Shown here: positions 1-32,832 of the stretch, in pieces
Position numbering within the stretch: position 1 is the first letter of the stretch
Layout: the number at the start of each line of letters is the position of its first letter
Made by a program: the position numbers and the translations under genes
NCBI GenBank assembly: GCA_900321635.1
Contig: ONWV01000011.1
Coordinates: forward strand, 1-32,832
Origin: an uncultured Spirochaetaceae bacterium
GTDB taxonomy: Bacteria > Spirochaetota > Spirochaetia > Sphaerochaetales > Sphaerochaetaceae
Reading direction: 5' to 3'
Length of the DNA stretch: 32,832 bases
Notes under the pieces: model-generated
Database searches by the model: none
What the model saw: the letters and a program-made list of their open reading frames with translations, nothing else
What the model was told of the DNA's origin: nothing

Positions 1-63
1 CGCAGGACCCAGGGTCACAGACAGCAGTATTCAATTCTCACGATCGACAAGATCAACGCTTAA
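1..63 (+). CDS. rplU: 50S ribosomal protein L21, C-terminal fragment
   Basis: Frame 1 is open from the first base and stops with TAA at 61-63. The translated tail begins RRTQGHRQQYS and ends in TIDKINA. This matches the end of L21, where a basic RRTQGHRQ stretch precedes the last beta strand. L21 is a large-subunit protein that binds 23S rRNA. It lies directly upstream of rpmA, 12 bases away, which is the usual bacterial arrangement. The 5' part is outside the window. Confidence 0.85.
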   Translation, partial: RRTQGHRQQYSILTIDKINA

Positions 64-75
64 GGGAGGCAATCA

Positions 76-330
76 ATGGCTCATCATAAAGGTGGTGGTT
101 CATCCAAGAACGGAAGAGATTCTAATGCGCAGCGCCTCGGTGTGAAGCGTTACGGTGGTCAGATTGTCAAGGGTGGAGAGATTCTTGTTCGCCAGCACGG
201 CACAAAGATCCATCCGGGTGAAAACGTCGGCCTCGGATCAGACTATACTCTTTTTGCCAAGGTAGGCGGAAAGGTTCTCTATCATGAGAGAAACAACCGC
301 AACTACGTTAGCATCGTTGTTGAAGAGTAA
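76..330 (+). CDS. rpmA: 50S ribosomal protein L27
   Basis: The 84-residue product has the normal L27 length and opens with [16 protein letters not shown], the flexible N-terminal arm that reaches toward the peptidyl-transferase centre in known ribosomes. The rest ([35 protein letters not shown]) is the conserved beta-barrel core. The N-terminus starts at the mature MAHH form, with no sign of the cleavable extension found in Firmicutes. A GGGAGG Shine-Dalgarno at 64-69 sets the start. It is co-transcribed with rplU upstream and obgE 14 bases downstream. Confidence 0.98.
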
Positions 331-344
331 AACAGCAAGACTCT

Positions 345-1406
345 ATGTTTGGTTTTTCAGATGAAACCTATATCGACATTGCCTCCGGAAACGGGGGCAA
401 TGGTTGTGTCTCATTCCGACGTGAAAAATTCGTCGAGAAGGGCGGCCCGGACGGCGGCGACGGCGGCAAGGGCGGCGATTTGGTTTTTGTGGTCAAGAGC
501 AATCTCAGGACTTTGGCCCATCTGAAGATCATCAGGACTTTCCGTGCTGAAAACGGAAAGAACGGCAGCGGAGCACGCTGCTACGGAAGAAACGGCAATG
601 ATATGGAAATCCCGGTTCCCCCCGGAACTGTCATCAAGGATGCCCATACCGGAGAAATCATCAAGGATCTGACGGGAATAGACCGTTTCGTGTTCCTCAA
701 AGGCGGCAGAGGCGGCCTTGGGAACTATCATTTCAGGACTGCCACAAGACAGGCTCCTAAATTCGCACAGCCGGGTGAGCCCGGTATCGAGATGCGTGTG
801 GGCCTGGAGCTTCTGGTCATAGCGGACATCGGTTTCGTGGGCTTTCCAAACGCAGGAAAGAGCTCTTTGATGAACATGCTGACCAACGCAAGAAGCAAGG
901 TGGCTTCCTATCCTTTTACTACGAAAATCCCTCAGCTTGGCATGATGCGTCTGGGCGACCAGGACGTTGTGCTGGCTGATATTCCGGGCATTATCGAAGG
1001 CGCAAGCCAGGGTGCAGGAATGGGCTTCAAGTTCCTGAAGCACATTGCTCGTACAGGTGGCCTTGCATATCTTGTGGATATGTCCGACCCAGCTTTCTTA
1101 GACCAATACGAGCTTTTAAGGCACGAGCTTGAAACATATTCGCCTGATCTTCTTCAGAAGAAGGAGGTCCTTATCGGCACCAAGCTTGATGAGGACGGAG
1201 CTGCGGAGAACTTCGAGGCCTTCAAGAAAAAGTACAAAGACAAACAGGTTTTCGGAATGTCCATCTTTGACGAGGATTCTGTCAAACCCATAATGAGGGC
1301 CTTTGTTCAGATGATCGGAAAACCTGTCGAGGAGAGGGGCTTCAGTGCACGCCCTGATGCGGATGCCTACTATCCCGAAACCCAGGAGGAGTATGAGCAA
1401 GTCTAG
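345..1406 (+). CDS. obgE: GTPase Obg/CgtA, ribosome assembly factor
   Basis: The 353-residue product has the glycine-rich Obg fold in the first 160 residues (GGNGGNGCVSFRREK, GGDGGKGGD) followed by a GTPase domain. The G1 loop GFPNAGKSS is near residue 166 and the G3 loop DIPGIIEGA near 212. The G4 motif reads GTKLD near 278 in place of the usual NKxD, a substitution at the guanine-specificity loop worth noting. Obg proteins bind the 50S subunit and couple its maturation to nucleotide state. A glycine-poor acidic tail follows. The start has only a weak Shine-Dalgarno, consistent with coupling to rpmA. The 3' end overlaps nadD by 14 bases. Confidence 0.96.
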   Translation: MFGFSDETYIDIASGNGGNGCVSFRREKFVEKGGPDGGDGGKGGDLVFVVKSNLRTLAHLKIIRTFRAENGKNGSGARCYGRNGNDMEIPVPPGTVIKDAHTGEIIKDLTGIDRFVFLKGGRGGLGNYHFRTATRQAPKFAQPGEPGIEMRVGLELLVIADIGFVGFPNAGKSSLMNMLTNARSKVASYPFTTKIPQLGMMRLGDQDVVLADIPGIIEGASQGAGMGFKFLKHIARTGGLAYLVDMSDPAFLDQYELLRHELETYSPDLLQKKEVLIGTKLDEDGAAENFEAFKKKYKDKQVFGMSIFDEDSVKPIMRAFVQMIGKPVEERGFSARPDADAYYPETQEEYEQV

Positions 1407-2016
1407 CGTGGTGCTGTTCGGAGGAAGCTTCGACCCGGTTCATCTGGGACATCTCTTTCTTCTTCACTGTGCCGTCAGTATGACAGATTACAGCTCTTTT
1501 CTTCTGGTCCCTGCAAAGCTCAGCAACTTCAAAAGAGACAGCGTTCCCAAGGCTTCCGACAGCGACCGTCTTGAGATGCTCAGACTGGCTTTGATGGACT
1601 ATCAAGACATCTATAGCCAGGATTTTTCATGCAACAGCGAAAATCCGGACATCAGAATATCAACAATAGAGCTTGAGAGGGGAGGAATCTCCTATACTTC
1701 GGACACGGTGAGAAGCCTTAAAGAAAGCGGATATGAAAGAATCGGTCTTCTGATAGGAGACGATCATATCGAAGGTCTTACCAGATGGCACGACTTTGAA
1801 TTCATCAGGGACAATGTCGAGTTTCTTATCTGCAGACGCAACGCAGACGGACCTCTTTGGGACAAACTTCCTGATGGAATCAGATACAGGGCCCTTGAGC
1901 CCGGTGAGGTCTTCCCACAGTCCTCCAGCGCTGTTAGATCCGATGTCAGCGGAAAGCTGGATTATCTTTCAGAGAGGGTCAGAGAATATGTCAGAGCCAA
2001 GCATCTTTACGTATGA
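1393..2016 (+). CDS. nadD: Nicotinate-nucleotide adenylyltransferase
   Basis: NadD adenylates nicotinate mononucleotide to deamido-NAD in the cytoplasmic NAD pathway. The N-terminus contains GGSFDPVHLGH, the nucleotidyltransferase signature with its HxGH-type loop, and the C-terminal part has SSSAVRSDV, corresponding to the family's SSTxIR ATP-binding motif. I start it at ATG 1393 (207 residues) because AGGAGG at 1384-1389 is correctly placed. An earlier in-frame ATG at 1345 lies deep in obgE and has no ribosome site. It overlaps obgE by 14 bases and yqeK by 29 bases, indicating translational coupling. Confidence 0.95.
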   Translation: MSKSSVVLFGGSFDPVHLGHLFLLHCAVSMTDYSSFLLVPAKLSNFKRDSVPKASDSDRLEMLRLALMDYQDIYSQDFSCNSENPDIRISTIELERGGISYTSDTVRSLKESGYERIGLLIGDDHIEGLTRWHDFEFIRDNVEFLICRRNADGPLWDKLPDGIRYRALEPGEVFPQSSSAVRSDVSGKLDYLSERVREYVRAKHLYV

Positions 2017-2611
2017 CGAACTGGTTTCGGTTCTGAAGAAGACTGTATCGGAGAAAAGATTCGTACACAGTCTGGGTGTCGCACAGACATCAGAGGATGT
2101 TCTCAAGCATTTTTCATGCACCGATTACGAGAAGCACTGGAGGGGCTTTGAAGCCCCGCTTTTCTGCGGCATAGTACATGACATTGCGCGAGAGAAGACG
2201 GACGAAGAGATACTCTCCTTCTGCAGGGAAAGGGGCATATTCCTCCCTCAGGAGGATATTAAGGACCCTGTTCTTGCACACGGCACTGTTTCCGCGGAGA
2301 TAGCCTACGACCTTGTTGGCCAGTATCCGTTTACCTGGTACAAGGCTCTCTGTGTCCATACCACAGGTAACGCAGGAATGGATGACTTGGCTCTTTCTCT
2401 GTTTGTCGCTGACTTCATAGAGCCTTCCAGAAAGTTCCTGACGGCTCAGAAAAGAGAGTTTTATCTTTCCTCTTCGAATCTTTGCCAGTGTGCCTACAGG
2501 ATTCTGTGTGATATGATTAGTCATTGGAAGGACAAAGGGGCCTTCCAGATTTCTGTCACATCGATTGCAATGAAAGAGAGTCTTGAGAGGAGAGGCTGCA
2601 CTTATGAATAG
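1988..2611 (+). CDS. yqeK: YqeK-like HD-domain hydrolase
   Basis: The 207-residue protein carries an HD-domain layout: RFVHSLGVAQ near residue 25, IVHDIA near 63 with the His-Asp pair, and AHGTVSAEIA near 97. This matches the YqeK family, reported as symmetrical diadenosine tetraphosphate (Ap4A) hydrolases, whose gene commonly follows nadD. I place the start at ATG 1988, inside the nadD end, since the family begins close to the RFVHSLGV helix and the frame upstream is only a shadow of nadD. AGAGAGGGTC just upstream is an acceptable ribosome site. The product overlaps the next gene by 8 bases. The assignment to family is firm; the substrate is by analogy. Confidence 0.85.
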   Translation: MSEPSIFTYDELVSVLKKTVSEKRFVHSLGVAQTSEDVLKHFSCTDYEKHWRGFEAPLFCGIVHDIAREKTDEEILSFCRERGIFLPQEDIKDPVLAHGTVSAEIAYDLVGQYPFTWYKALCVHTTGNAGMDDLALSLFVADFIEPSRKFLTAQKREFYLSSSNLCQCAYRILCDMISHWKDKGAFQISVTSIAMKESLERRGCTYE

Positions 2612-3185
2612 AGTCCGGTCCGGATTCACAGTAATTCTCATCGCACTGGTCGCGCTTCTTTCTCTTGTCAGCTGCAACGCTGATTCCAAAGTCTGCTACT
2701 ATGCTTATTTCGAGGACTGCGCGTACTCGATAATCTACAGTCAGAGAAACAACAGCATGTACTGCATCCAGCTTCCCTTGGAGCAGATTCTGCTTTGGGG
2801 AAAGGCCTCAGGAATGGATTCCATTCCCACTGCGATGAAGAACTATGTGGGCATGAAGGACAAGGGCTTTCTGATCGGAACATCCGATTCTATTGTCACG
2901 GTCAAGGAAATTCTTGATACGATGGGCTCTGAGAGTGATGAGTCTCCGTCAAGCACAAAGAGGGTAAAGACCTTGGTCTCAGAGGCCGCTCTCTTGAGCA
3001 AACGCCCTCTGTTGGATAAGATAAACCAGCTCTGCGGGCAGGATACGGAAAGCCTTCTGAAGCTTCTTTCCGACAAAAACCCGTCATGCAGATGTTATGA
3101 CGCGCAGAGCATATTCAATACAGATGATCTGAACTTCTCTCAGCGCTACTTCTCACAGTGGCTTGAGCAGGTTCTTGGAGGTTAA
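2604..3185 (+). CDS. Hypothetical lipoprotein between yqeK and rsfS
   Basis: The 193-residue product starts at ATG 2604, where GAGAGGAGAGG upstream provides the ribosome site. It opens with MNRVRSG, a hydrophobic stretch (FTVILIALVALLSL) and the lipobox LVSC, so it should be exported and lipidated on Cys. I do not recognise the mature part with confidence. In related genomes this slot between yqeK and rsfS often holds a LytR-CpsA-Psr (LCP) protein. The segment DSIPTAMKNYVGM..FLIGTSDSIVTVKEIL could be a shrunken relative, but the LCP catalytic arginines and acidic residues are not evident. Translationally coupled to yqeK by an 8-base overlap; rsfS begins 5 bases after its stop. Confidence 0.75.
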   Translation: MNRVRSGFTVILIALVALLSLVSCNADSKVCYYAYFEDCAYSIIYSQRNNSMYCIQLPLEQILLWGKASGMDSIPTAMKNYVGMKDKGFLIGTSDSIVTVKEILDTMGSESDESPSSTKRVKTLVSEAALLSKRPLLDKINQLCGQDTESLLKLLSDKNPSCRCYDAQSIFNTDDLNFSQRYFSQWLEQVLGG

Positions 3186-3190
3186 ACAGC

Positions 3191-3529
3191 ATGAAGGAAG
3201 AGACAAAGAAACAGGCACAACAGCTGTGCACTTTCCTTACAGACCACAAGGGACTTGAGGTCACGATGATAGATGTCTCACAGGACTGCTCCTGGGCCGA
3301 CTGTTTTATCATCTGCACCGTCACAAGTCTTGGACACCTCAGAGGCCTTGCCCATGAGATCTGGTCGGAGATCGACTCTCTCGGCCTTGAGGTGAGAAAC
3401 CGCCACAAGGCTGTAGGCGATGACGGCTGGGAGCTCATCGACTGCGGTGACATTGTCATTCACCTGATGAGTCAGGAGATGAGAGATTTCTATTCTCTGG
3501 AAAAACTCTGGCAGAAAATAGGAAAGTAA
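3191..3529 (+). CDS. rsfS: Ribosome silencing factor RsfS
   Basis: The 112-residue product has the full RsfS/Iojap (DUF143) pattern: the DxS-x-x-ADCFIICTVTS segment in the middle, then GWELIDCGDIVIHLM and REMRxFYxLEKLW-like ending. RsfS binds L14 on the 50S subunit and blocks joining with 30S when cells starve. Its position after nadD-yqeK is conserved across bacteria. The ribosome site GGAGGT lies at 3177-3182, inside the preceding gene's end. Its stop codon TAA (3527-3529) directly abuts the stop of the convergent deacylase gene, so there is no room for a terminator between them. Confidence 0.96.
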   Translation: MKEETKKQAQQLCTFLTDHKGLEVTMIDVSQDCSWADCFIICTVTSLGHLRGLAHEIWSEIDSLGLEVRNRHKAVGDDGWELIDCGDIVIHLMSQEMRDFYSLEKLWQKIGK

Positions 3530-5104
3530 TCAGCTTCCGAGAATAATCTCGCCTGACTGTGTACCTGTAAGCTTTCCGCCATACAGGGCAAAGGTTCCGT
3601 TTACCATAACAGCCTCAAGACCGCCACACATAGCATAGGGATTGTGAAGGCTTGAATTGTCCTTGAGATTATCTCTGTCAAACAGAACAAGGTCTGCCTT
3701 GCATCCTTTTTCAATCCGTCCTCTGTCCTTCAGTCCCAATCTGTCGGCGACTTTGCGTGTCATCTTGTTTATGGCGACTTCCCAAGGGACATCCTCGTCT
3801 TTGCATCTCTGACAGAGCAGGTGGATGGCGGCATTGGCGCTTCTTGGGTGGGCCGACTGTCCTGTGTAAAGAGCATCTGTTCCGAAGCTCATAAGATCGT
3901 CATCGAAGATCATTCTGAGCTTGTCCTGAGTCTGTGTGATGTCTGACATCAGGGCATAGCCCTTTTCATCGGAAAGAAGGCTGAACAGGGCGTCAAACGG
4001 ATCAAGACCGAGCTTTTCTGCAACCTGGGCAAGTGTCATCTCGCTGTACTGCGGAAAGCTCTCCATGGTCACGATGCTTATGTCCTCCCATGGACAGAGC
4101 TCCGTGATGCTGTCCCACTGGACAGGGTGCTGCATCTCGCTGACAATGCTGTCTCTCAGCTCTTTATCAGTGGCAGTCTGTTTCAGTGTTTTGGACAGTT
4201 CTTCTGCTGAAAGTCTGAGAAGTCTCGGCGGAAGCAGACTGAAAAGACTTGTGCTTCCGTATTCGTACGGGTACTGGTCAAAGGCCACATCAAAGCCTTC
4301 GTTTCTCAGATCATGAATCTTTTTCAGAACAGAGGGAATCTTATCCTGATTCTTTCTTCCTATGGCCTTGAGGTGCGAAACCTCAAGCCGTACTCCCGTT
4401 TCCCTGACATAGGAGATGATTTCATCTATAGACTCGAGAATCTCATCGCCCTCGCATCTGTGATGCACGCAAAACAGTGAGTTGTGGGATTTGACGACCT
4501 TCAGAAGCTCGACAATCTCGTCATGGTCTGCAAAGAGACACGGGGCATAGTAAAGACCGCTGGACATTCCGAGGCATCCCTCTGAAAGGGATTTGTCCAA
4601 AAGGGCGCACATCTTTGAAATCTCTTCTTTTGTTGCCTTTCTGTTCGGGTTTCCGTCTATGGCTGACATCCTCAGACGGCTGTGACCCTGTAAAAATCCC
4701 ATGTTTATGCCGGGTTTAAGCATCTTTTTGTAAGAAGAGTAGTCCGTCCAAGTCCAGGTGGGGTAGTGTCCGATTATGTCGGCAAAAGCAGGGCTGTCAT
4801 CGGCTCTTCTGGGAAAGACTCCCACACCGCAGTTTCCGGAAAGGTCGAATGTGATTCCCTGCTGGACTTTGTGCGACATGGTGGGGTTCCTGAGAACCTC
4901 AAGGTCGCTGTGGGCATGAATGTCCATGAAGCCCGGACACAGGGTAAGACCTGTGCAGTCAATGACAGAGGCTCCTTCGGCTTCCTTTTTGTCAATCTTC
5001 TGCCCTATGGCTGTGATTGAAGAATCCTTTACAAGAACGCTTGCCTTGAAGGGCGCGCGTAGTGAACCGTCAAATACCGTTGCATTTTCAAAGAGGGTTT
5101 TCAT
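3530..5104 (-). CDS. N-acyl-D-amino-acid deacylase (amidohydrolase)
   Basis: The 524-residue product belongs to the D-aminoacylase branch of the amidohydrolase superfamily, metal enzymes that remove acyl groups from N-acyl-D-amino acids or N-acyl-D-glutamate. Visible landmarks are GFMDIHAHSDLEVL (the HxHxD metal site), SGNCGVG, GLYYAPC, CVHHRCEGD, LEVSHLKAIG (metal His), FDQYPYEYGSTSL and the late SFGTDAL aspartate. The C-terminus closes with the typical KADLVLFD and GGxxxxVMVNG segment. The start is ATG at 5104; the ribosome site is weak. It is the second gene of a leftward pair, 12 bases after the Fic-like gene. A role in salvaging D-amino acids from peptidoglycan is plausible but not shown. 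Confidence 0.9.
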   Translation of the reverse strand: MKTLFENATVFDGSLRAPFKASVLVKDSSITAIGQKIDKKEAEGASVIDCTGLTLCPGFMDIHAHSDLEVLRNPTMSHKVQQGITFDLSGNCGVGVFPRRADDSPAFADIIGHYPTWTWTDYSSYKKMLKPGINMGFLQGHSRLRMSAIDGNPNRKATKEEISKMCALLDKSLSEGCLGMSSGLYYAPCLFADHDEIVELLKVVKSHNSLFCVHHRCEGDEILESIDEIISYVRETGVRLEVSHLKAIGRKNQDKIPSVLKKIHDLRNEGFDVAFDQYPYEYGSTSLFSLLPPRLLRLSAEELSKTLKQTATDKELRDSIVSEMQHPVQWDSITELCPWEDISIVTMESFPQYSEMTLAQVAEKLGLDPFDALFSLLSDEKGYALMSDITQTQDKLRMIFDDDLMSFGTDALYTGQSAHPRSANAAIHLLCQRCKDEDVPWEVAINKMTRKVADRLGLKDRGRIEKGCKADLVLFDRDNLKDNSSLHNPYAMCGGLEAVMVNGTFALYGGKLTGTQSGEIILGS

Positions 5105-5116
5105 TGTCTTTATCTT

Positions 5117-5971
5117 CTATAACTCGGCTACTGCCGTCACCGCATCAAGAACCATAGAAACGAGCATCTGGCTGTTTCCGCGGATTGCCGTGGAGGCCAG
5201 AGCCGCCTTTAGTTCGGGAATCCTGGATGAGGAAAAAAGTGCAGGAGGAAGCTTTGCCTTGTACATCTCGTTGGCAAGAAGCACGAACGCAAGCTCCGGG
5301 TTTCCTTTCTCAAACGGCTGGATCCGCATGATCTCTGCAAACAGGAAGCTTGCCCTTGCAACGGGGTGCAGAACAGACCAGGGACCGCTGTACTGTTCAA
5401 GCATGGCCTCTGTTTCCTGGCTTTGGCTTCCTCCGAGTTTGTAGATTCCGGCCGAGCGCTCATCTATGGACATCATCAGGCGGCTGTGTAGGTCTAAAAT
5501 CCGTTTCTCATTCAGATCAAAGGGGATTGAGTTTAAGGCAGATCTCATGTTCAGTGCCAGAATCTGCTTTTCAAGCGGAAGTTCGCTCTGATTTTCCAGA
5601 TTGAAGATGGCAAGGACATTCTCAAGACTGATGTCGGTGTTGTCATAGCACAGGGCCTCAAGGACAATCTCAACCTTCTTGTCAGTGGTGAGGTTGTACT
5701 GGCTTGTGCTTCCTCTGAGTTTGTCTGCCTCACGGTAGTCCTGGCTTCCTGTTCTCAGGGCACGGTTTTTCATGTATCTGAGGGTCCTTCCATCGGCAGG
5801 CTTCTGGGTTCCCGAAGGAATGCTCCAGACCCAGTCTCCGACTCTGACCGCACCCTCGATTTTGCCTTCCGTGCACAGAGATCTTACTCTTCTTTCACTT
5901 ATGCCCCACTTCTGGGCAGCTTCCTTTGTGCTGATGTAGTCCATGGGGATAGGATATTCCGAGTTCGGCAT
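5117..5971 (-). CDS. Fic-fold protein with degenerate active-site motif and excisionase-type HTH
   Basis: About 284 residues. The N-terminus (DYISTKEAAQKWGISERRVRSLC, residues 11-33) is a MerR/excisionase-like helix-turn-helix followed by a GAVRVGDWVWSIP wing. The C-terminal half resembles a Fic domain: SAGIYKLGGSQ aligns with the AGxYR-G strand, and RIQPFEKGNPELAF (about residues 216-229) sits where Fic enzymes have HPFxDGNGR. The catalytic His is Gln here and the GR pair is absent, so AMPylation looks unlikely. The region upstream has a TATTAT box (6013-6008) that excludes the longer TTG start at 6025. ATG 5971 and ATG 5944 remain possible; neither has a good Shine-Dalgarno. Likely a DNA-binding partner or pseudoenzyme, possibly regulating the deacylase it precedes. 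Confidence 0.7.
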   Translation of the reverse strand: MPNSEYPIPMDYISTKEAAQKWGISERRVRSLCTEGKIEGAVRVGDWVWSIPSGTQKPADGRTLRYMKNRALRTGSQDYREADKLRGSTSQYNLTTDKKVEIVLEALCYDNTDISLENVLAIFNLENQSELPLEKQILALNMRSALNSIPFDLNEKRILDLHSRLMMSIDERSAGIYKLGGSQSQETEAMLEQYSGPWSVLHPVARASFLFAEIMRIQPFEKGNPELAFVLLANEMYKAKLPPALFSSSRIPELKAALASTAIRGNSQMLVSMVLDAVTAVAEL

Positions 5972-6025
5972 GAAATCAAGGGGTCGCTGATGCGTTTCAT
6001 ATGGGCTATAATACAGGAAATTCAA

Positions 6026-6042
6026 TTGTGAACTTTTGTGAA
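6026..6042 (+). promoter_or_regulatory. 10-bp-phased direct repeat upstream of response regulator
   Basis: TTGTGAA occurs at 6026-6032 and again at 6036-6042, exactly 10 bp apart, followed by a partial TGAA. OmpR/PhoB-type regulators bind tandem half-sites at this phase, so this is a candidate autoregulatory site for the response regulator starting at 6094. A TATAAT at 6007-6012 nearby could be its -10 element, but no convincing -35 is present. Inference only. Confidence 0.35.
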
Positions 6043-6093
6043 GTGAATCCGACTTTTATTGAACATATTGCGATTCGGGGGTAAACAGAAACT

Positions 6094-6798
6094 ATGAAAC
6101 TCATCTACGTAGTCGAAGATCATCAGGTCATCAGGGAGGGTGTTCGCAGATACCTGGAACTTGCGGGCTACAAGGTCCTGTCATTCGGCAACCTTGCATC
6201 CGTAAGGGAGGCTTTCCGTGTCACCAAGGCTGACCTTCTGATTCAGGATGTCATGCTTCCTGACGGCGATGGCTTTGAGTTCGTAAAAGAGTTGAGAGAG
6301 ACTGTCGATATCCCTGTGATCTTCATGACGGCCAGAATCGCCGAAGAAGACAGGATTCACGGATTCGAGCTGGGTGCGGATGACTATATTTCAAAGCCGT
6401 TCTCTCCCAAGGAGCTTGTCCTGAGGGTCCAGGCCATCTTCCGCAGAATCGACGGAGGCAAGGAAGTAGATAGGGCGCACAAGAACACCTACAAGGCACA
6501 AGACGGGGTCCTTTGCTTTGATGAAATAGAGCACAAGGTGACCGTAGATGAAAAGGACGTATCCCTGACTGCCGCCGAGTGGAGAATCCTGTGCCTTCTT
6601 ATCGAGAACTCCTCCAGGATTCTTCCCAGAGCGGAGATCCTCAAGAAGTGCTTCGACTACACATCCGAATCCTATGAAAGGATCGCGGATACCCATATCA
6701 AGAACCTGCGTGCAAAGCTCGGTCCGTATCCATGGATCGAGACTGTGCGCGGATACGGATACAAGTTCATCGGTTATCCGATTGAGGAGAGATCCTGA
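6094..6798 (+). CDS. OmpR/PhoB-family response regulator
   Basis: The 234-residue product has a receiver domain with the acidic pair E8-D9, phospho-acceptor D52 in LIQDVMLPDGDGFEF, T79 in FMTAR and K101 in DDYISKPFSPKEL. A C-terminal winged helix follows (LTAAEWRILCLLIENS, then the recognition segment ERIADTHIKNLRAKLG and the hairpin VRGYGYKF). It should bind DNA as a phosphorylated dimer. The stop TGA shares a base with the ATG of the sensor kinase (6796-6800), so the two are co-translated. The stimulus and regulon cannot be read from the sequence. The upstream phased repeat may be its own operator. Confidence 0.95.
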   Translation: MKLIYVVEDHQVIREGVRRYLELAGYKVLSFGNLASVREAFRVTKADLLIQDVMLPDGDGFEFVKELRETVDIPVIFMTARIAEEDRIHGFELGADDYISKPFSPKELVLRVQAIFRRIDGGKEVDRAHKNTYKAQDGVLCFDEIEHKVTVDEKDVSLTAAEWRILCLLIENSSRILPRAEILKKCFDYTSESYERIADTHIKNLRAKLGPYPWIETVRGYGYKFIGYPIEERS

Positions 6799-8279
6799 TG
6801 AGGAAAGTTTTCTTTCGCTATTTTCTGAGTATCCTGGCCATAGCGGTAGTAGTTCTGCTTGTCCAGTTCGGTATGCTTATTCTCCAGTACGGCGTAAGCC
6901 AGGAGAGGTGGAAGACCAAAGTCTATGACGATTTTGTCCTCTCGGTCGAAGATGCCATAAACGACGGCTCTGTTGCCGACTATGGTCTTAACAGCATCCT
7001 TTACACAGTGTCTAACATAGAAGACGACAGAATCAGCGGTTTCATCCTCAGAGATATAAGCGGAGCCAATGTGGTGGCTTTCGGACGAAATGCAGAAGGC
7101 AGGATGAACTCGATTATGTCTACATCCCAGATGCCTTCACAGAACCAGGAGCCAACCAAGGTGAACATGGCCACAAGAATCGATGTGGCCTCCACCTATG
7201 ATGCCCGTACAAACACACTGAGCCTTACATCCGTTTCAAGTGTTGAGACAAAGAATGTGGAAATCTCCATGCCCGCCAATCTGATGAACGAGGGAATCAT
7301 CGGTTCCGTAGTCATTGCCGTGGACGGAACGGACGCCTTCATCATCGACCTTCTGACCTACACGCCAAGGACATACAAGTATTCCAAGGACATAATCAAC
7401 TCATGTCTTAAGGCAATGCTCATCTCGCTTCCTGTGTGTCTTGTGATAGCTTTCATTGCCGCATGGATAGTCAGCTCCAGAAATGCCAAATACATCAACG
7501 GAATCAGAAAGGCCTTAAGCGACCTGTCCCACGGAAAGACGGATGTCTCCATTCCCAGACAGAAAAACAGCGAGCTTGATGAGATATCTGTAGCAATAGA
7601 GGACCTTGACCGGGACCTCAAATCCAATGCGAACAGCAGACGTGCATGGCTTTACAGCATATCCCATGACCTGAATACTCCTACAGCCGCCATGAAGATG
7701 ATAATCGACGGTCTGAATGACGGAGTTTTCACAGCAGATGAAAAGACACTGAAGGAGCTTCAGAAGGAAAACGACACCCTGTCCGAAAGAATCGGAAGGG
7801 TCATTGACTTCTCGTCGCTTCAGGCTGACACGCAGCCGGCAATAACAGAAGTTCAGACAGACCGCCTGGTCTCCGACGTTCTTTCTCAGATTAATGAGTC
7901 TGACAAGATCAGCGTCTCAGCTGAATGCACTTCGGTGCGCTGTGATGAGAATCTGATGTCCAGAGCCCTCATCGAGCTTCTTGACAATGCCGTGGAGGCT
8001 TCCTCGGATTCCGAAGAAGGTGTCAGAATCTCAATCAGGGAGAAGGAAGACTCATATGAGGTTCAGATCACAAACGACGGAAAGCTTCCTCAGGACATTG
8101 ATGTGGACTTCTTTGAGCCTTGGACCCGCGGAGACTGGTCCAGAACCTCAGGCGGTTCCGGCCTGGGTCTTCCTATAGCATCTGCAATCATGGCACTGCA
8201 CAAAGGAACCATATCACTGAGACAGATTACTCCGACTTTGGTCTGTGCAAGCGCAATTTGGCCTAAGAATCCTGCTTAA
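6798..8279 (+). CDS. Sensor histidine kinase
   Basis: The 493-residue protein is an inner-membrane kinase. A first helix (about residues 6-29) and a second (about 204-226) flank an extracytoplasmic sensor region of roughly 170 residues without a domain I recognise. A HAMP linker follows to about 275, then the phospho-acceptor box SHDLNTP (His near 289), the ATP-binding N box ELLDNAVEAS (near 393-402) and the G2 loop GGSGLGLPIA (near 451). The usual DxGxG box is degenerate (ITNDGKLP). It pairs with the overlapping response regulator. The 3' end overlaps the convergent thrH by 4 bases, with both stop codons sharing the palindrome TTAA. Confidence 0.94.
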   Translation: MRKVFFRYFLSILAIAVVVLLVQFGMLILQYGVSQERWKTKVYDDFVLSVEDAINDGSVADYGLNSILYTVSNIEDDRISGFILRDISGANVVAFGRNAEGRMNSIMSTSQMPSQNQEPTKVNMATRIDVASTYDARTNTLSLTSVSSVETKNVEISMPANLMNEGIIGSVVIAVDGTDAFIIDLLTYTPRTYKYSKDIINSCLKAMLISLPVCLVIAFIAAWIVSSRNAKYINGIRKALSDLSHGKTDVSIPRQKNSELDEISVAIEDLDRDLKSNANSRRAWLYSISHDLNTPTAAMKMIIDGLNDGVFTADEKTLKELQKENDTLSERIGRVIDFSSLQADTQPAITEVQTDRLVSDVLSQINESDKISVSAECTSVRCDENLMSRALIELLDNAVEASSDSEEGVRISIREKEDSYEVQITNDGKLPQDIDVDFFEPWTRGDWSRTSGGSGLGLPIASAIMALHKGTISLRQITPTLVCASAIWPKNPA

Positions 8280-8884
8280 GATTCAAAGACGAACGACCTT
8301 ATCTCCTCATAGAACTCATCATATGTGGTGCAGAGTCTCAGATCAGGCTCTTCGTTGAGAATGTTCTGAGGGGCTCTGAAAAGACAGCCTTTGTCAGCCT
8401 TGTGAATCATGGTCAGATCGTTGTAGCTGTCTCCTGCTGCGAAGGTTCTGAAGTTCATCTGACGGAAGGCGTCAATAGCCTTACGTTTTCCGTCCTGCTG
8501 CCTGAGCCTCATGCCTGTGAGCATTCCCCTGTGGTCAACCACAAGGCTGTTGCACAGAATCGTCGGCCAGCCGAGCTGCTTCATAAGGGGCTTTGCGAAC
8601 TCAGTGAACGTATCCGAGAGAATCACCACCTGAGTGATTTCACGCACCTTGTCCAGAAACTCCCTTGCTCCGTCCAGGGGACGGATTGTGGCTATGACAT
8701 CCTGGATATCCTTGAGTGTTAGATTATGGTCTTCCAGAATTCCCATCCGGTACTTCATCAGCTTGTCGTAATCAGGTTCCTCACGTGTTGTGATTCTCAG
8801 CTCGGGGATTTTTGTCTTTTCGGCGAATGCGATCCAGATTTCAGGAACAAGAACACCTTCAAGGTCCAGACATACTATTTCCAT
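8276..8884 (-). CDS. thrH: ThrH: phosphoserine phosphatase / homoserine phosphotransferase
   Basis: The 202-residue HAD-superfamily protein begins MEIVCLDLEGVLVPEIW. The DLEGVLVPE motif, with Glu replacing the second HAD aspartate, is diagnostic for ThrH rather than SerB. Further motifs are VVILSDTF (motif II), QDGKRKAID (motif III Lys) and FAAGDSYNDLTMI (motif IV). ThrH of Pseudomonas was shown to dephosphorylate phosphoserine and to pass the phosphate to homoserine. Here it follows thrC by 13 bases with a GAGGAG ribosome site, and no thrB kinase is in the block. A role supplying O-phosphohomoserine to ThrC is therefore likely, though a distant thrB cannot be excluded. Confidence 0.9.
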   Translation of the reverse strand: MEIVCLDLEGVLVPEIWIAFAEKTKIPELRITTREEPDYDKLMKYRMGILEDHNLTLKDIQDVIATIRPLDGAREFLDKVREITQVVILSDTFTEFAKPLMKQLGWPTILCNSLVVDHRGMLTGMRLRQQDGKRKAIDAFRQMNFRTFAAGDSYNDLTMIHKADKGCLFRAPQNILNEEPDLRLCTTYDEFYEEIRSFVFES

Positions 8885-8897
8885 AACAGACTCCTCT

Positions 8898-10370
8898 TCA
8901 GATTCCCAGTACGGAAAGAACGTACTTCAGGATGTTTTCCCTGTCGATCACATCGTTGTGAACGGACTTTTTGCTCTCAAGCGAGCTGAGGTTCTTCGGA
9001 ACAGGGACACCGGTTTTCAGATTGATCGCCTTAATCTGCTCGAACTCGCTTCCTTTCACTTCAAGTCCTATGGCCTCGGAGACAGGAGTGGGGAACTTGT
9101 AAGGCGATGCGGTTGAAAGGACAACCGTAGGAACATCGTCCTTTTTGTCCTTTCTGTAGTCATCGGCCACCTTCATTCCTACGGCAGTGTGGGGATCGCA
9201 GAGATAGTTGTCCTTTTTATACACATCTCCTATTGTCCTGATGGTCTCCTTTTCCGTACATGAGTAGGAGAGGAAGGTCTCTCTGATTTTGGCCATGTAC
9301 TTTTCGTCGACCGTGAAGATGCCTTCAGAGGAAAGGTCTGACATCCATTTTGAGACAACGGATGCATTGCAGCCCGATGCAAGAAACAGAAGCCTTTCCA
9401 AATTCGACGAGACAAGAATATCCATGGAAGGGGAGCTTGTCCTGTAGAACGGTCTTCTCTTGTCGTAGACACCTGTTCTGATGAAATCCGTCAGAACCTT
9501 GTTCTCGTTGGAGGCACATACCAGATTTCTTACAGGAAGGCCCATGAGCTTTGCAAAATATCCTGCAAGGATGTCACCGAAGTTTCCCGAAGGAACCACA
9601 TAGTCCACTTTGTCTTCCATCTTTATCCTGCCCATCGAAACCAGATCCGAGTAGGCTTTGAAGTAATACACAACCTGAGGAGCCAGACGTCCGATGTTGA
9701 TTGAGTTTGCCGAAGACAGGGCTTTTTTAGCCTGAGAGAGCTCCTTCATGGAGTTGATTTTGGAAAATGCCACCTTAACGGCAGTCTGACAGTCATCGAA
9801 ATTGCCTCTGACAGCGCAGACTTTGACGTTGGCTCCTTCCTGGGTTGCCATCTGAGCCCTCTGAATGGGAGAAACACCTCCGTCCGGGTAGAAAACGATG
9901 ATCCTTGTTCCGGGAACATCATGAAAGCCCTCCATCGCAGCCTTTCCCGTATCACCGGATGTGGCTGTGAGAATGACGGTCTCTTTGTCATCTCCCGTCT
10001 GCTTTTTTGCTGCTATAATCAGCTGCGGGAGCATTGAAAGGGCCACATCCTTGAATGCGGATGTGGGACCGCGGAACAGCTCAAGCACATATTTGTCTCC
10101 GACCTTCACGACCGGGGTCAGGTCCTTTGTCTCGAACTTGCCCTCATATGCCTTATTCACAAGGTCCTTCATATCCTTGAAATCCGGAAGCAGGTGGGAC
10201 AGAATCTTTTCAGCCATGCCCAGGGTATCCAGGCCTATGACAGCCTTCCAGTCAAAACCCTTGCCGATATCGCTGTCCGATACAAACAGACCCCCGTCCG
10301 GGGCGATGCCTCTTAATACCGCATCAAGACTGTTGCATCTGAATTCAGATCGAGTGCTTCTATAATCCAT
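8898..10370 (-). CDS. thrC: Threonine synthase
   Basis: ThrC converts O-phosphohomoserine to threonine with pyridoxal phosphate. The 490-residue product shows MDYRSTRSE at the N-terminus, DGGLFV, the cofactor lysine K107 in GPTSAFKDVALSM, and the phosphate-binding TATSGDTGKAAMEGF. YPDGGVSP and VPSGNFGDILAGY complete the fungal/enterobacterial-type ThrC pattern. I start at ATG 10370 because AAGGAG lies just upstream. The longer frame reaching 10427 runs through the 3' end of the ACT gene. It lies 10 bases after that regulator and 13 before thrH, forming a leftward operon divergent from hom-lysC. Confidence 0.96.
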   Translation of the reverse strand: MDYRSTRSEFRCNSLDAVLRGIAPDGGLFVSDSDIGKGFDWKAVIGLDTLGMAEKILSHLLPDFKDMKDLVNKAYEGKFETKDLTPVVKVGDKYVLELFRGPTSAFKDVALSMLPQLIIAAKKQTGDDKETVILTATSGDTGKAAMEGFHDVPGTRIIVFYPDGGVSPIQRAQMATQEGANVKVCAVRGNFDDCQTAVKVAFSKINSMKELSQAKKALSSANSINIGRLAPQVVYYFKAYSDLVSMGRIKMEDKVDYVVPSGNFGDILAGYFAKLMGLPVRNLVCASNENKVLTDFIRTGVYDKRRPFYRTSSPSMDILVSSNLERLLFLASGCNASVVSKWMSDLSSEGIFTVDEKYMAKIRETFLSYSCTEKETIRTIGDVYKKDNYLCDPHTAVGMKVADDYRKDKKDDVPTVVLSTASPYKFPTPVSEAIGLEVKGSEFEQIKAINLKTGVPVPKNLSSLESKKSVHNDVIDRENILKYVLSVLGI

Positions 10371-10380
10371 GGTTTCTCCT

Positions 10381-10818
10381 TTAATCAATTGCGATGAGTT
10401 TTGCGTTTTCCACACCCTGACAGTCATCTATATCCTTCAGAAGGTTCGTGATGGCCGCAGGCATGGCGCTTATGTCCAGCGTTATTGTCACGCTGGCGTT
10501 TCCATGCACGGGCAGGCTCTGGGTTATGGTGAGAATGCTTGCCCCTGCCTGCGAGATGACCGACAGCACGTGGCTGAGGATTCCGGTCTCGTGCGAAAGA
10601 AGCATGGAAATCACAGCCTTGCGGCCGTCTGAAATCCTGATGGGCTCAAGGATGTAGTCCTTGTACTTGTAATAGGTGCTTCTTGAAATGCCGACCATTT
10701 TGGTGGCCTGCATCACGTTTTTGGCCTTTCCTTCCTCAAGAAGGTGCTTGGCCTTGAGCACGGTCTCAAAATACTCGGGCAGGATACTCTTATGAACAAT
10801 AAGGTAGTTTTCAAGCAT
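10381..10818 (-). CDS. ACT-domain transcriptional regulator, ThrR/PheB (UPF0735) family
   Basis: The 145-residue protein has an N-terminal helical part with a helix-turn-helix-like segment (NVMQATKMVGISRSTYYKYKD, split around residues 34-54) and a C-terminal ACT domain (SHETGILSHVLSVISQAG). This is the architecture of the Bacillus PheB/YszB family; one member, ThrR, was described as a repressor of hom and thrC. Sitting between thrC and a divergent hom fits exactly that role, with threonine sensed by the ACT domain. A minus-strand promoter with an inverted repeat in its spacer lies upstream (10854-10882). The function is by family and context. Confidence 0.85.
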   Translation of the reverse strand: MLENYLIVHKSILPEYFETVLKAKHLLEEGKAKNVMQATKMVGISRSTYYKYKDYILEPIRISDGRKAVISMLLSHETGILSHVLSVISQAGASILTITQSLPVHGNASVTITLDISAMPAAITNLLKDIDDCQGVENAKLIAID

Positions 10819-10853
10819 TTTTTCACTCCATGGCTTGCCATTTGATTGACCGT

Positions 10854-10882
10854 ATGATACATTGTCTCCAATAAAAAGACAA
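10854..10882 (-). promoter_or_regulatory. Promoter of the thrR-like/thrC/thrH operon with overlapping inverted repeat
   Basis: On the minus strand -35 TTGTCT (10882-10877) and -10 TATCAT (10859-10854) are separated by 17 bp. The plus-strand arms TTGTCT (10862-10867) and AGACAA (10877-10882) form a perfect 6-bp inverted repeat covering the -35 and most of the spacer. This is a good place for an autorepressor such as the ACT regulator to bind and to act on both divergent operons. Confidence 0.6.
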
Positions 10883-10935
10883 GTGTTTTTGAGGCACGGA
10901 CAGTTTTATTTCAAATGTGCCTTTTGGGAGACGAT

Positions 10936-12102
10936 ATGAAGGTTTCTATTCTTGGACACGGAGTTGTAGGTAAGGGCGTGTGGGACATGCTCCAGGGGAA
11001 TCCCAACTTTGAAGTTGTGAACGTTCTTGTTAAAAAGGGCGAAAAGACAGCTGATTTCATGACCGAGTCATTCGATGACATCTGGCATGATGATTCAGAG
11101 CTTGTGGTCGAGTGCATGGGCGGCGTAGTTCCTGCCTATGAGTTCGCATCCAAGTGCATCGAGGCGGGAAAAAGCTTCATCACATCCAACAAGGCTCTTG
11201 TGGCTACACACGGAATAGATTTGTTGAATCTTGCTGTCAAGAACAACAAGGGCTTTTTATTCAGCGCAGCCTGCGGAGGAGCAATTCCAATCCTTCAGAA
11301 CCTTCATCTTGCAAGAAAGTCCGACAGCATAATCTGGGCAGGCGGAATCCTCAACGGAACCACGAACTTCATCCTGGACTCCATGGACAGCCGCGCAATA
11401 GGTTTTGACGAGGCCCTTTCCGAGGCAAAGGCCTTAGGCTATGCCGAGTTTGACCCCACCGCGGACATTTCCGGAATGGACACCATGAGAAAGATCATGC
11501 TCATCAGCATGGTTGCATACGATGTTCTTCCTAATTCTGACTACAATGTCGAGGGCATCCAGACAGTCAGCGCCTTTGATTTTGAGGTTGCCAAGAAGAT
11601 GGGATGTACAATCAGGCTTGTCGGACGCTGCGGCCTTTCCGATTCTGGAAGACTTTATGCCTATGTCCAGCCCATGCTCTGCAGCCGAAGTGACTTCTAC
11701 GCCGGGGTCTGCAGCAACATCAACATGGCTCAGTACGAAGGAAAGAACAGCGGAGTCATGTCATTCATGGGTCAGGGTGCAGGCCGTTATCCCACAGCAT
11801 CGAACATCCTCAGGGATATGACCAGCATGTATGAGGGACAATCTCACATGCTCAAAAGCAAGTGCCTGTTCGGTTTTGCCAACAACAGCTCCAAGGAGTG
11901 TGAGGGTGTCTATTATGTGCGCCTGAAATCTGATCTTATTCCGGTTCTTGAGTCTCACTGTGGAGTGGACAAAGTTCTTTGTGAGAAGGACGGAAAGAAG
12001 TGTGTCATCACAAAGCCCGTCACGGTCAAGGCCATGCACGACATTGCAGCCGAGCTCAGAAGAAAAGATGCGGATGTGTTCTTCGCACAGGTAAAGGGTT
12101 GA
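10936..12102 (+). CDS. hom: Homoserine dehydrogenase
   Basis: The 388-residue enzyme reduces aspartate semialdehyde to homoserine. Its Rossmann loop is GHGVVGKGVWDML near the N-terminus. NKALVATHG and the catalytic part GILNGTTNFIL and EFDPTADISGMD follow, with the conserved Lys in MRKIMLIS. The C-terminal 65 residues (GVYYVRLKSD...) look like a shortened ACT domain, which in longer relatives senses threonine. GGGAG at 10926-10930 selects ATG 10936 over the upstream ATG at 10915. lysC follows after 3 bases. Divergent from the thrC operon across a short region with a regulatory palindrome. Confidence 0.96.
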   Translation: MKVSILGHGVVGKGVWDMLQGNPNFEVVNVLVKKGEKTADFMTESFDDIWHDDSELVVECMGGVVPAYEFASKCIEAGKSFITSNKALVATHGIDLLNLAVKNNKGFLFSAACGGAIPILQNLHLARKSDSIIWAGGILNGTTNFILDSMDSRAIGFDEALSEAKALGYAEFDPTADISGMDTMRKIMLISMVAYDVLPNSDYNVEGIQTVSAFDFEVAKKMGCTIRLVGRCGLSDSGRLYAYVQPMLCSRSDFYAGVCSNINMAQYEGKNSGVMSFMGQGAGRYPTASNILRDMTSMYEGQSHMLKSKCLFGFANNSSKECEGVYYVRLKSDLIPVLESHCGVDKVLCEKDGKKCVITKPVTVKAMHDIAAELRRKDADVFFAQVKG

Positions 12103-12105
12103 ATC

Positions 12106-13422
12106 ATGCTTAAGGTTGCAAAATTCGGCGGTTCCTCTGTCGCATCGGCAGAGCAGTTCAGAAAAGTAAAGGATATCGTCCTATCCGATCCTTCAAGAAA
12201 GCTTGTGGTGGTATCCGCCGCAGGAAAGAGGGATTCCAAGGACCATAAGATTACGGATCTTCTCTATCTGTGTCATGCCCACATAACATACGGTGTTCCG
12301 TGTGATGATATCTTTGACAGAATCAGAGAGAGATTCATTGAAATCAGAGACCAGCTGGGTCTGACTTTCCCCATCGAGAAGGAACTTGATGCCATCAGAT
12401 CAAAAATCAGCAAGGACATGAGCGTTGATGAGCTTGTATCCCGCGGTGAATACCTTACATCAAAGCTCATGGCAGAATATCTCGGCTATTATTTTCTGGA
12501 TGCAAGCAACTGCATCTACATGGACTTTGACGGAAAGTTCCAGCCAAGAAAGATCGCAGAGGCCCTTTCAGGAGCCCTGAAGGAGCACAGCGGAATAGTG
12601 ATTCCTGGCTTCTACGGAAGTCTTCCTTCCGGCAAGGTGAAGGTCATGAGCAGGGGAGGAAGCGACATAACAGGATCTCTTGTCGCCGCAGCATGTGATG
12701 CCGACATGTATGAGAACTGGACGGATGTCTCCGGAATCCTCATGGCAGATCCGAGAATCGTTGAAAATCCAAGTCCTATTTCCGAAATCACATTCGCAGA
12801 GCTTCGCGAACTTGCCTACATGGGGGCCTCGGTCCTTCATGAGGATTCGGTTGCTCCTGTCAAGGAAGTCGGAATTCCTCTGAACATCAGAAACACCAAT
12901 GACCCGTCCCACCCGGGAACCATGATAGTCGACAAGGCCAGCGAGAGCGAGGATGTGAACGACAGGTTCATAACAGGAATCTCCGGAAAGAGGAACTTCA
13001 TCATCCTCACCGTCTCAAGGAGGCTGAACAACTCCAACGAGACGCTTCGTGATGTCCTGGAGATTCTGGACAGGCACAAGGTACAGGCCGAGCACATCTC
13101 GATGGGAATCGATCAGTTTGCACTGGTTCTGTCCCAGGCCAGCATCGGAGATTCCCTTTACGAGATCATCGGAGACATCAAGACAAAGTGCTCCCCGGAT
13201 GATGTGGAGATTCAGGATAACATAGCACTGGTTGCAGCCGTAGGACGAAAGATGATCTTCAGGCCAGGTATTTCAGGCAAGGTCTTCAATGCCCTTGGTA
13301 AGGAAGGCATCAACATCAGGACCATCGCACAGGGTTCGGATGAGCTTGCAATCATAGTCGGAGTGGACAACAGCCAGTTCGAAAATACCATCAGAATCCT
13401 GTATCACAGCTTCGCCGGCTGA
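12106..13422 (+). CDS. lysC: Aspartate kinase
   Basis: The 438-residue product phosphorylates aspartate, the first step of the lysine/threonine/methionine family. KVAKFGGSSVAS opens the kinase domain, and GGSDITGSLVAAA and ENWTDVSGILMADPRIV mark the aspartate and ATP sites. Two ACT repeats occupy the last 140 residues (ITVSRRLNNSNETLRDVLEIL region and the AVGRKMIFRPGISGKVFNAL region). It starts 3 bases after the hom stop, so hom and lysC form a rightward operon. Feedback control through the ACT domains is expected from the family; which amino acid inhibits it cannot be read here. Confidence 0.96.
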   Translation: MLKVAKFGGSSVASAEQFRKVKDIVLSDPSRKLVVVSAAGKRDSKDHKITDLLYLCHAHITYGVPCDDIFDRIRERFIEIRDQLGLTFPIEKELDAIRSKISKDMSVDELVSRGEYLTSKLMAEYLGYYFLDASNCIYMDFDGKFQPRKIAEALSGALKEHSGIVIPGFYGSLPSGKVKVMSRGGSDITGSLVAAACDADMYENWTDVSGILMADPRIVENPSPISEITFAELRELAYMGASVLHEDSVAPVKEVGIPLNIRNTNDPSHPGTMIVDKASESEDVNDRFITGISGKRNFIILTVSRRLNNSNETLRDVLEILDRHKVQAEHISMGIDQFALVLSQASIGDSLYEIIGDIKTKCSPDDVEIQDNIALVAAVGRKMIFRPGISGKVFNALGKEGINIRTIAQGSDELAIIVGVDNSQFENTIRILYHSFAG

Positions 13423-13497
13423 AAATTTTTATTTTTTTCTCCAAAAACCCGAATATTTTCAGCAAAAAAACTGAATAAGAGAATAAAGGAGAAAAAA

Positions 13498-14382
13498 ATG
13501 TTCACCTATCTCAAATTCAAAATGCAGAACTCAATCGGGACCGCTGCGGCGGTCAACCTCTACAACGAAGAGGGTCTTATCGGATACGAGGTTCTTTTTC
13601 CGAATCTCGGAGTCGGCGATGTCGTGCGCAAGCACCTTAACCGCAAGGAATCCGAAACCTTTTTAAGGCGGATGCAAAAGAGCGGCTTTGTAATGTTCAT
13701 GCAGCGCTTTTCTGAAACAGGGGAAAAGGAGGACGGGTCTTTCTGGAGTTTGGAAATAGAACTTCCGGACTCCAGTAGAATCAATCTCAGCGGTCCTGAG
13801 ATCGAAGACTCCATCATGTACCCGTTTTTGCAGGATTTTGCCGAACTGTTAGACAGCCAGTTCAAGATCACCCAGTATATAAGAGCTGACAGGGTGGACA
13901 AACTGTCCATTGAGTTTTTCTTCAACGAGCTGGAATACGGATTCGGAGAGCTTGACCACACGGAGAAGCTCACCTTGGACCGCTCGGATTTCACCTTAAG
14001 CTACTCAAAGCGCTTTCCCGCAGGATGCTTTCACAGCTCCTACGAATGTAAGTGCGAGCAGCAGGTCAGGCAGATTCTGGATCAGACATCGGCGGCTCTT
14101 ACGGATGACAGACTTTTCGAGGACTGTCTTGAAGCAAACCCCAGACGCCCGATACTGATTTTCGAGTACACATTCCATGACGGGACTACTGAGAGTGTCA
14201 GACGGAGCTTCAGCCGGAAGTGCCTTAGAGAACAGCTGTATATCGAAATGCTGGAGGTGTTGTTTGAAACCAGTCTTCACCTGGTGTACAAGTGCGGAAT
14301 ATTCGACAAGAGATTCCTGTCTACGGATGACAACGAGATTAATACCCCGTTCTTCATAGATTACAACGAGGAGACTGCCTGA
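13498..14382 (+). CDS. Unrecognised 294-residue protein
   Basis: I do not recognise a family. The product has no signal peptide or membrane helix and is rich in Phe, Glu and Asp. Both halves seem to share a plan: a polar strand (WSLEIELPDSSRINLSGPE; IFEYTFHDGTTESVRRSF) followed by an amphipathic helix (YPFLQDFAELLDSQF; LYIEMLEVLFETSL). This suggests an internal duplication. AAAGGAG at 13486-13492 gives a clear ribosome site. It lies 75 bases after lysC in an AT-rich gap and converges on the acidic gene, whose stop is only 6 bases away. Codon use resembles the neighbours, so it is probably an expressed cytoplasmic protein. Confidence 0.8.
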   Translation: MFTYLKFKMQNSIGTAAAVNLYNEEGLIGYEVLFPNLGVGDVVRKHLNRKESETFLRRMQKSGFVMFMQRFSETGEKEDGSFWSLEIELPDSSRINLSGPEIEDSIMYPFLQDFAELLDSQFKITQYIRADRVDKLSIEFFFNELEYGFGELDHTEKLTLDRSDFTLSYSKRFPAGCFHSSYECKCEQQVRQILDQTSAALTDDRLFEDCLEANPRRPILIFEYTFHDGTTESVRRSFSRKCLREQLYIEMLEVLFETSLHLVYKCGIFDKRFLSTDDNEINTPFFIDYNEETA

Positions 14383-14388
14383 TGATGA

Positions 14389-14652
14389 TCAATAATCGTC
14401 CTCGTCCTGGAGGTTTTTCTCGTATTCGCCGTTTTCGTAGTAGAAGCCGTCGTTGAGAAGATCGTCGTCATCATCATCTTCGTCTTCTTCCTCGTAGTCC
14501 TCATAGTCGCCTACATTGGGAGCGTCGTAGATGTCATCGATTTCATCATCGTCTTCGAAGTCGTCATCATCGTCATCGTCGTCTTCGACTTCGTCATCGA
14601 AATCATCATCGTCGTAATAGTAATCGCCGTACTGTCGTCTCTTCCTTGGCAT
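14389..14652 (-). CDS. Hyperacidic low-complexity protein
   Basis: The 87-residue product starts MPRKRRQYGDYYYDDDD and is then almost wholly Asp, Glu and Tyr, with runs of up to eight Asp. No domain is recognisable; it should be disordered and strongly negative apart from the basic KRR at the start. Two things argue it is a real gene: AAGGAG is well placed before ATG 14652, and a near-consensus promoter (TTGACA, 17 bp, TATCCT) lies just upstream on the same strand. The longer frame reaching 14688 has no such ribosome site. Possible roles include cation or basic-protein binding, but none is demonstrated. Confidence 0.65.
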   Translation of the reverse strand: MPRKRRQYGDYYYDDDDFDDEVEDDDDDDDDFEDDDEIDDIYDAPNVGDYEDYEEEDEDDDDDDLLNDGFYYENGEYEKNLQDEDDY

Positions 14653-14675
14653 GCGTAACTCCTTGGCTAATAAAA

Positions 14676-14704
14676 AGGATAAATTCACTAAATGCAGATG
14701 TCAA
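14676..14704 (-). promoter_or_regulatory. Promoter of the hyperacidic gene
   Basis: On the minus strand a perfect -35 TTGACA (14704-14699) and -10 TATCCT (14681-14676) are spaced 17 bp apart, placing the start of transcription near 14669 and the ATG about 17 bases later. The -35 directly abuts the -35 of the divergent lipoprotein promoter. Confidence 0.7.
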
Positions 14705-14733
14705 TTGAGTTTTTTCCCAGCCTTATGTATACT
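14705..14733 (+). promoter_or_regulatory. Promoter of the lipoprotein gene
   Basis: TTGAGT (14705-14710), a 17-bp spacer and TATACT (14728-14733) form a good sigma-70 promoter. AAAGGA at 14741-14746 then serves the ATG at 14754. Its -35 touches the -35 of the divergent promoter, so two polymerases could hardly sit on both at once. Confidence 0.7.
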
Positions 14734-14753
14734 TTTTAACAAAGGACTATATT

Positions 14754-15902
14754 ATGAGCAAAAAACTTTCAAAACTGATTATTGCCCTGGTTGTCGTGCT
14801 TGTGGTTCTTACCGGCTGTTCAACGACAATCGCACTTAATACCCTTGTTCCTGCAAAAGTCGATGTAGGCGGGTATAAGACAATTGCTGTCATGTCCACA
14901 CAGGACAATGCCAGATGGACCAGACCTTCGTTCTGGAATTCCGCAGTTCCTTTCAACTCGGCTGTAGATCCGTTCTACTTCCTCAGCCTGAGTCTGATGT
15001 CAGGACTGGATTTCGGTGCTTCCGGAACAATCGTAGATGCCGCTACCGACATGATCACAAAGGCTGTTGATACAGGAATCTCCTACAAGGTCATTCCGCC
15101 AAGTCTCACAGATGCCTACATCACAGTCGGAAAGAGCAACGGAAACCTCAGAAAGACTCTGATGGACAACGGTGTTGATGCAATCCTCAAGACTGAGATC
15201 ACATACCTTTTCTATGACGAGTATATTTCACAGGACACCGACTGGCTCTCATCAAAGGATAAGAGCGGAAAGACCTACTACAAGAAGAGATTCTACTTCG
15301 TGCAGCAGTACGGTATTTCCATTTCCTATACTCTGACAGATGTTGAGAACAACAGGGTCATCGCATCCGACACATTCTCTTCAGATGTCCGTGAGAAGAA
15401 GACCCAGATCGGTCACACAGAGGATGCAAGCGGAAGATTCTATGAGGACTACTACACAATCACATCCGCTTCAAGGCTCATCCGTGATCTGATCAAGGAG
15501 TTCACCGATTCATTCAGAGCAGAGCTTTCTCCGCACTATGTGAAGGAGTATTTCACATTCTTCCCGAACAAGCCGAAGGTAAAGACCCTTGAGGCTGCCT
15601 ATGACGCACTTGATGACGAGAAGTGGAATGTTGCTCTTACAATGTTCGCTGACGAGTACAACAAGTCCGGTCACTTCAATGCAGGTCTGAATGCTGCCAT
15701 CCTTTACTTCTCCAACGGAGAGGTCACAAAGGCTATGGACATGACACAGGAGATCTACAAGAAGTCCGGAGACAGCAAGGCTCTTGATCTGTACTACCGC
15801 TTTAAGCAGATAACCGACCGCGAAGGTGCTGCAGAAAGACAGATCAACAGCACTGAGAAGATCGGTGCAGGCGGAGCTTCTGCTGACCTTATAGGATTCT
15901 GA
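14754..15902 (+). CDS. Lipoprotein with helical repeat tail
   Basis: The 382-residue protein has a lipoprotein signal peptide (MSKKLSKL, a valine-rich core, lipobox LTGC). The mature part starts with a stretch VDVGGYKTIAVMSTQDN and later GVDAILKTEIT and ISISYTLTDVENNRVI. This beta-alpha pattern is reminiscent of CsgG-like or other envelope lipoproteins that bind an outer-membrane assembly, though I cannot name a family. The last third (LEAAYDALDDEKWNVALTMF, FNAGLNAAILYFSNGEVTKA) looks like two or three TPR-type helix pairs. It has its own strong promoter and is followed one base later by cobO, which may be read from the same transcript. Confidence 0.8.
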   Translation: MSKKLSKLIIALVVVLVVLTGCSTTIALNTLVPAKVDVGGYKTIAVMSTQDNARWTRPSFWNSAVPFNSAVDPFYFLSLSLMSGLDFGASGTIVDAATDMITKAVDTGISYKVIPPSLTDAYITVGKSNGNLRKTLMDNGVDAILKTEITYLFYDEYISQDTDWLSSKDKSGKTYYKKRFYFVQQYGISISYTLTDVENNRVIASDTFSSDVREKKTQIGHTEDASGRFYEDYYTITSASRLIRDLIKEFTDSFRAELSPHYVKEYFTFFPNKPKVKTLEAAYDALDDEKWNVALTMFADEYNKSGHFNAGLNAAILYFSNGEVTKAMDMTQEIYKKSGDSKALDLYYRFKQITDREGAAERQINSTEKIGAGGASADLIGF

Positions 15903-15903
15903 T

Positions 15904-16422
15904 GTGCTCTTCGTTTTAACGGGGAACGGAAAAGGAAAGACCACCGGATCACTGGGGATGGTGGTCAGAGCTGCAGGACAGGGTATAAAATGCTCTGTCC
16001 TTCAGTTTCTTAAGACAAAGCCCGAAGAACTTGGAGAATATAGAACTTTCAGAAATCTGGGCATAGAATGGGAAAACTACGGTTGCGGCTTTCTCTGGAA
16101 TCAGAAGGACATGGGCCCTACGGCAGAGCTCTGCACAAAGGGCTGGGAAAGCTTCAGACAGAAGGCTGAAAGCAAAAACTATGGCCTGATTGTCCTGGAT
16201 GAGTTTACCTATGTTCTGTCTTACGGCCTTCTGGACTGCGATACGGTTGTGTCCTATCTGTCGTCCCATATCAGGGAAGAGGGCTTTCCTCATGTTGTAA
16301 TAACGGGAAGGAACGCTCCTTCATCTCTTTTGGAGATTGCGGACACCGTAAGCCGAATTGATGAAGTAAAACATCATTTTTACACAAACCGCGGAAAGAC
16401 AATTCGTGGAATTGAGTTCTGA
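15904..16422 (+). CDS. cobO: Cob(I)yrinic acid a,c-diamide adenosyltransferase
   Basis: The 172-residue product matches the CobO/CobA/BtuR family, which transfers the adenosyl group of ATP to reduced corrinoids to make adenosylcobalamin. The P-loop GNGKGKTT is at residues 7-14, preceded by LFVLT, and followed by SVLQFLKTKPEE and LIVLDEFTYVLSYGL (the Walker B-like strand). It ends with VITGRNAPSSLLEIADTV and EVKHHFYTNRGKTIRGIEF-type family tail. Translation begins at GTG 15904, one base after the lipoprotein stop. No cobalamin synthesis neighbours are present, so it may serve salvage. Confidence 0.93.
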   Translation: MLFVLTGNGKGKTTGSLGMVVRAAGQGIKCSVLQFLKTKPEELGEYRTFRNLGIEWENYGCGFLWNQKDMGPTAELCTKGWESFRQKAESKNYGLIVLDEFTYVLSYGLLDCDTVVSYLSSHIREEGFPHVVITGRNAPSSLLEIADTVSRIDEVKHHFYTNRGKTIRGIEF

Positions 16423-16425
16423 CCG

Positions 16426-16515
16426 ATGGCCTGAAATGGCCTGAAATTCATATTTTTGTATTTTTCCAATCATTTTTACTGATACAGGCCATTGTTTTGA
16501 TGCAACGATGGCCTG
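16426..16515 (+). promoter_or_regulatory. Three ATGGCCTG copies and one inverted copy; terminator-like hairpin
   Basis: ATGGCCTG occurs at 16426-16433 and 16436-16443 (a 10-bp tandem) and again at 16508-16515. Its complement CAGGCCAT lies at 16485-16492. The last two pair into a 12-bp stem, counting TGTT/AACG inside, followed by ATTTTAT, which could terminate cobO transcription. The single inverted copy could pair with any of three partners, so alternative folds are possible. Whether this is a terminator, an attenuator or a protein-binding repeat cannot be decided by reading. Confidence 0.5.
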
Positions 16516-16617
16516 ATTTTATACGTCATCTCTTTTTCCTTTCAAAAACCAACCATTTATTATATGATTTACAGTACACGATAGAAAAAAGAGCCGAATC
16601 CGGCAAAGGAGGCCTTT

Positions 16618-17877
16618 GTGCTTATTGATATTACCATGGCCAATTTCAGGTCAATCAAGGATCCGCAGACAATCTCGTTTGTGGCCCTGAAGGATAAGAG
16701 GATGGACCAGACCAAAATCCAGCTGGTCTCAGACAAGCTCAAGGTACTGAGAACCGCATCGGTTATCGGACCGAACGGAGTAGGAAAGAGTACTGTTGTC
16801 AGAGCTCTTGAGGCAGTCAAGGGTATTGTCATGGCGGACAGCTCCGATGAGAATCCGCTCAAGAGAATCCTTGCAGGATCTCTGTTTGCATACAGTGATG
16901 TGAAAAACCAGCCCGCAGAGTTCACTGTCAGGTTCCTTCTCAGAGAGTATGTTTCGGAAGAGGAGCCCGAGGTTGTGGCAACTTACAGCGTCAAGGCTGA
17001 TCTGGACCACATCTGGGAGGAAAGCCTCTATTACAACTTCGGAACATCCAGAAAGCTCATGTTTGACAGAGTCGCATCAGCAAGCCTGTCGGATGAGGTC
17101 AGCTACAAGGTCCGCTGGGGAAAGCTTTACCGCGGTGACAAGAAGAGAAACGAGAAGGCTGTTGACTGCAGGCACTCGTTCATAAAGAACGCAGCAGACA
17201 AGGGCGGTGACACCTGTTCGGAAGTCTACGACTGGTTTGAGAATGTCCTGGATATTCTTCCCATGGGTGTTGGATCTTCTTCTGAAAAGTATGTGGCTGC
17301 GATGCTCAATGCTCATCCTGCATGGAAGGAGCAGCTTATCAACTTCTTCTGGAGCATGGACGTCACCGACATCAGAGACATCAGAGTCGGTTCCAACAAG
17401 GACGGAAAGTTCGTCCAGTCAAATGACGGCGACATGGTGTTCTTCGTCCATACCAACACAAAGGCTGCTATGTTCAGCCCGTACGGAAAGGAGAGTCTTT
17501 CACTCAAGAGACTTTCGCTTCTGGCTCTTGCCTTCTTCGAGGCCTTCACAAAGGCCAAGGTCCTGGTTGTGGATGACTACGGAATGTTCCTGCATCCTGA
17601 GGTCCTTATTTATCTTACAAGCGTCTTCACAAACGGCTGTAAGCGTGCAAGCCAGCTGATTGCAGTTGACTGCAACCCGACACTGCTGGAAGACGGTCTT
17701 CTCAGAAGAGACGGCATCTACTTCGCAGAGAAGGACAGCATCGGCTCCACAGTCTACTATCCGCTCAGCAACTTCAGAATCGGCCCGAGCGGCAAGACCC
17801 GTGCTATGTATGAAAGCGGCGCATTCGGTGCACTGCCCATCACAAGCGAATTCCGCTTCGTAAACGAGGAGGCATGA
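16618..17877 (+). CDS. RloA/AbiL-like ATPase with altered active-site residues
   Basis: The 419-residue protein fits the RloA (AAA_15-like) family: MLIDITMANFRSIKDPQTISF at the start (shown split here as ANFRSIKDPQTISF), Walker A GPNGVGKST at 51-59, Walker B VLVVDDYGMFLHPE near 315, and the LLRRDGIYFAEKD end. RloA normally works with RloB in phage-exclusion (AbiL-type) systems. Two departures stand out. The Walker B glutamate is Asp, and the region aligned to the family's TTHDTNLL reads VDCNPTLL, losing the switch His. GTG 16618 is the start because AAAGGAGG lies 5 bases upstream. It is followed after one base by the RloB-like gene. Codon use is like housekeeping neighbours. Confidence 0.8.
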   Translation: MLIDITMANFRSIKDPQTISFVALKDKRMDQTKIQLVSDKLKVLRTASVIGPNGVGKSTVVRALEAVKGIVMADSSDENPLKRILAGSLFAYSDVKNQPAEFTVRFLLREYVSEEEPEVVATYSVKADLDHIWEESLYYNFGTSRKLMFDRVASASLSDEVSYKVRWGKLYRGDKKRNEKAVDCRHSFIKNAADKGGDTCSEVYDWFENVLDILPMGVGSSSEKYVAAMLNAHPAWKEQLINFFWSMDVTDIRDIRVGSNKDGKFVQSNDGDMVFFVHTNTKAAMFSPYGKESLSLKRLSLLALAFFEAFTKAKVLVVDDYGMFLHPEVLIYLTSVFTNGCKRASQLIAVDCNPTLLEDGLLRRDGIYFAEKDSIGSTVYYPLSNFRIGPSGKTRAMYESGAFGALPITSEFRFVNEEA

Positions 17878-17878
17878 C

Positions 17879-18508
17879 ATGACCAGAAAGAGAACTCCGA
17901 TTCTTCCGAAGAAGACAATACTCATCGCAACAGCAGACACTGCTATGGCCGCATATTTCTCTCGAGTCAGAAAAGACTGCAGATACGGCAACATGACGGT
18001 GCAGTACATTCCTGCAGACACTCTTGATGAGCTTATCAAGGCAACCGGAAAGGCCAGAATCGCCGGAAAGTTCGCCTCTGCATGGGCACTGTTCTCCCTG
18101 TCGGAATTCAAGCTCAAGCCTGCCGACATCAAAGCCGCCCAGGGCCTTGCTGATTCCAGAAAGGTTAAGCTCGGCTGGGTTGCTCCAAACCTCAGCCTGT
18201 GGCTCTTCCTGCACCTCAAGGCACTGAATGTCTATGTGGACAATGCCGCACAGCTTGATCAGGCTCTTGCAAAGGTTTTCCCGGGTTACGAGCCTACTGC
18301 AGAGTTCCTTACCAACGAAGGCCAGGACATCCATCTCAGACTGTTCTCCTCGTTCAGCAAGGCAGTTCTGAACTCCGGTGATTACAACAAAATCGCAGAG
18401 AAGAAGACAGGTGTTGCCGCAACAAGCTTCCCGCTTCTTTATGAGGACATAAAGGAGCTGTGCGGAGAGGCTGATCTGTCTCACAACCAGAAGCTTCTGG
18501 CAAAGTAA
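17879..18508 (+). CDS. RloB-like protein lacking expected catalytic acids
   Basis: The 209-residue product follows the ATPase by one base, with GAGGAGG as ribosome site. Its pattern matches RloB (AbiLii), a Toprim-like partner: TILIATADTAMAAYFSRVRKD aligned with the family's ILIVCEGxxTEPxYF, then WALFSLSEF for the xVFDxDxF strand, and VAPNLSLWLFLHL for the SNPSFELWLLLH motif. The family's Glu becomes Ala-Asp and the DxD becomes SLS, so nuclease chemistry looks lost while the fold landmarks remain. The family call rests on order, context and the LWLFLHL motif and is less certain than that of the ATPase. It is directly followed by the LuxR gene. Confidence 0.6.
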   Translation: MTRKRTPILPKKTILIATADTAMAAYFSRVRKDCRYGNMTVQYIPADTLDELIKATGKARIAGKFASAWALFSLSEFKLKPADIKAAQGLADSRKVKLGWVAPNLSLWLFLHLKALNVYVDNAAQLDQALAKVFPGYEPTAEFLTNEGQDIHLRLFSSFSKAVLNSGDYNKIAEKKTGVAATSFPLLYEDIKELCGEADLSHNQKLLAK

Positions 18509-19411
18509 ATGAACGGACTACTGCTGTTCACATACACAACTTCGATAGCCGTCGCATGCATGGCATTGGCGCTTTCGATAGCCTCACATATTCTCCATAG
18601 GACAGCCTGGAGCGGCAGGTACATTGTCTTCCAGAGCTGTCTTATCGGAATCATGGTCCTGTTTATGGCCGCAAAGCTCTCGCTGTTCTTCCTGCCAGAG
18701 AGTATCTCGGTCATGATCAACTACATATTCGAGACCGTGACCATGGCCAGCATGGCATTTGTCATTGTGTTTCTGCCGTACTTCCTAAGCTGGGTCATAG
18801 CCAAGCCGTGGGGAAGGCGGCAGACACTGCGCTTCTATCCTGTGGCATTTTCGTACTTCGGCCTGGGTCTTGCTTCTCAGATTGTAAACGATCCCTCGTT
18901 CGGATTCTGGGTGCGCCTGATTCAGACCCTGATGGTTCTGGGTGTCTATGCCTACTGCATCGTGACGCTGTGGGTGAATCTTAAAAGCATCGAGGACCCC
19001 GCTGCAAGGCATATCGCTCTTGCAATCAACATAGTCAGCCTGTCGCTCATTCCGCTTTCAATCTTCGCTCTGTTCTACGAAATAGTTGCGGACTTCAGCT
19101 ATCCGATCTATGTCTTTGCATTCTCCGTGGTGATTGTCGTCTACAACTACATCAGATTTGATCTGGACAGACAGGAAATCGAGAACAAGCCCGAGCTCAG
19201 CTTCGAGAGCCTTTCGAAGTTCAAAATCTCAGAGCGTGAATTCACTGTAGTCCAGCTCATCTGCGAAGGTCTTACCAACAAGGAAATCGCCAACCAGCTG
19301 AACATTTCGGTCAATACCGTAAACAACCATGTTGCGAACATCTTCAGCAAGATGGGAGTGCGGTCCAGAATAGATTTACTCAAAGAGTTGAAGGAAGGCC
19401 CTTGGGCCTGA
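18509..19411 (+). CDS. Seven-helix membrane LuxR-type regulator
   Basis: The 300-residue protein has seven hydrophobic helices in the first 215 residues (for example LLLFTYTTSIAVACMALAL, SCLIGIMVLFMAAKLSLFF, ALAINIVSLSLIPLSIFAL). A cytoplasmic LuxR helix-turn-helix follows: ISEREFTVVQLICEGLTNKE, then IANQLNISVNTVNNHV and FSKMGVRSRIDLL. Membrane-tethered LuxR proteins like this occur in spirochaetes and other bacteria; their signals are mostly unknown. Its ATG touches the RloB-like stop codon (TAAATG), so it belongs to that operon and is likely to control it or be controlled with it. An unlabelled hairpin AGGCCC/GGGCCT lies at the end of the gene without a T-tract. Confidence 0.9.
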   Translation: MNGLLLFTYTTSIAVACMALALSIASHILHRTAWSGRYIVFQSCLIGIMVLFMAAKLSLFFLPESISVMINYIFETVTMASMAFVIVFLPYFLSWVIAKPWGRRQTLRFYPVAFSYFGLGLASQIVNDPSFGFWVRLIQTLMVLGVYAYCIVTLWVNLKSIEDPAARHIALAINIVSLSLIPLSIFALFYEIVADFSYPIYVFAFSVVIVVYNYIRFDLDRQEIENKPELSFESLSKFKISEREFTVVQLICEGLTNKEIANQLNISVNTVNNHVANIFSKMGVRSRIDLLKELKEGPWA

Positions 19412-19454
19412 AAAAACCTGCGGTAGTGTTTTATACTTATATATCCCCTATAAG

Positions 19455-19507
19455 TTGAAAGATTATCTGATTTACTGTAAAACTAAACAGTCATGGGTCT
19501 TCCCATG
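19455..19507 (+). promoter_or_regulatory. gltX operon promoter and 5' leader hairpin
   Basis: TTGAAA (19455-19460), a 17-bp spacer and TAAAAC (19478-19483) form a plausible promoter. Transcription would start near 19490. The arms CATGGG (19492-19497) and CCCATG (19502-19507) then form a 6-bp stem with a 4-base loop, two bases before the GGAG ribosome site at 19509-19512. The hairpin would lie at the very 5' end of the mRNA and may stabilise it or tune translation. No T-box is visible. Confidence 0.5.
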
Positions 19508-19518
19508 TGGAGTTTACT

Positions 19519-20994
19519 ATGGAAGTCAGAGTCAGATACGCACCATCCCCAACCGGGCTTCAGCACATCGGCGGGGTCAGGACAGCACTTTTCAACTACT
19601 TCTTCGCCAAGTCAAACGGCGGAAAGTTCATACTCAGAGTCGAGGATACGGACCGTGAGCGCTACAGCGATGAGTCTCTTCAGGACCTGTACGACACACT
19701 CGACTGGCTTGGAATCAAATGGGACGAGGGCCCTGTTGTAGGCGGCCCCTGCGGACCTTATATCCAGAGCGAGCGTTTTTCCATCTATCAGGAATATGCC
19801 AAGAAGCTTGTCGAGATGGGTAAGGCCTATTACTGCTATTGCTCGGCCGAAAGGCTCGAGGCCCTAAGGCAGAAGCAGATTGAGGAAAAGAGTCCGGTCC
19901 AGGGCTATGACGGACATTGCAGAAACCTCACCGCAGAGCAGAGAGCTGAGCTTGAGGCCCAGGGCATCAAGCCTGTTATCAGACTCAAGGTTCCAAGAGA
20001 GGGCAGTACAACATTCCATGATGTCCTGATGGGAGATATCACCAGAGACAACAAGGATATCAGCCCAGATCCGGTTCTGCTTAAGTCTGACGGCTTTCCG
20101 ACATACCACCTGGCCAATGTCATCGATGACCATATGATGGGCATCACCCACATAATGAGGGCTCAGGAGTGGATTCCGTCAGGACCGCTTCATGTGCTTC
20201 TTTACCAGGCATTCGGATGGGAGATTCCGACATACTGCCATCTTCCCATGGTCATGGGAAATGACGGCCACAAGCTTTCAAAGCGCCATGGCTCGACAAG
20301 TGTCAGGGATTTCAGAAAGAAAGGCTATCTGCCTGAGGCACTGCTTAACTACGTGAGCCTTGTCGGATGGTCCTATGACGGAGAAAAGGAATTCTTCTCA
20401 CGTGAGGAGCTTGAAAAGTGCTTCTCGCTGGAGAAGATCAACAAGGCTCCGGGAGTCTTTGACTATCAGAAGCTTGACTGGTTCAACGCCCAGTACATCA
20501 GGCGCAAGTCCGATTCGGAACTTGCAGACCTTCTGATGCCTTATCTTGTTGAGGCAGGTCTTCTGGAAGAAGGTGCCAAGGACCGTCTTCTTGCCTTTGT
20601 TCCTGGAATCAAGGACAGAATCACACTGCTTTCTGATGTGGTTCCGATGGCCTCGTTTGTCAAGGACAGCGGAGAACCTGAGGCATCTCTTCTGATTCCG
20701 AAGAAGATGGATGCAACAGGCACACTTGATGCCCTGAAGCATGTCTATGACACGGTTAAAGTCGGTCTTGAGGCCGGAAAGAATGACGAAGAACTTCAGC
20801 AGGACCTTATGGATCTTGCCACGAAGCTCGGAATCAAGAACGCCGGTGTATTCAACCCGCTCAGAACGGCAGTCACCGGAATGGCGGTAAGCCCACCGCC
20901 TTTCAGCTGCATAAGGCTGTTGGGCAAAGAAGAGTCGTACAGACGTATTGAGCGCGCAATTTCAGTGCTCGAGAAGGAGATAGAGAATGTCTGA
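19519..20994 (+). CDS. gltX: Glutamyl-tRNA synthetase
   Basis: The 491-residue class I synthetase begins MEVRVRYAPSPTGLQHIGG, with the HIGH-type motif (HIGG) at residues 16-19. HKLSKRHGS near 250 is the KMSKS loop. EDTDRERYSDES, YHLANVIDDHMMGITHIMRA and the C-terminal anticodon domain complete it; the length is normal. GGAG at 19509-19512 selects ATG 19519 rather than the in-frame GTG at 19507. It heads a three-synthetase operon and overlaps glyS by 8 bases. Whether it is specific for tRNA-Glu or also charges tRNA-Gln (requiring GatCAB) cannot be told here. Confidence 0.97.
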   Translation: MEVRVRYAPSPTGLQHIGGVRTALFNYFFAKSNGGKFILRVEDTDRERYSDESLQDLYDTLDWLGIKWDEGPVVGGPCGPYIQSERFSIYQEYAKKLVEMGKAYYCYCSAERLEALRQKQIEEKSPVQGYDGHCRNLTAEQRAELEAQGIKPVIRLKVPREGSTTFHDVLMGDITRDNKDISPDPVLLKSDGFPTYHLANVIDDHMMGITHIMRAQEWIPSGPLHVLLYQAFGWEIPTYCHLPMVMGNDGHKLSKRHGSTSVRDFRKKGYLPEALLNYVSLVGWSYDGEKEFFSREELEKCFSLEKINKAPGVFDYQKLDWFNAQYIRRKSDSELADLLMPYLVEAGLLEEGAKDRLLAFVPGIKDRITLLSDVVPMASFVKDSGEPEASLLIPKKMDATGTLDALKHVYDTVKVGLEAGKNDEELQQDLMDLATKLGIKNAGVFNPLRTAVTGMAVSPPPFSCIRLLGKEESYRRIERAISVLEKEIENV

Positions 20995-22315
20995 AGTAAC
21001 AATGGATAAAATCGTATCACTCTGTAGAAGACGTGGATTCATTTTCCAGAGCAGTGAGATATACGGGGGACTCAACGGAGCCTACGACTACGGTCCGCTC
21101 GGAGTCCAGCTCAAGAACAACATCCGTGACCTGTGGTGGAAGGAGATGACCCAGCTGCACGACAACATCGTTGGACTGGACGCATCCATTCTCATGCACT
21201 CCAGAGTCTGGGAGGCCAGCGGCCATGTCAGCAACTTCACCGACCCGATGGTCGACTGCAAGCAGTGCAAGAGCCGTTTCAGAGCAGACCAGATTGACCT
21301 GAACGCACCATGTCCTGTATGCGGAAACAAGGGAACATTCACAGCCCCCAGAAACTTCAACCTGATGTTCGCAACACACATCGGAGCCGATGTCGATGCC
21401 GCATCAACAATCTATCTCAGACCTGAGACCGCTCAGGGTATCTACGTTGATTTCAAGAACGTAGTCTCATCCTCACGTGTCAAAGTTCCGTTCGGAATCG
21501 CACAGGTCGGAAAGAGCTTCAGAAACGAAATCACAACCAAGAACTTCATCTTCCGCTCATGTGAGTTCGAGCAGATGGAGATGCAGTGGTTCTGCAAGCC
21601 TGGTACGGATGAGCAGTGGTTCCCGTACTGGAGAGAGCAGAGAATGAACTTCTACGTCAACAAGCTCGGCATCCATCCTGAGCACCTCAGATGGCACCAG
21701 CACGGACCGGATGAGCTTGCCTTCTATGCCAAGGATGCATATGACATCCAGTTCCTCTTCCCGATGGGATGGCAGGAGCTGGAGGGCGTCCACAGCAGAA
21801 CAGACTACGATCTGACACAGCATCAGAAGTTCTCAGGCAAGGATATGACATATCTCGATCCGGAGACAAACGAGAAGTACATTCCGTATGTCGTCGAGAC
21901 TTCCGCAGGTCTTACCAGAAACGTCCTCATGGCTCTTTCCGATGCCTATGACGAGGAGCAGGTGGAGGAAGGAGATGTCAGAACAGTCCTGCACTTCCAT
22001 CCGTCCGTTGCACCGGTTACCGTCGCAGTTCTTCCTCTTGTCAAGAAAGACGGTCTTGCAGAGTATGCATCAAAGCTTGAGCATGAGCTCAGAGACGAGT
22101 TCGTCACATTCTACGACCAGAGCGCTGCCATCGGCCGCCGCTACCGCAGACAGGACGAGATCGGAACTCCTTACTGCGTGACTGTCGACTATGACACACT
22201 TACAGACAACACTGTGACCCTGCGTTTCCGCGATTCAATGGAGCAGGTCAGAGTTCCTGTTTCTGAGCTTGTGGCAACAATCAAGAAAGCTACAAAAGAG
22301 TACAAGAGAGTATAA
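20987..22315 (+). CDS. glyS: Glycyl-tRNA synthetase, single-chain alpha2 type
   Basis: The 442-residue product is the homodimeric class II enzyme found in Gram-positives, spirochaetes and eukaryotes, not the alpha2beta2 type of Proteobacteria. GLNGAYDYGPLGVQLKNN is the N-terminal family signature. RPETAQGIYVDFKNV and GKSFRNEIT (motif 2 region) follow, as does SAGLTRNVLMAL (motif 3). A zinc-finger-like CKQCKSRF..CPVCG insertion is present near residues 85-105. The C-terminal anticodon domain starts near APVTVAVLPL. It is shorter than many relatives but all motifs are present. Translational coupling to gltX is indicated by the 8-base overlap with AAGGAG inside gltX. Confidence 0.97.
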   Translation: MSEVTMDKIVSLCRRRGFIFQSSEIYGGLNGAYDYGPLGVQLKNNIRDLWWKEMTQLHDNIVGLDASILMHSRVWEASGHVSNFTDPMVDCKQCKSRFRADQIDLNAPCPVCGNKGTFTAPRNFNLMFATHIGADVDAASTIYLRPETAQGIYVDFKNVVSSSRVKVPFGIAQVGKSFRNEITTKNFIFRSCEFEQMEMQWFCKPGTDEQWFPYWREQRMNFYVNKLGIHPEHLRWHQHGPDELAFYAKDAYDIQFLFPMGWQELEGVHSRTDYDLTQHQKFSGKDMTYLDPETNEKYIPYVVETSAGLTRNVLMALSDAYDEEQVEEGDVRTVLHFHPSVAPVTVAVLPLVKKDGLAEYASKLEHELRDEFVTFYDQSAAIGRRYRRQDEIGTPYCVTVDYDTLTDNTVTLRFRDSMEQVRVPVSELVATIKKATKEYKRV

Positions 22316-22329
22316 GGTTAGGTAATCAT

Positions 22330-23562
22330 ATGAACAAAGCACTTCAGGTTCTGATTGACAGAGGTTTTGTCAAAGACTGCACAAACTTTGACGGCCTTTC
22401 GGATCTGATGGACAAAGGCCCTGTGACATTCTACTGCGGAACCGACCCGACAGGTCCGTCTCTTCACGTAGGTCACATCGTCCCGTTCTTTGCCATGCAC
22501 CATCTTCAGCAGTTCGGTCATAAGCCGCTGGCCCTTGTCGGCGGCGGAACGGGTCTTATCGGAGACCCCTCGGGAAAGACCGAGATGCGCAAGATTCTTC
22601 CTCCCGAGACTATCGCGGAGAACGCAAAGCGCATCGCATCCCAGCTTGCCAAGGTCGTGAACTTCGATGAAGTTCCGCCACAGGGCTACGGACAGGGCAG
22701 AATCGTCAACAACGCCGACTGGCTTGTGAATCTGAACTATATCGAGTTCCTCAGGGACGTAGGTCGTTATTTTTCCGTCAACAGGATGCTGACATTCGAA
22801 GGAGTCAAGCAGCGCCTTGAGCGCGGTCTGTCCTTCATCGAGTTCAACTACCAGCTCCTTCAGTCATACGACTACTACATGCTCTTTAAAAACTACGGCA
22901 ACCGCCTTCAGATCGGCGGAGCCGACCAGTGGGGTAACATCGTAGCCGGAATCGACCTGATTCAGAGAATGGGCGGTCCGGAGTGCTTCGGACTTACCTT
23001 CAACCTGATCATGCGCGCCGACGGAAAGAAGATGGGAAAGAGCGAGCAGGGTGCTGTCTTCCTTGATCCTCAGCTTTACAGTCCGTACGACTTCTACCAG
23101 TATTGGAGAAACGTCGCCGATGCCGATGCCATCAAGTTCATGAAGCTGTTCACATTCATGGATCTGGACGAGATTGCCCAGTACGATGATCCGAAGCGCA
23201 ACATCAACGATGCCAAGGCAAAGCTCGCCTATGAAATCACCAAGATCATCCACGGTCAGGAAGAGGCCGACAAGGCAGTAGCCGGAGCCAAAGCTGCATT
23301 CAGCGGCTCAGGCGACAGAAGCAACATGCCCACAGTCGAAATCGAACTCGGCGACGGCAAGGGTGTTCTGGATCTGTTCTTTGAGGCAAAGCTCTGCGCC
23401 ACCAAGAGTGATGTACGTCGTCTGATCGAGCAGGGCGGATGCATCATCGATGAGAAGAAGATCTCAGATCCCAAGACCATCATCACAAAATCTGATGCAA
23501 AGGACGGGGAGCTGATTCTCAGGGCAGGTAAGAAGCGCTTTATGAGAGTTATTGTTAAATAA
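22330..23562 (+). CDS. tyrS: Tyrosyl-tRNA synthetase
   Basis: The 410-residue class I enzyme contains CGTDPTGPSLHVGHIVPF, with the HIGH-type motif HVGH, GGGTGLIGDPSGK, QIGGADQWGNIVAG (tyrosine-binding loop) and KKMGKSEQGAVFL, the KMSKS loop. A C-terminal S4-like RNA-binding domain (CATKSDVRRLIEQGG) closes the protein. This is the longer bacterial TyrRS class with GADQWGN and KMGKS (TyrZ-like) rather than the E. coli type. It starts 14 bases after glyS and is the last gene of the synthetase operon, followed by a strong terminator. Confidence 0.96.
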   Translation: MNKALQVLIDRGFVKDCTNFDGLSDLMDKGPVTFYCGTDPTGPSLHVGHIVPFFAMHHLQQFGHKPLALVGGGTGLIGDPSGKTEMRKILPPETIAENAKRIASQLAKVVNFDEVPPQGYGQGRIVNNADWLVNLNYIEFLRDVGRYFSVNRMLTFEGVKQRLERGLSFIEFNYQLLQSYDYYMLFKNYGNRLQIGGADQWGNIVAGIDLIQRMGGPECFGLTFNLIMRADGKKMGKSEQGAVFLDPQLYSPYDFYQYWRNVADADAIKFMKLFTFMDLDEIAQYDDPKRNINDAKAKLAYEITKIIHGQEEADKAVAGAKAAFSGSGDRSNMPTVEIELGDGKGVLDLFFEAKLCATKSDVRRLIEQGGCIIDEKKISDPKTIITKSDAKDGELILRAGKKRFMRVIVK

Positions 23563-23582
23563 CGATTTATTAAAGAAAACCA

Positions 23583-23608
23583 CGAGGGGCACTGCCCCTC
23601 GTTTTTTT
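23583..23608 (+). terminator. Rho-independent terminator after tyrS
   Basis: CGAGGGGC (23583-23590) and GCCCCTCG (23594-23601) form an 8-bp GC-rich stem with a 3-base loop, followed by seven T (23602-23608). It ends the synthetase operon. The T-tract overlaps the stop codon of the convergent mntP; on that strand the hairpin is followed by TGG rather than T, so it works mainly for tyrS. Confidence 0.95.
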
Positions 23609-24197
23609 ATAGGATGCCCTTCAGGAAAATCTCAAGGCCGATTGCCATGAGGATTATGCCTCCGAGAATAGAAGCCTTTGAGGAGAGCTTTGTTCCGAAT
23701 TTCTTTCCTATGACTAATCCACCAAGGCAGATGAAGTAGGTGATGATTCCGATTATCAGGGCCGAAACCAGTGCCATTGAGGCAGGATACTCTTCGATTG
23801 TGAAGCCTACCGAGAGTGCATCGATTGAAGTTGCAATGCCCTGGATTAACAGCTTTCCCGAACTCAGATTGGCCGTTTCTGTTTCAAGAAAATCATCCTG
23901 CTGCCTGATTCCCTTGATGAGCATTTCGCCTCCGATATAGGTCAGAAGGGCCAGTGCAATCCACGGAATCAGCTTCTCGAATGATGTGAAAAGTTCGACA
24001 ACCTTGTGGACGCAGAACCAGCCTATCATCGGCATCGCAAACTGAAACAGTGAGAAGGTGCCTGCCATAAGGCTCATCCGTCCGATGCCCATTCTGCTCT
24101 CGTTAAGGCCGTTTGCCACAGAGACTGAGAATGCGTCCATGGCAAGACCGATTCCGAGGAGAATGCTGTTCAGAAAGAAGATGAAGCTCCACTGCAT
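23607..24197 (-). CDS. mntP: Manganese efflux pump MntP
   Basis: About 196 residues with six hydrophobic helices, the normal length for MntP (formerly YebN). The two halves repeat the family signature with intramembrane acids: GIGLAMDAFSVSVANGL near the start and QGIATSIDALSVGFTI in the middle. Such proteins export Mn(II) across the inner membrane. The frame could start at TTG 24203, but the ATG at 24197 is more likely because the promoter at 24235-24207 would start transcription only three or so bases before it. The mRNA would then be almost leaderless. A palindrome in the promoter spacer may be a metalloregulator site. Confidence 0.93.
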   Translation of the reverse strand: MQWSFIFFLNSILLGIGLAMDAFSVSVANGLNESRMGIGRMSLMAGTFSLFQFAMPMIGWFCVHKVVELFTSFEKLIPWIALALLTYIGGEMLIKGIRQQDDFLETETANLSSGKLLIQGIATSIDALSVGFTIEEYPASMALVSALIIGIITYFICLGGLVIGKKFGTKLSSKASILGGIILMAIGLEIFLKGIL

Positions 24198-24206
24198 GTC
24201 CAAGAT

Positions 24207-24235
24207 ACTATAATGCTAAAAGCATTCTGTGTTAA
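24207..24235 (-). promoter_or_regulatory. mntP promoter with palindrome in the spacer
   Basis: Minus-strand -35 TTAACA (24235-24230) and -10 TATAGT (24212-24207) are 17 bp apart. The spacer contains AATGCT-AAA-AGCATT (24212-24226), a perfect 6-bp inverted repeat exactly where a repressor would block polymerase. No yybP-type manganese riboswitch is visible, and there is no space for one in the leader. Confidence 0.6.
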
Positions 24236-24244
24236 TATGTTCTC

Positions 24245-25481
<1,237 letters not shown>

Positions 25482-25578
25482 TTCCTTTTGTGAAGAAAGA
25501 TGTTGATTCTCTTTGTTTGATTCATTGTCTGATTCTTTCGGATTATATTTAAGCCAAGAAGATTCGGAGGCTTTAATC

Positions 25579-25932
25579 ATGAAGAAAGTTTCAACAATAA
25601 GCTTGGTTTGTGCGATTGTGCTGATTGTGGCTGCAATCGTTCTCAATGTATTCGGTTTTTCCTACATCAACGGAATGCGCGTCGTAAGGCACGTGGGCTA
25701 CGGCTACATGCAGATGTCTTACTACAACACTTCATCCATGACAGCAACCTGCCTTGGGATGATAATCGCAGGCGGCTTCCTTTTTGTCAGCGGCATCATG
25801 CTCCTTGAGTTTGCAATCAAAACAAGATTCAAAGCACAAAAGTGCTGCCACAAGGCTCCTGAAGCAAAAGCCGAAGAAGACAGCCATTGCTGCTGCAAAG
25901 CTCAGGAAGAGCCTGTAGAACAGAACCAGTAA
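25579..25932 (+). CDS. Small membrane protein with Cys/His-rich tail
   Basis: The 117-residue product starts at ATG 25579 with GGAGG at 25567-25571 region as ribosome site. Two hydrophobic helices (residues about 5-28 and 57-80) flank a short loop containing GYGYMQMSYYN. The cytoplasmic or periplasmic tail of about 35 residues holds CCHKAPEAKAEEDSHCCCK, a cluster of five Cys and two His that could bind a metal ion. I recognise no family. TATATT near 25545 may be a -10 element. Upstream, TGATTC occurs three times at 12-14 base intervals, possibly by chance. A hairpin at 25970-26001 follows the gene. Confidence 0.75.
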   Translation: MKKVSTISLVCAIVLIVAAIVLNVFGFSYINGMRVVRHVGYGYMQMSYYNTSSMTATCLGMIIAGGFLFVSGIMLLEFAIKTRFKAQKCCHKAPEAKAEEDSHCCCKAQEEPVEQNQ

Positions 25933-25969
25933 TCCAACTCCTTTTGGATCAGTTTCTTTTCCCTTTTTA

Positions 25970-26001
25970 TGCTGCCGGTCGGCTAGTTCCCTCCGGCAGC
26001 A
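25970..26001 (+). terminator. Hairpin after the small membrane gene
   Basis: TGCTGCCGG (25970-25978) and CCGGCAGCA (25993-26001) form a 9-bp stem with a 14-base loop, followed by ACCTTTTAC. The T-tract is short, so termination would be modest. Confidence 0.6.
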
Positions 26002-26010
26002 ACCTTTTAC

Positions 26011-26039
26011 TTGCATAAATAATGAAATTAGGATATAAA
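26011..26039 (+). promoter_or_regulatory. tRNA-Arg promoter
   Basis: TTGCAT (26011-26016), a 17-bp spacer and TATAAA (26034-26039) lie 11 bases before the tRNA, so transcription would begin within a few bases of its 5' end. Confidence 0.7.
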
Positions 26040-26050
26040 CTTTAATGCAT

Positions 26051-26124
<74 letters not shown>

Positions 26125-26129
26125 ACGCA

Positions 26130-26161
26130 AAAAGGGACAGGTCTAAAAACCTGTCCCTTTT
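26130..26161 (+). terminator. tRNA-Arg terminator
   Basis: AAAAGGGACAGG (26130-26141) and CCTGTCCCTTTT (26150-26161) form a 12-bp stem with an 8-base loop; the stem ends in A and T runs, so it can stop transcription from either side. Confidence 0.93.
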
Positions 26162-26185
26162 CGTGTTATTGGTGACATGATAGAG

Positions 26186-26320
26186 CTCGAAGCTTGGCGG
26201 TAGGAGAACAGTCCAGTGGACTGTTCGAAGCCAAGCCGGCCCGGAAGCCGGACATCAGGTAGGCGGAGGGCGAGCCCAAGTCGCCGTCTACCCGATTGGC
26301 AAAAGCGAGCCCAAGTCGCC
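26186..26320 (+). repeat. Structured segment with two extra copies of the tRNA-Arg 3' end
   Basis: The 17 bases CGAGCCCAAGTCGCCGT, the T-arm and acceptor 3' strand of the tRNA (26107-26123), recur exactly at 26271-26287, and their first 15 bases recur at 26306-26320. Upstream of them lies a perfect palindrome at 26206-26226 (10-bp arms GAACAGTCCA and TGGACTGTTC around one G), bracketed by GCTTGGC (26192-26198) and GCCAAGC (26230-26236). Repeated tRNA 3' ends are usually attachment-site scars. No integrase gene is present, and the whole segment is non-coding as far as I can see. Confidence 0.75.
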
Positions 26321-26355
26321 TTCTCAGATATGTAACTTGTTTATTCCCCTCAAAA

Positions 26356-26597
26356 TGGAAGGTTTTGCTGAAGCTGATAAAGCTGATAAAGCTCGTAAAG
26401 CTCCTGCGGTTGATAGGCTTGCTGGGCGTGATAAAGCTGATGAACCTGCTAACGGTGCTAAAGCTCGTAAGCCTGCTGGGCAAGGATAATACCAATTGTT
26501 TTGATTCCTTCACAGCCAGCAAATCTTGCACACTTTGCAAATCTTGTAAATCTTGCAAACCTTGCAAATCGAGCAAATCTTGCAAAACTCTCCAAAC
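26356..26597 (-). repeat. 9-nt-unit repeat element, copy 1
   Basis: Read on the minus strand, this element has a block of GCAAGATTT-type 9-base units, a unique middle (GGAATCAAAACAATTGG and neighbours) and a block of AGCTTTATC-type 9-base units, ending in AAAACCTTCCA. The order and most bases are the same at 30308-30550 on the plus strand, with only scattered substitutions in the middle part. Because 9 is a multiple of 3, all frames give tripeptide repeats (LQD, CKS and similar); I do not consider these translated. The element separates the tRNA-Arg scar from the pfkA terminator. Confidence 0.85.
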
Positions 26598-26602
26598 TCA
26601 AC

Positions 26603-26639
26603 AAAAAAACCGCATCCCGTTGGCTAATCAGGTGCGGTT
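26603..26639 (-). terminator. pfkA terminator, homologous to the toxin terminator
   Basis: On the minus strand AACCGCA (26639-26633) pairs with TGCGGTT (26614-26608), followed by a run of T. It lies 24 bases after the pfkA stop. The sequence AATAACCGCACCTGA within it matches the last codons, stop and terminator of the small toxin gene at 30132-30146, so it seems to be a remnant of the same element. Confidence 0.85.
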
Positions 26640-26662
26640 ATTATTTTATTGGTATTTCTAAA

Positions 26663-27985
26663 TCAGTTTTTCATTGACTCGGGTTGTCTTGTGTTCTCAA
26701 GGACATCTCTCCACAGGGCACTTTCGGTTTTGACTCTGCTTCTGGAAGAGACGGCAAGTCTGATCGGTAGGTTTACGAACCTGTCGTTCATCATGCTGGT
26801 AAGAACAGCTGTCTTTCCGGCCATGGCTGCATGGACGGCATTGGCGCCGAGTCTTGCACAGTAGATTGAGTCATATGAATCTGCTGGTGCGCTTCTGATG
26901 ATGTAGCTTGGGTCGATGTATTTGACATTGACCTCCATCTTTTCGGACTTGAAGTATTTGGTGATCTCGTCCTTGAGGAAGATTCCGATGTCGTTGTAAC
27001 GGATGTTGCCGGAGGCATCGGCCTGATTGGTCTTAGGAAGAAGGTCCTGCCCGGCGCCCTCGGCCACAAGGATGACGGCGTGACCGCGGTCGGTAAGACG
27101 CCTTTTGAGAAGTGGGAGAAGGCCCTTTTCGCCGTAGAGGTCGAACGGGCTTTCAGGAATCAGACAGAAGTTGACGTCGCTCTGGGCAAGTGAAGTGTGG
27201 GCGGCGATGAATCCGCTTTCACGTCCCATGACTTTGACAAGACCTACGCCGTTGATGGCGTTTTTGGCCTCGATGTGGGCGCATCGGACAACAGGGACGG
27301 CCATTGAGACAGCGGTGTCGAATCCAAATGATGTCTGGATGAAGGCAAGATCGTTGTCAATTGTCTTGGGAACGCCGACGACAGATATCTTCAGGCCGCG
27401 GTTTTTGATTTCTTCGGCAATTGCAGCGGCGCCTTTCTGTGTGCCGTCACCTCCGATTGTGAACAGGATGTTGACGTTCATTCTCTCAAGTGTGTCGACG
27501 ATGTCGCCGGTTCTCTCTCCGCCGCCTCTGGCGCTACCGAGAATTGTTCCGCCTTTTTCCTGGATGTCATCGACAATGTCCGGATTAAGCTCAATCGGAG
27601 ATTCCTGTGAAGTCGGGAGAAGTCCCTGATAGCCATATCTGATACCGCTGATTCTGCGGACGTTGTATCTGAACCACAGGCATCTGACAATTGCCCTTAT
27701 GACATTGTTCAGACCCGGACAGATTCCTCCGCATGTGCAGATTGCCGCATGAACATGAGCAGGGTTGAAATAGATGGTTTTTCTCGGACCTGCAAGCTCG
27801 ACGGACTCAGGGCTCTTTGGAACACGTTTCCCGTTTTTGTCTATCATTGTATCTATGCAGTAGAGAATTCTGTCGTCATCGGAGACATAATCGGCGAATC
27901 CATCACCGTTAATGTCACTCATCTGAATCGGAGAAGGTATTTTTGCCTCACCGAGTGAATCAACTGAAAAGTCATATTTATCCAT
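26663..27985 (-). CDS. 6-phosphofructokinase, protist/spirochaete-type
   Basis: The 440-residue enzyme has an N-terminal extension of about 75 residues before the kinase core: TCGGICPGLNNVIR (nucleotide loop), TIGGDGTQKGA at 177-187, PKTIDND at 206-212, GFDTAV and VKVMGRESGFIAA. The pairing of GGDG (Gly as in ATP enzymes) with PKTIDND (Lys as in pyrophosphate enzymes) marks the 'X' clade of trypanosomes and some spirochaetes, which generally use ATP. Donor preference therefore favours ATP but is inferred. The extension contains a DINGDGFADY motif, similar to an EF-hand-like calcium loop. The ATG at 27985 has a weak ribosome site. It converges on the repeat element. Confidence 0.92.
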   Translation of the reverse strand: MDKYDFSVDSLGEAKIPSPIQMSDINGDGFADYVSDDDRILYCIDTMIDKNGKRVPKSPESVELAGPRKTIYFNPAHVHAAICTCGGICPGLNNVIRAIVRCLWFRYNVRRISGIRYGYQGLLPTSQESPIELNPDIVDDIQEKGGTILGSARGGGERTGDIVDTLERMNVNILFTIGGDGTQKGAAAIAEEIKNRGLKISVVGVPKTIDNDLAFIQTSFGFDTAVSMAVPVVRCAHIEAKNAINGVGLVKVMGRESGFIAAHTSLAQSDVNFCLIPESPFDLYGEKGLLPLLKRRLTDRGHAVILVAEGAGQDLLPKTNQADASGNIRYNDIGIFLKDEITKYFKSEKMEVNVKYIDPSYIIRSAPADSYDSIYCARLGANAVHAAMAGKTAVLTSMMNDRFVNLPIRLAVSSRSRVKTESALWRDVLENTRQPESMKN

Positions 27986-28036
27986 GTCTTAAATATAGCG
28001 AATAATTCCCGTCGGATAAAGAATAAAAGGCCGAAA

Positions 28037-28047
28037 TATAATATAAT
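28037..28047 (+). promoter_or_regulatory. Overlapping -10 boxes just before the Cof-type phosphatase
   Basis: Two TATAAT boxes overlap at 28037-28042 and 28042-28047. The ATG is at 28054 and no Shine-Dalgarno lies between, so the transcript would be leaderless or nearly so. A good -35 is missing. Confidence 0.45.
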
Positions 28048-28053
28048 GGCCCC

Positions 28054-28863
28054 ATGAAGTTGAACTTCTTCTTTGATATAGATGGAACACTGCTTCCGTT
28101 TGAAAAGAGTATTCCGGAAAGTGCCGCCAAGGCGATTCTTGATGCCAAGTCCAAAGGTCACAGACTTTTTCTCAGTACAGGCAGAGCTCCGTTTGAGGTC
28201 ACGGAGGAGCTTTTGAAGCTTCCTTTTGACGGAGGAGTGTTCTCCGCAGGAGCCGACATTCTTTTCGGCGACAAGCAGGTATTCAAGGCTCAGGCCGACG
28301 AAAACCAGCGCAGAATCTTTCTGGATGTTGCAAAAAAGTACAACCTTCTGTGGCTCATCCAGGGCAGTGCGAACACTTTCGTAACAGAAAAAGCCCTGGA
28401 CTACTATTACGATCTGTCCCGAAAGGCCAACAGCGCCGTAAAGCTCAGAAACCTCAAGATAGTGGAAAGCTATCCTGATGACGAGCCCATGACCAAGTTC
28501 TATATCATGTCCGAGGAAGGAAAAATACTCGAAGCCAGAAAAGCTCTGGAAGGGCCTTTTTCCAGTGTGAACAACACAACAGGTCTTCCCGAAGAGAATG
28601 CCGCGGAACTTATGCTTGCCGGCATGACCAAAGCAAGCGGAATCAAACGCCTCATGTCCTATCTCGGGGAGAGTCTTGAAAGCACCGTGGGCATAGGGGA
28701 CGGGGAGAACGATCTTGATATGATTCGAGTCTGCAGACTTGGAATAGCCATGGGCAACTCCTGTAGGGAACTGAAGGAGAATGCGGACTACATAACAGAT
28801 GATGTGAACAGCGACGGCCTTGCAAATGCCATTAGATATGCCATAATCAACTTGAGTAGCTGA
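28054..28863 (+). CDS. Cof-type HAD phosphatase
   Basis: The 269-residue protein has FFFDIDGTLLPFEKSIPE (motif I with the nucleophile Asp), FLSTGRAPFEV (motif II), a C2-type cap in the middle and STVGIGDGENDLDMI (motif IV). This is the Cof/YbiV class, which dephosphorylates sugar phosphates or cofactors such as pyridoxal phosphate. The substrate cannot be told. Its stop codon overlaps a possible ATG of the next gene. Divergent from pfkA across 68 bases. Confidence 0.92.
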   Translation: MKLNFFFDIDGTLLPFEKSIPESAAKAILDAKSKGHRLFLSTGRAPFEVTEELLKLPFDGGVFSAGADILFGDKQVFKAQADENQRRIFLDVAKKYNLLWLIQGSANTFVTEKALDYYYDLSRKANSAVKLRNLKIVESYPDDEPMTKFYIMSEEGKILEARKALEGPFSSVNNTTGLPEENAAELMLAGMTKASGIKRLMSYLGESLESTVGIGDGENDLDMIRVCRLGIAMGNSCRELKENADYITDDVNSDGLANAIRYAIINLSS

Positions 28864-28883
28864 TGCTACGTGGGAGGGGAGAT

Positions 28884-29903
28884 ATGAAGATTCTTCTGAT
28901 CGGTGGTACAGGAACAATCAGTACGGCAATAACAGCCCTGCTTGCAAAACGCGGCACAGACCAGGTCTGGGTTCTGAACAGAGGAAACAGGTCTTCAAGT
29001 TTGCCCGATGGTGTAAAGCAGCTTGTGGCAGATGCCTATGACAAAGATTCTTTCGCAAAGGCGGTAGAGGGCAAGGACTTTGATGTTGCCGCATATTTTA
29101 TCGGCTTTGATGACAAACAGGTGGCCGTTGCCCACGATGTCCTGAAAGGCAAGGTCGGCCAGTTTATTTTCATAAGCTCTGCCTCCGCATACGAGAAGCC
29201 GCCGAAAAACTGGCTTATCACCGAGGACACTCCGCTCATCAACCCGTTCTGGGAGTATTCCAGAAAGAAGGCCGAAATCGAAAAGTATCTGATGGACAAA
29301 TATGAAAGTGAATGTTTTCCGGTCACAATCGTCAGACCAAGCCACACCTACTGCGAGCGCTCCGTACCAGTCGGCCTTCATGGCGCCAACGGCAGCTGGC
29401 AGGTCTTAAAGCGCATGATCGACGGAAAGCCTGTCATTGTCCATGGGGACGGAACCTCGCTTTGGACCATGACTGACAGCCGCGATTTTGCAAAGGCCTT
29501 TGTGGGTCTTTTCGGCAAGAAGCAGGCTATTGGCCAGGCCTTCCACATCACATCCGACGAGTCAATCCCATGGAACCAGATCTACACCGACATTGCCGAT
29601 GCCCTGTCCACCATCCTTGGCCGCAGTATCAAACCTGTTCTCAAGCATGTGGCTTCCGACACCATCATCCGCGAGGGCGTCAAATTTGGCTACAATGACA
29701 TGGAGGGCAACCTTCTCGGCGACAAGGCCAACAGCGTCGTGTTCGACAACTCCAAACTCAAGTCCGTGGTCCCCACTTTCAAGGCCGAAATCAACCACAA
29801 AGACGGCACCCTCCGCGCAGTCCGCTTCATTCTTGACCACCCCGATCTCCAAATCGAGGACCCTGCATTCGACGCCTTCTGCGACCACTTGGCTGAGTTG
29901 TAA
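28884..29903 (+). CDS. Extended SDR / NAD-dependent epimerase-like protein
   Basis: The 339-residue product begins MKILLIGGTGTISTAI, the Rossmann loop of extended short-chain dehydrogenases, followed by FIFISSASAYEK (active-site Ser) and WEYSRKKAEIEKYL (YxxxK). VTIVRPSHTYCERS and GQAFHITSDESIPWNQIY are also typical of NAD-epimerase-like proteins. GGGAGGGGA at 28872-28880 favours ATG 28884 over the one at 28863 that overlaps the previous stop. The substrate is unknown. The last third uses more C-ending codons than the neighbours. Confidence 0.9.
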   Translation: MKILLIGGTGTISTAITALLAKRGTDQVWVLNRGNRSSSLPDGVKQLVADAYDKDSFAKAVEGKDFDVAAYFIGFDDKQVAVAHDVLKGKVGQFIFISSASAYEKPPKNWLITEDTPLINPFWEYSRKKAEIEKYLMDKYESECFPVTIVRPSHTYCERSVPVGLHGANGSWQVLKRMIDGKPVIVHGDGTSLWTMTDSRDFAKAFVGLFGKKQAIGQAFHITSDESIPWNQIYTDIADALSTILGRSIKPVLKHVASDTIIREGVKFGYNDMEGNLLGDKANSVVFDNSKLKSVVPTFKAEINHKDGTLRAVRFILDHPDLQIEDPAFDAFCDHLAEL

Positions 29904-29949
29904 AACCTAGCCAACCAGCAGCATAAATCGCTTTAGTTATTACTTAATA

Positions 29950-29958
29950 TGTGATAAT
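29950..29958 (+). promoter_or_regulatory. Extended -10 promoter of the toxin mRNA
   Basis: TG-T-GATAAT (29950-29958) is an extended -10; the -35 region (about 29930) is poor. Transcription would start near 29965, just before the GAGCTTGACC leader at 29969. Confidence 0.5.
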
Positions 29959-30013
29959 ATATTTATAAGAGCTTGACCAGTAAAACGGTATGCGGTTGAT
30001 TGCCTCTCCAGCT

Positions 30014-30048
30014 CTGCTGAGAGGTGCAAAACCTCTAATTCCCAGCAG
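30014..30048 (+). promoter_or_regulatory. 5' UTR stem-loop next to the toxin Shine-Dalgarno
   Basis: CTGCTG (30014-30019) pairs with CAGCAG (30043-30048), and inside it AGAGGT (30020-30025) with ACCTCT (30031-30036). The stem ends three bases before AAGGAGG (30051-30057). ACCTC in the stem can also pair with GAGGT of the ribosome site, an alternative fold that would block translation. Confidence 0.7.
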
Positions 30049-30065
30049 GAAAGGAGGTGATGCTT

Positions 30066-30146
30066 ATGACCGATTATGAGATTCTAATGATTGTATTCAC
30101 AGTCGTTCTAATTGTAGTAACAGTTATAAAAAATAACCGCACCTGA
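30066..30146 (+). CDS. Small hydrophobic peptide, putative type I (holin-like) toxin
   Basis: The 26-residue peptide has an acidic N-terminus (MTDYE), one valine/isoleucine-rich membrane span of about 17 residues (ILMIVFTVVLIVVTVI) and a basic polar end (KNNRT). This is the design of the small 'holin-like'/TxpA-type toxins of Firmicutes, which insert in the inner membrane. AAGGAGGTG (30051-30059) is close to a perfect anti-16S match with 8-base spacing to ATG 30066; the ATG at 30060 is too close. The stop codon lies inside a bidirectional terminator, and a convergent antisense promoter follows. It is too short for usual gene calling. The family is inferred from architecture. Confidence 0.8.
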   Translation: MTDYEILMIVFTVVLIVVTVIKNNRT

Positions 30147-30218
30147 CGCCAATCGGATTGCGGTTATTCTTTAACCAATTCGGAGAGGCATCAACCGTAT
30201 ACCGGTCAAGCTCTCTTC
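30130..30218 (-). ncRNA. Predicted antisense antitoxin RNA
   Basis: From the promoter at 30252-30225 transcription would begin near 30218 and run left through the toxin 3' UTR to the bidirectional hairpin at 30168-30132, ending in TTATTTTTTATAAC on the minus strand. The RNA would be about 90 bases and complementary to the last toxin codons and the 3' region. Pairing with the toxin mRNA 3' end is the usual type I control. Its ends are predicted, not measured. Confidence 0.65.
30132..30168. terminator. Bidirectional terminator overlapping the toxin stop
   Basis: AATAACCGCA (30132-30141) and TGCGGTTATT (30159-30168) form a perfect 10-bp stem. T-rich tracts occur on both sides (TTATTCTTT on the plus strand; TTATTTTTTAT on the minus), so it can end both toxin and antitoxin RNAs. 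The toxin stop TGA is at 30144-30146 in the loop. Confidence 0.9.
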
Positions 30219-30224
30219 ATCTAT

Positions 30225-30252
30225 ATGATACAACAAATTACAGCTTTGTCAA
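30225..30252 (-). promoter_or_regulatory. Antisense RNA promoter
   Basis: On the minus strand a perfect -35 TTGACA (30252-30247) and -10 TATCAT (30230-30225) are separated by 16 bp. It is clearly stronger than the toxin promoter, as expected for an antitoxin RNA. Confidence 0.75.
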
Positions 30253-30307
30253 ATATTGGTATGGCCGTTAACCCTGTTAAAGTGTCATTTGAGGGCTTTC
30301 TGCTGGA

Positions 30308-30550
30308 TTTGGAGAGTTTTGCAAGATTTGCAAGGTGTGCAAGATTTGCAAGATTTACAAGATTTGCAAAGTGTGCAAGATTTGCTGGCTGTGCAGGAAT
30401 CAAAACAATTGGTATTATCCTTGCCCAGCAGGCTTACGAGCTTTAGCACCGTTAGCAGGTTTATCAGCTTTATCACGCCCATCAGGCCTATCAACCGCAG
30501 GAGCTTTATCAGCTTCAGCAGCTTTATCAAGCCTACCAAAACCTTCCAAA
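30308..30550 (+). repeat. 9-nt-unit repeat element, copy 2
   Basis: Same order as copy 1 but on the plus strand: TTTGGAGAGTTTTG, GCAAGATTT-type units, the conserved middle with GGAATCAAAACAATTGG, AGCTTTATC-type units and AAACCTTCCAA. Compared with copy 1 there is an extra stretch of about 130 bases between the terminator hairpin and the first units, which carries the antisense promoter. Open frames through it are repeat artefacts. The element runs up to a copy of the tRNA-Pro 3' end at 30584. Confidence 0.85.
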
Positions 30551-30583
30551 TTTTGGTGATTACAAATTTTGTGGGTTTGATTT

Positions 30584-30601
30584 GGGGCGAAAGGACTCGA
30601 A
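30584..30601 (-). repeat. Copy of the tRNA-Pro 3' end (left)
   Basis: GGGGCGAAAGGACTCGAA at 30584-30601 is identical to 32531-32548, the T-arm and acceptor 3' half of the tRNA-Pro gene read from the opposite strand. It has the same orientation as the tRNA, and no other part of a tRNA is present. It marks the left limit of the BspA islet. Confidence 0.85.
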
Positions 30602-30647
30602 TTACCTTTTGTCTTTTATTCCAGTATTTACCACTTAGTATTGGTTG

Positions 30648-30676
30648 ATATAACTTTATTACAGCAATAGTTATAT
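30648..30676. repeat. Inverted repeat left of the BspA gene
   Basis: ATATAACT (30648-30655) and AGTTATAT (30669-30676) are exact complements with a 13-base loop; the pairing can be extended with TTG and CAA if a one-base bulge is allowed. There is no T-tract on the strand of the BspA gene, so a terminator is unlikely. Confidence 0.5.
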
Positions 30677-30708
30677 GTCAATCTGCATTGGTGTGGAGTT
30701 ATCTCCAT

Positions 30709-30736
30709 TTGGTACAACAATTGGTACAACAATTGA
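30709..30736 (+). repeat. Left flanking direct repeat of the BspA islet
   Basis: Two tandem TTGGTACAACAA units (30709-30720 and 30721-30732) followed by TTGA. The same 28-bp arrangement occurs at 32298-32325 with three differences, in direct orientation. Confidence 0.85.
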
Positions 30737-30774
30737 GTTTTAACATGAATGGCTTGCTATTTTCATTTTTCGTC

Positions 30775-32007
30775 TTATATGATGTCTCCATCGATACAAT
30801 GCACAATGCAAGACTTTGGAATTATAATACCCCTAGAGTTTAGATTCGCCCATTGAGACTTGGTTCCCTCGAATAATACATCTTTGAGATTACTGCAAGC
30901 CGCTATTGCTTCTTTTCCCATTGAGGTAACCGATGCAGGTATTATTAGTTCTCGAATATTTGTTCTTTCAAATGCCCAGTCTCCAATGCTTGTAATTGAA
31001 TTTGGAATAGTGACATCGGTCAACATCACACATCCCATGAAAGTGCTTGAATTAATTGCAGTAGCAGAAGTGGGGATATTAACAGTAGTTAAACTTGAGC
31101 AGTCCCTAAATCCGGGCATCGTTGTCAATGTGTTTGGTAGTGAAACCCGTTCTAGTGATTTGCAGCCTATGAATGGGGCATCAATAAGAGATGTTACCCA
31201 ATTTGGGATGGTAACTTCAGTTATAGAATCACAGCCGGCAAAAGCACCGTTACCAATAGAGGTGAGAGAGAGAGGAAAATCAAGGTTGCTCAGATTAGTA
31301 CAAGCGAAGGAGCGTCCTCCAATTGTTTTTAATGAATTTGGAAAATTAACAGAATTGAGAGATTTGCAAAAATCAAAAGCATTGTCACCAATTACAGTAA
31401 CTGAATTAGGGATAATGACGGATTCGAGTGAATAACATCCAGAAAATGCAGAATTCCCGATAGAGACAACTTTCACCCCTCTAATCTCAGAAGGTATGGT
31501 GACATCTCCAATGACTAACTCCTTATCGATGACGGTTAATGTCCCTTCTGTAGTTATTTTGTAGTTCCCCTCAATTATCTCGCCTTCTCTATAGTCACAT
31601 ACTTGACAACTTCCATATGCAGTAAGAGTATGCTCACTTTTTTCTGTTACCACATCATGTCTGCATGTAGCGGAATGCCAGTGATAGGTTTCATCATAAG
31701 ACCATCCCGACGAGAATGTATGAGCATCTACTAAGGCAGGGGTAATATCTGTTTTCTCATACTTGCAAACAAGACAAATATGGCTAGCATATCCATCTTC
31801 ATAATGGGTTGGTGGAACGGGATCTGAGTTAGACCAACTATGTCGAATTTTACCGGATATTACATCATGACCACAAGTTGATTCATGCCAGTGGTAAGTC
31901 TCATCTGATGACCACTCCGAATTAAATGTATGTGTATGAGGTGCCTCACAAGCAATTACTAACAATACACAAAGCAACAATAAGAGCAGAGTAAGATTTC
32001 TTGACAT
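30775..32007 (-). CDS. BspA-like leucine-rich-repeat lipoprotein
   Basis: The 410-residue protein starts at ATG 32007 with MSRNLTLLLLLLCVLLVIAC, a lipoprotein signal ending in lipobox VIAC, so it is anchored at the surface or outer membrane. Two modules with HTF..W..DETYHWH..C.HDV (about residues 25-50 and 97-122) follow; their paired His and Cys could bind a metal. From about residue 150 on there are LRR_5 repeats of the BspA type (VTSIGNGAFAGCDSITEVTI and similar), which in treponemes and oral anaerobes mediate adhesion. The gene is visibly richer in A and T than the core genes and sits between direct repeats and tRNA fragments, which points to horizontal acquisition. Confidence 0.9.
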   Translation of the reverse strand: MSRNLTLLLLLLCVLLVIACEAPHTHTFNSEWSSDETYHWHESTCGHDVISGKIRHSWSNSDPVPPTHYEDGYASHICLVCKYEKTDITPALVDAHTFSSGWSYDETYHWHSATCRHDVVTEKSEHTLTAYGSCQVCDYREGEIIEGNYKITTEGTLTVIDKELVIGDVTIPSEIRGVKVVSIGNSAFSGCYSLESVIIPNSVTVIGDNAFDFCKSLNSVNFPNSLKTIGGRSFACTNLSNLDFPLSLTSIGNGAFAGCDSITEVTIPNWVTSLIDAPFIGCKSLERVSLPNTLTTMPGFRDCSSLTTVNIPTSATAINSSTFMGCVMLTDVTIPNSITSIGDWAFERTNIRELIIPASVTSMGKEAIAACSNLKDVLFEGTKSQWANLNSRGIIIPKSCIVHCIDGDII

Positions 32008-32046
32008 GTAGTTTTCCCCGACCCCGTAAATTGAAAGTACACCCAT

Positions 32047-32075
32047 ATGGTACTAGACTCAGTGATAATTCGCAA
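32047..32075 (-). promoter_or_regulatory. Possible promoter of the BspA-like gene
   Basis: Minus-strand TTGCGA (32075-32070), 17 bp, TACCAT (32052-32047) lie about 40 bases before the ATG. Both boxes are weak matches. Confidence 0.35.
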
Positions 32076-32297
32076 TGCTTAAACGGAATCAAATTAGACT
32101 TGTATTGGTCTGCCCTATTCCACTACATAGGCGATGATTCAAGGTATCAATATCAACTCTGTTCTTGGGTAGTTTTGCCCCATTGGATGGTTCACGAAAC
32201 CATGCAAAAAAATGGTTGTCTGACTTCTTTGCGTTCTTCTTTTTTGACTTGCGAGTACAGATAATGAATCTTTCCATCATCAATCCTTCAAGGGTAA

Positions 32298-32325
32298 TCG
32301 GTACAACGATTGGTACAACAGTTGA
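32298..32325 (+). repeat. Right flanking direct repeat of the BspA islet
   Basis: TCGGTACAACGA and TTGGTACAACAG in tandem, then TTGA; 25 of 28 bases match the repeat at 30709-30736. The 220 bases between the BspA promoter and this repeat (32076-32297) show no gene or other signal I can support. Confidence 0.85.
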
Positions 32326-32370
32326 CCATTTGGAATAGAATAGAGCTGCTGAAAAAATGACAAGTGGTAC

Positions 32371-32476
32371 GGGGCGAAAGGACTCGCTTTTGGCTACTGG
32401 AAGTCCGCCAAAAGCCGGCTACGCTGCAGGACCCTGCGCGTCTCGGCTCCTGCCTGACGCTCCGCTTCGAGTCCTT
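32371..32476 (-). repeat. Structured segment ending in a second copy of the tRNA-Pro 3' end
   Basis: GGGGCGAAAGGACTCG (32371-32386) repeats 16 bases of the tRNA-Pro 3' end, and 32370 matches too. An inverted 11-base copy TTCGAGTCCTT is at 32466-32476, so AAGGACTCG and CGAGTCCTT can close a stem around the segment. Inside are CTTTTGGC/GCCAAAAG, GCAGG/CCTGC and GCGTC/GACGC pairings, giving a multi-arm fold. On the tRNA strand it shares CTCGAAGC, GCCGGC, CGGAC and CAAAAGCGAG, in this order, with the segment downstream of tRNA-Arg. Confidence 0.7.
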
Positions 32477-32493
32477 ACTGAGCCCGATAAATG

Positions 32494-32522
32494 AAAAAAG
32501 ACTGGAGTGAATCCAGTCTTTT
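32494..32522 (-). terminator. tRNA-Pro terminator
   Basis: AAAAGACTGGA (32496-32506) and TCCAGTCTTTT (32512-32522) form an 11-bp stem with a 5-base loop; on the tRNA strand it ends in a run of six T. Confidence 0.9.
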
Positions 32523-32528
32523 GTCATT

Positions 32529-32601
32529 TCGGGGCGAAAGGACTCGAACCTTCGATATCCTGCTCCCAAAGCAGGCGCCATAGCCGCTAGGCAACGCCCC
32601 G
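32529..32601 (-). tRNA. tRNA-Pro (anticodon UGG)
   Basis: On the minus strand the acceptor CGGGGCG pairs fully with CGCCCCG and A73 is at 32529. The D stem is GCC/GGC, the anticodon stem CCTGC/GCAGG with loop TTTGGGA (anticodon TGG) and the T arm GAAGG-TTCGAGT-CCTTT. The C1-G72 pair is characteristic of bacterial tRNA-Pro. CCA is not encoded. Two partial copies of its 3' end lie to the left. Confidence 0.93.
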
Positions 32602-32612
32602 GTGCACAATGG

Positions 32613-32641
32613 AGTATATGCAATTGACATAATAAGGTCAA
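32613..32641 (-). promoter_or_regulatory. tRNA-Pro promoter
   Basis: Minus-strand TTGACC (32641-32636), 17-bp spacer, TATACT (32618-32613) directly before the tRNA; a strong sigma-70 match. Confidence 0.8.
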
Positions 32642-32659
32642 GGATATAGGTTTCAACCA

Positions 32660-32832
32660 ATGAGGCAACAAATTCTTGAGTTCTACAACATTCTGGAGGG
32701 TGTTTCTCCCAAAGAAATCAGTTTTCTGGAGCGTCGCAATCCGTTTCAGTTTCTGGTAAGTGTGATACTCAGCGCGCAGACTACGGATGCCATGGTCAAT
32801 CAGGTGACACCTGAGCTTTTCAGATGCTATCC
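32660..32832 (+). CDS. nth: Endonuclease III, N-terminal fragment
   Basis: The frame from ATG 32660 runs off the window after 57 codons. NPFQFLVSVILSAQTTDAMV followed by NQVTPELF is the N-terminal signature of endonuclease III, a base-excision glycosylase/lyase for oxidised pyrimidines. The catalytic Lys, Asp and iron-sulphur cysteines lie beyond the window. No clear Shine-Dalgarno precedes the ATG. It is divergent from tRNA-Pro, so the two promoters share the short gap. Confidence 0.9.
   Translation, partial: MRQQILEFYNILEGVSPKEISFLERRNPFQFLVSVILSAQTTDAMVNQVTPELFRCY

Follow-up and report, generated by a model that had tools for sequence, protein, structure and literature searches.

Bacterial mobile elements classically insert at the tails of tRNA genes, and any given integrase is as a rule bound to a single tailored core. 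The DNA analyzed here (the window) is a stretch of 32,832 nt that makes up one entire contig (C39) of an uncultured Spirochaetaceae assembly, which at 1.83 Mb and 81% completeness sets the scope of our whole-genome counts. It raises the question of what the repeated copies of a tRNA-Pro tail represent. The tRNA-Pro(TGG) gene lies at 32529-32601 on the minus strand (ARAGORN and Rfam RF00005), with a terminator hairpin (T1) at 32496-32522 on the same strand, and its tail at 32531-32548 is the template of the copies. The 18-mer GGGGCGAAAGGACTCGAA is exact at this 3' end and at 30584-30601 (minus strand), a distal copy that runs from T54 onward. A middle copy carries the 16-mer GGGGCGAAAGGACTCG at 32371-32386, with identity to the tRNA-Pro tail there covering 17 nt (32370-32386). 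All three share one orientation. Allowing up to three mismatches, the tail matched the window three times compared to 0.21 expected by shuffling, with no shuffle reaching three, and a search of the whole 1.83-Mb assembly with up to one mismatch returned only the same three sites; together these results rule out a chance repeat. An earlier note had claimed the 18-mer pair, the copy of 16-17 bases and their common direction, all of which proved exact, and had taken the copies as bounds of an islet with a BspA-like gene. Separately, contig C45 ends (8943-9041) with the same 99 bases as the window (32734-32832), which marks an assembly joint within nth.

Rather than a plain att repeat, the middle copy is one arm of a hairpin module of about 118 nt (32370-32487). 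Read on the tRNA strand, the tRNA is followed by the terminator, the inverted tail, a 79-nt body, and the direct tail CGAGTCCTTTCGCCCCG. The 5' arm (32466-32487, minus) is the inverted tRNA tail TCGGG-CTCAGT-AAGGACTCGAA, in which 6 nt form an unpaired spacer, while the 3' arm (32370-32386, minus) is the direct 17-nt tail copy and the probable tRNA-side junction of the BspA islet. Between them lies a body (32387-32465, minus) of the first of three types described below, with two inner hairpin arms and 90% identity to the body behind the same tRNA in congener G009; no such body adjoins the distal copy. The predicted fold is a branched hairpin, with z-scores of -3.1 as RNA and -2.9 as DNA. BLAST searches in congeners returned homologous bodies that, with few exceptions, immediately follow other tRNA genes, and these homologues carry the tail of their adjoining tRNA in both orientations.

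Across six genomes, we surveyed 173 tRNAs and obtained the 37 modules that were analyzed. They follow a common plan: tRNA positions 54-73 in inverted copy, with a spacer that stays unpaired; a conserved structured body; and positions 56-73 in direct copy, often with the tRNA's terminator repeated behind it. The inverted arm starts 42-57 nt past the tRNA (median 52 across the 37 modules). The terminator after the direct copy resembles the first in 10 of 34 cases, and at tRNA-Met of G005 the two are identical over about 50 nt. Bodies fall into three types: I (GCGGAGCGTCAGGCAG...), II (GCGGTAGGAGGAC...GTCCGAAGC), and III (ACGAGGAGCAAAGCAGGTGC...). Within the genome that the window comes from, 17 of 44 tRNA genes carry a module, as does the tmRNA gene. 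Counting by rule and by eye gives slightly different numbers, and the figure of about 17 includes a degenerate module at Gly-CCC. A second module in the window, of type II, lies at 26167-26287 (plus strand) behind tRNA-Arg(TCT) (26050-26126, plus), with its inverted arm ending at 26191, its core copy at 26271-26287, and a covariance-model match at 26181-26279 (E 2e-23). An extra truncated tail copy (GGCAAAAG plus core) is present behind the same tRNA at 26298-26320. Truncated second copies consisting of body end and tail, and tandem whole units, occur in the family, and module presence varies between orthologous tRNAs, with empty sites in congeners.

A covariance model made from 33 modules and run against 139 Sphaerochaetaceae genomes detected modules in 17 genomes from 5 of 22 genera (best E 2e-24), comprising 10 of the 11 genomes of the window's own genus and members of four other genera. 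The named genomes carrying modules are metagenome assemblies. Of the 50 model matches that we examined, 44 are located immediately 3' of a tRNA or tmRNA gene; of the six others, two or three sit at the end of a contig and the remainder appear displaced. L061 (G003:C170) and L069 (G005:C17) hold displaced modules that have tRNA-Leu(GAG) arms but lack an adjoining tRNA, and the one in L069 adjoins a transposase-like ORF. The exact type II pattern was found in 20 stretches across 84,980 species, of which 19 belong to metagenome assemblies of spirochaetes (where a source is stated, it is the rumen or the horse gut); the remaining one, a Bdellovibrionales match with no adjoining tRNA, was taken as chance. 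The same pattern, the sole body type searched there, had no match in IMG/VR.

Rfam at the gathering score recognized only the tRNA, and a permissive search with the module gave no credible match, so a known RNA family was rejected as the module's identity. We did not find a description of the module in the open-access literature searched, which is weak evidence of absence. The modules belong to no family tested, as they lack attC box ends, REP-type dispersal, and an Rfam match; the comparison with published repeats was made through Rfam. Because no tested family fits, and on the basis of literature searches limited to an open-access library, we describe them as a previously unlisted family of DNA hairpins of about 120 bases that follow numerous tRNA genes in one group of spirochaetes from the gut.

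Several further sequences were observed near tRNA genes or their copied tails. A small palindrome, GTCAAGG...TCAAGATGAACGGC...GCCGCCCTTGAC, lies inside tRNA-tail copies at L092 (G000:C89) and L133 (G000:C75). Imperfect 9-nt periodic repeats (GATTTGCAA; AGCTTTATC) are present in the window at 30306-30540 and at L078, L085, and L104, and recur downstream of other tRNAs or modules. At about 7658-10313 of G004:C1, a Y1 transposase and a fragment of an integrase lie downstream of tRNA-Lys(CTT). The window also contains, at 29968-30214, a mini-ORF bounded by inverted repeats (MTDYEILMIVFTVVLIVVTVIKNNRT) that resembles small hydrophobic type I toxins; it had no match in an NCBIfam search, and similar sequence is found in G000:C92 behind tRNA-Ser(GCT) (L097/L136).

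While the body is common to different tRNAs, both arms match the local one. The direct copy fits its own tRNA best in 36 of 37 modules, with a mean of 15.4 of 16 matches compared to 8.0 for other tRNAs. For the inverted arm, the corresponding values are 9.9 of 11 and 7.0, and its acceptor part, although more degenerate, still fits its own tRNA (0 of 1000 permutations). Variation at tRNA positions 54-55 is likewise mirrored in the inverted arm (Fisher p = 3e-6), which reads GAA in 30 of 31 modules where tRNA positions 54-56 are TTC and GGA in all six where they are TCC. Since positions 54-55 are missing from the direct copy, the inverted arm either was copied from the tRNA gene itself or is kept complementary to it.

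Complementarity maintained by selection is the core of the main rival reading, in which modules are functional RNA genes, expressed by read-through or separate transcription, whose 3' end would mimic the tRNA acceptor and T-arm or whose 5' arm would pair with the tRNA tail. The extension of arm complementarity to positions 54-55, beyond the module's own hairpin, is consistent with this, and stem covariation, which we count for the preferred reading below as well, points the same way: in 14 of 20 predicted body pairs, both sides have changed with pairing kept. The unpaired motifs GGTAGGAG/GAAG are conserved, and a second terminator often lies downstream, as behind a gene. However, a terminator separates the tRNA from the module, presence is patchy between orthologous tRNAs, one congener has no model match, truncated and tandem copies occur, and Rfam offers no match. 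On balance, we regard a functional RNA as a rather unlikely explanation.

Vertical inheritance accounts for some modules: bodies at the same tRNA in different species are 90% alike at Pro-TGG (G000 and G009) and 82% alike at Arg-TCT (G005 and G008). Close similarity also occurs between different tRNAs of one genome, with bodies 91-96% alike at four G000 tRNAs (Asp, Leu-CAG, Ser-CGA, and Lys-CTT) and 94% alike at Arg-TCT and Arg-TCG of G004. In a test of spread, the nearest body was within the same genome in 11 cases compared to 7.7 by chance, which is not a significant excess (p = 0.16); this result and the vertical inheritance count against the preferred reading given below.

Taking the location, arm matching, structure, and patchy occurrence of the modules as observed, we infer that the body may spread as a folded single-stranded hairpin, through a DNA or RNA intermediate, that would insert at the T-loop of a duplicated tRNA tail. 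Both arms would then be rewritten by copying the new host tRNA, giving the module matching flanks wherever it inserts. The geometry of the module is that of a T-loop cut, with the top strand running from C56 and the bottom strand to T54, bridged by the body; local tail copying on both strands after such a cut would rewrite the arms. A 2-nt staggered cut, or local templating, would produce an inverted arm that, as here, extends 2 nt deeper into the T-loop than the direct copy. Our preferred reading of the locus as a whole, a hairpin module placed by tail-templated insertion and followed by a later, separate integrase-type insertion of the BspA segment at the module's tail copy, is one to which we give slightly less than an even chance. 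We propose more tentatively that the modules could form a new class of insertion element in bacteria. Such elements would target tRNA and tmRNA tails by means of a structured body and rewrite both arms from the adjoining gene, which would allow one body to serve many different tRNAs, and the tail copies that they leave would be decoys for integrase elements.

Among proteins of the integrase family (PF00589), only a tandem XerC/XerD-like pair was found in the window's own, 81%-complete genome. No other pair of this family is common to the genus, and other PF00589 matches are sporadic. A reverse transcriptase was rejected as the shared motor, being present in only 3 of 11 congeners.

The BspA islet (30602-32369, 1.77 kb, GC 0.39) holds a gene on the minus strand at 30775-32046, with a likely start at 32007, for a BspA-like leucine-rich repeat protein with a lipobox-like N-terminus; its product is lipoprotein-like with BspA-type LRR_5 repeats (E 4e-54). 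The segment is foreign in composition. The GC content of 30602-32370 is 0.388 compared to 0.488 for the window, and the GC3 of the gene is 0.31 compared to 0.56-0.65 in three neighbors. No integrase ORF was found in 30602-32370. The description of the islet in the earlier note as AT-rich and lacking an integrase was thus borne out.

Both ends of the islet carry arm-like repeats made of tandem 12-mers (TTGTTGTACCA) and 24 of 26 identical between ends: TTGTACCAATCGTTGTACC at 32300-32325 (minus), 46 bp inside the module's core copy, and TTGTACCAATTGTTGTACC at 30711-30736 (minus), 110 bp inside the distal core. The strict 20-mer of this repeat was found in ten IMG/VR stretches, mostly within genes. 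Both intergenic stretches, L336 and L341, adjoin a tyrosine integrase. In L336 (PF00589, E 4e-16), which looks to come from a tRNA-targeting phage, arm-like repeats lie on both sides of a tRNA-Met tail in an attP-like arrangement, and in L341 the repeat is 103 bp from an integrase (PF00589, E 1.5e-18) with an Arm-DNA-bind_5 domain. The looser motif GTTGTACCA-N-GTTGTACCA lies mostly inside genes and was near an integrase in 1 of 78 cases, with no enrichment; the arm claim therefore rests on the strict 20-mer.

We consider the module copy at 32371 a more likely tRNA-side junction of the islet than the tRNA itself because the arm repeat at 32300-32325 is 46 bp from the former and 205 bp from the latter. 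The distal core shares 18 nt with the tRNA compared to 16 with the module copy, which slightly favors an origin from the tRNA. The segment with the BspA gene (30584-32386) probably represents a second, later, and separate integrase-type insertion at the module's core copy. With cores at 32371 and 30584 and arm-like repeats inside both ends, it would be a tyrosine-integrase-type element that has lost its own integrase or relies on one in trans, and the module would have served as its landing pad, sparing the tRNA itself. If the junction is indeed the module copy, the islet would hold cargo only, much like the cis-mobilizable elements that have been proposed for Dehalococcoides ssrA (PMC3146451).

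The earlier view treated 30584-32548 as one tRNA-Pro islet or the remnant of a larger island, with the middle copy as an accretion scar. Three tail copies in one orientation, foreign composition, and arm-like repeats agree with it, and Dehalococcoides ssrA is a known site of tandem islands in which tails are repeated and some members hold only cargo (PMC3146451). However, the same inverted-plus-direct module stands without cargo behind many tRNAs, and congeners have a module at tRNA-Pro with no BspA gene, so we find a single islet of this extent improbable. Because a cargo-free module family was found elsewhere, that view holds only for 30584-32386. We find no support for the idea that tail copies as such delimit a BspA islet: copies without BspA stand behind about 17 tRNAs and the tmRNA gene of the window's genome, and in four other genera. 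Support for the original claim comes from the foreign composition, the position at a tRNA 3' end, the absence of BspA there in congeners, and the core and arm-like repeats at both ends, which recall the attP arrangement in L336. An empty tRNA-Pro site, which the earlier note had proposed to seek in relatives, is present in G008, where an epimerase gene ends 43 nt past the tRNA with no BspA gene. BspA relatives are common in the genus at other sites (best 33% over most of the length), with none at tRNA-Pro. Such genes away from the cores had been named as grounds for refutation; they exist, but none is an ortholog of the islet gene. As these relatives are widespread away from tRNA cores, BspA was rejected as the defining cargo.

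In these spirochaetes, then, tail copies behind tRNAs are by themselves no proof of a genomic island. A short element behind about 18 tRNA-like genes of a single genome, with arms matched to each, would need either a way of re-targeting or a function linked to the tail, and neither is found in any of the families tested. If the proposal is true, this new element class leaves decoy tails where integrase elements can land.

Of the known systems, integron attC sites form imperfect palindromes of about 57-142 nt in which two paired boxes are combined with extrahelical bases, a central spacer that stays unpaired, and a tip that varies and is sometimes branched (PMC2727003). The modules share this topology and length range, from outer box, spacer, and inner box to bulge and branched tip, and could be read as attC-like folded sites that a tyrosine recombinase recombines with tRNA tails. 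The R and L boxes would be the tRNA acceptor and T-stem, flanking the unpaired central spacer and an extrahelical AA, and the body would be the variable terminal structure. Unlike attC sites, none of the 37 modules has GTT/AAC box ends; they have no gene cassettes and are confined to tRNA and tmRNA genes. A PF00589 search of the genus, in which the window's own genome is 81% complete, recognized no integron integrase, with only the XerC/D-like pair being shared among its matches. The arms of modules copy the adjoining tRNA, and this reading does not explain the match of both arms to each tRNA. We accordingly doubt this reading.

REP and REPIN sequences resemble the modules in being short non-coding palindromes with a GTAG motif beside a hairpin, and the type II body has a REP-like series of GTAG, hairpin, and GAAG. 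With Y1 proteins in 9 of 11 congeners, the modules might be REP-like elements moved by a Y1 (RAYT) transposase, preferring tRNA tails by chance. REPs, however, are dispersed between genes and have no target-matched arms, whereas modules match the adjoining gene and are confined to tRNA and tmRNA tails, as in the 44 of 50 model matches noted above. Y1 as a motor was rejected, as it is present in many module-free genomes and was not found in G018 and G021, which both carry modules. We think a REP-like origin very unlikely.

At E. coli tyrT, the RtT repeats lie in tandem behind the tRNA gene, and every unit includes the tRNA 3' end; they occupy one locus and are not known to have an inverted copy. 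The modules, by comparison, occur at about 18 genes per genome, share a common body, and have no Rfam match.

Islands at tRNA genes and ssrA offer the remaining comparison. At Dehalococcoides ssrA, tandem islands with repeated tail copies include cargo-only members, and cis-mobilizable elements have been proposed (PMC3146451). The window resembles them in its direct tail copies downstream of the tRNA and in the BspA segment, which is cargo between copies without an integrase. This segment agrees with an integrase island in having a tRNA 3'-end direct repeat at both ends and an empty site in a relative, and differs in lacking its own integrase. The modules, in contrast to such islands, are about 120 nt long and non-coding, carry an inverted tail copy as well as a direct one, and share one body across many tRNAs.
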